Source of the DNA: Dyella sp. RRB7
GTDB taxonomy: Bacteria; Pseudomonadota; Gammaproteobacteria; Xanthomonadales; Rhodanobacteraceae
Reading direction: 5' to 3'
Assembly (NCBI RefSeq): GCF_022761115.1
Contig: NZ_JAKWJS010000001.1
Location: forward strand, 1,116,001 to 1,180,000
Length of the DNA: 64,000 bases
Shown: one piece after another, positions 1 through 64,000 of the stretch
Numbering within the stretch: position 1 is the stretch's first letter
Layout of the letters: each line of letters begins with the position of its first letter
The notes under the pieces: model-generated
Database searches by the model: none
What the model saw: the letters and a program-made list of their open reading frames with translations, nothing else
Told to the model about the DNA's origin: nothing
Translations under genes and position numbers: made by a program

Positions 1-2341
1 TGCCCACATCGATGGCCAGCTCGTTGGGCGCCTTGCTGGAAGGCGCCAGCAGGCCGGCAAGGATCAGCGACTGCGGTGCATCCGGCTTGTCGATCAGGAA
101 CACGCGCGGCTTGGACTGCGCCGCCACCGCGGTGATGTCCTTCTTCGGCACGGCGCTGGACGGTGCCTTCCAGTCGCCGAACGCGGCATCGAGCTGTGGA
201 ATGATCTGCTGCAGCGTGGTGTCGCCAGCCACCAGGATCTTCACGTTGTCCGGACGCAGCCAGTCGCGCTGGAACGCCGTCAGGTCCGACGCCTGCATGG
301 CCTTGATGGCCTCTTCCGTACCGCTGCCGGTGAACGGAATGCCGTAGGCATGGTGCGCGCCGTAGAGCAGCGGCGGCAGCGTGCGCAGGGCCAGTGCGGT
401 GGGCTGGGTCTTTTCCTGGGCGATGCCGGCCAGCCACTGGCCACGCACGCGCTCGATGTCCTCGGCCTTGAAGGCCGGGTTGCGCACGATGTCGGCAAAC
501 AGTTCCAGCGACGGCTGCAACTGGTCGTTCAACGCGTTGAGCGAGGCTGAGCAGGCGTCCAGCCCGCAACCGACGCGGGTGATCGCGCCCAGGCGCTGCT
601 TGCGCTTGGCCACTTCCACCGAGTCCAGATCCTTGGTGCTCTCGTTCATCAGCGTGGTGGTGAAGCTGGCGGTGCCGAGCTTGTGGCCCTGGTCGGCGGC
701 GTAGCCGGCGTCGAACATCAGCTGCACGTGCGTCACCGGAATGGTGTGGCGCTGGGCCAGCACCACTTCGATGCCGTTCTTGAGCTTGCCGCGTTCGAGC
801 GTGGGGAAGCTCAGGTCCGGGAACTGCGCCACCTGGGGCACGCCCTTGCTGCGATCCACTTCGCTCTTGGCCACGGTATAGGCCTGCGCCGCCGGCAGCT
901 TGGCGGCGGGACGACCTTCGGCCGGGCCGAGCGCAACGACCTTGGCGTCCTCGGCATCCGGATTGAAGTCGTTGCCGGCAGGCAGCACGGTCAGCAGGTA
1001 GTCGCCCTTGCTGAGCCACTTGTCCGACGCGGCCTTGACGCTGGCCTGGGTAGCCGCGTCCGCACGCGCCAGATCCTTCTTGTAGGCGCCCGGATCGCCG
1101 CGATAGACCTGACCCTCGGCCAGGATCACCGCCTTGCCGCCAAAGCCGCCGACCTTTTCCAGGCCACGCACGAAGCTGGCGCGGTTGCCGATCTTGGCGC
1201 GGTCCAGTTCGTCGGGCGTGGGGCCGTCGGCGAGGAACTTCTTCAACTCCTCATCGATCACCGCCTCGACCTTGGCCGGGTCCACGCCATCCTTCACGTC
1301 GGCCTGGATCTGGAACTGGCTGGCCAGCGCGAACGGCGAGATGCTGGCGGACACGTTGTCGACCAGCTTGTCCTGATAGACCAGCCGCTGGTACAGGCGC
1401 GAGGTCTTGCCACCGCCAAGCACGGTGGAGGCGAGATCGAGCTGGATGGCATCGTCCGAGCCCAGCTGCGGCACCACCCAGGTGCGATAGATGCGCGGCT
1501 GCGCCACATGGTCGTGCTGTATGCCACGGGTGGACTTGGACAGCGGGGTGATCCACGCCTGCTGCCGCGGCACCGGTGGACCCGCCGGGATATCGCCGAA
1601 GTATTTCCCGGCCTTGGCCTTGGCTTCGGCCACGGTGATGTCGCCGGCCAGCACCAGGGTGGTGTTGGCGGCGCCGTAGTAGTCGTGGAACCACTGCTTC
1701 ACGTCACCCAGCGAGGCCGCATTGAGGTCGGCCATCGAGCCGATGGTGTCGTGCTGGTAGGGATGGTTGCCGGGATAGGTGTTGGACAGGATGTTCTGGT
1801 CCACGCGGCCATAGGGGCGGTTTTCGCCCTGGCGCTTCTCGTTCTGCACCACGCCGCGCTGGGTATCGAGCTCCTTCTGGCCGATCGCGCCGAGCAGGTG
1901 GCCCATGCGGTCGGACTCCATCCACAGCGCCATGTCCAGCGCGGTGGTGGGCACGGTTTCGAAGTAATTGGTGCGATCGAACCAGGTGGTGCCGTTCATG
2001 TCGGTAGCGCCGGCCAGCTCGAACGGCTGGAAGTAGGTGCCCTTGTGGTTCTCCGAGCCGGAGAACATCAAATGCTCGAACAGGTGCGCGAAGCCGGTCT
2101 TGCCCTTGGGCTCGTCGGCCGAACCCACGTGATACCAGATGCTCACCGCCACCACCGGCGCCTTGTGGTCCTCATGCACCACCACGGTCAGGCCATTGGG
2201 CAGGGTGAAGCGGGTAAAGGCGATATCCGGCACGGCCTGGCTGGCCTCGGCGGCCGCCGCCTGGGGCACCGCGATCGCGGGGATGCCTGCCGACATGCTG
2301 AGCAACCCTGCAACGAGCAGGGCGAGGGGCTTTCTTGCCAT
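1..2341 (-). CDS. M16 family zinc metallopeptidase (pitrilysin-like), 3' end beyond the window
   Basis: Exported zinc peptidase of the M16 (insulinase/pitrilysin/processing peptidase) family; the visible part is about 780 residues. The N-terminus is a signal peptide (MARKPLALLVAGLL...) ending near residue 30. The inverted zinc motif HxxEH reads HLFEH at residues 86-90, and the NGLTVVV and GSADEPKGKTGFAH stretches before it are typical of the active M16 half. A second M16 half begins near residue 500 (LKNGIEVVLAQRH) and lacks the zinc motif, as in two-domain family members. The ATG at 2339-2341 starts right at the signal peptide. It is divergent from the small peptide gene at 2618. Substrate unknown. 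Confidence 0.93.
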   Translation of the reverse strand, partial: MARKPLALLVAGLLSMSAGIPAIAVPQAAAAEASQAVPDIAFTRFTLPNGLTVVVHEDHKAPVVAVSIWYHVGSADEPKGKTGFAHLFEHLMFSGSENHKGTYFQPFELAGATDMNGTTWFDRTNYFETVPTTALDMALWMESDRMGHLLGAIGQKELDTQRGVVQNEKRQGENRPYGRVDQNILSNTYPGNHPYQHDTIGSMADLNAASLGDVKQWFHDYYGAANTTLVLAGDITVAEAKAKAGKYFGDIPAGPPVPRQQAWITPLSKSTRGIQHDHVAQPRIYRTWVVPQLGSDDAIQLDLASTVLGGGKTSRLYQRLVYQDKLVDNVSASISPFALASQFQIQADVKDGVDPAKVEAVIDEELKKFLADGPTPDELDRAKIGNRASFVRGLEKVGGFGGKAVILAEGQVYRGDPGAYKKDLARADAATQASVKAASDKWLSKGDYLLTVLPAGNDFNPDAEDAKVVALGPAEGRPAAKLPAAQAYTVAKSEVDRSKGVPQVAQFPDLSFPTLERGKLKNGIEVVLAQRHTIPVTHVQLMFDAGYAADQGHKLGTASFTTTLMNESTKDLDSVEVAKRKQRLGAITRVGCGLDACSASLNALNDQLQPSLELFADIVRNPAFKAEDIERVRGQWLAGIAQEKTQPTALALRTLPPLLYGAHHAYGIPFTGSGTEEAIKAMQASDLTAFQRDWLRPDNVKILVAGDTTLQQIIPQLDAAFGDWKAPSSAVPKKDITAVAAQSKPRVFLIDKPDAPQSLILAGLLAPSSKAPNELAIDVG

Positions 2342-2433
2342 CACGACACTCCTTTTGTTTCAGTCGCGGAACGCCCAGAGGCTAACCACGCCTCCGGGGC
2401 TTGGGTAGTGACCAATGGCACGGCGGTTTAGTG

Positions 2434-2488
2434 CCCGGCGGACTGTCCGCCGGGCTGTCCGGCCGCGGCCGGCCGCTGTCCGCGGACA
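2434..2488. promoter_or_regulatory. three tandem perfect palindromes upstream of a sigma-54 promoter
   Basis: Three perfect dyads lie within 55 bp. At 2434-2454, arms CCCGGCGGAC and GTCCGCCGGG surround one central T. At 2459-2472 is CCGGCCGCGGCCGG. At 2477-2488 is TGTCCGCGGACA. The word CTGTCC occurs in or beside each. They sit roughly 100-140 bp upstream of the start point expected from the sigma-54 promoter at 2555, the usual distance for enhancer-binding activator sites. The first could also act as a terminator-like hairpin, but no gene ends here. Activator function is inferred. Confidence 0.5.
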
Positions 2489-2554
2489 ATCTCCACGCGC
2501 CACCGCGCATCACGAATTTCCAACGATGACAGTCACTTGCGTGTGAATTCGGGT

Positions 2555-2571
2555 TTGGCACGGGCCTTGCC
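2555..2571 (+). promoter_or_regulatory. sigma-54 (RpoN) promoter
   Basis: TTGGCACGGGCCTTGCC matches the RpoN consensus TGGCACG-N4-TTGC at every fixed position, with GG (2557-2558) and GC (2569-2570) at the obligatory spacing. Transcription would start near 2582, giving a leader of about 36 nt before the ATG at 2618. Confidence 0.75.
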
Positions 2572-2617
2572 ATAGAAACCGTGCAGGACTATCCCACCAT
2601 TCATCGGAGACATGATC

Positions 2618-2818
2618 ATGAAATTCGAAGCCTTGATGCTGCGCGGCCTGTTCGTTGCCTGCCTGCTGGTCTGTGGACTCGTGCTGGGCGCCATGGTGAA
2701 CGCCTCGCCGGACGCCATTCGTCTCGCTGCCGCCGGCAGCGCCGGCCAGCTCATCGCCACCCCGGTGGCCTGCGCGCTGCCGCCCGACGGCGTGGTCTGC
2801 CCGCGCTCCAACGGTTGA
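2618..2818 (+). CDS. small exported peptide, unknown function
   Basis: A 66-residue protein I do not recognise. It has a short charged N-terminus, a hydrophobic stretch (about residues 10-27) and a plausible signal peptidase I site after VNA (residues 27-29). Cleavage would release about 37 residues with two cysteines (C52, C61) enclosing LPPD, which could form a small disulfide loop. Uncleaved, it would be a single-pass inner-membrane protein. The GGAGA at 2606-2610 is 7 nt from the ATG at 2618 but only 1 nt from the one at 2612, so 2618 is preferred. It lies behind a sigma-54 promoter. Confidence 0.7.
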   Translation: MKFEALMLRGLFVACLLVCGLVLGAMVNASPDAIRLAAAGSAGQLIATPVACALPPDGVVCPRSNG

Positions 2819-2858
2819 GCAAGGACGCTCACCGTTTCGCGGGTCGGCGTGATGACCC

Positions 2859-2864
2859 GATAAT
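2859..2864 (+). promoter_or_regulatory. -10-like hexamer giving a possibly leaderless trmL transcript
   Basis: GATAAT ends 6 nt before the trmL ATG at 2871, so transcription would begin at or next to the start codon. A small hairpin (CGGGTC/GACCCG, 2840-2859) lies just upstream. No good -35 or ribosome binding site is visible. Confidence 0.35.
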
Positions 2865-2870
2865 GACGGG

Positions 2871-3335
2871 ATGCTGCATGTCATCCTCTTCCGTCCCGAA
2901 ATACCGCCCAACACCGGCAATGTGATCCGGTTGTGCGCCAACACCGGCGCCACGCTGCACCTGATCCGCCCCTTGGGTTTCGAACTCGACGACGCGCGCC
3001 TGCGACGCGCCGGCCTGGACTATCACGAGTACGCGCAGCTGGCCGTGCATGACGATCTCGCCAGCTGCCTGCAGCTCATCGGCCAGCCACGCCTGTTTGC
3101 CTTCTCGACACGCGGCCGCGTCGCCCATGTGGATGCGAAGTTCGCCGACGGCGACGCCCTGCTGTTCGGCTGCGAAACCGCCGGCCTGCCCGGCGACGTG
3201 CTCGATGCGATTCCCGAAGCCCAACGCCTGCGCCTGCCCATGCGCGCCGACAGCCGCAGCCTCAACCTTTCCAACACGGTCGCCGTGGCCGTGTACGAGG
3301 CCTGGCGGCAGTTGGGATTTGCCGGCGCGGCATAA
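2871..3335 (+). CDS. trmL: tRNA (cytidine/uridine-2'-O-)-methyltransferase TrmL
   Basis: SPOUT-class enzyme of 154 residues that 2'-O-methylates the wobble base of tRNA-Leu isoacceptors, using S-adenosylmethionine. The family signatures are clear: [18 protein letters not shown] near the N-terminus, [12 protein letters not shown] (about 103-114), and the C-terminal knot [19 protein letters not shown]. The length equals that of the E. coli protein (YibK). It acts as a cytoplasmic dimer. It is followed by ubiJ in the same direction after 48 nt. Confidence 0.95.
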
Positions 3336-3379
3336 CGGGGAGGGAGACGCGCGCCGCTCGGCATCCCGTGGGCAACCGT

Positions 3380-3385
3380 TACAAT
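3380..3385 (+). promoter_or_regulatory. -10-like hexamer overlapping the annotated ubiJ start
   Basis: TACAAT ends 7 nt before the ATG at 3393 and overlaps the ATG at 3384. If it is a real promoter, the transcript starts at about 3392, the 3384 codon is not transcribed, and 3393 is a leaderless start. The -35 region is weak. Confidence 0.35.
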
Positions 3386-4046
3386 GCCGCCCATGACTGA
3401 TGCCGTCTCCCGATCCCTGCTGCCACGTCCGCTTCGCGCCCTCGCGGGGCGCGCGTTGGAAACCGCGCTCAACCACACGCTGTCGCTCGATCCGGAAACG
3501 GTCACGCGCCTGGCCGCGCTTGATGGCCGCAGCGTGCAGTTGCATCTGCGTGGCCCGGAATTGGCCCTGTCGGTGACGGTGGCAGGCGACCGCTTGAAGG
3601 TCGGCCCGCCGCAGGACGACAACCATCTGCGCGTTGCCGCCACGCCCGGCAGCCTGCTCGCCATGTTGCTCAAGCGCGACGACGATGGCGTGGCGCCGGG
3701 CAAGGTGGAGATTGCCGGCGACGCCGAACTGGCGCGGCGCCTGGAAAAACTCGCCAGCAAGTTCGCCCCCGATTTCGAGGAAGCGTTCGCCCGCACCTTC
3801 GGCGATGTGCTCGGCGTGCCGCTGGCCAAGGCCGTGCGCCGGGGCCTGGCCCACGCCAAGGAAACGGCCAGCCATCTCACCACCGACACCGCCGACTGGC
3901 TGCGTGACGAAGTGCGTGTCGCCGCCGCGCCTAGCGAAGTGGAAGGCTTCCTCGATGGCGTGGACCAGCTGCGCGAACGCAGCGAGCGCCTGGAAGCCCG
4001 CCTGGCCCGCCTCGAACAGCGCCTCAGGAAAGGACCCGCCGCGTGA
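3384..4046 (+). CDS. ubiJ: ubiquinone biosynthesis accessory factor UbiJ
   Basis: A 220-residue protein with an N-terminal SCP2-type lipid-binding domain (about 15-125, [14 protein letters not shown]-like start and [20 protein letters not shown]) and a C-terminal charged coiled coil (about 165-215). UbiJ binds aromatic ubiquinone intermediates within the soluble Ubi complex together with UbiK. It overlaps ubiB by 4 nt (GTGA), a conserved pairing. The alternative start at 3393 (MTDAVSRS) fits a leaderless transcript and may be the true one. Confidence 0.88.
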
Positions 4047-5692
4047 CGATGCCCTTGAAGGTGGTGCCGCGCGTGATGCGTGTCGCCTCGGTGCTGCTTG
4101 CCTATCGGCTCGACGAACTGGTCGATGCGGCCCACTTGTTCCGCCCGCTCAAGCTGGTGCGTCCGTTCGTGGCGCGGCCGCGCACCGATATACGCGGCCT
4201 GTCGCGTGGCGCCCGCCTGCGGCTCGCGCTGACCGAGCTGGGGCCGATCTTCGTCAAGGCCGGCCAGGTGCTGTCCACGCGCCGCGACCTGGTGCCGGCC
4301 GACATCGCCGACGAGCTGGCGCAATTGCAGGACCAGGTGCCGCCCTTCCCTGGCGGCGAGGCACGCGCCATCGTCGAGCAGGAATTGAAGGCGCCGGTCA
4401 GCCAGCTGTATGCCGGTTTCGACGAGACGCCGCTGGCTTCGGCATCGATTGCGCAGGTGCATGCCGCCACCCTGCATGACGGCAGCGCGGTGGTGGTGAA
4501 AGTGCTGCGCCCCGGCATCGACAAGCAGATCGAGCGCGACGTGAAACTGCTGCGCTCGCTCGGCGAGCTGGCGCAGCGCTGGCATCCCAACGCCGACAAG
4601 ATCCGTCCGCTCGACGTGGTCGCCGAAGTCGAGAAGATGCTGGAAAACGAGCTGGACCTGCAGCGCGAAGGCGCCAGCGCCAGCCTGTTGCGCCGCAATT
4701 TCGAAAGCGGCGTGGACATGTACGTGCCCGCCGTGCACTGGGACCTCACCTCAGCGCGCGTGCTCACGCTCGAACGCGTCTATGGCGTGAGCTGCGACGA
4801 CATCGCCGCCCTCGATGCCGCCGGCGTCGACCGCAAGGCGCTCGCGGTGAAGGGCGTGCGGCTGTTCTACGAGCAGGTGTTCCGCGACAACTTTTTCCAT
4901 GCCGATGCGCACCCCGGCAACATCTGGGTGGATACGACGCGGCCCAGCGAGCCGCGCTTCATCGCACTGGATTTCGGCATCATGGGTTCGCTGCCGGAAG
5001 AGGACCAGTACTGGCTGGCGCAGAACTTCATCGCGCTGTTCGAGCGCGACTACGCGCGCATCGCGCAACTGCATGTCGACGCGGGCTGGATGCCCTCCAC
5101 GGTACGCCTGGACGAACTCACCGCCGCCGTGCGCACGGTGTGCGAGCCGTATTTCACCCGGCCGCTCTCGCAGATTTCGCTGGCCGAGCTGGTGATCAAG
5201 CTGTTCCAGACCGCGCGCCGCTACGAGCTGACCCTGCAGCCGCAGCTGATCCTGCTGCAGAAGACCCTGCTCAATATCGAAGGCGTGGGCCGCATGCTCG
5301 ATCCGCAGATCGATATCTGGGCGGTGGCGCACCCGGTGCTGAAACGCATCCTGCGCGAGCGCTACAGCCCGCGCCGCACGCTGCGTGAGGTACGCAAGCG
5401 CCTGCCCGAATGGTTGCATGCCGCACCGCAGTTCCCCGAGCTGGTGCGCGATGCGCTGCGGCAGGCGGCCAGGGGCGAGCGCCAGTTCACCGCCGATCCA
5501 CGCGAACTCGCGCAGCAACGCGATGAGGCGCGGCGCAGCCAGCGCACGCTGGCGTTTGGACTGCTGGGCAGCAGTTTGCTGGTAGGCGGCGCGGTGCTGT
5601 GGACGCAAGTATCAGCGCATGGCGCTTGGCCATCCGCCGTTGCCACAGCAGCCGGCCTGCTCGCTTTCTTTGTTGGCTGGCCGCGCCGCTAA
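4043..5692 (+). CDS. ubiB: ubiquinone biosynthesis regulatory protein kinase-like UbiB
   Basis: A 549-residue atypical kinase/ATPase of the UbiB/ADCK family, needed for ubiquinone synthesis. The diagnostic KxGQ motif is KAGQ at residues 72-75. The catalytic loop reads [13 protein letters not shown] and the metal-binding motif is LDFGIMG. Two hydrophobic segments at the extreme C-terminus anchor it in the inner membrane. The GTG at 4043 overlaps the ubiJ stop and sits 8-9 nt after an AAAGGA sequence. The ATG at 4049 is a less well spaced alternative. Translational coupling to ubiJ is likely. Confidence 0.94.
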
Positions 5693-5703
5693 ACGCAGCC
5701 TCA

Positions 5704-5730
5704 CGTCATCCCGCGAAGGCGGGAATGACG
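5704..5730. repeat. REP-like imperfect palindrome
   Basis: The arms CGTCATCCCGC and GCGGGAATGACG pair with one bulged base around a GAAG loop. It lies in the 83-bp gap between ubiB and truC. The outer GTCAYCCCG...ATGAC pattern recurs at 22540-22573. It may act as a terminator or transcript stabiliser for ubiB. Confidence 0.5.
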
Positions 5731-5775
5731 ATTCTGTTGAAGAGTGCGGTAAATCCGCATCCGCGAGTCCCTCGA

Positions 5776-6477
5776 ATGCTTGACATCCTCTACCAGGACG
5801 ACGCCCTCATCGCAGTGAACAAACCTGCGGGCCTTGCCGTGCATCGTTCGAAGATGGTGGGCAACGCGGAGGAGTTCCTGATCGACCTGCTGCGCGAACA
5901 GGTTGGCGGCACCACCTACCTGGCGCATCGCCTCGATCGCGCCACCAGCGGCGTGCTGCTGGTCGCCCGCTCCGCCGAAATTGCCGCGGCACTGGGCGAG
6001 CAGTTCATGGGCCGCGACGTGCACAAGCAGTACCTCGCCGTGGTACGCGGCTGGCCGGAGCCGGAAACGGCGCTGATCGACTATCCGCTGCCGGGCTCGC
6101 GCGAGACCGGCCCGCGGCGCGATGCGCGTACCCGCTACCAGCGCCTTGCCACGGTGGAAGTACCCATCGCACTGGGCCGCTACCCGCAGCAGCGCTACGC
6201 CCTGGTGCTGGCCGAACCGGAAACCGGCCGCTTTCGCCAGATCCGCAAGCACATGGCGCACATCCACCACCCCATCATCGGCGACTGCCAGCACGGGCGC
6301 GGCGACCACAACCGCCTGTACAAGCAGTATTTCAGCTGCCATCGCATGCTGCTGCACGCATGGCGGCTGCGTTTCCTACACCCTGTAAGCCAGAGCCCGG
6401 TTCTTATTCAGGCCCCACTGGATGCGGAATTTCAGGCTTTGCTGGATCGCTTTGACTGGAAACCTGACGCAACCTGA
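5776..6477 (+). CDS. truC: tRNA pseudouridine(65) synthase TruC
   Basis: A 233-residue RluA-family pseudouridine synthase. The catalytic aspartate lies in HRLDRATSGVLL (about residues 54-65). The family pattern is complete: VNKPAGLAVHRS at the start, KQYLAVVRGW in the middle and TGRFRQIRKHMAHI toward the end. The lack of an S4 domain and the HRSKMVG segment favour TruC over RluC/D. The ATG at 5776 begins exactly at the conserved LDILYQDDALIAVNKPAG block; longer in-frame extensions look non-coding. igaA follows after 33 nt. Confidence 0.85.
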   Translation: MLDILYQDDALIAVNKPAGLAVHRSKMVGNAEEFLIDLLREQVGGTTYLAHRLDRATSGVLLVARSAEIAAALGEQFMGRDVHKQYLAVVRGWPEPETALIDYPLPGSRETGPRRDARTRYQRLATVEVPIALGRYPQQRYALVLAEPETGRFRQIRKHMAHIHHPIIGDCQHGRGDHNRLYKQYFSCHRMLLHAWRLRFLHPVSQSPVLIQAPLDAEFQALLDRFDWKPDAT

Positions 6478-6510
6478 GCGAACTCCTTTTCTTATGGACT
6501 TCCGCTCGAC

Positions 6511-8643
6511 ATGGATGGTTTTCGCCTGCTCCTATGCGTCGTTCTACTGGGCTGGTCGGCAATCAGTCTTTTCATCTACCAGGCACGGCGGTCGGACTCA
6601 AAGCAGGCGCTACGGGATTTCACCCAGCAAACGGACCCGATACGGCAGGCCTCGGACGTCGAACTTGAGCAGGCCTATGCCGCCTATCGGAAGCGCGCGA
6701 TATCACCGTCGGTCTATCTGATCGATGGGCCGCTCGAGCGCCATGGCCTGGAGTCCCACGGCAACTCAACGTGGCATTACCTGATCGGCGAGATCGAGAT
6801 CGCGCCGTTCCCCGGCTGGGACACGCTGCTGGCCGACGCCGCATCGGCCGAAGTGCTGCGGGGCCCCAAGGACATAGCCTTGCCGGTGCGCTTCAATGGA
6901 GTATCCCTGGGCGAGGCCCTGGCGCAGCAGGCACGTGCCGCCAGCGTGGAAGAACAGTTACGCCAGGGCGCCATCGAGGCATCGGTCCAAAAGACCATCG
7001 GGGCAGCCTCGCCAGACACGCCACTGGTGTTGCGCGCCAGCCGCAAGGAGACGGCCGCCGAAGCCTCCTTGCGCGCCGTCACCGCCGCACGCGGCAGCGG
7101 CTGGGCACTAGGGGTGTGCGCCGGCCTGTCGCTGCTGGTGTTGGCCACTGCGCTGAACCGAAACAGTCAATGGGTGCTGGGCTCGGTTGCGCTCATCCTC
7201 ATCGCGGCCGCCGGTTTTTGCCTCCGGCGCAGCCTGGGCGAGCGGCCCAGGCGGGTTCCCGGGTCGATCTGCAGCCTGCGCGGCACACTCGCCTTCAACG
7301 AGGCCGTCGATGTCCACGGCAACATCGTTGTTCCACTGGTGCGGACGCGCATGGGCGACCTGACGATTCACTATCCGCCACACTGGCTGGCCGCTGTCGT
7401 CAGGGCCGGCAGCGGCGTCCGCGACATCGACGTGGACCTGAAACACCGCGTGGTTCGCCACGAACGGCTGTCGCTTTACGAAGAACTTGGCCGCTACCCC
7501 GTCGTTCGCTGGGGATGGCACATGGCCATGCTGGTCGGCGCCGGAGTCGCCTTGATCATCTCGCTGGCAGTCGCCTGGCCACTGGAGCAGGCCATGGCCA
7601 GGGCATCGAACGCGATCCAAGGCACGCGCCATCTCACCGCCCGTTCGCCGGCCGAACTGCTGGAACAACAGCCCCGGCCCGGCGACTGGTTGACGCTCGA
7701 TGGCTCGGCCCAGTGCCTGCAGAGTCAAGACAACGAGGCCGGCCAAGACATGGCTTTCGACTCGATCAAAATGGACCTTATCCCGGACTGCAACGTGCTG
7801 GGCTGGAACGCGCGGCCGGTGCCGCTGGCGGCTCCTGAACCTTCCGCGGATGCGCTGGCGCTGGGCGCTCTCACCCTTGAGCTGGGGCGGGAATCCCTAT
7901 CCCGGGCTATGGCCAATGGCTATGCCTACCCGGACTCGCGCCTGACGCTCATCCGGGAGGCACGCGGCGACTACCCACTGCAACAGGTCAACACGCGCGT
8001 GCTTCAGGCAAGTCGCCTGTGCGAGCAACGCGAGGACACCGATTGTGTCCGATTGCGCACCGCTTTCGCCGTACTGACTAGGCATGACGAGGACTGGGAT
8101 GCCACCCTGGCGGCTGCCAAGGCCGGCACGCTGGAGGACACCTGCAAACTCAATAGCGACTATGCCGACACCTTGAGCGACCTCCTCCACAAGGCCTTGC
8201 TGGCCACCCGCGAGCAAGCGCTCAAGACGGCCCTGACGCAGGCGCGCCAGGCGTACCGCGCACCGCTTGAGCTATCGGTCTACGACCAGGATGGCCTGGT
8301 AACGGCGCGGCAACCCGCAGCTCCGAATGCCGCCGACGGCATGGCATCGGCGACTGATCCCTCGGACCCATTGCTGGAGGCCACCACCGCGCTGCTCAAT
8401 ACCCCCTTCCGGATCGAAGGTGAGCTGTCGTCGATCGACAAAAGCTCGCGTGGTACGCCGCTGATGTCTATCCAGGCCCGCCCCGAGCCGCCCACGATGT
8501 TCGCCATCTTCGGGCCATGGGCGCTGGGCATGCTTTCGCTGCTGCTGTTGCTGGTCCATGCCGCGACCCTGACGAAAGCACTGGCGCGGTGGCGCCAACG
8601 CCGCCTTGCCGTGGCCCAATACGTGGCGCAAAACCTCAGATAG
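6511..8643 (+). CDS. igaA: IgaA/UmoB-family inner-membrane protein
   Basis: A 710-residue membrane protein whose plan matches IgaA (YrfF), which in enterics restrains the Rcs envelope-stress phosphorelay. Hydrophobic segments lie at about 5-23, 199-214, 221-238, 337-357 and 667-688. They leave two cytoplasmic domains and one large periplasmic domain (about 358-666). The periplasmic domain holds C402, C427, C504, C512 and C545, close to the four conserved disulfide cysteines known in IgaA. E. coli IgaA is about the same length. No rcs genes are in the window, so its partner is unknown. It follows truC by 33 nt with no obvious ribosome binding site. Confidence 0.78.
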   Translation: MDGFRLLLCVVLLGWSAISLFIYQARRSDSKQALRDFTQQTDPIRQASDVELEQAYAAYRKRAISPSVYLIDGPLERHGLESHGNSTWHYLIGEIEIAPFPGWDTLLADAASAEVLRGPKDIALPVRFNGVSLGEALAQQARAASVEEQLRQGAIEASVQKTIGAASPDTPLVLRASRKETAAEASLRAVTAARGSGWALGVCAGLSLLVLATALNRNSQWVLGSVALILIAAAGFCLRRSLGERPRRVPGSICSLRGTLAFNEAVDVHGNIVVPLVRTRMGDLTIHYPPHWLAAVVRAGSGVRDIDVDLKHRVVRHERLSLYEELGRYPVVRWGWHMAMLVGAGVALIISLAVAWPLEQAMARASNAIQGTRHLTARSPAELLEQQPRPGDWLTLDGSAQCLQSQDNEAGQDMAFDSIKMDLIPDCNVLGWNARPVPLAAPEPSADALALGALTLELGRESLSRAMANGYAYPDSRLTLIREARGDYPLQQVNTRVLQASRLCEQREDTDCVRLRTAFAVLTRHDEDWDATLAAAKAGTLEDTCKLNSDYADTLSDLLHKALLATREQALKTALTQARQAYRAPLELSVYDQDGLVTARQPAAPNAADGMASATDPSDPLLEATTALLNTPFRIEGELSSIDKSSRGTPLMSIQARPEPPTMFAIFGPWALGMLSLLLLLVHAATLTKALARWRQRRLAVAQYVAQNLR

Positions 8644-8813
8644 GCTCCAACCATCGGCAACGCCTGCGGGCTTTTCCCGTACCGCCGAGCCCAGCCCGTG
8701 GCGATGACGCAACGCAGCACGGGCCAGCGACCGACTGAGGCGCCACGCCGCAGGGTGCCCGTAGCATTTACGCCGGAAAATCGCTTGGCGGCCTTACTTC
8801 CATCATGGGTTGC

Positions 8814-8819
8814 TAGAAT
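8814..8819 (+). promoter_or_regulatory. extended -10 promoter upstream of arfB
   Basis: TGCTAGAAT is an extended -10 (TG-N-TAGAAT) with a predicted start near 8826, 16 nt before the arfB ATG. The -35 is weak, as is usual with extended -10 promoters. The rest of the 198-bp gap after igaA shows no gene. Confidence 0.4.
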
Positions 8820-8841
8820 TCCCCGTCATTCCGAGTAGCCC

Positions 8842-9264
8842 ATGCTGACCATCAGCCGATCCATCGTCCTGCCCGAGACCGAGCTGACCGAGCGCTTCCT
8901 GCGTGCCGACGGTCCCGGTGGCCAGCACGTCAATCGCACCGAAAGCGCGGTGGAACTGCGCTTCGACGTGACGCATTCACCGTCGCTGCCCGATCCGGTG
9001 CGCGAACGCCTGCTGGCCCGCCGCGACCGCCGCCTCACCGACGACGGCGTGCTGGTGATCCAGGCGCGTCGCTTCCGCGACCAGTCCCGCAACCGCGAGG
9101 ACGCGCGCGAGCGGCTGGTGGAAGTCATCCGCGGCGCACTGGTCGTGCCCAAGGCGCGCGTCGCCACCCAACCCACCCGCGGCTCGAAAGAGCGCCGCCT
9201 CGCCGGCAAGCAGCAGCGGGGCAAGATCAAGCAAACGCGTTCGCGTGACTGGAGTCGTGAATGA
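8842..9264 (+). CDS. arfB: alternative ribosome-rescue factor ArfB (peptidyl-tRNA hydrolase)
   Basis: A 140-residue class-I release-factor-like protein. The catalytic GGQ lies in RADGPGGQHVNRTESAVELRF (about residues 21-41). The basic C-terminal tail (SKERRLAGKQQRGKIKQTRS) is the segment that enters the empty mRNA channel of stalled ribosomes. It lacks the stop-codon recognition domains of RF1 and RF2. ArfB releases the nascent chain when tmRNA is insufficient. Its stop overlaps the start of the acyltransferase gene (ATGA). Confidence 0.95.
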   Translation: MLTISRSIVLPETELTERFLRADGPGGQHVNRTESAVELRFDVTHSPSLPDPVRERLLARRDRRLTDDGVLVIQARRFRDQSRNREDARERLVEVIRGALVVPKARVATQPTRGSKERRLAGKQQRGKIKQTRSRDWSRE

Positions 9265-9857
9265 GCATTCCGATGCTCCCCCCCGCACCATCCGAAGCCC
9301 CCAAACTCAACAGCCGCTTCTGGCCCTGGCTGGCCCGCGTGTTGCTGCGCCTTTCCGGCTGGAAGCTGATCGGCGAGCTGCCGAACGTGCCCAAGCTGAT
9401 CCTGATCGGCGCGCCGCACTCGTCCTATTGGGACGGCTACTACGGCCTGCTGATGAAGATCGGCCTGGGCGTGGACATCAACATCATGATCAAGCGCGAA
9501 GTGCTGGAGGGCCCGTTGGGCATCATCCTGCGCCCGATCGGCATGATCGCCATCAACCGCAGCGCGGCCCTCAACGTGGTGGGCCAGATGGTGCAGCGCT
9601 TCAACGAGCGCCCGCGCATGTGGCTGGGCATCACGCCCGAAGGCACGCGCAAGAAGGTGACGCATTGGAAGTCCGGTTTCCTGCGCATCGCGCACGAAGC
9701 CGACGTGCCTATCCAGACCATTTTCCTGGACTATCCCACCAAGACCTTCACGCTCGGCCCGGTAGTGCACGCCACCGACGACCATGAGGCGGACATGGTC
9801 AGGATCCGCGAGCTGTTCACGCCCTATCGCGGCAAGCACCGCAACGCCAACGGATAA
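9261..9857 (+). CDS. PlsC-like lysophospholipid acyltransferase
   Basis: A 198-residue protein of the 1-acylglycerol-3-phosphate acyltransferase superfamily. The catalytic HX4D is HSSYWD at residues 53-58. The phosphate-binding block appears as TPEGTRKK, and GIILRPIGMIAINRS is the expected segment between them. It probably transfers an acyl chain to a lysolipid at the inner membrane. The exact acceptor cannot be told. A second PlsC-type domain in this window is the fusion at 53166. Translationally coupled to arfB. Confidence 0.8.
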   Translation: MSIPMLPPAPSEAPKLNSRFWPWLARVLLRLSGWKLIGELPNVPKLILIGAPHSSYWDGYYGLLMKIGLGVDINIMIKREVLEGPLGIILRPIGMIAINRSAALNVVGQMVQRFNERPRMWLGITPEGTRKKVTHWKSGFLRIAHEADVPIQTIFLDYPTKTFTLGPVVHATDDHEADMVRIRELFTPYRGKHRNANG

Positions 9858-9863
9858 GCACGC

Positions 9864-10499
9864 ATGGCCTCGCTCGGCATCCAGCATTTCGACGCCTTCC
9901 TGCTCGCCTGCATCGCGTTGAACATGACGCCGGGCCTGGACACGTTCTACATCCTCACCCGCAGCGGCCGCGAAGGACGCGCCGTGGGCGTGGCGGCGGC
10001 ACTGGGCATCAATGCGGGCTGCATCGTGCACACGCTGGCGGCGGTGCTGGGCATCTCGGCCATCCTGATGACGTCGGCCATCGCTTTCAGCGTGCTGAAG
10101 TATCTCGGCGCGGCGTATTTGGTGTGGATCGGCCTGCGCATGCTGCTCACGCGCGGCAGCACACGCCAGCCCACGGTGACGCGCGGCAAGGGGCTGGCGG
10201 CAGCATTCCGCCAGGGCATGCTGACCAATGTGCTGAACCCCAAGGTGGCATTGTTCTTTCTCGCCTTCCTGCCGCAGTTCGTCTCGATGCAGGCAGTACA
10301 CCCGCAACTTGGCCTGCTGGTGCTGGGCCTGAGTTTTATCGGCACGGGCACCACCTGGTCGATGGTGCTGGCGCTGACGGGTGGCCACATCCACCAGCTA
10401 TTGATGACGCGTCCGCGCCTGGGACAGTGGATGGATCGCGTATGCGGCACGGTACTGCTTGGCTTTGGCATCAAGCTAGCCTTGCAACGTCAGCACTGA
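9864..10499 (+). CDS. LysE/RhtB family amino-acid exporter
   Basis: A 211-residue integral membrane protein with about six hydrophobic segments. The LysE-family signature NMTPGLDTFYILTRSGREGR (about residues 20-39) and the central GMLTNVLNPKVALFFLAFLPQF are both present. Such proteins export amino acids or homoserine-lactone-like compounds by proton antiport. The substrate cannot be told from sequence. It starts 7 nt after the acyltransferase and probably shares its transcript. About 230 bp without a recognisable gene follow, noticeably richer in A and T. Confidence 0.88.
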   Translation: MASLGIQHFDAFLLACIALNMTPGLDTFYILTRSGREGRAVGVAAALGINAGCIVHTLAAVLGISAILMTSAIAFSVLKYLGAAYLVWIGLRMLLTRGSTRQPTVTRGKGLAAAFRQGMLTNVLNPKVALFFLAFLPQFVSMQAVHPQLGLLVLGLSFIGTGTTWSMVLALTGGHIHQLLMTRPRLGQWMDRVCGTVLLGFGIKLALQRQH

Positions 10500-10726
10500 G
10501 CATCCACTGTCAACGACGAAGCTAGTTTTGAGAATTCCGCGTTCACGGTCCCCAGCAACTTAAGCTGCGTGGCAGTGATGCATGGTCATGCCGACATACC
10601 AAGTTAGCGGTCTCATCGGGGCGACCTCACGACGCGATGCTCATCTTTCGGATTGCTCCTATATTTCCGTCATGTACCCGATCACAGAATGCGCCCGGTC
10701 AATCCACATTCCGGGCAGGGCTTCTC

Positions 10727-11425
10727 ATGGCGCCGATTGTTTTTTCACGAGCACCACTGGACAACGGAACCTGGGAGCTTTTGTTGAATTCGCTCCAAGC
10801 TCGCGGAATCGATGCCAAGCATCAGCAAATCGATCTGCACGACAATGAGATCCTGCTTGATGGCGTGCCGATATTCCGGCAACGAGCTGGTCGCGGCAAA
10901 TTGCTGCTCGACCCTAAACCCGCCATGCGCGCGACCAATCAGGTTGTCGTCGAGGTGGCTGCTGAACTTGGGCTGCTCAAGATAGATAGCGTGAACCGGG
11001 AAGGGCAGCTTTTCTTATTCATCATTGCCCTCTCGCTCTTCCTTTTATTGAAATGGTCTCCGGACCTACTCGGCCAATCTCGCCTGGCCAGTGTCCTTGT
11101 GCCCGTACCACTTTCCCTTCTTTCACTGTTTACCGTCGCTGATGGCATTGCATCGATAAAGAAAAATGAAACCTTCCCGCGCCTGCATCGGCGACCGTTG
11201 TTTCTACTGACATGCGCAGCATGGCTTGGCTATGCGGCTTATATCGTGGCGATATCGGTCATTGACGGCTGGTCACTTGAATTGCTTTTGGTTACAGCAC
11301 TGTTTCTCGCTGGCGTCTCACTGCTACTTCCCATGAGCATCTGGTGGGGCCTGCATCGGATTTATCGCAACATCTGGCTCCGGGATCTTCAAGGCCTGGC
11401 TTATTTTCAGCAGAAGCCCGACTAG
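10727..11425 (+). CDS. four-pass membrane protein of unknown function
   Basis: A 232-residue protein I do not recognise. A soluble N-terminal part (about 1-95, MAPIVFSRAPLDNGTWELLL...) is followed by four hydrophobic segments at about 97-113, 121-142, 157-178 and 182-203, with a charged loop (SIKKNETFPRLHRR). The ATG at 10727 has GCAGGG 6 nt upstream. An in-frame ATG at 10637 would add 30 unconvincing residues. Base composition and codon use are A/T-richer than in every neighbour, suggesting recent acquisition. No mobile-element ends were seen. Confidence 0.65.
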   Translation: MAPIVFSRAPLDNGTWELLLNSLQARGIDAKHQQIDLHDNEILLDGVPIFRQRAGRGKLLLDPKPAMRATNQVVVEVAAELGLLKIDSVNREGQLFLFIIALSLFLLLKWSPDLLGQSRLASVLVPVPLSLLSLFTVADGIASIKKNETFPRLHRRPLFLLTCAAWLGYAAYIVAISVIDGWSLELLLVTALFLAGVSLLLPMSIWWGLHRIYRNIWLRDLQGLAYFQQKPD

Positions 11426-11601
11426 TCCTCGAATTTATTTCCAAGCGCCAACCCGGGAAATTCTTTTCATTTGGCTGATGCCTACCCCACGGTTGGAATC
11501 ATTCGCCATCAAGTGGAACTTGGTTGCCGCACACGGAATGGTGAGTTTTTTCGCGCGCGCCGGTCGGCACGTTTTCCCCAGTCATGAGTAGGCAACGCGA
11601 C

Positions 11602-12642
11602 TCAACGTTCCGAATGACCGGACTCGTCGTAGTCTCGATGTGTCAGCAACCCCGGCCGCACCAGGTCCACGAACGCGCGCGCTTCGGCACTGAGAAACTT
11701 GCCCTTGCGCATCACCACGCCGTAGCTGCGTTGCGGGAAATACTGCTTCATGTTGCGGACGGCCAGACGCGAACGGTCGGCCTCGGTGATGCAGATGCCG
11801 GTGACGATGGAGATGCCCAGCCCCATCGCCACGTACTCCTTGATCACGTCCCAGCCACCGACTTCGATGGCGACGCTATAGGGCACCTGGCGCTGCTGGA
11901 ACACCAGGTCCACCAGCCGGTAGGTCGACAGGCGCTGGGGCGGCAGGATCAGGCCGTAGGGCGACAGGTCCTCCAGCGCCACGCTGGCTTTTGAAGCCAG
12001 CGGATGATCCAGCGGGGTGATCAGCATCGGGTCGTAGTGATGCACCGGCGCCCAGGCGATGTCGTTGGGCACGTCGAGCATGGAGCCCACCGCGAAGTCC
12101 GCCTCATCCGCCCGCAACAGCGCCAGCCCGTCCTTGCCGGTCACGTTGGCGAGCTGCAGCTGCACGGAGGGAAAGCGCTCGCGATAGCGGCGCACCAGAT
12201 CCGGCAGCAAGTACTGGATGGTGGAGCTGCCCGCCGCAATGGTCAGGCGGCCACCCTGCATGCCCTTCACCTTGGACTGGAAGTCGCGGTCCAGGTTTTC
12301 CCAGCCCTCCACCAGAGGACGCGCCAGCTCGTAGAGTGCCTCGCCCGCGTCGGTGAGGTTGATACGCCGGCGCCGCCGCTCAAGCAGGCTGACCCCCAGC
12401 TCCCGTTCCAGCGCCTGCAACTGCAGGCTCACCGTTGGCTGAGACAGGAACAGGGCCTCGGCCGCACGGGTCAGCGTGCCGAGCTTCACGGTGTACACGA
12501 AGGCCCGCATCTGCTTCTGGCGGTTGCCCTTGTAATAGAACCGTCCCGATTCACTGGCCGCGCTTTCATCGCCTTTCCGCCGCCGGGCGGGCACGCGACG
12601 CGCTTTTTTGGGTTTTTTCGGCGCCTTGCCAGCGATTTTCAT
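11602..12642 (-). CDS. LysR-family (CysB-like) transcriptional regulator
   Basis: A 346-residue LysR-type regulator. An unusual lysine/arginine-rich extension (about 1-40) precedes the winged helix-turn-helix (about 44-100, TLTRAAEALFLSQPTVSLQLQALE). The effector domain runs to about 325 (GGRLTIAAGSS..., AVGSMLDVP...). It is transcribed away from aceB across a 123-bp region containing dyads that fit LysR binding, so it probably controls the glyoxylate shunt and itself. The effector is unknown. Confidence 0.85.
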   Translation of the reverse strand: MKIAGKAPKKPKKARRVPARRRKGDESAASESGRFYYKGNRQKQMRAFVYTVKLGTLTRAAEALFLSQPTVSLQLQALERELGVSLLERRRRRINLTDAGEALYELARPLVEGWENLDRDFQSKVKGMQGGRLTIAAGSSTIQYLLPDLVRRYRERFPSVQLQLANVTGKDGLALLRADEADFAVGSMLDVPNDIAWAPVHHYDPMLITPLDHPLASKASVALEDLSPYGLILPPQRLSTYRLVDLVFQQRQVPYSVAIEVGGWDVIKEYVAMGLGISIVTGICITEADRSRLAVRNMKQYFPQRSYGVVMRKGKFLSAEARAFVDLVRPGLLTHRDYDESGHSER

Positions 12643-12671
12643 GGCATATCACTCAAGTAGTTACGCACAAC

Positions 12672-12686
12672 ATTGAGATTAACAAT
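12672..12686. promoter_or_regulatory. LysR-type box between lysR and aceB
   Basis: ATTG-N7-CAAT, which contains the T-N11-A core of LysR-family sites, lies 30 bp from the LysR gene start. The usual place for the autoregulatory recognition site is in such a divergent promoter. Confidence 0.5.
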
Positions 12687-12703
12687 ACCAAAAATTGAAA
12701 CAT

Positions 12704-12720
12704 TTGCTTTGTCAAAGCAA
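12704..12720. promoter_or_regulatory. 17-bp perfect palindrome, candidate operator for aceB
   Basis: TTGCTTTGTCAAAGCAA is a perfect dyad about a central T. It lies 45 bp before aceB where RNA polymerase would bind. It may be the activation half-site of the divergent LysR regulator or the site of another repressor. Confidence 0.5.
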
Positions 12721-12721
12721 T

Positions 12722-12760
12722 TCTCCGTGACCTAGTGTCATCCCATCGTCATCACGGAGA
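12722..12760 (+). promoter_or_regulatory. leader hairpin that can sequester the aceB ribosome binding site
   Basis: TCTCCGTGA (12722-12730) is perfectly complementary to TCACGGAGA (12752-12760), with a 21-nt loop. The second arm contains the CACGGAG ribosome binding site 6 nt before the aceB ATG (12766). When formed, the 9-bp stem would hide it. Confidence 0.5.
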
Positions 12761-12765
12761 TTCCC

Positions 12766-14361
12766 ATGGCTGTCCCCAAGGAACGCGTCCTCGCCTCCCC
12801 TGCCCAGGTTCACGGCGCCACCGGCCCGGAGCATGACGCCATACTCACCCCAGACGCCCTGACGTTCCTGGCTGACCTGCATCGCCGCTTCGACGCGCGC
12901 CGCCTGGAACTGCTGGCGGCCCGCAAGGACCGCCAGGCGCGCTACGACGCCCGCGAACTGCCCGATTTCCGTGCCGATACGGTCTCCATCCGCGAGGGCA
13001 ACTGGACCGTCGCCCCGATTCCGGCCGCCTTGCGCGACCGCCGCGTGGAAATTACCGGCCCGGTCGAACGCAAGATGATCATCAACGCGCTCAATTCCGG
13101 CGCGAAGGTGTTCATGGCCGACTTCGAGGACTCCTCGGCCCCCACCTTCGCCAACCAGATCGATGGCCAGATCAACCTGCGCGACGCGGTGAACGGCTCG
13201 ATCGAGTACACCTCGCCCGAAGGCAAGCACTACCGCGTCAACGCCAATCCCGCCGTGCTGGTGGTGCGCCCGCGCGGCTGGCACCTGCCCGAGCGCCACC
13301 TCACGGTGGATGGCGAGCCGATCGCCGGCGCGCTGGTCGACTTCGGCCTGTTCGTGTTCCACAACGCCCGCGCGCTGCAGGCGCGCGACCGCGGCCCGTA
13401 CTTCTACCTGCCCAAGCTGGAGGCGATGGAAGAAGCAGCGCTGTGGAACGAGGTGATGTCCTTCGCCGAAACCGAGCTGGACCTGCCGCCGGACTGCATG
13501 AAGGCCACCGTGCTGATCGAGACGCTGCCGGCGGCGTTCCAGATGCACGAGATCCTGCATGCGCTGCGTGGCCGCGTGGTCGGCCTCAACTGCGGCCGCT
13601 GGGATTACATCTTTTCCTACCTCAAGACCTTCCGCGCCCATGGCGACCGCCTGCTGCCCGATCGCAGCCAGGTGCTGATGACGGTGCCGTTCCTGAAGGC
13701 CTATTCGGAGCTGCTGATCCAGACCTGCCATCGCCGCGGCGCCTTCGCCATGGGCGGCATGGCGGCGCAGATTCCGATCAAGGGCGACGAAGCCGCCAAC
13801 GAGGCCGCGCTGGCCAAGGTGCGCGCCGACAAGCTGCGCGAGGTGCAGGCCGGCCACGACGGCACCTGGGTGGCCCATCCGGCGCTGGTGCCGGTGGCGC
13901 AGGAAGTGTTCGACAAGTACATGCCCTCGCCCAACCAGCTCAGCGTGGTGCGTGCGGACGTCCAGGTCACCCGCAATGACCTGATCGCACCGTGCAGCGG
14001 TTCGATCAGCCGAGCCGGCTTCGACAACAACGTCGAGGTGGCGCTGCGCTACACCGCCTCGTGGCTCGATGGCCAGGGCTGCGTGCCGATCCATCATCTG
14101 ATGGAGGACGCCGCCACCGCCGAGATCGCTCGCGCGCAGCTGTGGCAGTGGCTGCATCACGGCCCGCTCGAATTCACCGACCACGCGCCGATCGACTTCG
14201 CCCTGTTCGATCACGCCCTGGCGACGCACACGCATCGCCTGCGCGCCAGCAACGCGCCCTATGCCGCGCGCGCCGACGAAGCGGCGGCGCTGCTCAGCCG
14301 ACTCACCCACGCCGACCAGCTCGGCGACTTCCTCACCCTGGCCGCCTACGCGCAGCTGTAG
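12766..14361 (+). CDS. aceB: malate synthase A
   Basis: A 531-residue enzyme that condenses glyoxylate with acetyl-CoA to malate, the second step of the glyoxylate shunt. Family blocks include [46 protein letters not shown] and [15 protein letters not shown], which carry the catalytic arginine and magnesium-binding acidic residues. Length is typical of the A isoform (about 530) rather than the G isoform (about 720). It is followed by aceA after 49 nt, so acetate or fatty-acid carbon use is expected to switch on both together. Confidence 0.97.
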
Positions 14362-14410
14362 ACCTTCACTCGTTGCATCAACGCATCACGGATACGCAGG
14401 AGAAAACCTC

Positions 14411-15715
<1,305 letters not shown>

Positions 15716-15815
15716 CGCACACTAGACGTGCGTGAGCCGGCAAGGACGCCGGCGCGTGCGCGGAGAGGGCGGCCCTGTCCTGCCTCTTCGCGCACGCCAC
15801 GCAGGGACTATTGCT

Positions 15816-17618
15816 TCATGCCTGCGCCGGCGCGGCCGCTTCCGGTGGCACCAGGGCAATCACCAGCCAGCCCGGGCGCGGTTCCAGTTCGCGCTTCACC
15901 GAGGCCACGCGCAACGCCCCCTTTTCCTCCACACCGAACAACAGCACGGTAGGCGAGCCGTATTGTTCGATGAAATGAGGCCAGTCGAATGCCTGCGTGA
16001 GTCGCGTCGACTTGATGCGCCAGCCCTCGGCCAGCCGCTCGGCAAAGCGTTCATGGGTCAGGTCTTCGCCAAACAGCGCCGGCGCCAGCAGGTGGCCACC
16101 GAGCTGCCCGCGATCACTGGCATCCTGCGGTGCCTCGTTCTTCAGCCGGTAGATGCGTGCGCGCCCGAACTCCTGGCGGTAGTACACGCAGGCGAGCGCG
16201 TTGCGCTCCCGATTGGGCGACATCGCCAGCAGGCGACCGATGCCGGTGAGATCCAGATGGCGTTCCGCATAAGCCGTGGCGGGGTGACCGAAGAACGTGG
16301 TCAGGCCATCCATCCGCGCCAGGCGGATGCCCTCCCAGTGTTCGTCGGCCACGATCACGCGGAAACCCGCATCCGCCAACGCACGCGCCAACAGGCGCGC
16401 CACCTGGTCGGAGCCATAAATCAATACGCCATTGGGATCCGGCTCGGCCACCTTCAGCCAGCGCGCCAACGGCCGGGCCGTCGCACTCTGCAGAACCACC
16501 GTGCCGATGATGAGGATGAAGACCAGCGGCACCAGTTCCTCGGCACCCGGCGTGCCCAGCGCATCCAGTCGCAATGCGAACAATGCGGAGACGGCGGCCG
16601 CTACGATGCCACGCGGCGCCACCCAGGCGATCAGTGCCCGCTCGCGCCAGCTCAGCGTGCTGCCCGCGCTGGCGATGATCACCGTGACCGGCCGCACCAC
16701 CAGCTGCGCGGCGATGAAGATCGCCACGCCCGCCCACAGCACGCCAGGAGGCAGCGGCCACTGCAGGCGCGCCGCCAGCAGGATGAACAGCACCGACACC
16801 AGCAAGGTGGTGAGGTTTTCCTTGAAGTCGAGAATGTCGTCGATATGCACATCGCGCATATTGCCCAGCGCGATGCCCATCACCGTCACCGCGAGCAGGC
16901 CCGATTCATGGCTGAGCGCGTTGGACAGCGAAAACGCGAGCAACACCGCCACCAGCGCGCCGAAATTCTGCAGGTACTCGGGAATCAATTGGCGGCGCAA
17001 GAACATTGCCAGCAACCACGCGGCGAGCAGGCCGATGATCGTGCCGCACGCGATCACGGTGAGAAACACCCCGATCGTGTGGCCCTCCTGGTGCGAGACG
17101 ATCGCCTCGTACACCAGCACGGCGAACAGCGCGCCGAGCGGATCGATCACGATGCCTTCCCAGCGCAGCGTGTTGGCGATGCGGGCATTGGGCCGCACCG
17201 TGCGCAAGATGGGCGCGATCACGGTGGGCCCGGTCACGCAGGTGAGGGCGCCGAACAGCAGGGACACTTCCCAGCTCAATCCACCCAGGTAGTGGGCCGC
17301 CACCGCCAATAGCAGCACGGCGACCACCGCCCCATAAGTGACCAGCCCGCGCACCACGCCACCGATGCCCGGCAGCTCGCTGAAACGCAGGGTCAGGCTG
17401 CCCTCGAACAGGATCAGCGCCACCGCCAGCGAAACCATCGGAAACAGCAGCGGGCCCAGCAGCTTGTCCGGCTGCACCACGCCTGCGACCGGACCCAGCA
17501 GGATGCCTGCCAGCAACAGGAACAGGATCGCGGGCAACTTCACCCGCCATGCCAGCCACTGGGCAAGGAAACCGATGCCCAGCACGAGCACCAGCAGCAT
17601 TCCGAGATCAAGCGACAT
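15816..17618 (-). CDS. CPA1 family sodium(potassium):proton antiporter with TrkA-N domain
   Basis: A 600-residue protein. The N-terminal ~400 residues form a 12-13-segment cation/proton antiporter, with the family motif GALTCVTGPTVIAPILRTVRPN and GIVIDPLGALFAVLVYEA, which holds the ion-binding aspartate. A cytoplasmic nucleotide-binding TrkA-N-like domain follows (GVLIYGSDQVARLLARALADAGFRVIVAD, about 405-500). It should regulate pH or sodium/potassium balance. The ATG at 17618 is 7 nt after AAGGA, supporting this start over an upstream in-frame one. Its leader is long and structured (see 17726-17771). Confidence 0.9.
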   Translation of the reverse strand: MSLDLGMLLVLVLGIGFLAQWLAWRVKLPAILFLLLAGILLGPVAGVVQPDKLLGPLLFPMVSLAVALILFEGSLTLRFSELPGIGGVVRGLVTYGAVVAVLLLAVAAHYLGGLSWEVSLLFGALTCVTGPTVIAPILRTVRPNARIANTLRWEGIVIDPLGALFAVLVYEAIVSHQEGHTIGVFLTVIACGTIIGLLAAWLLAMFLRRQLIPEYLQNFGALVAVLLAFSLSNALSHESGLLAVTVMGIALGNMRDVHIDDILDFKENLTTLLVSVLFILLAARLQWPLPPGVLWAGVAIFIAAQLVVRPVTVIIASAGSTLSWRERALIAWVAPRGIVAAAVSALFALRLDALGTPGAEELVPLVFILIIGTVVLQSATARPLARWLKVAEPDPNGVLIYGSDQVARLLARALADAGFRVIVADEHWEGIRLARMDGLTTFFGHPATAYAERHLDLTGIGRLLAMSPNRERNALACVYYRQEFGRARIYRLKNEAPQDASDRGQLGGHLLAPALFGEDLTHERFAERLAEGWRIKSTRLTQAFDWPHFIEQYGSPTVLLFGVEEKGALRVASVKRELEPRPGWLVIALVPPEAAAPAQA

Positions 17619-17725
17619 GCACGATCCTTCGAGCGTCCGCGACTTCGCTATCGGAGCACGCACGCAGCCGCGACGTCTACCGCCCCGGTGAATCGGCACA
17701 GAAACCGAAGAGGAGAGAGGCCAAG

Positions 17726-17771
17726 CCCCGGTATCGGACGGGGGGAGGGGGAGGGAGTACCGATACCGGGG
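17726..17771. promoter_or_regulatory. 12-bp perfect hairpin with G-rich loop in the antiporter leader
   Basis: CCCCGGTATCGG (17726-17737) and CCGATACCGGGG (17760-17771) pair perfectly around a 22-nt loop. On the + strand the loop is three G-runs of 6, 5 and 3 separated by single A's. In the antiporter transcript the loop is C-rich. A quadruplex on one DNA strand is possible. It may be a leader regulatory structure, or a comM terminator, although no T-run follows. Confidence 0.55.
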
Positions 17772-17781
17772 TGGCGGGCTG

Positions 17782-17797
17782 AGTTCATTAGAGAACT
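17782..17797. promoter_or_regulatory. AGTTC-N6-GAACT dyad at the antiporter start point
   Basis: A 5-bp perfect inverted repeat with a 6-bp spacer lies about 5-20 nt downstream of the predicted transcription start at about 17802, a position suited to a repressor. Confidence 0.35.
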
Positions 17798-17808
17798 AGC
17801 GGGTACAG

Positions 17809-17836
17809 ATAATACGCCGCGGCCTGGACAAGTCAA
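17809..17836 (-). promoter_or_regulatory. strong sigma-70 promoter of the antiporter gene
   Basis: On the minus strand TTGACT (17836-17831) and TATTAT (17814-17809) are separated by 16 bp. The start would be near 17802, giving a leader of roughly 180 nt. Confidence 0.6.
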
Positions 17837-17874
17837 TACCCGTCGGTTCAAAAATTGCCGTTCCCGGGCTCGCC

Positions 17875-19374
17875 TTAAAAGCGCCGATACGTCAGCGCCT
17901 CGGCCAGGTGGACCCGGTCCAGCAGGGCGGCGCCACCGTCGAGGTCGGCGATGGTGCGCGCCACGCGCAAGGTACGGTGATAGGCACGGGCCGACAGGCC
18001 CAGCCGCTCCAGCGCCGCGTCGAACCAGCGCCGCTCGGCCGGCCCCAGCGCGCAATCGCGCTCCAGCTCGCGGGTGCTGATCTCCGCGTTGGGCCGGCCG
18101 GCCCGCATCAGGGCGTGGTGGCGCGCCCTGACCACGCGGGCACGGACCGTGGCCGAATCCTCGTCATGGCTGCCGCGCGGCGCACCCAGCTCGCCCAGCG
18201 GCATGCGGGGCACTTCCACGCCAAGGTCGATACGATCCAGCAGCGGCCCGGAAATACGCGAGCGGTAGCGCTGGATCCGATCCGGCGTGCACTGGCAACG
18301 CTGGCGGGGATCGCCGGCATAACCGCAAGGGCAGGGGTTCATCGCCGCCACCAACTGGAATTGGGCGGGAAAGGTGGACTGGCGTGCCGCCCGGGAGATC
18401 ACGATATGCCCGGACTCCATCGGCTCGCGCAGCACATCGAGCACGTGCCGGCCGAATTCGGGCAGCTCGTCCAGGAACAGCACGCCGTTGTGGGCCAGCG
18501 AAATCTCGCCCGGACGGGGCACCGAACCACCGCCGACCAGTGCGATGGCCGAACTGGTGTGATGCGGCGCGCGGAACGGGCGTCGACGCCAGTGCGCCAG
18601 GTCCACCGCCTGCCCCGCTACCGACAGCACGGCACAGGTTTCCAGCGCCTCCGACTCGGTCATGGGCGGCAGGATGCCGGGCAAGCGCTCGGCCAGCATG
18701 GTCTTGCCGGTGCCCGGGGGCCCCGTCAACAACAGGTGGTGGCCGCCGGTGGCGGCGATTTCCAGCGCACGCCGGGCCTGCAACTGGCCACGCACATCGG
18801 CCAGATCAGGGCCTCCCGGTTCCGCGCTGGTACCCGGGGCTTCGGTGGGCAGGGCCAGGTCCTGCGCCCCACGCAACCAGCCACACACCTCGGCCAGCGT
18901 GTCGGCCACCAGTACGTCGGCATCGGAAACCAGGGCAGCCTCGGCGGCATTGGCCCGCGGCACCACCACGCGGCGGCCCCGCGCACGGGCACGCAGCAGT
19001 GCCGGCAGTACGCCGGAAACGCCGCGCAACGCCCCGGAAAGCGCCAGCTCGCCGAGAAATTCGCAGTCGTCCAGTTTTTCTCGCGGCACTTGCCCGCCAG
19101 CGGCGAGAATGCCCAGCGCGATGGCCAGGTCGAAGCGCCCGCCATCCTTGGGCAGTTCGGCCGGTGCAAGGTTTACCGTCACCTTGCGGTTGGGGTACTC
19201 GAACGAGGTGTTCTGGATGGCCACCCGTACACGGTCGCGGGCTTCACGCACCGCAGCCTCCGGCAGCCCCACGATATTGGTGCCCGGCAGGCCGCCGGAA
19301 AGATGGACTTCAACCATCACCTGGGGCGCCGCCACACCTTCCTGGGCACGGCTGAGCGTAACCGCAAGACTCAT
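17875..19374 (-). CDS. comM: ComM/YifB family AAA+ ATPase (Mg-chelatase-like)
   Basis: A 499-residue hexameric helicase that promotes branch migration during natural transformation. An N-terminal Lon-protease-like fold (LPGTNIVGLPEAAVREARDRV) is followed by the AAA+ core with Walker A LLTGPPGTGKTMLAERLPG and Walker B GVLFLDELPEF. A cysteine cluster (NPCPCGYAGDPRQRCQC) and the C-terminal Mg-chelatase helical domain follow. The ATG at 19374 begins at the conserved MSLAVTLSRAQEG. dprA at 61780 is another transformation gene in the window. Confidence 0.93.
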   Translation of the reverse strand: MSLAVTLSRAQEGVAAPQVMVEVHLSGGLPGTNIVGLPEAAVREARDRVRVAIQNTSFEYPNRKVTVNLAPAELPKDGGRFDLAIALGILAAGGQVPREKLDDCEFLGELALSGALRGVSGVLPALLRARARGRRVVVPRANAAEAALVSDADVLVADTLAEVCGWLRGAQDLALPTEAPGTSAEPGGPDLADVRGQLQARRALEIAATGGHHLLLTGPPGTGKTMLAERLPGILPPMTESEALETCAVLSVAGQAVDLAHWRRRPFRAPHHTSSAIALVGGGSVPRPGEISLAHNGVLFLDELPEFGRHVLDVLREPMESGHIVISRAARQSTFPAQFQLVAAMNPCPCGYAGDPRQRCQCTPDRIQRYRSRISGPLLDRIDLGVEVPRMPLGELGAPRGSHDEDSATVRARVVRARHHALMRAGRPNAEISTRELERDCALGPAERRWFDAALERLGLSARAYHRTLRVARTIADLDGGAALLDRVHLAEALTYRRF

Positions 19375-19452
19375 GGAGCCAACGCGAAGCGATGGGCCAG
19401 GGAGCGGCTGCCAGGTTGAAACACGGAGCGACTCCCTCAAGCGGCCTACGGT

Positions 19453-19508
19453 AAAAACAGCCGCCCCCGATCGTTTCTCGGGGTGAGGGTGACAGATCGG
19501 GGGCGGCT
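19453..19508 (-). terminator. intrinsic terminator after ubiK
   Basis: AGCCGCCCCCGATC (19459-19472) pairs perfectly with GATCGGGGGCGGCT (19495-19508) around a 22-nt loop. On the minus strand it is followed by TGTTTTTA. It lies between ubiK and comM. Confidence 0.75.
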
Positions 19509-19537
19509 CCCGGGACGTGGACCCGCGCTACGCCCTG

Positions 19538-19786
19538 TCAGGTGGCAGCACCGGCCTCAAGATCTGCGATTCGTTTCTCCAGGGCATCCACCTTGGCGCG
19601 GGTGCGCGCCAGAAGCTGGCTCTGGACTTCAAACTCTTCGCGGGTGACCAGGTCGAGGCGGCGCAATCCTTGCGCCAGGACATCGCTGAAGTTGGTGCGC
19701 AAATCCTGATGCGCCTGAGCCAATCCTGATGGAACCAACGAAACAAGACGCTGGGCAAGTTGATCGATATCCTGCCTATCCATCAT
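19538..19786 (-). CDS. ubiK: ubiquinone biosynthesis accessory factor UbiK
   Basis: An 82-residue protein of the BMFP/YqiC family. An amphipathic N-terminal helix (IDQLAQRLVSLVPSGLAQAHQDLRTNF) is followed by a C-terminal coiled coil (FEVQSQLLARTRAKVDALEKRIADLE), the layout of UbiK. It partners UbiJ in the soluble ubiquinone-synthesis complex; ubiJ is at 3384. Two adjacent ATGs (19786 and 19783) are possible starts. It is divergent from the PII gene. Confidence 0.85.
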   Translation of the reverse strand: MMDRQDIDQLAQRLVSLVPSGLAQAHQDLRTNFSDVLAQGLRRLDLVTREEFEVQSQLLARTRAKVDALEKRIADLEAGAAT

Positions 19787-19865
19787 GGACAGCACCCCGA
19801 GCTCGTCGTGGAGAAGTGTAGGTTCATGTCCATAAATGCCACCATCAGCTGGTTCCGTTACAAGT

Positions 19866-19883
19866 TGTAGGCATTGTCCTACA
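19866..19883. promoter_or_regulatory. TGTAGG/CCTACA dyad upstream of the PII gene
   Basis: A 6-bp perfect inverted repeat with a 6-bp spacer (TGTAGG-CATTGT-CCTACA). A related half (TGTAGGTTCATGTCC) begins at 19817, 49 bp away. A second dyad (CGGCACC-T-GGTGCCG) is at 19939-19953. These fill the 193-bp divergent promoter between ubiK and the PII gene. The binding protein is unknown. Confidence 0.35.
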
Positions 19884-19970
19884 CGCTCAGGAAGCACGCG
19901 ACAGTTCGCCCGCCGGACAGGCAAAATGGTCACCTTGGCGGCACCTGGTGCCGGAACACCCCGAATATGA

Positions 19971-20318
<348 letters not shown>

Positions 20319-20324
20319 GCGCGC

Positions 20325-20858
20325 CTACGCTGTGGGCGTAGCGGCTGCCTGGGCGCGCTCGAAACGACGGTGATGTACCAGCAGGCCGGCGTAGTAGGCG
20401 ATGTAGTAGCCGATCATCAACCCGAATACGACGAGCGTCAGCGGGCTGTTGCCCATGGCCGGCCCGGCATAAGCCGTGGCCGGATCCTGCAACTGCGGCA
20501 TCGCCACCAGGAAGCGCCAGGCCAGGCGGGCGACCAGCAATACGGTCAGCAGGCCGCCAATCCACGCGTTGGGATAGTAGGCATCGGCCCCGCTCGCATC
20601 GCGCTCGAAACGGGTCAGGCGCAAACCGAGCAGTCCCAGCGCAACGCCGCCCACGGCCCCGCCCAGCAGACCTTCCAGCAAGCGCAGGTTGGCCAGGCCG
20701 CTGCTGGCGAGCGCCACGCCGATCACGCTGAAGATGGCGATGCGGGCGATCATCTGCTTGCGCCGGATCGGCTGTCGCCCAAAGCTGCGACGCACGCGGC
20801 GCCAGACCGCGAACGCCATTACCGGGATGATGATCGCCAGCGTCATATGCGGAGCCAT
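20325..20858 (-). CDS. multi-pass membrane protein of unknown function
   Basis: A 177-residue protein with about five hydrophobic segments (LAIIIPVMAFAVW, IARIAIFSVIGVALASSG, LLGGAVGGVALGLLGL, WIGGLLTVLLVARLAW, LVVFGLMIGYYIAYYAGLLV). It somewhat resembles DUF1453/CcdC-like membrane proteins, but I cannot assign it with confidence. It converges with the PII gene, with 6 nt between them. The start at 20858 is chosen over MTLA at 20846 without strong ribosome-binding-site evidence. Confidence 0.65.
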   Translation of the reverse strand: MAPHMTLAIIIPVMAFAVWRRVRRSFGRQPIRRKQMIARIAIFSVIGVALASSGLANLRLLEGLLGGAVGGVALGLLGLRLTRFERDASGADAYYPNAWIGGLLTVLLVARLAWRFLVAMPQLQDPATAYAGPAMGNSPLTLVVFGLMIGYYIAYYAGLLVHHRRFERAQAAATPTA

Positions 20859-20970
20859 GCTCGTCACTCGTGAAGGAAGCCTGGGACAGCTTAGCGACCC
20901 GCCGGAGCGCTGACGACTGACGCGATACCGCCATGATGGGTGACATCCGTCACCCGCGACGACCAGGCGC

Positions 20971-21714
20971 CTACTTGGCCTTGCCCTGGTTGGCCACGGC
21001 GGCCATCTTGGCGGCGATGGCCTCGGCGTCGCCCAGGTAGTAATGACGGATCGGCTTGAGGTTGGCGTCGAACTCGTACACCAGCGGCACGCCATTGGGG
21101 ATGTTGAGCTCGACGATCTCGTCGTCGGCGATGTTGTCCAGGTACTTCACCAGCGCACGCAGCGAGTTGCCATGCGCGGCCACCACGACGCGCTGGCCCG
21201 ACTGCACGGCCGGCGCCAGCACGTCGTGCCAGTAGGGCACCACGCGGTCCACGGTGTCCTTCAGGCATTCGGTGTCGGGAATCATCGAGCCGTCGAGCCC
21301 GGCGTAGCGCGGGTCGTTCACCGACTCGTTGGCGGCGCGGTCGAGCGCCGGCGGCGGGATGTCGTAGCTGCGGCGCCAGATCTTGACCTGGTCCTCGCCG
21401 TACTTGGCCGCCGTCTCGGCTTTGTTGAGGCCGGTGAGCGCGCCGTAGTGGCGTTCGTTGAGGCGCCAATCGGTGATCACCGGCAGCCACATCAGGTCCA
21501 TCGCGTCGAGCACGCCCCACAGCGTGCGCACGGCACGCTTGAGCACGGAGGTATGGGCCACGTCGAAGGTATAACCCTCGGCCTTGAGCAGGCGGCCCGC
21601 CTCGGCGGCCTCGGCCCGGCCCTGTTCGGTGAGATCCACGTCGGCCCAGCCGCTGAAGCGGTTGTCGAGGTTCCACTGGGACTGGCCGTGACGGATGAGG
21701 ACGAGCTTGTGCAT
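20971..21714 (-). CDS. gpmA: 2,3-bisphosphoglycerate-dependent phosphoglycerate mutase
   Basis: A 247-residue glycolytic enzyme that interconverts 3- and 2-phosphoglycerate through a phosphohistidine. The RHGQSQWN motif at residues 8-15 carries the catalytic histidine (H9). The second histidine is in [31 protein letters not shown] and [21 protein letters not shown] are characteristic. The ATG at 21714 is exactly at the [10 protein letters not shown] start. Confidence 0.96.
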
Positions 21715-21860
21715 GGCAGGGATTCGCGGCGGGAAACCTGAAATGTTGAGGCCCGGCCCCGGGCACGTCAAATCGGGCCGTGCCCCTGTCGAAGGTCATG
21801 CTAAACCCCATGCCGCACGGGAGCATCCTAAGCGGGTCAATACCTACACGGAGTTTCGTC

Positions 21861-22523
21861 ATGCACCGTAACTTGCTAGTCCTCGCCTTCGCCCTGGCCC
21901 TGCCCCTGACCGCGCTGGCGGCGGACAACGACATCGACAAGGTCAACGGCGCCGTGCGCGTCGAGGCCGGCCAGCATGCCGGCAACGTGAGCACCGTCAA
22001 TGGCGCCGTACACATTGGCGACAACGCCGTCGTGCAGAAGGCCAGCACCGTGAACGGTTCGGTGGAACTGGGCGATCACGCCCAGGCCAGCGCCATCGAC
22101 ACCGTCAATGGCAGCGTCACCCTGGGCGCCGGCGGCCACGTCACCGGTGGCGTCGATGTCACCAACGGCGGCATCCGCCTGGGCAACCAGGCCGATGTGG
22201 CCGGCAAGGTCGGCAGCGTCAACGGTTCGATCAATCTGGACAACGCGCACGTGGGCGGCGGCATCCACACGGTGAGCGGTGACATCACCGTGGGGCCCAA
22301 CTCCCGCGTGGAAGGCGGCATCCTGGTCGACAAGCCGGGCGGCTGGTTCAACTGGAGCAGCAACAGCCGCCTGCCGCATGTGGTGATCGGGCCGCACGCG
22401 GTGGTGCAGGGCACGCTGGAGTTCCGCCGCGAGGTGGTACTGCAGGTGAGCGACACGGCGCAGATCGGCCCGGTCAAGGGCGCCACGCCGGTGAAGTTCA
22501 GCGGGGATGTGCCGACGGAATAA
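21861..22523 (+). CDS. secreted protein of tandem 18-residue repeats (beta-helix-like)
   Basis: A 220-residue protein with a clear signal peptide (MHRNLLVLAFALALPLTALAA). The body is about seven repeats of roughly 18 residues, each with a VNG-[AS]-[VI] core followed by LG/IG and a small polar turn (TVNGAVHIG, TVNGSVELG, TVNGSVTLG, SVNGSINLD, TVSGDITVG). Such regularity suggests a right-handed beta-helix in the periplasm or outer envelope, resembling polymer-forming bactofilin folds. CACGGAG 8 nt before the ATG supports the start. Function unknown. Confidence 0.75.
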   Translation: MHRNLLVLAFALALPLTALAADNDIDKVNGAVRVEAGQHAGNVSTVNGAVHIGDNAVVQKASTVNGSVELGDHAQASAIDTVNGSVTLGAGGHVTGGVDVTNGGIRLGNQADVAGKVGSVNGSINLDNAHVGGGIHTVSGDITVGPNSRVEGGILVDKPGGWFNWSSNSRLPHVVIGPHAVVQGTLEFRREVVLQVSDTAQIGPVKGATPVKFSGDVPTE

Positions 22524-22539
22524 CGGGTAGCCGCTACTT

Positions 22540-22573
22540 ATCCGTCACCCCGGCACAAGCCGAGATGACGGAT
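22540..22573. terminator. bidirectional hairpin between convergent genes (REP-like)
   Basis: ATCCGTCA and TGACGGAT form an 8-bp outer stem, and CGGC/GCCG an inner one around ACAA. It lies between the convergent repeat-protein gene and hemF. Its GTCACCCCG...GATGAC outline resembles the element at 5704. Confidence 0.5.
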
Positions 22574-22578
22574 CACGA

Positions 22579-23514
<936 letters not shown>

Positions 23515-23564
23515 TTAGCAAGCACCGATGCCCGCCCCGCTGCGGCGGGGCGTCGCGCAGGCGA

Positions 23565-24305
23565 TCAGCTGAGCCGCGCGACGATGCGCCGGTGGCCGAT
23601 CAAGCGACCCCAGCGGGCTCCCACGTCGATCCACATCAGATAGCCCGACTCGGCCAGCAGGCGCACCAGGTAGCGGCGGCTAAGCACGAGCTTCGGTTCG
23701 GCCGCCACCGGCACGCTGTCGAAGCCGAGCCGGCGGGCCAGCAACAGGCAGCGCGCGAGATGGTAGCGGCTGGTCACCAGCGCCACCGGCGGCAGCAATC
23801 GGATCACCGGGCCGTCCTCCTGCAGCAGGCTGCGTGCGTGGCGCAGGTTTTCCAGTGAATCCACCGAGGCCTGCTCCAGCTGCAAGGTCACCCCGGGCGG
23901 CAGTTCGTGGCCGTCCAGCCAGGCCCGCCCCGCGGCCGCCTCGCTGAGGCCGCCACCGCTGCGGCCACCCAGCAGCAGCACATGGTCGGTCTGCTCGGCG
24001 CGCATCAGGGCGAGTGCCCGGGACAGGCGTTGCTGGTAGTCGCGCTCGGGCTGGTCATGCACCAGGCGGCGACCGAACACCAGCACGGTCATGGGTCGGG
24101 GCAGGGTGAGCGGACTGCGCGCTGCCACGCGCCACACGTAGACGAAATAGCCCACCCAGATCAGGCCCAGGCTCAGCACCAGCGCCAGCAGCGTCACCAG
24201 GGCCGCATGCAGCACGTCCCGGTCGCTCAGATAGCGCCAGGGACCACGTTTGAGCGGAGCGATGATCGGCGGCACGGCGGCCCATGGCAGACAACAGATC
24301 GACAA
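23565..24305 (-). CDS. YdcF/ElyC family (DUF218) membrane protein
   Basis: A protein of up to 246 residues with one or two N-terminal hydrophobic segments (LHAALVTLLALVLSLGLIWVGYFVYVW). The DUF218 domain follows: TVLVFGRRL, LLLGGRSGGGLSEAAAGRAWL, LEQASVDSLENLRHARSLL and VALVTSRYHLARC. Relatives act in cell-envelope carrier or peptidoglycan metabolism (ElyC, SanA). The start is uncertain: TTG at 24305 or GTG at 24275, neither with a good ribosome binding site. Confidence 0.75.
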   Translation of the reverse strand: MSICCLPWAAVPPIIAPLKRGPWRYLSDRDVLHAALVTLLALVLSLGLIWVGYFVYVWRVAARSPLTLPRPMTVLVFGRRLVHDQPERDYQQRLSRALALMRAEQTDHVLLLGGRSGGGLSEAAAGRAWLDGHELPPGVTLQLEQASVDSLENLRHARSLLQEDGPVIRLLPPVALVTSRYHLARCLLLARRLGFDSVPVAAEPKLVLSRRYLVRLLAESGYLMWIDVGARWGRLIGHRRIVARLS

Positions 24306-24400
24306 GGGATGGAGTGTCCCACGGGGACTGGCTTCGCGTCGTGCGCCGCGGGCAATGCGGGCACAATCGCCTCCGCCAACCGCGCTGGAAACATGAATGG

Positions 24401-24440
24401 CCGCTCCACCGTGGTTTGTCCAGACTAGGCAATGGAGCGG
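24401..24440 (+). promoter_or_regulatory. inverted repeat before the pigment ketosynthase gene
   Basis: CCGCTCCA (24401-24408) and TGGAGCGG (24433-24440) are perfectly complementary and end 20 nt before the ketosynthase ATG. It may be an operator or a leader hairpin of the pigment cluster. Confidence 0.35.
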
Positions 24441-24460
24441 TCGCTGGTTAGGCTCGCGCG

Positions 24461-25660
24461 ATGTCAGTACCGTTCCAACCCCTTGCCGTGAGTGCTTTTA
24501 CGGCCACTTCCGCGCTCGGCCAAGGTCTCGAAAACCAGTTTTCCGCCCTGGCCGCCAACCGCGGTGGGCTCCGACCGAACGATTTCAGCAGCGCGCCGCT
24601 GGCCTGCTGGATCGGTCGCGTCGACGGCGTGGAAGAGGCCGCGCTGCCGGCCGCCCATGCCACCTGGGAGTGCCGCAACAATCGCCTCGCCTGGCTGGGC
24701 CTGCACCAGGATCATTTCCTGGCCCACGCCCTGGACGCCCGCCAGCGTTATGGCGCCGCCCGCGTCGCGCTGGTGCTGGGCACCTCCACCGCCAGCATCG
24801 GCGCCACCGAGGAAGCCTACCGGCGGCTCGACGCGGATGGCCGCATGCCGCCCGAACTGCGCCGCCCCGCGATCCACGCGCCGCATTCGCTGGCCGGTTT
24901 CGTGGCCGAGGCCTTGGGCCTGGAAGGCCCCTGCCTGACCGTTTCCACCGCCTGTTCCTCCAGCGCCAAGGTGTTCGCCAACGCCGAGCGGCTGATCCGG
25001 CTGGGGCTGGCCGATGCCGCCGTGGTCGGTGGCGTGGATACGCTGTGCGACAGCGTGCTGTTCGGTTTCAACGCGCTGGAGCTGGTGTCGCCCGAACCGT
25101 GCCGGCCATTCGACCAGGCGCGCTGCGGCATTTCCATCGGCGAGGCGGCCGGCTTCGCCTTGCTGGAACGCATCGACGCCGCGCCACGCGCGCCGCGCCT
25201 GCTTGGCTACGGCGAATCCAGCGATGCGCACCATATGTCCACGCCACATCCGGAAGGGCTGGGCGCCGAACTCGCCCTGCGCGAAGCGCTGGCCCGCGCC
25301 GGCCTGCGCGCCGAGCAGGTGGACTACATCAACCTGCACGGCACGGCCAGCCAGAAGAACGATGAAGTGGAAGCGGCGCTGATCACCCGCACGTTTCCGG
25401 CCACTACCCGCGCCAGTTCGACCAAGGGCTACACCGGCCACACGCTGGGCGCGGCCGGCATCCTCGAGGCGGCGTTCGCGCTGCTGGCCATCCAGCGCGA
25501 CCTGGTGCCCGGCAACCTGGGTTGCACGACACTGGATGCCGCCTGCGGCCCGCAATTCGCGCTGGTCAACGAGCCGCGCCGCGTCGAGGTGGCGCTGAGC
25601 AATTCCTTCGGCTTTGGCGGCAACAACGCCTGCCTCGCCTTCGGGAGCGCGCCGGCATGA
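24461..25660 (+). CDS. beta-ketoacyl-ACP synthase of the aryl-polyene (xanthomonadin-type) cluster
   Basis: A 399-residue FabF-type ketosynthase. The Cys-His-His triad is complete: C165 (TVSTACSSS), H293 (NLHGTAS) and H327 (GYTGHTLGAAG). With the truncated partner encoded next it probably forms the heterodimer that extends the polyene chain by malonyl condensation. First gene of a + strand run of three, overlapping the next by 4 nt (ATGA). The surrounding genes, not its sequence alone, assign it to pigment synthesis. Confidence 0.9.
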   Translation: MSVPFQPLAVSAFTATSALGQGLENQFSALAANRGGLRPNDFSSAPLACWIGRVDGVEEAALPAAHATWECRNNRLAWLGLHQDHFLAHALDARQRYGAARVALVLGTSTASIGATEEAYRRLDADGRMPPELRRPAIHAPHSLAGFVAEALGLEGPCLTVSTACSSSAKVFANAERLIRLGLADAAVVGGVDTLCDSVLFGFNALELVSPEPCRPFDQARCGISIGEAAGFALLERIDAAPRAPRLLGYGESSDAHHMSTPHPEGLGAELALREALARAGLRAEQVDYINLHGTASQKNDEVEAALITRTFPATTRASSTKGYTGHTLGAAGILEAAFALLAIQRDLVPGNLGCTTLDAACGPQFALVNEPRRVEVALSNSFGFGGNNACLAFGSAPA

Positions 25661-26454
25661 CCACGTTGCAAGTCCAGCTGGAAGGTGTCGGCCTGTGGTC
25701 AGCCGAGATGGCTGACTTCGCCGCCCTGCAGGCACGGCAGCAAGGCCTTGCCCCGGCCGCGCCACCGGCACGCCCAACCGCCGCGGCATTGCCCGCCAAC
25801 GAACGGCGCCGCGCCCCGGACAGCGTGCTGTTGGCGGTCGAAGTGGCCGGACAGGCGGTGGCCATGAGCGGACGGACGGCCAGCGAACTGGCCTGCGTGT
25901 TCAGCTCTGCCTATGGCGATCAGCTGATTTCCGACTACATGTGCGCGACGCTGGCCCAGGCGCCCGCCGAACTCTCGCCCACGCGCTTCCACAATTCCGT
26001 GCACAACGCCCCCGCCGGCTACTGGACCATCGCCACCGGCTGCCACGCGGCATCCAGCGCGATCAGCGCCGGCCATGCCAGCTTCGGCGCGGGGCTGCTG
26101 GAAGCGGCCACGCTGTGCGTGGCCGAGCAGCGTCCGGTATTGCTGGTGTGCAGCGACATCGCCGGCCACGGCCCATTGGGCGAAATGAGCGGCTCGCGCA
26201 TCGCGTTCGGCTGCGCCCTGGTGCTGTCGCCGCAACCTGGGATGAACGCCCTCGCGCAGCTTCACCTTACGCTGCAGCCTCATGCCGAGGATACTTTGCA
26301 GCCCGGACCGCCCACGGGGGCCTGGTACGAGGCCAACCCCACTGCCGCATCCGCGTGGCCACTGTTGCAGAATCTTGCACGTGGCGGCGGGTGTTGCACC
26401 CTTGCCGCAGCCCCCACCCTGGCTCTGCAAGTTGTTCTGGAGAAGCTTGCTTGA
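25657..26454 (+). CDS. truncated ketosynthase-like partner (chain-length-factor-like)
   Basis: A 265-residue protein related to the N-terminal half of ketosynthases. It has FHNSVHNAPAGYWTIATG and GCHAASSAISAG, where the active-site cysteine region would be, then a GSRIAFGCALVL block. It ends before the region holding the two catalytic histidines. It is therefore probably a non-condensing partner of the preceding ketosynthase, as known for aryl-polyene and type II polyketide systems. Start ATG overlaps the upstream stop. It overlaps the glycosyltransferase by 4 nt (TTGA). Confidence 0.8.
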   Translation: MTTLQVQLEGVGLWSAEMADFAALQARQQGLAPAAPPARPTAAALPANERRRAPDSVLLAVEVAGQAVAMSGRTASELACVFSSAYGDQLISDYMCATLAQAPAELSPTRFHNSVHNAPAGYWTIATGCHAASSAISAGHASFGAGLLEAATLCVAEQRPVLLVCSDIAGHGPLGEMSGSRIAFGCALVLSPQPGMNALAQLHLTLQPHAEDTLQPGPPTGAWYEANPTAASAWPLLQNLARGGGCCTLAAAPTLALQVVLEKLA

Positions 26455-27209
26455 ATACATCCGATGTCCGCTGGTGCGTACTGATTCCCTGCCTCAACGA
26501 GGAAGCGGCGATCGGCAACATCATCCAGTCCGTGCTGGCGCTTGGCGTGCCGGTGATGGTGGTGGACGATGGCTCGGACGACCGCACTCCCGAGATCGTC
26601 GGCGCGTTGCCGGTGACGCTGCTGCGTCACCCGCAACGACGCGGCAAGGGCGAGGCGCTGCGCACCGGATTTCGCGAAGCGCTGCGCCAGGGTTTCGATG
26701 CCGTGCTGACCATGGACGGCGATGGCCAGCACCTGGCCAGCGACATTCCGCGCATCGTGGCCGCCGCACAGCGCTATCCCAACCACATCGTGATCGGCGC
26801 CCGCCTGCTCGATCGCGAACAGCAACCGAAGAACCGCCGTCGCGCCAACAACGTGGCGGACTGGGGCATCTCGTGGGCGTGCGCGCAGCCGGTGGCCGAC
26901 ACGCAGAGCGGTCAGCGCTGGTATCCGCGTGCCGCGCTCGACCTGGTCGACCTGCCGGCGGAGAACTTCGTGTTCGAAGCCGCCATCCTGATTGCCGCGT
27001 CGCGCGAGAAGGGCCTGGGGGTGGCCTCGGTGCCCATCGCCTCGCGTTACCACGGCGAATTCCGCATCAGCCATTTCAGCCCGATACGCGATGTTTCGCG
27101 CATCACGTTCTACACGGTGGGGCAGATCTTCCGCCATGGCGACGTGCTCGCCAGTTACCGCCGTTCGCGCGCGTCGCAGCCGATCGTGTACGACGCCGCA
27201 GTGACCTGA
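26451..27209 (+). CDS. family 2 glycosyltransferase of the pigment cluster
   Basis: A 252-residue GT-A glycosyltransferase like dolichol-phosphate-mannose synthases. It shows VLIPCLNEEAAIGNII at the N-terminus, VVDDGSDDRT and the metal-binding TMDGDGQHLASDI. It probably glycosylates the polyene or its lipid carrier. No ATG is available upstream of the conserved block; a TTG at 26451 preceded by GGAG 8 nt earlier and overlapping the previous stop is the best start. It ends 19 nt from the convergent ketoreductase gene. Confidence 0.82.
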   Translation: MNTSDVRWCVLIPCLNEEAAIGNIIQSVLALGVPVMVVDDGSDDRTPEIVGALPVTLLRHPQRRGKGEALRTGFREALRQGFDAVLTMDGDGQHLASDIPRIVAAAQRYPNHIVIGARLLDREQQPKNRRRANNVADWGISWACAQPVADTQSGQRWYPRAALDLVDLPAENFVFEAAILIAASREKGLGVASVPIASRYHGEFRISHFSPIRDVSRITFYTVGQIFRHGDVLASYRRSRASQPIVYDAAVT

Positions 27210-27228
27210 CCGTCGCCCCTGATCGGCC

Positions 27229-27966
27229 TTACACCATCCCGCCGTTCACCCCGATCACCTGGCCGTTGATGTAGCCGGCCGCGTCCGAACACAGGAACGC
27301 CACCAGCGCGGCCACTTCCTCCGGCTTGCCGGCGCGCTGCGCGGGCACCATCTCGCGGATGCGCTCGATCGGAAAATCCTCGCCGGCCATGCGCCCCTCG
27401 ATCACCCCGGGCGCCACCACGTTGGCGGTGATGCCGCGCGAGGCCATCTCGCGCGCCAGCGAGCGGGTGGCGCCATGCAGGGCCGCCTTGGCCGCCGCAT
27501 AGTTGGCCTGGCCGCGATTGCCCAGCTGCGCGGCCACCGAGCTGACCGACACGATGCGGCCGAAGCGCGCACGCGCCATCGGCAGCAACAAGGGCTGCGT
27601 CACGTGGAAGAAGCCATGCAGCGACACGTCGATGACCCGGTGCCAGGCCTCGTCCGACATGCCGGCCATGGGTGCGTCCTGATGGATGCCGGCATTGTTG
27701 ATCACGGCATGGATGGCGCCATCGCTCAGCAAGGCGTCGATGGCATGCCGCGTAGCGCCCGCGTCGGTGACATCGAACGCGAGCGCCTGCGCGCTGCCGC
27801 CGCTGTCGCGGATCGCGGCCGCCACGTCGTCAGCGCGGGCCAGCGCCGCATTCGCATGCACGATCACGTGGTAACCACCCGCGGCCAGCGCCCGGCAGAT
27901 CGCCCCGCCCAGGTCACCGCTGCCACCGGTCACCAGTGCGCGACGAGGAAGATTGGCTTGCGACAT
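27229..27966 (-). CDS. 3-oxoacyl-ACP reductase (FabG-like) of the pigment cluster
   Basis: A 245-residue short-chain dehydrogenase. The NADPH-binding motif is TGGSGDLGGAI, the active serine lies in VSVSSVAAQ and the YxxxK is YAAAK. NNAGIHQD and INGQVIGVNGGMV complete the FabG pattern. It would reduce the beta-keto group made by the ketosynthase. The ATG at 27966 has AGAGG 7 nt upstream. Last gene of a minus-strand run of eight that starts with the acyl carrier protein. Confidence 0.9.
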   Translation of the reverse strand: MSQANLPRRALVTGGSGDLGGAICRALAAGGYHVIVHANAALARADDVAAAIRDSGGSAQALAFDVTDAGATRHAIDALLSDGAIHAVINNAGIHQDAPMAGMSDEAWHRVIDVSLHGFFHVTQPLLLPMARARFGRIVSVSSVAAQLGNRGQANYAAAKAALHGATRSLAREMASRGITANVVAPGVIEGRMAGEDFPIERIREMVPAQRAGKPEEVAALVAFLCSDAAGYINGQVIGVNGGMV

Positions 27967-27980
27967 GGGGAGCCTCTCGG

Positions 27981-28415
27981 TCAGGTGACGGGATGAATCA
28001 CGGTGGCGCGACCGTCGGCCAGCAGCCGACCCGCATGCTCCACCCGAAAGCCGTACTGCGCGCCCGACGCATCGGCATGAATCCGCCACGCATGGACGTC
28101 CAGACGTCCATAGGCGGCATCCACATAGTCAACGGCGAGCGTTACGTCGCGCAGGCTCACCAGGCGCCCCGGGCGCACCGTCGCATCGCCGCGCCGGCGG
28201 TCCAGCAGCGCCCCATGCACGGCCATCGCCTGCGCACCGTACTCGGCCAGGTGCACGGCGTGCAAACCCCGCACGCCACGCAACGGATGGCCGGCATGGC
28301 GATGGGTCTCGCCGATGGCATGAATGGCAGCGTCATCCCACGCCATCACGGCGTCCAGCAGGCACATCGCACCCTGGTGCGGGATCAAGTGCATCCAGTC
28401 AGTCTTGGCGAGCAT
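27981..28415 (-). CDS. hotdog-fold 3-hydroxyacyl-ACP dehydratase of the pigment cluster
   Basis: A 144-residue protein with the hotdog dehydratase start LIPHQGAMCLLDAVMAWD and a central GLHAVHLAEYGAQAMAVHGAL helix. In aryl-polyene clusters such proteins dehydrate the 3-hydroxyacyl intermediate, leaving the conjugated double bond. It overlaps the exporter gene by 17 nt and is followed by the ketoreductase after 14 nt. Confidence 0.78.
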   Translation of the reverse strand: MLAKTDWMHLIPHQGAMCLLDAVMAWDDAAIHAIGETHRHAGHPLRGVRGLHAVHLAEYGAQAMAVHGALLDRRRGDATVRPGRLVSLRDVTLAVDYVDAAYGRLDVHAWRIHADASGAQYGFRVEHAGRLLADGRATVIHPVT

Positions 28416-30717
28416 GGGGAGCCATCAGGATCGAAAGGCAAAAGTGGAAGGCGACGCCCAGGCTCACGGTAAGGCCGATCGCACGCAGCACCGGGATCGA
28501 ACTCCACGCCAGCATGCCGAACACCAGCAGCGCCGACAGCACGCACACCAGCGTCGCGTGCAGGGTACGCCGCTGCTCGGCCGCGTCGCCGGTGTCGCGT
28601 TCGAAGAACAAGGCGTAGTGCAGCCCGAGCCCGGCGGCGAGGATCAGGGCCACCAGGTGGAACAGCGAGATCTCGACGCCGGCGACGCGCTCGACGGCCA
28701 ACACCAGGAAGGTGGCCAAAGTCATCGGCGCCAGCACGTGCCAGGCGCGGCGCAGGCTGCGCAAGGCCAGGGTGATGGTCATCACCAGCAGCAGCGCCGC
28801 CGCCAGCAGTGCATGCAGGATGCGGGTGCGGTAGTCGACCACCAGCGATTCGGCGGCCCCCTTCAGGTCGAGCACGCGCACGGCGCCACCGCTGGCCTGC
28901 GCCCACTGCTGCAGGGCTGCCACGTCGTGCACGCCGCTGAGCGTGCCCAGGCCAAGCCAGCGATCGCCGCGCCGCACCAGCATGGCGGCCAGCCGCTGGC
29001 CCAACGGCGACATGGCGAAGCGCGCCGGCGTCAGCGGCGGCAACTGCCGTGCCTGCTGCACGTCATCGACAAACGGCGTGAACAGGCCAGACTGGAATGG
29101 CATGCCTTGCTGCGTCTCGGCCAGCGCCTGTTCCAGCGTCGCGCGATCGGGCAGCCGCTGCTGGCGTGCACGCTGTACCGCCTCGCTGGGCAGATAGCGC
29201 GAGGGCAGCTCGACGGCATCGACCGCGCGGCGGGCGATCCATCCATCGACCGCGGGCTGCAAGCGCTCGGACAAGGCAAGCACGCCCTGTTCGCTGTCGG
29301 CTTCCAGGATCAGCAGATAGCGCACATCCGGCGCGCCCAATGCCTCACGCAGTCGCGCATCGCGCTGCAGCAGATCGGTGGGCAGCGGTGTCAGCGCCGC
29401 CAGGTCGTTCTGCCAGAAGGGTCCCTGCGCAAACGCCAACATCGACACGGTGGCCGAGGCGGCTGCCAGTGGCACCCAGCGTGGCCGCGGCAGCGCATCG
29501 ACCAGCCGGCGCGCGGCGATCAGCCAGCGCATATCGGCCACGTCGCGCACGCGAACAGGCAACAGATGGGGCAGCAGGTAGCGCGTGCTGAACCCCGCCA
29601 CCAGCAGGCCGGTGATCGTGAAGACGGCCAGTTGCCGCAGGCCATTCACGCCGGACGCATAGAACGCCAGGTAGGCGATGCATGCCGAAGCGATGGCGGT
29701 GAGCAGCAGCGGCCACAGGTCACGCACGCTTTGCAGCGCGTTCTCGCCGGCACGCCGATGACTGAGCACGCGGATGGGGTATTCCTGCGCCACCCCCAGC
29801 AGGGTGAAGCCAAAGGCGAGAGTGATGCCATGCACCTGCGGAAACAGCAGCACCAGCACCGCGATACCCGCCAGGGCTGCACTGGCGATGGGCAGCGCCG
29901 ACAACAGCAGCGAGCCCACGCTGCGATAGGCCAGCAACAGTAGCAGGATGAAACCCACCGTGGAAACGCGGCCGATCCACTCCGCCTGCCCTCGAGTCTG
30001 GGCATTCACCACCACGCTGAAATAGCCGGGACCACTCAGCGTGAGGGTGGCGCCAGCATGATCGGGCAGGCGATCGAACGCGCGCTGGATGCCGTCGATG
30101 GCGATGGCCTGTGCATCCGGATCGAATCCCGGCGCCTGCGTCTGCACCAGCAGCAACGCCTCATCTTGCGCGGAGAACCACACGCCATCACGGATCTCGG
30201 GTGACTTGGGCGGCGTCCAGCGCTCGGCGAGCTTCAATACCTCCAGCGTGGGATCGCGCGGCAGCAGTGGCTTGAGCAGGCTCGCCGCCGGCGAGGAGAG
30301 ATCCTCCAGCCGCTGCTGCAGCTGATCGCGCAGGAACCCGGCATCCATGCGTTCGCTGTCCAGCGTGGGCGACAGCAGATAGCGATAGGGCAACAGGCGG
30401 GCATCCAGCGCGCCGATATCGAAACTGCCGTTGAGCACCTGGGTGTAGTGGCTGTCCTTGCGCAGCGCGGCAGCCAGCTGCCGACTCAACTCGGCCAGTG
30501 GCGCGCCCGGCTTGCCGGCGATCGCCAGCAACAGCAGGCGCGAGCCCGGGCCCTCGCCGACCTGTTCCATCAGCAGGCGCTGGTCGGGCGTGGCAGGCGC
30601 GGGCATGAAGCTGCGCAGGTCCGTGCTGATGCGCAGCCGCTGCGCCACCAGCGCACCCAGCCCGGCCAATGTCGCCAGCCACGCCACCAGCAGCAGCACT
30701 TGCCCGCCGCGACGCAT
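28399..30717 (-). CDS. MMPL-family (RND) lipid exporter of the pigment cluster
   Basis: A 772-residue membrane protein. One N-terminal hydrophobic segment, a large periplasmic loop, a five- to six-segment bundle (about 245-400, with GVAQEYPIRVLSHRRAGEN), a second loop and a C-terminal bundle ending VSLGVAFHFCLSILMAP. This is the MMPL/RND plan. In aryl-polyene loci such proteins move the product across the inner membrane. The ATG at 30717 lies 2 nt after the LolA-like stop, implying coupling. Confidence 0.87.
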   Translation of the reverse strand: MRRGGQVLLLVAWLATLAGLGALVAQRLRISTDLRSFMPAPATPDQRLLMEQVGEGPGSRLLLLAIAGKPGAPLAELSRQLAAALRKDSHYTQVLNGSFDIGALDARLLPYRYLLSPTLDSERMDAGFLRDQLQQRLEDLSSPAASLLKPLLPRDPTLEVLKLAERWTPPKSPEIRDGVWFSAQDEALLLVQTQAPGFDPDAQAIAIDGIQRAFDRLPDHAGATLTLSGPGYFSVVVNAQTRGQAEWIGRVSTVGFILLLLLAYRSVGSLLLSALPIASAALAGIAVLVLLFPQVHGITLAFGFTLLGVAQEYPIRVLSHRRAGENALQSVRDLWPLLLTAIASACIAYLAFYASGVNGLRQLAVFTITGLLVAGFSTRYLLPHLLPVRVRDVADMRWLIAARRLVDALPRPRWVPLAAASATVSMLAFAQGPFWQNDLAALTPLPTDLLQRDARLREALGAPDVRYLLILEADSEQGVLALSERLQPAVDGWIARRAVDAVELPSRYLPSEAVQRARQQRLPDRATLEQALAETQQGMPFQSGLFTPFVDDVQQARQLPPLTPARFAMSPLGQRLAAMLVRRGDRWLGLGTLSGVHDVAALQQWAQASGGAVRVLDLKGAAESLVVDYRTRILHALLAAALLLVMTITLALRSLRRAWHVLAPMTLATFLVLAVERVAGVEISLFHLVALILAAGLGLHYALFFERDTGDAAEQRRTLHATLVCVLSALLVFGMLAWSSIPVLRAIGLTVSLGVAFHFCLSILMAPHARQD

Positions 30718-30719
30718 GC

Positions 30720-31367
30720 TCAGTCGCTCTGGCAGAGCGCTTGCAACGCGTCGCGCGTGGGCGTCGCCGGCATCTTCGCGGCAAGCTCGCCGAGCAGGTC
30801 GACGGCCAGATCCCCGTCGGCTTCCTGCATGCGCAGGCAGCGCGGCTGGTTGCCGCGACCGTCGATCTCGATGCGGCTGACCGTGCGGGCCAGCTTTGCA
30901 TCGCGCGGCGTCAGCGCCAGCGTCCAATGCCCGGCATGATCGGCGCTGTGCTGGACGTCGAAGGACTGCTCCAGCCTGACGGAATCGCCACCAAGCAGAG
31001 CCACGAAACTGTCGAGCAGGATCTGCAGCTGCGGCGCGCGGGCGAGCGAGAAGTGGCGAGGCTCGCGCCCTTCGCGTTGCTGGGTCACCTCGCCATCGGC
31101 AATGGTCGATACCTCACGATTGGGGTGCTCGACCTGGCGTTCGAGGCGATCGTCACCCAGCCAGGCCAGCTGGCCGGAAACGACCAGCGGCCGGTCCAGC
31201 ATCTTCATGAAGCGCGCTTCGGCAAACGGCGTGCGTGCCGGCGCCGGACGCCCCAGCGACATCACCAGCTCACGGGCCGTGGCAGCGTCTTCAGGCGCCG
31301 ACGCGTTCGCGCACAGCGACAGCATCAGGCCGCACAGGAGCATCCACGTCTTGCTGCCAGAAGTCAT
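30720..31367 (-). CDS. LolA-like outer-membrane lipoprotein carrier family protein
   Basis: A 215-residue protein with a signal peptide (TWMLLCGLMLSLCANASA) and a periplasmic LolA-type fold: FMKMLDRPLVVSGQLAW, VSTIADGEVTQQ and LARTVSRIEIDGRG. Aryl-polyene clusters commonly carry such a protein, which may ferry the pigment lipid to the outer membrane. The start is ambiguous: ATG at 31367 or 31343. Either way it begins inside the upstream acyltransferase gene (overlap 77 or 53 nt). Confidence 0.75.
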   Translation of the reverse strand: MTSGSKTWMLLCGLMLSLCANASAPEDAATARELVMSLGRPAPARTPFAEARFMKMLDRPLVVSGQLAWLGDDRLERQVEHPNREVSTIADGEVTQQREGREPRHFSLARAPQLQILLDSFVALLGGDSVRLEQSFDVQHSADHAGHWTLALTPRDAKLARTVSRIEIDGRGNQPRCLRMQEADGDLAVDLLGELAAKMPATPTRDALQALCQSD

Positions 31368-32244
31368 AGAAATTGAACCAGTTGTAGGGAGCGGCGTGGA
31401 CGTAGTGTTCCACGCGACGAGCGTAACGGGCGAGCCACGCGTCCAGCGCCTCGGTGCGCGCATGCCGGGGAATCTCCACGTGATCGGCGAACGGCTCGAA
31501 CACCAGCCGGTAGCGGTTGCCGCCTTCGTACAGGCCAAAGCAGAGCATGACCGGTACGCGCAACGAATGCGCCAGCAACCAGGGACCGACCGGGAACGGC
31601 GCCGGCTGGCCAAGAAACGGCGTACGCCGCAGCACTTCGTGCTCGCGGCCGCGATCGGCCAGCAGCGCCACCATGCCTCCTTGCGCACAGGTTTCGGCCA
31701 TGGCCAGAGTGATGGAGGCGCCGCCTAGCGATGCGTCGATTACGCTGGCGCCCACCTCCGGTGCCAGCGCTTCAAGCAGCTCGGTCATCGCCGGCGTCTT
31801 CTGCTTGTCCAGCACCACGCGCAAGGGGATATCCGGCCGACGCGAACTCAACGCGCGCAGCGCCTCGAAGCTGCCCTGGTGGCTGCCCAGCAACAGCAGG
31901 CCGCGCCCTTGCGCGACGCAGGCCTCAAGCTCGTCCAGGCCATCCACCGTGATGTCGAAGCCCTTCTCGCCCCGTGCCAACAGGAAGATGCGATCGAGCA
32001 GGGTCGCCGCAAAGCAATGGATATGCTTCATCACCTGCCAGGGCGTCACCGGCCGCGCCAGCACCCGCTCGAGGAAACGCCTGGAGGCCTGCCGCTCGGG
32101 ACCCCGGCGCAAATAGAAGTACAGCGTGATGGGATAGAGGCATAGACGGCCAAACGGCCGGCCACCCACCAGGGCGATCGTGCGGATCAGCCATATCGCG
32201 AAGCGTCCACCACCCTCGGGGCGGCTCTGCCAGTGCTCGCTCAT
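31291..32244 (-). CDS. LpxL/HtrB-like acyltransferase of the pigment cluster
   Basis: A 317-residue protein of the lipid A late acyltransferase superfamily. The catalytic HX4E is HQGSFE in LLLLGSHQGSFEALRAL. MVALLADRGREHEVLRRTPFLGQPAPFPVG resembles the substrate-binding block. In aryl-polyene clusters this enzyme class probably joins the polyene to a lipid. It starts 4 nt inside the preceding gene (32241-32244). Confidence 0.82.
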   Translation of the reverse strand: MSEHWQSRPEGGGRFAIWLIRTIALVGGRPFGRLCLYPITLYFYLRRGPERQASRRFLERVLARPVTPWQVMKHIHCFAATLLDRIFLLARGEKGFDITVDGLDELEACVAQGRGLLLLGSHQGSFEALRALSSRRPDIPLRVVLDKQKTPAMTELLEALAPEVGASVIDASLGGASITLAMAETCAQGGMVALLADRGREHEVLRRTPFLGQPAPFPVGPWLLAHSLRVPVMLCFGLYEGGNRYRLVFEPFADHVEIPRHARTEALDAWLARYARRVEHYVHAAPYNWFNFYDFWQQDVDAPVRPDAVAVRERVGA

Positions 32245-32540
32245 GGCGCGCCCTCGATGGTGCCGCGCGCCAGCAGCTCATGCTCGCGACGGATCTCGAA
32301 ACGCAGGCGGCCGCCGCTTTCCATCAAGCTGATGACGGCGTCCTGCGCCGGCAGCAGCGGCGCCACGAACTTGGCCTCGGCCACGCGAGCGAGTCGCTGC
32401 CCGCGCCAGTCGCGCAAGGCCATGGCGACCTGTTCGAGCAGGACCACGCCCGGCACCAGCGGCGCGCCGGGAAAGTGGCCGGGCAGGCAGGGATGATCCG
32501 CGGGCACGCAAATCTCGCGCTGAAACGTCGCGTGATTCAT
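32241..32540 (-). CDS. short hotdog-fold dehydratase-like protein (ApeI-like)
   Basis: A 99-residue hotdog protein. The FabA/FabZ-type signature DHPCLPGHFPGAPLVPGVVLLEQV occupies residues 15-38, including the catalytic-position histidine in GHFPG. It may be the second dehydratase subunit paired with the one at 27981, or a thioesterase-like proofreading protein. Overlaps both neighbours by 4 nt. Confidence 0.75.
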   Translation of the reverse strand: MNHATFQREICVPADHPCLPGHFPGAPLVPGVVLLEQVAMALRDWRGQRLARVAEAKFVAPLLPAQDAVISLMESGGRLRFEIRREHELLARGTIEGAP

Positions 32541-33259
32541 GACGACGCCGGATCCTCGCCACGCACCAGTTGCGGCCAGCGCGCCGCAATGCCCAACGCC
32601 AATTCATGCATGCGTGGATGCGTGATATGTCGCAGATGCCAGCGACGGAACGCATGCTCCAGCAGGAAAGCCGCGGCAATCAGCACATAGCCCCCCACGT
32701 GCACATAAGCCTGCGCCAACCCGGCCGGCACCGGCCAGGGCGAAGCGATGCCCAGCGACCCCAGCAGGCCGCCCGGTTCGGCGCACAGCAGCAATATCGC
32801 CAGTACCGACGCCTGTGCCGCCATCAGCAAGGTCCAGAACCAGGTGAGCTGGCGCGCATAAGTGGCCACGCCCGGCGCCTGCAATCGCTCGCGGCCTTCC
32901 ACGGCCTCGATGAAGCGCGCGATCAGCGGCATCGAGCCCGCACGCAGGCTGCGGCCGAACAGCATGGCCAGCAGCAGATTGATCGCGATGGGCACGCACT
33001 CGAGCAGCCACCCGACCATGCCGTGCCGCCACAACCAGCCCATCGCCGCCAGCGTCAGCGCCCAGGCTGTCCACGGCAGCGGCCGGCGCGATGCCAGTGC
33101 GGGCGCCATCAGCAAGGTCAGCAGCAGCGCGCAGGCGACCAGCGAAAACTCCTGGCGATGGGTCAGCACGCCCGCCAGCGCCAGCACCGGATAGACGCAC
33201 AGCAGCGGCAGCCAGCGCCGCGGCGTACGTCTCGGGTGGGTGGGAGGATGGAACGACAT
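32537..33259 (-). CDS. membrane protein of the pigment cluster (COG4648-like)
   Basis: A 240-residue protein with about six hydrophobic segments and a short basic N-terminus (HPRRTPRRWL). It lacks recognisable catalytic motifs. It resembles the membrane proteins regularly encoded beside the acyl carrier protein in aryl-polyene loci (COG4648), whose role is not established. It lies between the acyl carrier protein gene (79 nt upstream) and the small hotdog gene. Confidence 0.7.
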   Translation of the reverse strand: MSFHPPTHPRRTPRRWLPLLCVYPVLALAGVLTHRQEFSLVACALLLTLLMAPALASRRPLPWTAWALTLAAMGWLWRHGMVGWLLECVPIAINLLLAMLFGRSLRAGSMPLIARFIEAVEGRERLQAPGVATYARQLTWFWTLLMAAQASVLAILLLCAEPGGLLGSLGIASPWPVPAGLAQAYVHVGGYVLIAAAFLLEHAFRRWHLRHITHPRMHELALGIAARWPQLVRGEDPASS

Positions 33260-33338
33260 GGATGGATCTGCCTGCTCGCTGGATACACGGACGATGCGGC
33301 GGAAGCATGCCGCCTGGCGGCATCATGCCCGATGAACG

Positions 33339-33608
33339 TTACGCGGCGCGGTGTCGCTCGATGTGCTCGGAAAGCGTGCGCAAGCTGGTGAAAATCTGGC
33401 GGTTTTCGGGATTGTCTGAACGAAGCTGAAAGCCGTAGCGCTTGGACACGGCCAGCGCGATTTCCAGCGCATCGATGGAATCCAGGCCCAGCTCGCCGCC
33501 AAACAGCGGTGCATCCGGTTCAATCTGGTCGGCGCTCACCGTCTCCAGATTGAGGCTTTCCACGATCAAAGTGGCCAGTTCGTGTTGTGCGGTGCTCTGC
33601 TCGGCCAT
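33339..33608 (-). CDS. acyl carrier protein of the pigment cluster
   Basis: An 89-residue acyl carrier protein. The phosphopantetheine attachment serine lies in GLDSIDALEIAL. The acidic helix II and length fit the family. The ATG at 33608 (MAEQSTAQHEL) is chosen because an upstream in-frame extension is glycine/serine-rich and not conserved-looking. It heads the eight-gene minus-strand run and is divergent from xanB2. Only one carrier protein gene was found, whereas several aryl-polyene loci have two. Confidence 0.9.
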   Translation of the reverse strand: MAEQSTAQHELATLIVESLNLETVSADQIEPDAPLFGGELGLDSIDALEIALAVSKRYGFQLRSDNPENRQIFTSLRTLSEHIERHRAA

Positions 33609-33699
33609 GCCTGATTCCGTACCCGGTACATGCGCCTCTCCCCCAGAGGCGGCGGTCGGCGAGTGTAACATAGCGGCCCCACCGCCCCGGCTGGACTCC

Positions 33700-34692
33700 A
33701 TGGTTCAGGGTTTTGAAAACGTGATGCGTCACCCCTTACCCCGGCGGGCGCCCCAGGTGTCCTACCGCCAGGCCGAGCCCGGCGTGGTACTCGCCGAGCC
33801 CGGCACGCTGGCGGTATTCGGCTTCGGCGCCGGCGCCGTCCGCAGCGCCGATCCGCGCTGGCTGGGGGTGGCGCTGGAAAGCTTCGACGCCCCCGCCGCG
33901 GTGGAAATCTGGCAGGTCGCCGAACCGGTCACGCCGGGGCGCTCCGGCGACTTGCGCTGGTCCGCCGGCGGCGGCTGGCTGTTTGCCGCCGTCGAGCTGG
34001 ACGAACGCGACCATGGTGGCCCGCGCGACACGGCAGCAGCGGCCTATGCGCAGCTATGCCGGTTCCTGGCCACGCGCAGCGAACGCCACGTGCAACGCCT
34101 GTGGAACTACCTGGGCGACATCAACCAGGGCGCTGGCGACGATGAGCGCTACAAGCAATTCTGCGATGGCCGCGCCGCCGGCATGGCCGATTTTTTCGCC
34201 GAGGGTTTTCCCGCCGCCACGGCGATTGGCCACCATGCCGCCGAGCCCCGCCTGCAGGTTTATCTGCTGGCCTGCGACCAACCGGGCCAGCGCGTGGAGA
34301 ACCCCCGCCAGGTCAGCGCCTGGCGCTACCCGCGCCAGTACGGCCGCACGTCGCCGAGCTTCGCCCGCGCCATGGCGTTGCCCGCGCAGGATGCGCTGGC
34401 CATCTCCGGCACCGCCGCCGTGGTCGGCCACGCCTCCGCCCACCGGGACGACCTGATCGCCCAACTGGACGAGACCCTGATCAATCTCGAAGCCCTGCTG
34501 GCCAGCGCCGGCATGGCCGCCGGCTTCGATACCCAGTCGCCACTCAAGGCCTACGTACGCCATCCCACGGATGCCCCGCTGGTGCGCGACTTCATGCAGC
34601 GTCGCCTGCCCGGGGTACCGGTGCTGCTATTGCACGGCGACATCTGCCGCCAGGAGCTGCTGGTGGAGATCGACGGCTGGCGCTACGCCTGA
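33700..34692 (+). CDS. xanB2: chorismatase XanB2 (3-/4-hydroxybenzoate synthase)
   Basis: A 330-residue chorismatase of the FkbO/Hyg5/XanB2 family. In Xanthomonas XanB2 converts chorismate to 3-hydroxybenzoate, the xanthomonadin starter, and 4-hydroxybenzoate, a ubiquinone precursor. The central block RHVQRLWNYLGDINQG and the C-terminal GTAAVVGHASAH and LKAYVRHP segments are characteristic. The start is 33700 or possibly the ATG at 33724. It converges with and overlaps the next gene by 10 nt. Divergent from the acyl carrier protein gene across 91 bp with a TAACAT element. Confidence 0.88.
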   Translation: MVQGFENVMRHPLPRRAPQVSYRQAEPGVVLAEPGTLAVFGFGAGAVRSADPRWLGVALESFDAPAAVEIWQVAEPVTPGRSGDLRWSAGGGWLFAAVELDERDHGGPRDTAAAAYAQLCRFLATRSERHVQRLWNYLGDINQGAGDDERYKQFCDGRAAGMADFFAEGFPAATAIGHHAAEPRLQVYLLACDQPGQRVENPRQVSAWRYPRQYGRTSPSFARAMALPAQDALAISGTAAVVGHASAHRDDLIAQLDETLINLEALLASAGMAAGFDTQSPLKAYVRHPTDAPLVRDFMQRRLPGVPVLLLHGDICRQELLVEIDGWRYA

Positions 34693-35486
34693 GGCCAGCC
34701 ATGGGGTGAACGGCAGGCGGGAAACGCCTGCTGGAAGTGGCCGACCAGATAGTCCGCCAGGGCGGACTGGCGATCCGGCAAGGCGGCATAGACATCGGCC
34801 AATGACAGGTCGCCCTTGGTGTCGTCCATCGCCATCGACACGCTGCCGAGCACTGCCGCCCGCACGGTCAATGTACCGGTGCGATAGCGAAACAGCAGTG
34901 AGCAGTCGTCCGGGCGCGATTGCCAGCTCATCACCGGATGGGTCTGCCCCAGGTTGATCACGGGCTGCTGGTTGGTCGAAGCCAGGCGTTCGCCGGCACC
35001 GGGCAACAGCCCCGCCGCCGCCTGCAGGATGCAGGACTCGCAGGCGGGGATCACCGTATAGCTCAGCCAGCCGGCGGACGCTCCGTCGGGAGCGGTGAAG
35101 GTGTAGATGGTGTTGCCGTCGGCGCCAATGGCAGCGCGCTGCACGCGCCAGCCGGCAGGCACTGGCATCCAGCCCACGCTATCGCCGTAGAACCACTGTA
35201 CCGGCGATTCCTTCGACGATGCGGGCGGCGCGGCGGGAAGCGGCGGCAACTTCGACACATCGGCCTTGATCCAGTCGCCCGAGCCCGAATGCACGTCGAT
35301 CAGGGTGACCGCGAGGCCGCCGAACGAGGTCATGCGCAACACGTAATCGGTGCCGGCCGACGACTGCAGCTGCGGGGTGCTTCGCAGCTCCCGTATGCCA
35401 TCGGTGGCATGCAGCACGGGGGCGCACAATGCGCAGAACACGACCATGGTGGTGGCGACAAACACGCTGACGAACCGAACGCGCAT
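34683..35486 (-). CDS. secreted protein of unknown function
   Basis: A 267-residue protein with a signal peptide (about 1-27, VFVATTMVVFCALCAPVLHA) and an otherwise soluble body. A paired cysteine region (IPACESCILQAA) and later cysteines (DDCSLL, PACRS) suggest disulfides in the periplasm. A loose resemblance to DUF4850 proteins is possible but not secure. AGGAGG 5 nt before the ATG strongly supports the start. Confidence 0.65.
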   Translation of the reverse strand: MRVRFVSVFVATTMVVFCALCAPVLHATDGIRELRSTPQLQSSAGTDYVLRMTSFGGLAVTLIDVHSGSGDWIKADVSKLPPLPAAPPASSKESPVQWFYGDSVGWMPVPAGWRVQRAAIGADGNTIYTFTAPDGASAGWLSYTVIPACESCILQAAAGLLPGAGERLASTNQQPVINLGQTHPVMSWQSRPDDCSLLFRYRTGTLTVRAAVLGSVSMAMDDTKGDLSLADVYAALPDRQSALADYLVGHFQQAFPACRSPHGWPQA

Positions 35487-35607
35487 AAGTTCCTCCTGTC
35501 ACGTGGGCAGGGCCGGCCTTCACGCTGCCCCAACCGATGATGGGCGAGTCACATCGTCAGCATACCGAACTGCCCTTGGCGTAGCTTGGCTGGGGAAACC
35601 TGTATGT

Positions 35608-35635
35608 CAAAACATCCCGCCGTACCCGGGCGGGA
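35608..35635 (-). terminator. intrinsic terminator after glmU
   Basis: TCCCGCC and GGCGGGA form a 7-bp stem (35615-35635). On the minus strand it is followed by TGTTTTGAC, just past the glmU stop. Confidence 0.55.
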
Positions 35636-35648
35636 CGCCGAAGCGACC

Positions 35649-37022
35649 TCACTCCTTTTTGACGGGTCGCCGCCAGCCAGGCAGGCTGATCTGGCGCGCA
35701 CGCGCCACGGTCAACTCGCCGGCGGGCGCATCCTTGCCGATCACCGAGCCGGCGCCGATGGTAGCCTGGGCGCCGATGGTCACCGGCGCCACCAGCGCGC
35801 TGTTGGAACCGATGAAGGCGCCATCGCCAATGAGGGTGAGGTGCTTGTTGACGCCGTCGTAGTTGCAGGTGATGGTGCCCGCGCCGATATTCACGCCGGC
35901 ACCGATCACGCTGTCACCGAGATAGCTCAGGTGGTTGGCCTTGCTGCCTTCGCCCAGCGTGGCCTTCTTGGTTTCCACGAAGTTGCCGATGTGCACGCCG
36001 GCGGCCAGCTCGGTACCCGGGCGCAGGCGCGCGAACGGGCCAATGGTGCACGCACCATGCGTAACCACGCCTTCCAGATCGCAATGCGATTGCACCACCG
36101 TACCCGCGGCCAGCTGTACGTTCTTCAGGCGCGTGAAGGCGCCGATACGCACATCGTCACCGAACGACACCTCGCCTTCCAGGATGACGTCGATATCGAT
36201 TTCCACATCCTGCCCTGCGCGCACGGTGCCGCGCACATCGATACGCTGCGGGTCGGCCATGCGCACGCCGTCCAGCGCCAGCGCCTTGGCCGCACGCAGG
36301 CGGTACTGCGCTTCCAGTTCGGCCAGCTGCCAGGGATTGTTGGCGCCGGCGGCCTCGTATTCGTCCTCGCACTCCACGCAGGTGGCGGCGCGATTCTCGG
36401 CGGCCGCCATGGCGAAGATATCGGTGAGGTAATACTCACCCTGCGCATTGTTGCGATCGAGCTTGGACGTCCAACGCTTCAACGCCACCGCCTCGGCGGC
36501 CACGATGCCGGTGTTGACGAGGTTGATGGCGCGCTGGCTGTCGTCCGCGTCCTTCTCCTCGACCACGGCGCGAATCAGGCCGTTGCCGTCACGCAGCACG
36601 CGGCCATAGCCCTGCGGATCGGCCACGCGGGTCGCCAGCAGGCTCACCGTGCCCTCGGCGCCCACCAACCGCTGCAGGGTCTGGCCCCGGGTCAGCGGCA
36701 CGTCGCCATAGAGCACCAGCACGGTGGCCGCATCGGGCACATCGAGCAACGCCTCGCGCACCGCATGGCCCGTGCCCAGTCGCTGTGATTGCAGTACCCA
36801 GCGCAAATCGTCCTGGCCTTCGAAGGCCGCCCGCACCTGGTCCCCGCCATGCCCGTAAACCAGGTGGATGGCCTGCGGCTGCAGCGAACGCGCCGCCTCC
36901 AGCACGTGGGCGAGCAGCGGCCGGCCGGCCAGCGGCATCAGCACTTTGGCCTTCTTGGATTTCATGCGCTTGCCTTCGCCGGCGGCGAGGACAATGACGT
37001 GCAGGGGAGCGTTCTTGATCAT
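35649..37022 (-). CDS. glmU: bifunctional GlcN-1-P acetyltransferase / GlcNAc-1-P uridyltransferase
   Basis: A 457-residue enzyme that makes UDP-N-acetylglucosamine for peptidoglycan and lipopolysaccharide. The N-terminal uridyltransferase starts with [20 protein letters not shown] and includes LVLYGDVPL. The C-terminal left-handed beta-helix acetyltransferase (about 250-457) has hexapeptide repeats and [24 protein letters not shown], with the catalytic histidine. Lies downstream of the atp operon, as in many gammaproteobacteria. Confidence 0.97.
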
Positions 37023-37103
37023 GAGCTGGCCCGTCTTGGCTAGCGGCGGAGCATAGCAGCCGCCGGCGTGGGCGCCGCTGGCACCTGGGAGTCGGGAAAA
37101 GGG

Positions 37104-37679
37104 TTAATGGGAGGCTTTGCCCGTCGCGTTGGCATCGGTGACCGGCTTGCCGTCCTTCCAGGCAAAACGGAAGACATAGTAGAGACTGAACGGCCGCACC
37201 TCGCTACCCACTTCATGCGTGTTGCCGTTGGCGTCGGAGGCCCACTGGCTGACCCGCAGCGGCTCGAAGACCCACTGCATGGCGGCGGTGCGCACGGCCG
37301 CCATGAACAGGCGTTGCTGCGGATCGGCCTGCGCTTCATCGGCCATGCGCACTTCGCTGACCCTGCCTTCCGTGTCGACGATAAGCAGCGCCTCCACCTC
37401 TTGCGGCGGTAGCCGGGCGGCGAGCAGCGTAGCGGGATAGACCGGCGCGGGATGGTCATACGGTGTCGCGCCTGTGGAAACCTCGCCCAGCGCCAGTTGG
37501 TAATGCCGCATGCCGTCCTTCGAAACCGACCGGTACGAGGTGTCTGCTTCCGGCGAAGGCGGGGCCGGCGAGGAAGTGGGCGTGCTGGCGCAGGCTGCGA
37601 GCAACGTCACCATCCCGATGGTCAGTCCATTGCCCAACCGATGCCGCGTGCCTGCCCGTTCCGACCGCTTCGCGCCCAT
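37104..37679 (-). CDS. lipoprotein with TonB-like C-terminal domain
   Basis: A 191-residue protein. The N-terminus leads to a lipobox, MVTLLAACAST, with acylation predicted at the cysteine near residue 30. A proline/serine linker follows. A TonB C-terminal-like module is then visible: HPAPVYPATLLAARLPPQEVEALLIVDTEGRVSEVRM, ending AAMQWVFEPLRV. Such modules bind periplasmic or outer-membrane partners. The ATG at 37679 has GAGGGATGG upstream. The atp terminator lies only 32 nt upstream of this start. Confidence 0.72.
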   Translation of the reverse strand: MGAKRSERAGTRHRLGNGLTIGMVTLLAACASTPTSSPAPPSPEADTSYRSVSKDGMRHYQLALGEVSTGATPYDHPAPVYPATLLAARLPPQEVEALLIVDTEGRVSEVRMADEAQADPQQRLFMAAVRTAAMQWVFEPLRVSQWASDANGNTHEVGSEVRPFSLYYVFRFAWKDGKPVTDANATGKASH

Positions 37680-37710
37680 GCCATCCCTCTCCCTGTTGGC
37701 TGGAGCCAGC

Positions 37711-37742
37711 ATAAACAAAAACGCCGACCCCAAGGCCGGCGT
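37711..37742 (-). terminator. intrinsic terminator of the atp operon
   Basis: On the minus strand ACGCCGGCC-TTGG-GGTCGGCGT (one mismatch) is followed by TTTTTGTTTA. It lies 42 nt beyond the atpC stop. A second imperfect stem (CCTCCCTGC with GCAGGGGAGG) lies between. Confidence 0.75.
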
Positions 37743-37783
37743 CCTGTGTGCGCCTCCCTGCCGCTGGGTGCAGGGGAGGAGGG

Positions 37784-38212
37784 TTAGTGCTTGAGGGTCT
37801 TGCGCAGGCGCTCCAGCGCCTGCAGCTGCGTCAGCGCCTCGGCCAGCTTGGCCTGGGCCTCGGCGATCTCGACCGCATCGGTGCGGTTGGCCAGGGCGTC
37901 CTCGGCCTGCTGCTTGGCAGCCAGCGCGGCGGCTTCGTCGATGTCCTCGGAACGGATCGCCGAATCGGCCAGCACGGTGACCACCTGTGGCTGCACTTCG
38001 AGAATGCCGCCACCGGTGATGGAGATATCCACCTTCTCACCGTTGGGCTGGGTAACAACGACCTTGCCCGGCTTCAGGCGGGTGATCAGCGGCGCGTGGC
38101 GCGGCGTGATGCCCAGCTCGCCGATCTCGCCGGTGGCAACGACCATCGTGGCCTCGCCCGAGTAGATCTCGGCTTCGGCACTGACGACTTCGACGCGAAT
38201 GGTGTGGCTCAT
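37784..38212 (-). CDS. atpC: ATP synthase epsilon subunit
   Basis: A 142-residue subunit of the central stalk of F1. The N-terminal beta-sandwich shows [41 protein letters not shown]. The C-terminal helical hairpin ([15 protein letters not shown]...) can inhibit ATP hydrolysis. Last gene of the operon. Confidence 0.97.
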
Positions 38213-38240
38213 GACTCGAATTCCGGATGCGTAAGGCGAC

Positions 38241-38263
38241 GGGCGGACTGGTGAAGTCCGCCC
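38241..38263 (-). other. stem-loop between atpD and atpC
   Basis: GGGCGGACT (38241-38249) pairs perfectly with AGTCCGCCC (38255-38263) around GGTGA. No T-run follows, so it is more likely to shape transcript decay or coupling than to terminate. Confidence 0.65.
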
Positions 38264-38270
38264 GGAAGGA

Positions 38271-39704
<1,434 letters not shown>

Positions 39705-39751
39705 TTAAGGTTCGATACCAGCGCCGCCTGGGCGTCGCTCTTATTTAAAGC

Positions 39752-39833
39752 GCAACCACGGATGGTTGCTTTTTGATTCTCGCGATCATGGATGATCGCT
39801 TTTTGATCTGCTCTTGCAGGCAGCGATGCCTGC
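39752..39833 (-). other. three tandem stem-loops between atpG and atpD
   Basis: Perfect stems: GCAACCA/TGGTTGC (39752-39769), GCGATCAT/ATGATCGC (39782-39799) and GCAGGC/GCCTGC (39816-39833). The first two are each followed on the + strand by TTTTTGAT. They fill most of the 152-bp gap. Loops of the first two read CGGA and TGGA. Confidence 0.65.
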
Positions 39834-39835
39834 AC

Positions 39836-40765
39836 TTATACAGCCGCGGCGCCGCCTACGATTTCGGAAATTTCCTGGGTGATCGCAGCCTGACGTGCCT
39901 TGTTGTAGATCAGCGTCAGTTCGCCAATGACCTTGTTCGCGTTGTCCGACGCGCTCTTCATCGCCACCATGCGTGCGGCATGCTCGCTGGCGAGGTTTTC
40001 CAGCACGCCCTGGTACACCACCGACTCGATGTAGCGACCCAGCACATGCTCCAGCACAGTGGCGGCATCGGGTTCGTAGATGTAGTCCCAGTCGTGCTTC
40101 TGCTCCAGCTTGAGGCCGGCCACCGGGTAATCCGGCGAAGGTGCCGACTCGCCGGCCACGGCTGCCATCTCTTCAGCAACCACCGGCAACGGCAGCAGCG
40201 CGTGCACCGACGGCTTCTGCGTCATGGTGTTGACGAAGTCGTTGTAGGCCAGGAACACGCGATCGAGCTTGCCTTCCATGTAGGCGTCCAGCACCACCTT
40301 GATCACGCCCACCAGGCTTTCCAGCTTCGGCTTTTCGCCGAGGTGGCTGACGCTGCCGATCAGGTTGACGCCCTTGATGCGGCGGAAGAACTGCACCGCC
40401 TTCTGGCCAATGGCGACGACGTCCACCTCGACGCCCTTGTCCTGCCATTCGCGGATAGCCGGCAGCAGGCGACGGAACAGGTTGGAGTTCAAGCCGCCGC
40501 ACAGGCCGCGATCGGTGGTGATGACCACGTAACCGACGCGGGCGACCTTCTCGCGCTCCTGCAAGAACGGATGGCTGAAGTCCGTGCTGGCCTGGGCCAC
40601 ATGCGCGATCACCTTGCGCATCGCACGCGCATAGGGACGCGAGGCCTTCATCAGATCCTGCGCCTTGCGGATCTTCGAGGCCGAGACCATTTCGAGCGCG
40701 CGCGTCACCTTGCGCATGTTCTGCGTGCTCTTGATCTTGGTTTTGATTTCGCGTCCGCTTGCCAC
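39836..40765 (-). CDS. atpG: ATP synthase gamma subunit
   Basis: A 309-residue rotor shaft of F1. The N-terminal helix [33 protein letters not shown] and the C-terminal helix [21 protein letters not shown]...[20 protein letters not shown] form the coiled coil inside the alpha-beta ring. Slightly longer than the E. coli protein (about 287) owing to an insert near residues 195-215. Confidence 0.98.
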
Positions 40766-40796
40766 GTTTGCCTCAACCTATGGGGTGATTGCGATC

Positions 40797-40846
40797 CCGG
40801 CCTGTCAGCCGGAGTGCTGTACAGCCGCCCATGGAGCGGCCGTACA
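40797..40846 (-). other. two stem-loops between atpA and atpG
   Basis: CCGGC/GCCGG (40797-40812), then an 11-bp stem TGTACAGCCGC with GCGGCCGTACA (40818-40846). The single mismatch of the second becomes a G-U pair in the atp transcript. Its loop reads CCATGGA. Confidence 0.6.
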
Positions 40847-40857
40847 CCCTTTATTGC

Positions 40858-42408
<1,551 letters not shown>

Positions 42409-42439
42409 GGTCGGTATCCTGAAATTTTTTGAAAGCCGC

Positions 42440-42529
42440 TTTTGCTCTTCGCGAAACGGACTTCGCGTATAACTTTTTAAGAGTCCGGCCACGGGTGGCC
42501 GGTTTTGCTCTTCGCGACAGGAAGTCGCG
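42440..42529 (-). other. three tandem stem-loops and a 15-nt direct repeat between atpH and atpA
   Basis: Perfect stems: CGCGAA/TTCGCG (42450-42467), CCGGCCA/TGGCCGG around CGGG (42485-42502) and CGCGAC/GTCGCG (42513-42529). The word TTTTGCTCTTCGCGA occurs at 42440-42454 and 42503-42517, each leading into a hairpin. They occupy most of the 127-bp gap. Confidence 0.7.
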
Positions 42530-42535
42530 TGAAAC

Positions 42536-43066
42536 CTAGACCAGCGCGCTGGACAAGCGCGCCAGACGTCCACGGGCAGAGCCATCGATCACTTCGCTAC
42601 CGGTGTCGATCACCACCCCGCCAAGCAGCGTAGCGTCAACACTGGTCTCCAGCTCGATCTCGCGCTTGAAGCGACGCTTCAGCGACGCCTTGAGCTGTTC
42701 GGCCTGCGCGGCATCCAGTGCGAACGCGCTGGTCACCTTGACCAGCAGCTGCGACTCCGATTCACGCTTGTACTGCTCGAACAGCTCGGCGACTTCCGGC
42801 AGCAGCGCCAGGCGGCGATGTTCGGCCAGCTCGCCCAGGAACCGGGCGAACGGCGCATCGGCAGCCATGCCCTGCGGCAGGTGCAGTGCGACCAGCTGTT
42901 GCGGCTGCACGCGCGGATCGTTGCCGAAGCCGGCCACGCGCGGGTCCTTTGCCACTTCCGCGGCAAAGGCCAGCGCCTGCGACCATGCGCCAAGCGAGCC
43001 GGCCTCATGGGCCAGCTCGAAGGCAGCACGCGCATAGGGGCGGGCGAGGGTGATTGCCTGAGCCAT
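42536..43066 (-). CDS. atpH: ATP synthase delta subunit
   Basis: A 176-residue peripheral-stalk subunit joining F1 to the b subunits. It has the N-terminal helical domain [27 protein letters not shown] and the C-terminal signature [44 protein letters not shown]. Starts 3 nt after atpF. Confidence 0.97.
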
Positions 43067-43069
43067 GAC

Positions 43070-43540
43070 TTAGATCTCGGCCACGAGCTGGTCGAGCATG
43101 GCCTTGTGGGCCGACGCATCGATTTCGCGCTGCACGATCTTCTCGGCACCCTGGATAGCCAGCCGGCCCACCCAGCCACGCAGCTCTTCGCGAGCGCGCT
43201 GCTGCATGCTGACGATCTCGTCGGCGGCGGCAGCCTTCAGGCGATTGGCCTCGGTGGTGGCTTCGGCGCGAGCCTTGTCCACGATCTGGTTGGCCTGCTG
43301 CTGCGCACGCTCGATGATCTCGTTGGCCTGCTGGCGAGCCTGCTTGATCTCGACGGCCACCTTGGCGTCGGCGTCCTTGAGTTCGGCGCGCGCCTTCTCG
43401 GCGGCAGCCAGACCATCGGCAACCTTCTTCTGGCGCTCTTCAATCGCGTGATTGAGCTGCGGCCAGATGAACTTGGTGGTGAACCAGACCAGGATGGCGA
43501 AAGAAACCATCTGGCCCAGGAAAGTCAGATTGATATCCAT
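43070..43540 (-). CDS. atpF: ATP synthase b subunit
   Basis: A 156-residue peripheral stalk. It has one N-terminal membrane segment ([23 protein letters not shown]) and a long charged coiled coil rich in alanine, glutamine and lysine. Length equals that of the E. coli subunit. Confidence 0.97.
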
Positions 43541-43578
43541 GAGCTTTCCAATTAACTCCGGTAACGCGTTAAACCGCC

Positions 43579-43610
43579 GATCGCCGCGGCGTTTTCAGGC
43601 CGCGGCGATC
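43579..43610 (-). other. 12-bp perfect stem-loop between atpE and atpF
   Basis: GATCGCCGCGGC (43579-43590) pairs perfectly with GCCGCGGCGATC (43599-43610) around an 8-nt loop. There is no T-run. It could protect the upstream atpE message from 3' decay, favouring the many copies of the c subunit required. Confidence 0.7.
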
Positions 43611-43623
43611 CCCTTCGGACCGA

Positions 43624-43947
<324 letters not shown>

Positions 43948-43990
43948 TTAAAGCGAAACGGATTAAAGCGAAACCGGGTGGAACAAAACG

Positions 43991-44827
<837 letters not shown>

Positions 44828-45193
44828 TTAGCCCTTGAATCTGAACGCCAGCAGATTTATTGCGTAAGCAGCCACCAGCCCCGTGATGGCGGCTAGCGGC
44901 GGCAGTTTCCATTGACCCAGGATCGCGACCAATCCCCCTAGGATCGCAATCCACTTCAAGACCATGCCCGCCAGCAGGCGTCCCATCGTCATGCCGCCAC
45001 CACCCAAACCGGCGAAGGTACGCCACGCCAGAAGCGAGGTACCCAGCGCCACGGTTGCGGCGCCCGCAGCGGCCGCCAGTGCATCGCGGCGCCCCTGCGT
45101 CAGGAAGGCGAGGCCTGCGATCACCGCGACGGCGAGCTGCAGCAAAATAATGCGCAGCGCCAGACGACGACCGGAAGCAAGACTGTTGAGCAC
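44828..45193 (-). CDS. atpI: ATP synthase accessory subunit AtpI
   Basis: A 121-residue four-helix membrane protein with RRLALRIILLQLAVAVIAGLAFL and a glycine-rich central region, as in AtpI, which assists c-ring assembly or magnesium supply. First gene of the operon, 3 nt before atpB. Confidence 0.9.
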   Translation of the reverse strand: MLNSLASGRRLALRIILLQLAVAVIAGLAFLTQGRRDALAAAAGAATVALGTSLLAWRTFAGLGGGGMTMGRLLAGMVLKWIAILGGLVAILGQWKLPPLAAITGLVAAYAINLLAFRFKG

Positions 45194-45262
45194 TCGAGGT
45201 TCCCGCGCGGTTTCGCTCTAGGCGGCACCGAACCAGCTACGGGCCACGGTCCAATCCCAAAA

Positions 45263-45292
45263 AGTATATCAGCGGGGCATTTATAGCGACAA
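45263..45292 (-). promoter_or_regulatory. sigma-70 promoter of the atp operon
   Basis: On the minus strand TTGTCG (45292-45287) and TATACT (45268-45263) are 18 bp apart. The start near 45256 would give a leader of about 60 nt. A dyad GCCGCA/TGCGGC (45293-45309) abuts the -35. Confidence 0.55.
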
Positions 45293-45360
45293 GCCGCACT
45301 TGCTGCGGCATCTTGTCTGAAGCCTATTCGTTCACATTCGGCGCGCTTGCATACACGCAA

Positions 45361-45390
45361 GAAAAAGGGCCGGACATAGGTCCGGCCCTT
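45361..45390 (-). terminator. intrinsic terminator after the phasin gene
   Basis: AAGGGCCGGAC and GTCCGGCCCTT form an 11-bp perfect stem around ATAG. On the minus strand it is followed by TTTTTCTTGC. Confidence 0.85.
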
Positions 45391-45433
45391 GGACGCAACT
45401 GGGGGGAAGAGGCGCTGCGTCGATAAAACGTGA

Positions 45434-45832
45434 TTACTTGCCCGCGGCAGCGGCGGCCTTCTTGACGGCGGCCACCGGCGCGGCAACCGCGTCATTGGCA
45501 GCCTGCTGCTGTTCCTGCGCGAGCGCGCTGAGCGACTCGGCCGTCTTCTGGGTCACGGCAATGATTTCCTGTGTCACGGCCACGGCGCGCTCGGCGTTCT
45601 CGCGGCTAGCGGCGGCGCCCTTTTCCCATAGCGCGCGCAGACCATCGATATCGCGGGTTTCGAAGGCTTCGCTGATGAACTCAGCAGCGGCTTCGGCCTG
45701 CTTCTCGAGCGCCTTGATCTGCAGCTCGGCGACCTTTTCCAGACCCTTCAGCGCGACGGACTGAGCCTTGAAGGCGCTGTCGGCCAGCTGCTTGGCGTAG
45801 GCAAAAACCTGGGTGTTGAGTTGCTGCGTCAT
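45434..45832 (-). CDS. phasin family protein
   Basis: A 132-residue phasin-like protein: VFAYAKQLADSAFKAQSVALKGLEKVAELQIKALEKQ, then a heptad-rich helix and an alanine/lysine-rich tail (AAPVAAVKKAAAAAGK). Phasins coat polyhydroxyalkanoate granules, but many relatives serve elsewhere. No pha synthesis genes are in the window. GAGGG lies 8 nt before the ATG at 45832. Confidence 0.85.
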   Translation of the reverse strand: MTQQLNTQVFAYAKQLADSAFKAQSVALKGLEKVAELQIKALEKQAEAAAEFISEAFETRDIDGLRALWEKGAAASRENAERAVAVTQEIIAVTQKTAESLSALAQEQQQAANDAVAAPVAAVKKAAAAAGK

Positions 45833-45870
45833 GACTTGATCCCTCGGCGGGAGGTTTGGGTGTGAGCTAC

Positions 45871-45899
45871 ACCTTATCAAGCCATTTGGTGCAGTGCAA
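45871..45899 (-). promoter_or_regulatory. phasin promoter with a TGC-N3-GCA dyad at the -35
   Basis: On the minus strand TTGCAC and TAAGGT are separated by 17 bp. TGCACTGCA (45898-45890) overlaps the -35 and resembles the TGC-N3-GCA core bound by the granule-associated repressor PhaR in other bacteria. Confidence 0.45.
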
Positions 45900-45985
45900 T
45901 ATATTTTTGCTGAACGACCGCCAATGTCACAAAAAATTCAACAATTGCATTGCCTTAAGACATCGCCATGAAATTTTGCGACGCA

Positions 45986-46348
45986 TCAAAAACTGTCGCG
46001 GCTACAACTGGCACCGGAGGTACAGGTCTCGTGCACCACCACCTTGTCCAGGCCCGGCAACTGCGGCTGCAGGCGACGGAAGATCCAGCGCGCCAGCATC
46101 TCGCTGGTCGGGTTCTCCAATCCCTCGATGTCGTTCAGGTAGTGATGGTCCAACTGGTCGAACAGCGGCGCGAACGCCGACTTCACGTCGGCGAAATCCA
46201 TCACCCAACCCAGGGCCGGGTCGGGCTCGCCGGCGACGTGGATCTCGATGCGGAAGGAATGACCATGCAGCCGCGCGCACTTGTGGCCAGGCGGCACGTT
46301 GGGCAGGCGGTGAGCCGCCTCGATATGAAAGACTTTGAAGATATGCAT
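45986..46348 (-). CDS. queD: 6-carboxy-5,6,7,8-tetrahydropterin synthase
   Basis: A 120-residue T-fold enzyme that makes 6-carboxytetrahydropterin from dihydroneopterin triphosphate on the queuosine pathway. Zinc ligands are H13 and the two histidines of LHGHS (H28, H30). C24 is the catalytic cysteine. [10 protein letters not shown] and [12 protein letters not shown] are characteristic. No other queuosine gene is nearby. Confidence 0.93.
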
Positions 46349-46523
46349 GGCGCCATTCTACCGCCTGGCCCGGCAAGGCACCGGCAGGCTCCCTTGATGG
46401 GTCGCCCCGATGGTGTGGTCGTAGTGCTTATGGCCCCCTCCGGACGGCCAGGCGAAGCACCCATCCACCCGTGCTAGCGTCGAACGACAACGCGCAAGCG
46501 GCGTCATCGTCCACGGCTACGAC

Positions 46524-47666
46524 ATGAAAGCGCCCATCAAGACAAACAACTTTGACTTGATCCGGCTGCTCGCCGCCGTCCAGGTGGTGGCCCATCACGC
46601 CATCGATCACCTGGGCCTGGATCGCCACTCGGGACTGGTCGGCCTGATCGCCCAGCTCATACGGTTCTTTCCGGGCGTGCCGATCTTCTTCTTCGTCAGC
46701 GGCTTTCTGATCAGCAAATCGTATGAGAGCAGCCCCAGCGTGCTCGACTATGCGCGAAACCGCGTGCTGCGCATCTATCCCGCCCTGGTGATCTGCACCC
46801 TGGTGAGCGTCGGCGCGGTCTTCGCGCTGGATTACCTGCCGCGCGCGGGCGTCTCCCTGCGCGATGTGGCCGTGTGGATGCTGGCGCAAATGACCGTCGT
46901 GCAGTTCTACAACCCAGATTTCATGCGTGCCTTCGGCGTGGGCGTACTCAACGGCAGCCTGTGGACGATCACCGTCGAACTGCAGTTCTATCTGGTGACG
47001 CCGCTGGTCTATGCACTATTCGGACTCAGGCATCGGCGCGGCACACTGCCCTTGCTGCTGCTGAGCCTTGCCTTGCTGGCGCCCAACCTGGCGTACTGGC
47101 ACGCCGATCCGGAGAACCACCCCGGCATGGCCCTCAAGCTGCTCGGCGTGACGTTCCTGCCCTGGTATTACATGTTCCTGGTGGGCGTATTGGCGCAGCG
47201 CCATTTCCACTGGCTGCATCAATGGCTGTCAGGGCGGGCCATCTACGTGTGTGCGAGCTACGTGGTGGCGAGCTTGCTGGCCACTCGCTATCTCGGCTGG
47301 GGAGCCTCGAACGATATCCACCCGGCCCTCTATGTCCTGCTGGCCGCCTGTGTGTTCTCGCTGGCCTATACATGGCCCACCCTGGCGGACCGGCTGCTGC
47401 ACAGGCAGGACATCTCCTATGGCATCTACATCTACCACATGCCCTGCATCAACGTGCTTCTCTACGTTGGCCTGAAGAGCCAGCCCATCTCGCTGGCCTT
47501 CACCTTTGCGGCAACCCTGCTGATGGCCCTGCTGTCCTGGATCGCGATCGAGCGCCCCTGCCTGTTGCTGAAGCGCGGCGGCCTGGGACATAGCCCGCTG
47601 CCGATCGGGCCACTGGCAGGGCAAGCCGCGCCAGCCGCCGTCACGGCAACCGGCGAACCACCGTAA
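46524..47666 (+). CDS. acyltransferase 3 (OafA/YrhL) family membrane protein
   Basis: A 380-residue protein with about ten hydrophobic segments. NNFDLIRLLAAVQVVAHHAIDHL at the N-terminus holds the conserved histidines, and RNRVLRIYPALVICTLV the arginine-rich family motif. GSLWTITVELQFYLVTPLVY is also typical. Such proteins O-acylate sugars of lipopolysaccharide or exopolysaccharide. It stands alone, so the substrate is unknown. No clear ribosome binding site. Confidence 0.88.
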   Translation: MKAPIKTNNFDLIRLLAAVQVVAHHAIDHLGLDRHSGLVGLIAQLIRFFPGVPIFFFVSGFLISKSYESSPSVLDYARNRVLRIYPALVICTLVSVGAVFALDYLPRAGVSLRDVAVWMLAQMTVVQFYNPDFMRAFGVGVLNGSLWTITVELQFYLVTPLVYALFGLRHRRGTLPLLLLSLALLAPNLAYWHADPENHPGMALKLLGVTFLPWYYMFLVGVLAQRHFHWLHQWLSGRAIYVCASYVVASLLATRYLGWGASNDIHPALYVLLAACVFSLAYTWPTLADRLLHRQDISYGIYIYHMPCINVLLYVGLKSQPISLAFTFAATLLMALLSWIAIERPCLLLKRGGLGHSPLPIGPLAGQAAPAAVTATGEPP

Positions 47667-47771
47667 GAGGCACACCCGGACGATGCCCGCTGCTGAGCAA
47701 CGGCATCTATCTGGCCACAAATCGAAGAGATGCCCAGGGCATATCCCAGGGAAATCTGCCGTGCAAGCAGA

Positions 47772-47848
47772 TGGTGGCTATGGGTGGACTCGAACCACCG
47801 ACCCCAGCATTATGAGTGCTGTGCTCTAACCGGCTGAGCTACATAGCC
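47772..47848 (-). tRNA. tRNA-Met (CAU), elongator type
   Basis: A 77-nt cloverleaf with 7-bp acceptor stem GGCTATG/CATAGCC, D-arm sequence AGCTCAGCCGGTTAGAGC, anticodon CAT in CACTCATAATG, T-arm GGTTCGAGTCC, and encoded CCA. It closely resembles the E. coli elongator tRNA-Met. An Ile2 (lysidine) identity is less likely but cannot be excluded by anticodon alone. Confidence 0.95.
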
Positions 47849-48036
47849 TTGGGTGCCGCCCGCCACAGGCGTCGACGTGGTGTCGATCAGGCGGGGCGCG
47901 GCAGTTTAGTCGTCTACGCCCTTTGGTTCAAGTGTTTGGCTTGCCCCAGCCTCACCCGCATGGTTGAATCGTTGCGCGGGCAACGGCTTCCGCGACGGGC
48001 GATTCTTCGTCGTGCGGGCCGACCCAAGGAGGCAAC

Positions 48037-48594
48037 ATGATCGACGTCGATGGCTACCGTCCGAATGTGGGCATCGTGCTGCTGAATGCAGACGGCCGAC
48101 TGTTCTGGGCGCGCCGCGTCAATCGTGACGGCTGGCAGTTCCCCCAGGGCGGCATGCGCAGCGACGAGACGCCGCTGGAGGCGATGTACCGCGAGCTGGA
48201 AGAGGAAACCGGCCTGGCCCCGCATCACGTCGAGGTGATCGGCGCCACCCGCGGCTGGCTGCGCTATCGCCTGCCCAGCCGCTATGTAAGGCATCACCAG
48301 CGACCGACCTGCATCGGCCAGAAGCAGGTGTGGTTCCTGCTGCGGCTGGTGGGCGGCGAGGAAGCGCTGAAGCTCGATGCCTGCGACAAGCCCGAATTCG
48401 ATATCTGGCGCTGGGTGGATTTCTGGTACCCGGCCTCGCATGTGGTCAATTTCAAGCGCCAGGTCTACGAACGCGCCCTGCGCCAGTTCGCGCCGCTGGT
48501 GGAGTCCCTGCTGAGCCTTCAACTGGGCGAGCTGCCCCAGCGCAACGGGCGCGACGCCGGTGACAGCCCCCGCAAGGGTCGGGCCGCCGCCTGA
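48037..48594 (+). CDS. rppH: RNA pyrophosphohydrolase RppH
   Basis: A 185-residue Nudix enzyme that removes pyrophosphate from mRNA 5' ends and so starts decay. Nudix box: [23 protein letters not shown] (about residues 38-60). [11 protein letters not shown] at the start and [30 protein letters not shown] are RppH hallmarks. Confidence 0.96.
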
Positions 48595-48634
48595 ACGGGC
48601 CATCAAGGGCTGCCTGTCCTTCCGGCGTACTGGT

Positions 48635-48654
48635 TGACAATCATTCGCATTTGC
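48635..48654. promoter_or_regulatory. Fur box upstream of bfd
   Basis: TGACAATCATTCGCATTTGC resembles the Fur site of gammaproteobacteria (NATNATNAT-type, best read on the minus strand as AATGCGAATGATTGTC). It sits 17 nt before the bfd ATG. Iron-replete repression is expected. Confidence 0.6.
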
Positions 48655-48670
48655 GTTCCCATACGCACCC

Positions 48671-48871
48671 ATGTATATCTGCATGTGCAACGCCGTTACC
48701 GATAGCGACATCCGCCGCGCCGCGGCCGATGGCGTTCATCATTTCAACGACCTGCAGGCACGCACCGGCTGCTCCGACTGTTGCGGCTGCTGTGAGCAGG
48801 AAGCGCGCGCCACGCTCGACAAGGCCGTGCAGCAGGTCAGGCTGGCACTACCGATCGCCGCCATCGCCTGA
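48671..48871 (+). CDS. bfd: bacterioferritin-associated ferredoxin
   Basis: A 66-residue [2Fe-2S] protein that reduces bacterioferritin iron for release. C4 and C6 (MYICMCN) and C38 and C41 occupy the E. coli ligand positions. Extra cysteines (C34, C37, C40) make the second cluster unusually rich. It is followed by bfr. Confidence 0.93.
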   Translation: MYICMCNAVTDSDIRRAAADGVHHFNDLQARTGCSDCCGCCEQEARATLDKAVQQVRLALPIAAIA

Positions 48872-48902
48872 GTCGCACGGCAGCCACGAGGTAGCCCCGG
48901 AA

Positions 48903-48930
48903 AACGCGCAGCCCAGGCTGCGCGTTCTTG
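48903..48930 (+). terminator. hairpin terminator after bfd
   Basis: AACGCGCAGCC and GGCTGCGCGTT form an 11-bp perfect stem, followed by CTTG. The short T-run makes it a weak intrinsic terminator. Confidence 0.55.
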
Positions 48931-48942
48931 CATGTGCCACCC

Positions 48943-48960
48943 TTAGTCATTCTCGTTTCG
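48943..48960. promoter_or_regulatory. possible weaker Fur site upstream of bfr
   Basis: TTAGTCATTCTCGTTTCG matches most of the bfd Fur box when aligned at TCATTC. It lies upstream of a TATAGT -10-like element (48982-48987) of the bfr gene. Confidence 0.3.
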
Positions 48961-49016
48961 TCGCCCGCCTGAAGGACGCCGTATAGTCGCGTTCTGTAAC
49001 CGCAAGGAGACTTCTT

Positions 49017-49487
49017 ATGAAGGGCGACGCCAAGGTCATCGAGTTCCTCAACAAGGTGCTCTACAACGAATTGACTGCCATCAACCAGTACTTCCTGCAT
49101 TACCGGATGTACAAGGACTGGGGTTACCAGGAACTGGCCGAGCACGAGTACAAGGAGTCGATCGAGGAGATGAAGCACGCCGATCATCTGATCGAGCGCA
49201 TCCTGTTCCTCGATGGCCTGCCCAACCTGCAGCACCTGGGCAAGCTGCGCATCGGCGAGAATCCGCTGGAATGCCTGCAGGGCGATCTGCACCTGGAGAT
49301 GGCCGCCGTGAAGGACCTGCGCGAGGCCATTGCCTATAGCGAAGGCATCGCCGACTACGTCAGCCGCGATCTGTTCAAGAACATCCTCCACGACGAGGAG
49401 GAACATATCGACTGGCTGGAAACACAGCTCAGCATCATCAAGGACATCAGCATCGAGCGTTATCTGCAGGCGAAGCTCGACAGCTGA
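49017..49487 (+). CDS. bfr: bacterioferritin
   Basis: A 156-residue iron-storage subunit of a 24-mer. M52 is the heme ligand. E18, E51, H54, E94, E127 and H130 are the expected ferroxidase ligands, within [33 protein letters not shown] and [18 protein letters not shown] lies 5 nt before the ATG. Confidence 0.97.
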
Positions 49488-49602
49488 GCCATTGGGGGCC
49501 GTTCCGCAGCCCCAACCTGCATGGCGACAAAGCTGAGGCGTCGTTCCTTGACGCTTTCGCCACGGCGCGGCTATACCTTGGTTTTCCCTGGGAACGCCGC
49601 GC

Positions 49603-50355
49603 ATGGCATCACGCCCACCACCGCGCTTCGTGGTCCGGACGCATGACGCGGCCGGTCAGCGACGTCGTGCGCTGTGGCTGGGCGCCGCCTGGCTGCTCAG
49701 CCTGGTGGTGACCGCCCTGGTGGTTGGCGGACTGGTGCGCCGCGCCACCCCGGCCGCCGTGGAAAAACGCCAGATCGCTGCACTTGCCCAGCAGAACGAC
49801 GAACTTCAGCAACAGGTCGCCAACTTGCAGCGCGGCGAGCAGGTGTCCGACATCGCCACCCGCTCGCTGCGCCAGACCCTGGCCGAGCGCGAGGAAGAGA
49901 TCAGCGGCTTGCGCGCGGACCTGGGCTTCTATTCCCGCCTGACCGGCGGCGATGCCCAGCGCGAAGGCCTCAAGGTGCAGGAAGTGCGCCTGCAGCCAGT
50001 GGCCGATTCGCATGCGTGGAACCTCACCCTGAGCCTGACCCAGAACGCCAAGCGCGGTGATGACGTGACCGGTATCGCGACCGTGGGCGTGGAAGGACTG
50101 CGCGGCGACAAGGTGGTCCAGCTCGACTGGAAAGCCCTGGGCGACACCTCGCAAGGCGACGGCATACCTTTCAAGTTCAAATACTTCCAGCAGCTGCACG
50201 CCACCATCGTGCTGCCGGCCGACTTTCGGCCCACCCGGCTGCAGATCACGGCCCAGCCGGCGGGAGATGATGCGGTCAACCGCACGGTCGCCTGGGCCGA
50301 CGCGCTGTCCGGCCACCTCACACCAACCCAAGGGGAACAGGATGCTCAACCGTAA
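49603..50355 (+). CDS. membrane-anchored coiled-coil protein (DUF6776-like)
   Basis: A 250-residue protein with one N-terminal membrane segment (ALWLGAAWLLSLVVTALVVGGLV), a coiled coil (about 50-105, QIAALAQQNDELQQQVANLQ...LAEREEEISGLRADLGFYSRL) and a beta-rich periplasmic domain. It overlaps the bactofilin gene by 14 nt, suggesting a joint role in envelope structure. Function not established. Confidence 0.75.
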   Translation: MASRPPPRFVVRTHDAAGQRRRALWLGAAWLLSLVVTALVVGGLVRRATPAAVEKRQIAALAQQNDELQQQVANLQRGEQVSDIATRSLRQTLAEREEEISGLRADLGFYSRLTGGDAQREGLKVQEVRLQPVADSHAWNLTLSLTQNAKRGDDVTGIATVGVEGLRGDKVVQLDWKALGDTSQGDGIPFKFKYFQQLHATIVLPADFRPTRLQITAQPAGDDAVNRTVAWADALSGHLTPTQGEQDAQP

Positions 50356-50764
50356 GCGCGGCGAACGCACGCCGACCAGCCATGACACCAGCCTGATCGC
50401 GCGCGGCACCGTCATCCGCGGCGACGTACGCTTCAGCGGCACCTTGCACCTGGATGGACGCATCGAGGGCTTGGTGCTGGCCGATGAAAGCGGTGCCGTG
50501 TTCACGCTGAGCGAAAACGGTGTCGTTCAGGGCGAGATCCGCGTGCCCCACGCCATCATCAACGGGCAGGTACATGGCGACATTCATGCAGGTGAACGCC
50601 TGGAGCTGGCGCCTGAAGCCCGCATTTCCGGCGACGTTCACTACCGCACGCTGGAGATGGCCGCCGGTGCCCAGGTGAACGGCCGGATGAGCCACCAGTC
50701 CACCGAGGCCCCGCGGGAACTGCCGGCACCGACGCTCGCAGGCGCCGAGGCCTTGCCCGCCTGA
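50342..50764 (+). CDS. bactofilin (polymer-forming cytoskeletal protein)
   Basis: A 140-residue bactofilin. The core (about 15-110) is a right-handed beta-helix: [26 protein letters not shown] and [27 protein letters not shown]. Termini are flexible. Bactofilins polymerise without nucleotides and position envelope enzymes. AAGGGG precedes the ATG at 50342. The neighbouring membrane coiled-coil protein is a plausible anchor. Confidence 0.9.
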
Positions 50765-50810
50765 TCGCGCTATCCTTGCGCCTGAGCCGTTGCACCCCAA
50801 CTTGAGCATC

Positions 50811-51188
50811 ATGGATACCCTCGTCCCCTTTCCCACCATCCCCGACTACCGCAGTGCCGGCGCGCCCCTGGTCTTCACCGAGGCGGCCGCGCGCAAGGTG
50901 CATGAGCTGATCGTCGAGGAGGGCAACCCGGAGCTGAAGCTGCGCGTGTACATCACGGGCGGCGGCTGCTCGGGCTTCCAGTATGGGTTCACCTTTGACG
51001 AGGCCCAGGCGGAGGACGACTTCGCGATCGATCGCGAAGGGGTGACGCTGCTGGTCGATCCGCTCTCGCTGCAATACCTCACGGGCGCCGAGATCGACTA
51101 CTCGGAAAGCCTCAGCGGTTCGCAGTTCGTCATCCGCAACCCCAACGCCAAGACCACCTGCGGCTGCGGCTCCTCCTTTTCCACCTGA
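50811..51188 (+). CDS. erpA: iron-sulfur cluster insertion protein ErpA
   Basis: A 125-residue A-type carrier that delivers Fe-S clusters to apoproteins. The three cysteines are in [11 protein letters not shown] and in CGCGSSF at the C-terminus. The ATG at 50811 ([13 protein letters not shown]) is preferred to one 7 codons upstream because homologues begin nearby. Confidence 0.93.
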
Positions 51189-51200
51189 GCTCGGCACGGC

Positions 51201-52172
51201 ATGGAACGCACCCCCTTGCCGCGACCCAACACCTTCGCGGGATTGAGCCTGATCCTCGACCGGGTCGCCGAGCGACGCGACGAGTCGATGTGGGTAAACG
51301 AACTGGCGACCTCCGAACGCGCCCGCTACCTGCTGCTGGACCCGCTGGGGCAGACCTATCTGCAGCCGGACCGCGACGCGCTGCGCTGGCTGGATGCGCG
51401 CGAGCGCGAGCAACGGCTGGGCGAGCTGAAGGCGAGCTTTCTCGGCTTCGCCGGGGAACAACCGCACTTCCTGCTGGCGCTGGACGACAGCGAACAGGCC
51501 GCCGAGCTGGAAAGCCTGCTCAACGCACGACGCGCCAACCTGCGCGAGGTGGGCCTGCAGCTGGCCGCCGATGAAGCGGGACTGTTCGCCTACGGCAAGG
51601 GCCTGGCGCACTGGCAGCGCGAGACACGCTTCTGCGCCCGCTGCGGCGCGCCAGTGGTGCTGGTGGCGTCCGGCCACCGCGCGCAATGCACCAACAACGA
51701 CTGCGGCCGCATGCACTTCCCGCGCACCGACGCCGCCGTGATCGTCATCGTGGAACACGAGGGCGCCTGCCTGCTCGGTCGCCAGGCCGGCTGGCCGAAG
51801 GGCCGCTATTCCACCCTGGCCGGCTTCGTGGAGCCGGGCGAGGCGCTGGAAGACGCGGTGCGCCGCGAGGTGGCCGAGGAATCGGGCGTCATCGTGGGCG
51901 ACGTGCATTACCACTCGTCGCAGCCATGGCCGCTGCCGCAGTCATTGATGGTGGGCTTCACCGCCACCGCGGTGTCGCGCACCATTCGCCTGCGCGACCA
52001 CGAACTGGAAGAAGCGCGCTGGTTTACGCCGCAGGAGATCGTCGACGGCCTGGCCGATGGCAGCTTCCTGCCGTCATTGCCGTTGTCGGTGTCCTATCAC
52101 CTGCTGGCGCATTGGCTGCAGCAGCGGGCGGGCCTGGACCTCGACGCCCTGGTCGCCCAGCACACGCGCTAG
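51201..52172 (+). CDS. nudC: NAD+ diphosphatase / NADH pyrophosphatase NudC
   Basis: A 323-residue Nudix enzyme that hydrolyses NAD(H) and removes NAD caps from RNA. The zinc ribbon is CARCGAP...CTNNDCG (about 148-170). The Nudix box GFVEPGEALEDAVRREVAEESGV is complete. The NudC-specific SQPWPLPQSLM follows it. Starts 12 nt after erpA. Confidence 0.95.
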   Translation: MERTPLPRPNTFAGLSLILDRVAERRDESMWVNELATSERARYLLLDPLGQTYLQPDRDALRWLDAREREQRLGELKASFLGFAGEQPHFLLALDDSEQAAELESLLNARRANLREVGLQLAADEAGLFAYGKGLAHWQRETRFCARCGAPVVLVASGHRAQCTNNDCGRMHFPRTDAAVIVIVEHEGACLLGRQAGWPKGRYSTLAGFVEPGEALEDAVRREVAEESGVIVGDVHYHSSQPWPLPQSLMVGFTATAVSRTIRLRDHELEEARWFTPQEIVDGLADGSFLPSLPLSVSYHLLAHWLQQRAGLDLDALVAQHTR

Positions 52173-52259
52173 CGCACTACCTGCATCGGGTCCGGTGGAA
52201 CGAGTTGCGGTCACTGACGTTGCCCTACAATGCCGCCATCGACAGGGAGAACTGCGTCC

Positions 52260-53129
52260 ATGGCTGTCAGCCTGCTTACCGCGCTCATCGCACTTGGCCT
52301 GCTGCACGTGATGCCGCAATTGGCGCATTGGCGTGGCGATGGCGGATTCCGGCGCTGGGTAGCGCAACTGGGCGACACCAGCGGCCCGGCCCGCGTGGCG
52401 GTGACGCTGGCGGTGCCGGTGGTGCTGTGCCTGCTGCTGGTGTGGCTGTTGGGACTGCTGCCGATCAGCGACCTGCTGCGGTTGATCTTCTCGCTGGTGG
52501 TGTTGCTGTACTGCTTCGGCCCGCACGCGTTCGAGGCGGACCTGGAAGCCATTCTCAAGGCACCGGACCAGCCCGCCCGGGAGGCCGCCGCCCAGGCGCT
52601 TTCCGATGACGGCGAGCCCGTGGCGTGGAACGCCATTGCGCTGGGCGAGGCCACCGCCTACGCCGCGCTGCATCGTCGCTTTGGCGTGGTGCTGTGGTTC
52701 TTCCTGTTGGGTCCGGCCGGCGCGCTGCTGTATCGCCTGGCGCAAACCCTGGGCCGCGATCCCAGCCTGCGGCTGGACCCGCGGGCACGCGCCTCGGCAC
52801 ATGCCTTCGCCAACGTCGCCGACTGGCTGCCGGCGCAGCTGATGGTGTTCACGCTGGCACTGGTGGGCCACTGGGACGCCGTGATCGGCGCCTGGAAGCA
52901 ATGGCACCAGCAGCAGTCGCCCAACAGCTGGTATGTGGAAGGCCCGGGCTTTCTCGGTGCCGCCGCGCGGGCCGACGTGGAAGTGGATATCGAAGCGGGC
53001 GACGGTTATGCCGAAGAACGCAGCGACCCTATCGCCGAACTGGTCCGCCTGCGCGGCGCACTGCTGCGTGCGTTGCTGGCGTGGCTCAGCGTGGTGGCGG
53101 TGATCGTGCTGGCGGGGTGGATGAGCTGA
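52260..53129 (+). CDS. ampE: AmpE-like membrane protein
   Basis: A 289-residue protein of the AmpE/CobD-like family with about four hydrophobic segments and a central FGVVLWFFLLGPAGALLYRLAQTL. AmpE modulates beta-lactamase signalling beside AmpD in enterics. No ampD or ampC is in the window. A TACAAT -10-like hexamer lies at 52226-52231. AGGGAG is 11 nt before the ATG. Confidence 0.82.
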   Translation: MAVSLLTALIALGLLHVMPQLAHWRGDGGFRRWVAQLGDTSGPARVAVTLAVPVVLCLLLVWLLGLLPISDLLRLIFSLVVLLYCFGPHAFEADLEAILKAPDQPAREAAAQALSDDGEPVAWNAIALGEATAYAALHRRFGVVLWFFLLGPAGALLYRLAQTLGRDPSLRLDPRARASAHAFANVADWLPAQLMVFTLALVGHWDAVIGAWKQWHQQQSPNSWYVEGPGFLGAAARADVEVDIEAGDGYAEERSDPIAELVRLRGALLRALLAWLSVVAVIVLAGWMS

Positions 53130-53165
53130 CGCTTCGCGTAAGCTCGCGGAATCCGTGCAAGGACC

Positions 53166-55040
53166 TCAGGCAAAGTCCCCGCGCAATTCCCGCACGCGCG
53201 CCTCCAGGCTCGCGATATCTGCATCGACTGGCGCTATCGGCGCACCCGCCACCAGTTCCACCCTTGCACGGAAACGTCGCGGCAAACGCGCCCGATGCAG
53301 CATCGAGTCACGCCGGCTCCACACGCTGCCCCACAGGCCACGCAGCGCCAGTGGCACCACCGGTACCGGGCGATGCTCAAGAATGCGCGCCACGCCCGGG
53401 CGGAAGGGCGCGATATCGCCGTCGCGCGTCAACCCACCCTCCGGAAAAATACACACCAGCTCGCCCGCGGCGAGCGCGGCATCCACGTCCTCATAGGCAT
53501 GCTGCAGCACCACGGGATCTTCCTTCTGGCCCGCGATGGGAATGGCCTTGGCAGTGCGGAACACAAACCGCAGCACCGGGATATTGAAGATCTTGTAGTA
53601 CATGACGAAGCGCGCGGGCCGGCGCAGGTTGGCCATCAGCAGCAGCGGATCCATAAAGCTGACGTGGTTGCAGACCAGCAAGGCCGGGCCTTCCTCCGGA
53701 ATATGCTCCAGCCCATCCACGCGCACGCGATAAAGCGTGTTCACCAGCACCCAGGTGATAAAGCGCATCAGGAATTCGGGCACGATGGTGAAGATGTACA
53801 CCGCCACCGCCACGTTGAGCACGGCGGCGGCAAAGAAGATCTGCACCGCAGTGAAACCAAGCATGCCCAGCGCCAACCCGAAGCCCGAGGCCAGGCAGAT
53901 GAGCAGCGCATTGAGGATATTGTTGCCGGCGATCACGCGCGACAAGCGGTCGCGCGGCGTGCGCGCCTGCACATAGGCAAACAGCGGCACCACGTAGAAA
54001 CCGGCAAAGACACCGATCAAGGTCAGGTCGAGTGCGATGCGCCAGCTGCCCGCACTGCCCAGGAAAGCCAGCCAGTTCAGCCCATGCACCGTCGCCAGTG
54101 CCGGATGCGCGAAGTACAGGTCGACGCCGAACGCCGTCAGCCCAAACGCGCCCAGCGGCACCAGGCCCACCTCGACACGTCGGCCAGACATGCGCTCGCA
54201 CAGCAGCGAGCCGGCGCCGGTACCGAGCGAGAACAGCGTCAGCACAAACGTGTAGAGCGAGCCATCGCCGCCCAGGTTCAGGCGCGTGTAGTTGGGCAGC
54301 TGCGCAATCAGCACCGTGCCAAAGAACCAGAACCACGAAATGCCCAGCACCGCGTTGAACACCTTGCGGTCCTGATGCGTGATGCCAAGCACGCGCGTGG
54401 TCTCGGTCAGCGGATTCCAGTTGAACACCAGATCGGGCGCGGTGGCCGGCGCCGCCGGAATGCGCCGGCTGGCGAGATAGCCGATGACCGCCACCAGTAT
54501 CGTCGCCGCGGATGCCGCCACCGGGCCGTAGCCGGCAATGCGCATCAGCGAATTGCCCGCCACCATGCCGATCAGCATGGCCATCTGCGTGCCCATCTCC
54601 ACCAGGCCATTGCCACCCACCAGCTCTTGCGGCTTGAGCGCCTGCGGCAGGATGGCGTACTTGATCGGACCGAACGTAGTCGAGTGCAGGCCCATCAGGA
54701 ACAACACCACCAGCAACAACGCGGTGTGATGCGTATAGAAGCCGATGGCCGCGATCAGCATGGCCGCGATCTCGAACAACTTCACGTAGCGAATGATCCG
54801 CGACTTCTCGTACTTCTCCGCCAGCTGGCCCGCCGTCGCGGAGAACAGGAAATAGGGAATGATGAACAACGCCGGCGCCAGATTGGTGTAGAGCGACACC
54901 GTCTTGTCGTCCAGCCCCATCTGGAACGCCACCAGCATCACCATCGCATTGCGGAAGGCATTGTCATTGAACGCGCCCAGCGCCTGCGTCCAGAAGAACG
55001 GGGCGAAGCGGCGGCTTCCAAGCAGGTTGAACTGGCTCAT
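53166..55040 (-). CDS. MFS transporter fused to a PlsC-type acyltransferase
   Basis: A 624-residue fusion. Residues about 1-420 form a 12-segment major facilitator like the lysophospholipid flippase LplT (FFWTQALGAFNDNAFRNAMVML...). Residues about 430-624 form a PlsC domain with HX4D in CNHVSFMDPLLL and FPEGGLTRDG. E. coli LplT-Aas is analogous: import of lysophospholipid and its reacylation. Here both steps would be on one chain. Confidence 0.9.
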   Translation of the reverse strand: MSQFNLLGSRRFAPFFWTQALGAFNDNAFRNAMVMLVAFQMGLDDKTVSLYTNLAPALFIIPYFLFSATAGQLAEKYEKSRIIRYVKLFEIAAMLIAAIGFYTHHTALLLVVLFLMGLHSTTFGPIKYAILPQALKPQELVGGNGLVEMGTQMAMLIGMVAGNSLMRIAGYGPVAASAATILVAVIGYLASRRIPAAPATAPDLVFNWNPLTETTRVLGITHQDRKVFNAVLGISWFWFFGTVLIAQLPNYTRLNLGGDGSLYTFVLTLFSLGTGAGSLLCERMSGRRVEVGLVPLGAFGLTAFGVDLYFAHPALATVHGLNWLAFLGSAGSWRIALDLTLIGVFAGFYVVPLFAYVQARTPRDRLSRVIAGNNILNALLICLASGFGLALGMLGFTAVQIFFAAAVLNVAVAVYIFTIVPEFLMRFITWVLVNTLYRVRVDGLEHIPEEGPALLVCNHVSFMDPLLLMANLRRPARFVMYYKIFNIPVLRFVFRTAKAIPIAGQKEDPVVLQHAYEDVDAALAAGELVCIFPEGGLTRDGDIAPFRPGVARILEHRPVPVVPLALRGLWGSVWSRRDSMLHRARLPRRFRARVELVAGAPIAPVDADIASLEARVRELRGDFA

Positions 55041-55194
55041 GCGAGGCCTTGGCGAATGGTCGCGGGCAAGCCTAGCGCGAAACCAGGGCGGCGATCATTC
55101 CGTTCCACCTGTGGCGGCGACCGACTGCCGTGGCTTGCCGCTGCACTTACACCGTGAAAGGATCTCGCCGCACACGCCCGGCCAGGAGCCCACC

Positions 55195-55584
55195 ATGAAG
55201 CGCCTATGGACGATCATCGGGGTACGCGATGTTGCTGGCAGCTTCCACTGGTACCAGTCGCTGCTTGGCCTGCCCAGGACATCACCTGCCCATACCTACT
55301 TCGGGCAGATCCTCGACTCGGATGGAACGGTCTTGCTTTGCCTGCACGAATGGGGTGGCCATGACCATCCCTCTTTGACGAGCCCCGTTCACGCGACGCC
55401 CGGCAACGGTCTGCTGCTGTTTTTCCGCGTCGATGATTTCAACGCGGCCGTGGCCAGGGCACGCACCCTGGTGACGCGGTTCGAGGAGGAACCCAACCTC
55501 AATCCCAACACCGAAACCCAGGAGTTCTCGCTCAGGGATCCCGACGGGTATTACGTCACCATCAATGCGATGCCTGCGGACTAG
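55195..55584 (+). CDS. VOC (glyoxalase/dioxygenase) superfamily protein
   Basis: A 129-residue single-unit VOC protein: TIIGVRDVAGSFHWYQSLLGL at the N-terminus, LCLHEWGGHD and FSLRDPDGYYVTINAM at the C-terminus. The substrate is unknown. AGGAG 8 nt before the ATG fixes the start. It lies between the divergent fusion gene and the convergent purD. Confidence 0.85.
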   Translation: MKRLWTIIGVRDVAGSFHWYQSLLGLPRTSPAHTYFGQILDSDGTVLLCLHEWGGHDHPSLTSPVHATPGNGLLLFFRVDDFNAAVARARTLVTRFEEEPNLNPNTETQEFSLRDPDGYYVTINAMPAD

Positions 55585-55605
55585 GCATGCGCGCGTAAGA
55601 CATCG

Positions 55606-56889
55606 TCAGCCGCGATGCAGGGCGCGGTGGGCGATGTCGCGACGGCAGAACGCGCCGTCGTAGTGAATCTTGGCCACGGCGGCGTAGGCGTGCTCGCGGG
55701 CGACGGCGATGTCCTTGCCAAGCGCACAGACGGTGAGCACGCGGCCGCCGGCGGTGACCGGGCGGCCCTGCGCGTCGAGCTGGGTGCCGGCGTGGAAGAC
55801 CTTCACGTCGGGGCCGAAGTCGGCGTCCAGGCCGGTGATGACGTCGCCGTTGCGCACCTTGCCGGGATAGCCGCCGGCGGCCATCACCACGCCGATCGAC
55901 GGACGCGGGTCCCAGTGCACGTGGGTGTGATGCAGCTCGCCGTCCAGCGCGGCTTCGATCAGGTCGACCAGGTCGGACTTCAGGCGCAGCATGATGGGCT
56001 GCGTTTCCGGGTCGCCGAAGCGTACGTTGAACTCGATGACCTTGGGCGCACCGCTCTTGTCGATCATCAGGCCGGCGTAGAGGAAGCCGATGAAGGGCGC
56101 GCCTTCCATCGCCATGCCGTGCAGGGTGGGCTCGATGACTTCCTTGAGGATGCGGCGCTCCACCTCGGGCGTGACCACCGGCGCGGGTGAATACGCGCCC
56201 ATGCCGCCGGTGTTGGGCCCCAGGTCGCCTTCGTCGCGACGCTTGTGGTCCTGGCTGCTGGCCATGGGCAGGGCATGCTGGCCGTCGCTCATGACGATGT
56301 AGCTGGCCTCCTCGCCGTCGAGGAATTCCTCGATGACCACGCGGGCGGAGGCGTCGCCGAAGGCGTGCGCGCCCAGCATGTCATGCAGTGCCAGCTCGGC
56401 GTCGGCAAGCGTGAGCGCCACCACCACGCCCTTGCCGGCGGCCAGGCCGTCGGCCTTGATGACGATCGGCGCGCCATGTTTGCGCACATAGGCCAGCGCG
56501 GGGTTGAGTTCGGTGAACACCGCATAGTGGGCGGTGGGAATGTTGTGGCGATGCAGGAAGTCCTTGGCGAAGGCCTTGGAACCTTCCAACTGCGCGGCGA
56601 TGGCGCGGGGGCCGAAGCAACGCAGGCCGGCGGCGCGGAACTTGTCGACCACGCCGGCCACCAGCGGCACTTCGGGGCCGACCACGGTCAGCTCGATCTT
56701 CTCGTCCTTGGCCAGCTTGAGCAGGCCGTCCAGGTCGGTGACGGCCACGTTGGCGTTGCGCACGCCCTTTTCACGGGCGGTGCCGGCATTGCCCGGAGCG
56801 ACGATCACCTCGCTGACGCGCGGCGACTGCTTGAGCTTCCAGGCCAGCGCGTGTTCGCGCCCGCCGCTGCCGATGACCAGGACTTTCAT
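55606..56889 (-). CDS. purD: phosphoribosylamine-glycine ligase
   Basis: A 427-residue ATP-grasp enzyme, step 2 of purine synthesis. It has KVLVIGSGGREHALAWKL at the start, VKADGLAAGKGVVVA in the ATP-grasp and NVRFGDPETQ as the metal-binding signature. Separated from the upstream AMP ligase gene by 94 bp. Confidence 0.98.
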   Translation of the reverse strand: MKVLVIGSGGREHALAWKLKQSPRVSEVIVAPGNAGTAREKGVRNANVAVTDLDGLLKLAKDEKIELTVVGPEVPLVAGVVDKFRAAGLRCFGPRAIAAQLEGSKAFAKDFLHRHNIPTAHYAVFTELNPALAYVRKHGAPIVIKADGLAAGKGVVVALTLADAELALHDMLGAHAFGDASARVVIEEFLDGEEASYIVMSDGQHALPMASSQDHKRRDEGDLGPNTGGMGAYSPAPVVTPEVERRILKEVIEPTLHGMAMEGAPFIGFLYAGLMIDKSGAPKVIEFNVRFGDPETQPIMLRLKSDLVDLIEAALDGELHHTHVHWDPRPSIGVVMAAGGYPGKVRNGDVITGLDADFGPDVKVFHAGTQLDAQGRPVTAGGRVLTVCALGKDIAVAREHAYAAVAKIHYDGAFCRRDIAHRALHRG

Positions 56890-56983
56890 GCTTGCTCCAC
56901 TACCAGAAGAGGGCGCCGGGGCCGGCGCAGCGCGTCATTGTAGAGGCTGGGCCTGGATTGCGCAGCGCAGCATGGGAGCGGCT

Positions 56984-58384
56984 TCAGCGGGCGGTTGGCG
57001 AGGGGCGGCCGTCCAGCAGCGCCAGCATGGCGGCGCGTGGCAGCTTGCCGGTTTCGTTGCGGGGCAGGGCGTCGACCAGCTTCAGCGGGCGCGGCAGGAA
57101 CACCGGGTCGACCGCGAGGCGCAGCGCATCGAGGATGACCGCCTCGTCCAGCCCGGGCGCCACGGCCAGCGCGGCGAGGCGGTTCACGCCCAGCGCATCG
57201 CCGCCATCGAGCTGGAACACCACGCCGTCCTTCACGCCCGGAATGGCCAGCAGACGACGGGTGAGGTCGCCCAGGGAAGCACGCTTGCCGGCAATCTCCA
57301 GCAGATCGGCGTGGCGGCCGCACAGGCGGAAGCGGCGGCCACCGTCATGCAAGGTGACGATATCGGCCAGCGCCATGGGCTGCTCCAACTGCGGGGCGCG
57401 CACCTGCGTGCCGTCGGGCTGGGGATGCAGCTGCACGTCGTCGTACAGCGTCCACGGCTCGTCGGCGGCCGCGCGGCGGCTGGCGAATACGCAGGTTTCG
57501 GTGGAGCCGAACACCTCCAGCAGCGGCGCGCCAAAGCGCGCCTCGGCGGCCTGCGCCAGCTCCACCGGCATGGGGGCCGTGGCCGAGACCATGGCGGCAA
57601 TGGGCGGCAGCGACACGCCCGCTTCGATCAAGGCGCGCAGATGTACAGGCGTGGTGACCAGCACCCGCGGTGCCGGCACCTCGGCCAGGGCGGCAGCCAC
57701 ATCGGCGGGGAAGAACGGACGCCCCGCGTGTACGCTCACCTCATCGAGCAGCGGCAGCAGCACCGACATCTCCATGCCGTACATGTGCTGCGGCGGCACC
57801 GTGGCGACCACGTGGAAGCCCGCGCCCACTGCGGCATGCAGCATGCGCAGGTTGCCGGCGTTGCTGGCGTGGAAGCTGGCCCAGGTCTTGGGGTTGCCCT
57901 TGGGCACGCCGGTGGAGCCGGAGGTGTAGCCGATGGCCACGATCTGGTCGGCGGGAATCACTAATGCCGCCGCCGCGGCCGCCGCCGGTGGCGTGAGCAA
58001 CAGGTCCGGCAGGTGACGGTAATGCGGGGTATCCAGCGCCAGCTCGCCCATCGCGTAGCAACCGGGATGGGCGGCCATCACCTCGGCCACGGCCTGCGGT
58101 GCGCGCGAGGAAGGCAGCAGGTTGGCCTGGCCGCGCAACGCGATGGCGCAGAACGCGACCAGGAAGGCGTAGCGGTCCTCGCACAGATTCACCGCGGTGG
58201 CGGCGGGCGGCAGCTGCTCGGCGATGGCCTGCACATGCGCCAGGAACCGCGCCGCGCTGACCGGCTCGCCATGGCGCCACGCAACCGTGCGCGCCGGCTG
58301 GCCAGCCACCAGCATGGGCAGGCCGGTGGCCGCCTGGTCCTGCCGGTAATTTTCAAAAACGATGGCCAAGATGTTCTCCGACAA
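56984..58384 (-). CDS. AMP-dependent acyl ligase, probable aryl-polyene starter-activating enzyme
   Basis: A 466-residue adenylate-forming enzyme. The P-loop is YTSGSTGVPKGN (153-164). VFGSTETC, RLCGRHADLLEIAGKRAS and NETGKLPRAAML (catalytic lysine) complete the set. Its compact size and the A-rich N-terminus resemble the AMP ligases of xanthomonadin/aryl-polyene pathways, which activate the hydroxybenzoate or coumarate starter. None is present within the cluster at 24461-34692. A minus-strand TTGTTT-N18-TACACG lies in the 174-bp gap before it, so it may have its own promoter. Confidence 0.78.
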   Translation of the reverse strand: MSENILAIVFENYRQDQAATGLPMLVAGQPARTVAWRHGEPVSAARFLAHVQAIAEQLPPAATAVNLCEDRYAFLVAFCAIALRGQANLLPSSRAPQAVAEVMAAHPGCYAMGELALDTPHYRHLPDLLLTPPAAAAAAALVIPADQIVAIGYTSGSTGVPKGNPKTWASFHASNAGNLRMLHAAVGAGFHVVATVPPQHMYGMEMSVLLPLLDEVSVHAGRPFFPADVAAALAEVPAPRVLVTTPVHLRALIEAGVSLPPIAAMVSATAPMPVELAQAAEARFGAPLLEVFGSTETCVFASRRAAADEPWTLYDDVQLHPQPDGTQVRAPQLEQPMALADIVTLHDGGRRFRLCGRHADLLEIAGKRASLGDLTRRLLAIPGVKDGVVFQLDGGDALGVNRLAALAVAPGLDEAVILDALRLAVDPVFLPRPLKLVDALPRNETGKLPRAAMLALLDGRPSPTAR

Positions 58385-58558
58385 CTGACATCAGCTCGCC
58401 ACGACCGGCTCGCGCCGGACCGACGTGCGGACGGTGGAAACCTGAAGCCCGCGAGGATCCCCATCCTCAGGGCGGCCACTGAATCGGCCCCTACCGGCGA
58501 CCCGTGGCGTGTAGAGCGCATTCATCCTTCGAAACAACTTGCGGACGACGATACTCAA

Positions 58559-59131
58559 TCAGGCTCGGATGATAGCGCCCGAGAGCGCGTCGCGGATGAC
58601 TGTGGGCCGTTGCTGACCACCCAGCGGGGCATCGAGCAGTCCATCCAGTGCAGGGCCGAAGTAAGCCTCCACCGTGGCCGCGGAGCGCGCGGACGGCTCA
58701 CCATGGGGATTGGCGCTGGTGGATACCAACGCACCACCAAAGGCCCGGCACAGCGCCGCCGCGGGCGCGTGCGCGGTCACCCGCAAGGCGATGCCCGCAT
58801 GCGCGCCGGTCACCCAGTCGGGCACGGCCGGCGAACGCGGGAAGATCCAGGTGTTGGGGCCGGGCCAGCTGGCCTGCACCTGCGCCATGACTTCGGCAGG
58901 CACGGCAGCCAGGTCGATATAGCGCTCGACCTGGGCCAGCTCCGCGGCGATCAGCAACACGCCCTGGGTGGGCGGCCGTTGCTTGAGGGCGAACAGGCGC
59001 TCGAACGCCTGGCGATCATGCGGATCGCAGCCAAGGCCATAGACCGCCTCGGTGGGATAGGCCAGCACGCCGCCATGGCGCAGCAGGGCGGCGGCGGCGG
59101 CCAGATCGTCCAGGGTGAAGCGCGATGTCAC
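58559..59131 (-). CDS. tsaC: threonylcarbamoyl-AMP synthase
   Basis: A 190-residue YrdC-fold enzyme that makes threonylcarbamoyl-AMP for t6A37 of ANN-decoding tRNAs. It has AYPTEAVYGLGCDPHD, LKQRPPTQGVLLIA and TSANPHGEPSARS. Stop of topA and start of tsaC abut (59132/59131). The cytoplasmic short form lacks the Sua5 C-terminal domain. Confidence 0.95.
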   Translation of the reverse strand: MTSRFTLDDLAAAAALLRHGGVLAYPTEAVYGLGCDPHDRQAFERLFALKQRPPTQGVLLIAAELAQVERYIDLAAVPAEVMAQVQASWPGPNTWIFPRSPAVPDWVTGAHAGIALRVTAHAPAAALCRAFGGALVSTSANPHGEPSARSAATVEAYFGPALDGLLDAPLGGQQRPTVIRDALSGAIIRA

Positions 59132-61657
59132 TCAGCCCTCGACTTTGGCCGCCGTCTTCTTGCTGGCCGCCTTTTTCGCCGTGGACTTGGCCGCGGTTTT
59201 CTTGGCGGCCGTCTTCTTGCTGGCGGTTTTCTTGGTCGCCGCTTTCTTCACCGCGGTTTTCTTGGTGGCGGTCTTGGCAGCAGCCTTCTTGGCCGCGGGC
59301 TTCTTCTCGGCGGTCTTCTTGGACGCAGCCTTCTTGAACGCGCCACGTCCCTTCTTCGGCTTCACCGGTGCAGCAGCCAGCAGCTCCAGGCACTGGGCCT
59401 CGGTCAGGTCCTTGGGCTCCTGGTCCTTGGGAATGCGCGCGTTCTTCTCGCCGTCGGTGATGTACGGGCCATAGCGGCCGTTGAGCACCTGCACGCCGTT
59501 GCCGAAGTCCTTGATGATGCGGTTGGCGATCATCTCCAGCTTTTCCTGCACGATCTGCAGGGCACGCGGCAATTCGATGGTGTACGGGTCGTCCTCGACC
59601 TTGAGCGAGGCATAGGTGCTGCCCTGCTTCACGAACGGGCCGAAGCGGCCCACGCCCACGCTCACCTCGTCACCGTTGTCGGCGGTGCCGAGCGTGCGCG
59701 GCAGCTTGAACAGCTCCAGCGCCTCGGGAAGGGTGATGGTGTGCATGCTCTGGCCCGGGCGCAGGCTGGCGAACTGCAGTTTTTCGTCCTGGTCCTTGTC
59801 GCCGATCTGCGCGTACGGCCCGTAGCGGCCCAGCCGCACCGACACCGGCTTGCCGGTTTTCGGATCGCTGCCCAGCTCGCGCGCGCCGGTGGCTTCGCTG
59901 CGGTCGACCGATTCGGTCTTCTCGTCCACCTGCTGCTTGAACGGCTGCCAGAAGCGCTCCATCAGCGGCACCCAGGCTTCTTCGCCGCGGCTCACCGCAT
60001 CCAGCTCATCTTCGAGCTTGGCGGTGAAGTCGTAGTCGACGTAGCGGGTGAAATGCGCGGTGAGGAACTTGCTTACCGCGCGGCCCACGTCGGTCGGCTT
60101 GAAGCGCCGGCTGTCGAGGAACACGTATTCGCGGTTGAGCAGCACCTGGATGATGCTGGCGTAGGTCGACGGACGACCGATGCCGTGCTCTTCCAGCGTC
60201 TTCACCAGGCTGGCTTCGGAGTAGCGCGGCGGCGGCTCGGTGAAGTGCTGTTCGGCGGCGATGTCATGCAGCGCGATCTGCTCGCCCACCTCCAGCCTGG
60301 GCAGGCGGCGGCCTTCGTCCTCGTCCTCGGCGCTCTTCTGGTCGCGGCCTTCCTCGTACACGGCGAGGAAGCCCGGATCGACCACGGTGGTGCCGGTGGA
60401 GCGGAACGACGCCTCGCCCCCCTTGGCGTGCGGCAGCGCGAATTCCACCGACACGGTGTTGAGCGTGGCGTGGATCATCTGGCAGGCGACGGTGCGCTTC
60501 CAGATCAGCTCGTACAGCTTGCGCTGCTCGTCATTGAGGAACGCCGATACCTCGCGCGGCGTGCGCAGCGCGGAAGTGGGGCGCACGGCCTCATGCGCTT
60601 CCTGGGCGTTCTTGGACTTGGACTTGTAGACCTGCGCGTGGTCGGGCAACGCCTTGGCGCCGAAATCGCGCTTGATCAGTTCGCGCAGCTCGCCTAGCGC
60701 GTCCTCGGACAGCGCCACGGAGTCGGTACGCATGTAGGTGATCAGGCCGACGTTGCCCTCGCTGCCCAGCGAGACGCCTTCATACAGGCCCTGCGCGATC
60801 TTCATGGTGCGGCTGGTGGAGAAGCCCAGCTTGCGGGCCGCTTCCTGCTGCAGCGTGGAGGTGGTGAACGGCGGCGCCGGGCGGCGCTTGCGCTCCTTGC
60901 TGGTGACGTCGCTGACGGTGAGGCGGCCGTGCGCCGCTTCCTTCAGCGCCGCACGGGCGGCCATGGCGTCGTCCTCGTTGGTGAGGCCGAACTGCTCGAA
61001 CTTCTTGCCGTACAGCTTGGTGAGGCGGGCGCTGAAGTCGCCTTCGGGATGGCGCAGCGCCGCCTCGATGGTCCAGTACTCGCGCGCCTTGAACGCTTCG
61101 ATCTCTTCCTCGCGCTCCACGATCATGCGCAGCGCGGGCGACTGCACGCGGCCGGCGGACAGGCCGCGCTGCACCTTGCGCCACAGCACCGGGGACAGGT
61201 TGAAGCCCACCAGGTAATCCAGCGCGCGGCGCGCCTGCTGCGCGTCGACCATGTCCAGCGACAGCTGGCGCGGGCTGGCCACGGCGGCCTTGATCGCCTT
61301 GGGGGTGATCTCGGAGAACACCACGCGGTGCAACTGCTTGCCCTTGGTCAGGCCACGCTCCTTGAGGATCTCGCTGATGTGCCAGGAGATCGCCTCGCCC
61401 TCGCGATCCAAGTCGGTCGCCAGATAGATGTCGTCGGCCAGCTTGGCCGCCTTGGCGATGGCGTCGACGTGTTTCTCGTTGCGGTCAATCACCTCGTAGG
61501 CCATGGCAAACCCGTGATCGGGATCGACGGCACCCTCCTTCGGCTTGAGGTCACGCACGTGACCGTAGGAGGCCAGGACCTGGAAGTCCTTGCCGAGGTA
61601 TTTGTTGATCGTCTTGGCCTTGGCCGGTGACTCGACGATAAGCAGGTTTTTTGCCAT
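59132..61657 (-). CDS. topA: DNA topoisomerase I
   Basis: An 841-residue type IA topoisomerase that relaxes negative supercoils. The TOPRIM domain begins NLLIVESPAKAKTINKYLG and contains LATDLDREGEAISWH. The active tyrosine is Y308 in GLITYMRTDS. In place of E. coli zinc ribbons the C-terminus has three RxGPY/F repeats (LGRYGPYAQIG, VGRFGPFVKQG, NGRYGPYITDG). A histone-H1-like lysine/alanine/threonine tail of about 75 residues follows. Likely promoter on the minus strand: TTGACG (61743-61738) and TTTAAC (61719-61714). Confidence 0.98.
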   Translation of the reverse strand: MAKNLLIVESPAKAKTINKYLGKDFQVLASYGHVRDLKPKEGAVDPDHGFAMAYEVIDRNEKHVDAIAKAAKLADDIYLATDLDREGEAISWHISEILKERGLTKGKQLHRVVFSEITPKAIKAAVASPRQLSLDMVDAQQARRALDYLVGFNLSPVLWRKVQRGLSAGRVQSPALRMIVEREEEIEAFKAREYWTIEAALRHPEGDFSARLTKLYGKKFEQFGLTNEDDAMAARAALKEAAHGRLTVSDVTSKERKRRPAPPFTTSTLQQEAARKLGFSTSRTMKIAQGLYEGVSLGSEGNVGLITYMRTDSVALSEDALGELRELIKRDFGAKALPDHAQVYKSKSKNAQEAHEAVRPTSALRTPREVSAFLNDEQRKLYELIWKRTVACQMIHATLNTVSVEFALPHAKGGEASFRSTGTTVVDPGFLAVYEEGRDQKSAEDEDEGRRLPRLEVGEQIALHDIAAEQHFTEPPPRYSEASLVKTLEEHGIGRPSTYASIIQVLLNREYVFLDSRRFKPTDVGRAVSKFLTAHFTRYVDYDFTAKLEDELDAVSRGEEAWVPLMERFWQPFKQQVDEKTESVDRSEATGARELGSDPKTGKPVSVRLGRYGPYAQIGDKDQDEKLQFASLRPGQSMHTITLPEALELFKLPRTLGTADNGDEVSVGVGRFGPFVKQGSTYASLKVEDDPYTIELPRALQIVQEKLEMIANRIIKDFGNGVQVLNGRYGPYITDGEKNARIPKDQEPKDLTEAQCLELLAAAPVKPKKGRGAFKKAASKKTAEKKPAAKKAAAKTATKKTAVKKAATKKTASKKTAAKKTAAKSTAKKAASKKTAAKVEG

Positions 61658-61713
61658 GTAACTCGGTATCCGCCATCAATGGCCAAGCCCGTCCGGGCTG
61701 GCCTCTATATCTA

Positions 61714-61743
61714 GTTAAAGGCATGGCAGCTCGACGGCGTCAA
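61714..61743 (-). promoter_or_regulatory. possible topA promoter
   Basis: TTGACG and TTTAAC on the minus strand are 18 bp apart. A hairpin (GGCCAAGCCCG with CGGGCTGGCC, one bulge, about 61681-61702) lies between it and the topA start. Confidence 0.4.
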
Positions 61744-61779
61744 GCTCGGCCATGTGAAAACGCGCTGCAGTACGAGTCT

Positions 61780-62901
61780 TTAGCCAGGCAAACGCTGGTA
61801 CCGGTTGCCTGGCAAAGCCTCGATCACCCCGTCGAGCTCCAGCATCAGCAGGGCCGACGACAGATTGGCGACAGTCTGGCCAGTGTGGGCCGCCAGCTCG
61901 TCCAGCGCCATCGATCCATGCCCCAGGACATCCAGCAGGGCCTGGCTGGCCGGGTCCACGACGACCGAACGCGCCGAGGGTTCCGACCCGCCATCGAGCC
62001 GGCTGGCCAGTTCGCGGCCCAGCGCGACCGCGGCCGGCGCCAGCGCTTCGGCGATCTCGCTGGCGGTTTCCACCAGCCGGGCGCCATCGCGAATCAGCCG
62101 ATGGCAGCCCTGGGCGAGCGGATTATGAATGGAACCGGGCAGCGCGAATACCTCGCGGCCCTGCTCGGCCGCCAGGCGGGCCGTGATCAGCGATCCGGAC
62201 TGCAGGCCCGCCTCGACCACCAGGGTACCCAGCGCCAGCCCGGAAAGGAGGCGATTGCGGCGCGGAAAGTGGTCGCCACGGGCCGGCGTGCCCGGCGGAA
62301 ACTCGCTCACCAGGGCGCCATGCGCGGCGATGCGGCGCGCCAGCTCGCGATGCTTGGGCGGATAGACCCGGTCCGGCCCGGTGCCGATCACCGCTAGCGT
62401 GGGCAGGCCCGCATCCAGCGCGCCCAGGTGGGCCGCGCCGTCGATGCCATCGGCCATCCCGCTGGTGATGGTGAAACCCGCCAGGCCCAGCGCCTGGGCA
62501 AAGGCGCGGGCGTGGGTCCGCCCGCCCAGGGTGGCCGCGCGCGCGCCCACGATGGCCACCTGGGGATGCAGCAGCAGGCTGGGGTCCCCCACCACGAACA
62601 ACGCCGCTGGCGGCTGCGGGATGGCCTCCAGCAGGGGCGGGAAGTCCTCGTCCGTGCAGCACAGCAGTCGCCGGCCCGGTTCGGCCAGCCAGGCGAGGTC
62701 GGCGGCCAGCCGTCTTTCATCGGGCTGCCGCAGCCATCTGCCGGCCTCATCGGGCAGCGTGGCCTGGCGCTGCCGGAGGGCGGCAAGCGCCGCCGCGATG
62801 TCGCCGCCATGTTCGGTCAGTTGCGCACGCAGGCCGCTCGGCCCGAGGCTGGGTGTGCGCAGGAGTGTCAGCCAGGGGAGAAAGTCATTCGCATGGTCCA
62901 T
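61780..62901 (-). CDS. dprA: DNA processing protein DprA
   Basis: A 373-residue protein that loads RecA onto incoming single-stranded DNA during transformation. It has an N-terminal helical region, a Rossmann core (VAIVGARAATLGGRTHARAFA, ITSGMADGIDGAAHLGAL, PRRNRLLSGLALGTLVVEAG) and a C-terminal winged helix (LDVLGHGSMALDELAAHTG). The ATG at 62901 (MDHANDF) is preferred. Upstream of topA, as in Xanthomonas. Confidence 0.95.
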   Translation of the reverse strand: MDHANDFLPWLTLLRTPSLGPSGLRAQLTEHGGDIAAALAALRQRQATLPDEAGRWLRQPDERRLAADLAWLAEPGRRLLCCTDEDFPPLLEAIPQPPAALFVVGDPSLLLHPQVAIVGARAATLGGRTHARAFAQALGLAGFTITSGMADGIDGAAHLGALDAGLPTLAVIGTGPDRVYPPKHRELARRIAAHGALVSEFPPGTPARGDHFPRRNRLLSGLALGTLVVEAGLQSGSLITARLAAEQGREVFALPGSIHNPLAQGCHRLIRDGARLVETASEIAEALAPAAVALGRELASRLDGGSEPSARSVVVDPASQALLDVLGHGSMALDELAAHTGQTVANLSSALLMLELDGVIEALPGNRYQRLPG

Positions 62902-62930
62902 GGCCGCCAAGCCTAGGGGCGGCCCCAAAG

Positions 62931-62960
62931 GGAAACGGCGCGGTTTTCACCGCGCCGTTC
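62931..62960 (-). terminator. hairpin terminator between the LysM gene and dprA
   Basis: AACGGCGCGGT and ACCGCGCCGTT form an 11-bp perfect stem around TTTC. On the minus strand TTTCCCTTT follows. A second dyad GGGGC/GCCCC (62916-62926) lies between it and the dprA start. Confidence 0.6.
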
Positions 62961-62985
62961 TGTCGTCCCATAACGCTGCGGTGGC

Positions 62986-64000
62986 TTACTCGGGCAGTTC
63001 GAGCTTGTCGAATTTATGCACCGGACGCACGCCATCCATGATCAGGCCATAGCTGACCCGGTCGAAGGTGCGGAACACCATCACATGGCCCACGAACTCC
63101 TGCGGCAGCGTCACGCTCTTGCCGGTGCCGCGGTCCCAGCTGTCGCTGGCCACGTCGTCGGCAATGGTTTCGCCCGGCTGGTAGATCGAATAGGTCTGGC
63201 CGTTCTCGACGCCGTCCTGCGAGCCGATGTTGAGCGCCACCACCTGGCTGCGGCCCACGGCATCGTAGGCGTCGAGCGCAAACGCGATCACGCGGGCATT
63301 GCCTGGCAGCGATTTGGGCGCATGCGGGTAGTAGTAAGGGTCATACGGCTTGTCGTCGACCGGCAGGATGCGATCGCCCTTGCGGATCTCGACGGTGGAG
63401 TCAAGCAGCAGCAGGCTGCTCGGATCGCCCGTGCGCAGCACCTCGGCGGTACCGATCACGCTGACCTCGGTGCCGATATCCTCGCCGCGGCCGTAATGGC
63501 CATCGGCACGGAAATCTTCCGACCAGGGGCTCTTGACCGTGGAGGCATCGGAATCGAGCGTATGGGCCACCAGGTCGGCACCGCCATCACGTCCGGCCTT
63601 GCCGTTGAAATTGCGGAAGGTCTGGGTGGGACGCACGATGGCGTAGCGCTGGCCAGGATTGGCCTGCAGGTTGCGCACATAGACCAGGCGCCCGACCGTG
63701 CCGCGCAGGTCGGCCTCCTCGAAGCCCACCACGTACGGCAATGACTTCACCTGATCGGAGTCGAGCACCCGCATCTCCCTCAGGAACATGCGCAGCTCGG
63801 ACAGCGGAATGGCGGGGATGGCGTCGCCTTCAGCGCGCACGCGCGGCTGCAGGGCCAGACGCGGGCCGTTGATGAAGGAGAGATTGAGCACGTCGCCCGG
63901 ATAGATCAGATGCGGATTCTGCACCTGCGGATTGGCCTGCCAGATTTCCGGCCACAACCAGGGCTTGGACAGGAACCGCGCCGAAATCGCCCAAAGCGTG
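62986..64000 (-). CDS. LysM-domain envelope protein, 5' end beyond the window
   Basis: The visible 337 residues begin within a LysM peptidoglycan-binding module (TLWAISARFLSKPWLWPEIW, then NPHLIYPGDVLNL). A beta-rich C-terminal region follows, with two related segments (VSVIGTAEVLRTGDPSSLLLLDSTVEIRKGDRILP and RSQVVALNIGSQDGVENGQTYSIYQ) like the LysM proteins next to dprA in other Xanthomonadales. The start and signal peptide lie beyond 64000. Probably anchors to the cell wall. Confidence 0.88.
   Translation of the reverse strand, partial: TLWAISARFLSKPWLWPEIWQANPQVQNPHLIYPGDVLNLSFINGPRLALQPRVRAEGDAIPAIPLSELRMFLREMRVLDSDQVKSLPYVVGFEEADLRGTVGRLVYVRNLQANPGQRYAIVRPTQTFRNFNGKAGRDGGADLVAHTLDSDASTVKSPWSEDFRADGHYGRGEDIGTEVSVIGTAEVLRTGDPSSLLLLDSTVEIRKGDRILPVDDKPYDPYYYPHAPKSLPGNARVIAFALDAYDAVGRSQVVALNIGSQDGVENGQTYSIYQPGETIADDVASDSWDRGTGKSVTLPQEFVGHVMVFRTFDRVSYGLIMDGVRPVHKFDKLELPE

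Follow-up and report, generated by a model that had tools for sequence, protein, structure and literature searches.

In the window, by which we mean the whole 64,000-nucleotide stretch of Dyella sp. RRB7 DNA that was analysed, a 66-residue open reading frame lies behind a sigma-54 promoter, raising the question of what kind of small protein is made there and which pathway it serves. The initial annotation read it as a small exported cysteine peptide under RpoN control. We find that the 66-codon frame and its -24/-12 promoter are real and conserved in Rhodanobacteraceae, and we propose, with a probability of about 45% for the explanation as a whole, that the product is a bitopic membrane microprotein which belongs to a regulon of sigma-54 and the response regulator P0002 and feeds back on its own pathway.

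The window locus and the microprotein family

The microprotein gene (P0001; 2618-2818, + strand) runs from the ATG at 2618 to a stop codon ending at 2818, and its product has a predicted helix (residues 2-28) followed by a tail with C52 and C61; C15 and C19 sit within the hydrophobic stretch. Several elements that had been described here from the sequence were found again: the frame with its 66 residues, the two tail cysteines with eight residues in between, a well-placed ribosome-binding site (GGAGA, 2606-2610, + strand, 7 nt ahead of the ATG), and the RpoN promoter, which had been placed at 2555-2571. The promoter TGGCACGGGCCTTGCC occupies 2556-2571 on the + strand, and within it TGGCACGGGCCTTGC at 2556-2570 matches all 10 fixed positions of TGGCAC-N5-TTGC; from this geometry, the transcript would be expected to start at 2582 (+ strand). 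The gene opposite, upstream on the - strand (2-2341), is indeed that of an M16 peptidase as identified by Pfam; it diverges from the microprotein gene, reaches past the window edge and is probably outside the unit. Downstream, a SpoU-family methylase, which we take to be TrmL-like, is encoded at 2871-3335 (+ strand), its start lying 52 nt past the microprotein stop. No terminator-like site was found in this gap (2818-2871), so that the two genes are possibly co-transcribed and the RNA methylase may fall partly under the stress regulon. An element that had been overlooked within the same coordinates is the palindrome TGTCCGCGGACA at 2477-2488 (no strand assigned), the centre of which lies 73 nt before the -24 element and which is probably the enhancer (UAS) of an NtrC-family activator. 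It is accompanied by extra half-sites, also without strand, namely CGGACT at 2439-2444 and TGTCCG at 2444-2449 and 2456-2461.

Taken alone, the promoter match in the window is at chance level, since the 16-base consensus with one mismatch allowed gives 3 matches in the window against 3.3 expected. It is conservation that raises it above chance and rules out a chance promoter, even though the number of matches is as expected in 64 kb. Among 72 loci in named genomes, 61 have a promoter matching 9 or 10 of the 10 positions upstream (10/10 in 58 of these); the remaining 11 have no promoter of their own, and in a set of 138 copies each promoter-less copy has a paralogue ending no more than 300 nt before it. 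The frame itself is under purifying selection, with a median dN/dS of 0.15 over 105 pairs from 15 Dyella sequences, of which the window is one, and an RpoN gene is present in the same genome. Thus, the frame is conserved beyond the nearest strains, being kept in Rhodanobacteraceae, and, within the limits of comparing sequences, the evidence supports a genuine small protein controlled by sigma-54.

In a search of 61 relatives, 31 of the 37 Rhodanobacteraceae genomes contained a strong homologue (E below 1e-10). The 72 named-genome loci belong mainly to Dyella, Rhodanobacter, Frateuria, Luteibacter and Oleiagrimonas. When 299 genomes of the order were searched, the microprotein was detected in 62 of the 76 genomes of this bacterial family, and three matches outside it were marginal (E 0.0037-0.0078). 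Merging exact duplicates reduced 215 frames to 146 copies; the start had to fit M[KNRT]x[EDQ], as it does in 215 of 219 frames, and the four frames left out (L029, L160, L206 and L209) look genuine and have a longer start. The copies fall into three size classes, with 29 of 24-29 residues (28 of these 27-29), 40 of 43-52 and 77 of 60-73, which have in common about 28 residues, MKFExLMLxSLFAACLLVCxLTLGAML. The number per genome ranges from 1 to at least 7, seven being listed individually in G301; G218 has 10 by count, three of which were inspected. At L142 and L144-L148, microprotein genes form clusters or tandem pairs inside a few kilobases.

At every orthologous locus compared, the TrmL-like gene lies downstream of a long-form copy like that of the window, and an M16 peptidase gene is the copy's other usual neighbour (not found at L049, L097, L106, L115 and L116). 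Paralogues elsewhere stand in varied surroundings, and a conserved neighbour of theirs is ruled out, as every neighbour cluster is confined to at most 7 of the 42 paralogue loci. When a more permissive profile search was applied to the 14 Rhodanobacteraceae genomes without a hit and to G020, from a different branch of this family, the one convincing match was in G020 (E 1.4e-6), the rest being at 0.0099 or worse. This divergent copy carries two tail cysteines and lies between the same TrmL-like and M16 neighbours, suggesting that the window-type locus is probably ancestral. The hit-less 14 genomes were also examined for a divergent copy over up to 500 nt upstream of trmL: no UAS was found there in any of them, and two have a 10/10 sigma-54-like site, at -497 and -435, without a UAS. 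P0001 matched nothing in Pfam at E up to 1 or in the PDB up to E 1, its best NCBIfam hit had an E of 0.46 with no model at cut-off, and phage families gave a single weak match (E 0.03).

The palindrome, the regulon and its probable activator

The palindrome pattern TCCGCGGA occurs in 118 of 118 microprotein upstream regions, and in none of 118 control sequences. Where a copy has a promoter of its own (122 copies), the pattern is always found no more than 130 nt from the -24 element, at exactly 73 nt in 86 of them (range 63-75), and these promoters match TGGCAC-N5-TTGC at 10/10 positions in 106, 9/10 in 14 and 8/10 in 2. The remaining members of the 146 are 23 second genes of tandems and L209, which at first had neither promoter nor partner; it too is a second gene, its first gene being among the four dropped frames. 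The same picture emerged from the 138 copies of a promoter-blind set, from which loci retrieved through a DNA pattern or a promoter (L051-L058, L162-L176, L197-L226, and L289 on) are omitted: 117 had the sigma-54 promoter and the palindrome, 21 were second tandem genes, and none was anything else. At 2760 random positions, a sigma-54-like site was found at 170 and both elements at 4, positions within 250 nt of a microprotein copy not being scored as hits. Across the order, the combination of UAS and promoter was present in 65 of 299 genomes, all of them in this family: 62/62 family genomes with the microprotein, 3/14 without it and 0/223 genomes outside the family, with a reversed control pattern giving 0 in every row. 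The bare palindrome, with one mismatch allowed, is not enriched in the window's own genome (15 sites, against 14 for the reversed control), so only its pairing with the promoter stands out.

One of the five exact TGTCCGCGGACA sites in this genome (C19:96795, L166) has no sigma-54 site within 450 nt. Several 28-residue forms have TGGCAT in place of TGGCAC at -24. GlrR-type sites have the form TGTC-N10-GACA, and such a site was present in 0 of 118 upstream regions. A literature text search for the palindrome string or its core listed 9 papers with matches, one of them on a Mycobacterium (PMC6986058).

In the window's own genome, five palindrome sites are followed by a 10/10 promoter at 72-73 nt. 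They precede the window microprotein, a paralogue (with a palindrome one base off), an alpha/beta hydrolase, a DUF4440 protein and an HlyD-ATPase-permease operon that leads to the response regulator P0002 and the kinase P0004. P0002 has a receiver, a sigma-54 interaction domain and a Fis-type HTH, as in the NtrC family. At E up to 1e-95, relatives of P0002 are found in 192 of the 299 genomes of the order, among them 75 of the 76 from this bacterial family. Where a locus included the start of the P0002-linked HlyD gene (n=30), a 9-10/10 sigma-54 site lay upstream in 30/30, 16 of which come from microprotein-free genomes. A palindrome of the TGTCCG/CGGACA kind was present in 21 of these 30 regions, exactly as TGTCCGCGGACA in 18, the exact form being absent from the other 12; among the nine regions without a palindrome, TGTCCG half-sites were seen by eye in eight, and the ninth sequence is incomplete. 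Twenty more regions, hand-picked from the non-microprotein sites among the matches listed, contained 21 pairs of UAS and promoter, which precede 8 S33-type hydrolases, 6 MacB/FtsX permeases, 2 TolC-like (OEP) channels, and one each of an HlyD protein, a trypsin-like protein, a DUF4440 protein, an unassigned protein and a frame-less stretch; 10 of the proteins were assigned by Pfam and the others by likeness to these.

The shared elements make it very likely that the microproteins and the exporter operon form one regulon under sigma-54 and the UAS, and P0002 is its likely activator, the sites that precede its own operon being our grounds for inferring that it binds the UAS. Bound to TGTCCGCGGACA, some 73 nt ahead of the -24 element, P0002 would, together with sigma-54, drive the microprotein family; the HlyD/MacB/FtsX exporter operon, with P0002 and P0004 at its end, would be autoregulated. 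By its contents, the regulon looks like one for envelope export and for the breakdown of peptides or antibiotics, and the inducing signal would be an envelope-active peptide or antibiotic. The 2.9-Mb genome G116 has a single microprotein gene (L247), preceded by both UAS and promoter, and no P0002 orthologue; a different activator may take over in this genome, or the unit may be a relic.

Other candidates for the activator are less probable. The five own-genome sites precede no flagellar, pilus or nitrogen genes, which argues against FleQ, PilR and NtrC, and the 8 kb around the gene of the VpsR-like P0003 contain no UAS with one mismatch allowed, nor does P0003 have an orthologue in G116. The same genome encodes a second HlyD/permease operon (C1:622-628 kb; L179, 2259-8268) with its own NtrC-type regulator, P0005; this operon has a sigma-54 promoter and lacks the exact palindrome. 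At L191 (4429-6246), the permease genes of the exporter operon are separated from its regulator gene by one encoding a DUF885 protein.

Membrane protein, exported peptide and other readings

Structure prediction gave a helix over residues 2-28, with block pLDDT values of 80-96; in most of the tail the values are around 50 or lower. M1, K2, E4, L8, L11, F12, C19 and M26 in the hydrophobic stretch are conserved in all size classes. They tend to lie on one helix face, with a peak near 96 degrees and a permutation p of 0.02 at 100 degrees, a weak signal obtained from 54 rows of which one is a mis-started copy. The tail may be functional in the long sub-group, judging from the cysteine motif kept there: among copies of at least 60 residues, C-x(6-11)-C occurs in 76 of 77, against 0 of 69 shorter ones, and C52, L54, G58 and C61 are invariant in 14 aligned sequences. 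The hydrophobic stretch is thus the conserved core of the family and the sole content of the 27-29-residue forms, which makes "exported cysteine peptide" probably the wrong name, and the comparison indicates that the microprotein is very likely an uncleaved membrane protein. It would be bitopic in the inner membrane, with a short periplasmic tail and the N-terminus inside, a topology suggested by K2 and R9 ahead of the hydrophobic stretch.

The earlier reading, in which a signal peptide is cleaved off to release a signal, a toxin-like peptide or an envelope factor, drew on the signal-like N-terminus and the VNA before residue 30, and the conserved cysteine-pair tail of the long sub-group agrees with it. 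A signal peptide plus mature part is, however, not general in the family, as 29 of the 146 copies (24-29 residues) stop where the "signal peptide" would end and so have no mature part. The proposed VNA-type cleavage site fares little better, a -3/-1 cleavage-like pair being present in just 67 of the 117 copies long enough for one, and the supposed signal is itself conserved in sequence in all size classes, unlike a signal peptide. We consider release of an exported peptide very improbable. Slightly less improbable, though still a poor prospect, is a small hydrophobic toxin of the type I/TisB kind. Peptides of the TisB kind are small and hydrophobic, depolarise the inner membrane and slow growth; made under stress, the microprotein would do the same. 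The hydrophobic 24-29-residue forms and the scattered and tandem copies would suit such a toxin, but the core is nearly neutral (K2, E4), and the side chains conserved on one face suggest a specific partner.

That single conserved face also fits a protein partner in the exporter, and the UAS and promoter are common to the exporter genes, so the microproteins might be accessory subunits of the regulon's MacB-type exporters, sitting beside the FtsX-like permeases and aiding assembly or substrate handling. Against this, the window locus and its orthologues adjoin a methylase and a peptidase, and the paralogues, as described above, have no recurrent neighbour. Moreover, some genomes in which no microprotein was detected still have the exporter operon, indicating that the pump does not need the microprotein; we regard a subunit role as unlikely. 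Finally, the frame could be a leader that chiefly places the TrmL-like methylase under sigma-54 control, as the short gap, the lack of a terminator-like site in it and the constant methylase neighbour would allow. Yet paralogues with the same core and promoter adjoin varied genes elsewhere, and the amino acids are under selection, leaving this the least probable of these readings.

Possible feedback on the kinase and comparison with known systems

We tentatively favour the possibility that the microprotein feeds back on the kinase. It would act on the pathway that produces it, as MgrB does on PhoQ; the conserved helix face would contact the kinase in its transmembrane part or, with lower probability, an exporter permease, and the microprotein copy number would set the feedback strength. 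Feedback is favoured because the kinase/regulator operon and the microproteins have one enhancer in common, because one helix face is conserved, and because a WPxP outer loop is found in the kinases of the microprotein-rich clade and not in 18 others. In the 44 P0002 loci minus L227, L238, L252 and L254, the outer loop of that clade's kinases is 25-34 residues long and contains WPxP in 22/22, whereas WPxP occurs in 0/18 of the other kinases, 17 of which have a loop of 7-8 residues. Because the loop is tied to one clade, its link with the microprotein could be a matter of phylogeny alone, and there are two exceptions: G020 has a microprotein and no loop, and G025 has a loop without WPxP and no microprotein.

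A more elaborate and rather speculative version is that the two-component system controls itself via dispersed, multi-copy, nearly interchangeable microproteins, their copy number setting the gain of the sensor kinase, and that the kinase gained the WPxP loop where the family expanded. Each copy would then be a portable cassette of an enhancer palindrome, a sigma-54 promoter at a fixed distance and a helix of about 28 residues. Overall, microproteins and an export pump appear to be switched on together in one mostly-soil bacterial family, the microproteins most likely tuning the controlling sensor.

These analyses turn a single unexplained frame into a defined Rhodanobacteraceae regulon, comprising a microprotein family, an enhancer motif, a probable activator, and co-regulated exporters and hydrolases. 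Neither the microprotein nor its enhancer was found described in the search listings of the literature, nor did they yield an account of the membrane microprotein family, as yet without a name, as part of a sigma-54 regulon. The near-complete link of the microprotein with the enhancer and promoter allows the question of why bacteria under envelope stress produce tiny membrane proteins to be tested directly, with the varied copy numbers and the forms down to 27 residues as a natural series.

Sigma-54-dependent small membrane proteins in envelope stress include PspB, PspC and PspD of the Psp system. Different from these, P0001 has no Pfam match, the activator is another one, and the genes are scattered single-gene units. 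In the BceRS-BceAB and Lia modules of Firmicutes, a kinase with a short outer loop lies beside an FtsX-type exporter, and small membrane proteins are among the outputs; sigma-54 is not known to be involved there, and the regulator class and the membrane proteins differ from ours. The exporter genes resemble those of MacAB-TolC-type systems in bringing an HlyD adaptor, an ABC ATPase, a MacB_PCD/FtsX permease and an OEP channel into one regulon, and differ in having several permease-like frames per operon, a sigma-54 promoter, and a response regulator and kinase in the operon. One sigma-54 regulon survey reports that the ATPase of antimicrobial-peptide-type ABC transporters (COG1136) is enriched in Opitutia (PMC12316311).

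The closest parallel in function would be MgrB. MgrB, of 47 aa in E. coli, inhibits the sensor kinase PhoQ. Three papers describe it as a small inner-membrane protein that is regulated by PhoP, interacts with PhoQ, has important periplasmic tail cysteines (C28 and C39) and a conserved cysteine in its helix, and belongs to a two-component regulon responding to antimicrobial peptides (PMC8404706, PMC10576120, PMC2789325). In comparison with MgrB as described there, the microprotein proposed here would likewise be a small inner-membrane protein in a two-component regulon, with two tail cysteines and a cysteine in the helix. Unlike MgrB, it is under sigma-54/NtrC-type rather than PhoP control, is present in several copies per genome, and has sub-groups without tail cysteines. 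Membership of the MgrB family is not supported, as judged via Pfam alone, where P0001 has no match at E up to 1; if the feedback model is right, the microprotein would work like MgrB nonetheless. Should the microproteins act on the kinase, they would, with no detected sequence relation to MgrB, bring an MgrB-like principle under the control of sigma-54.
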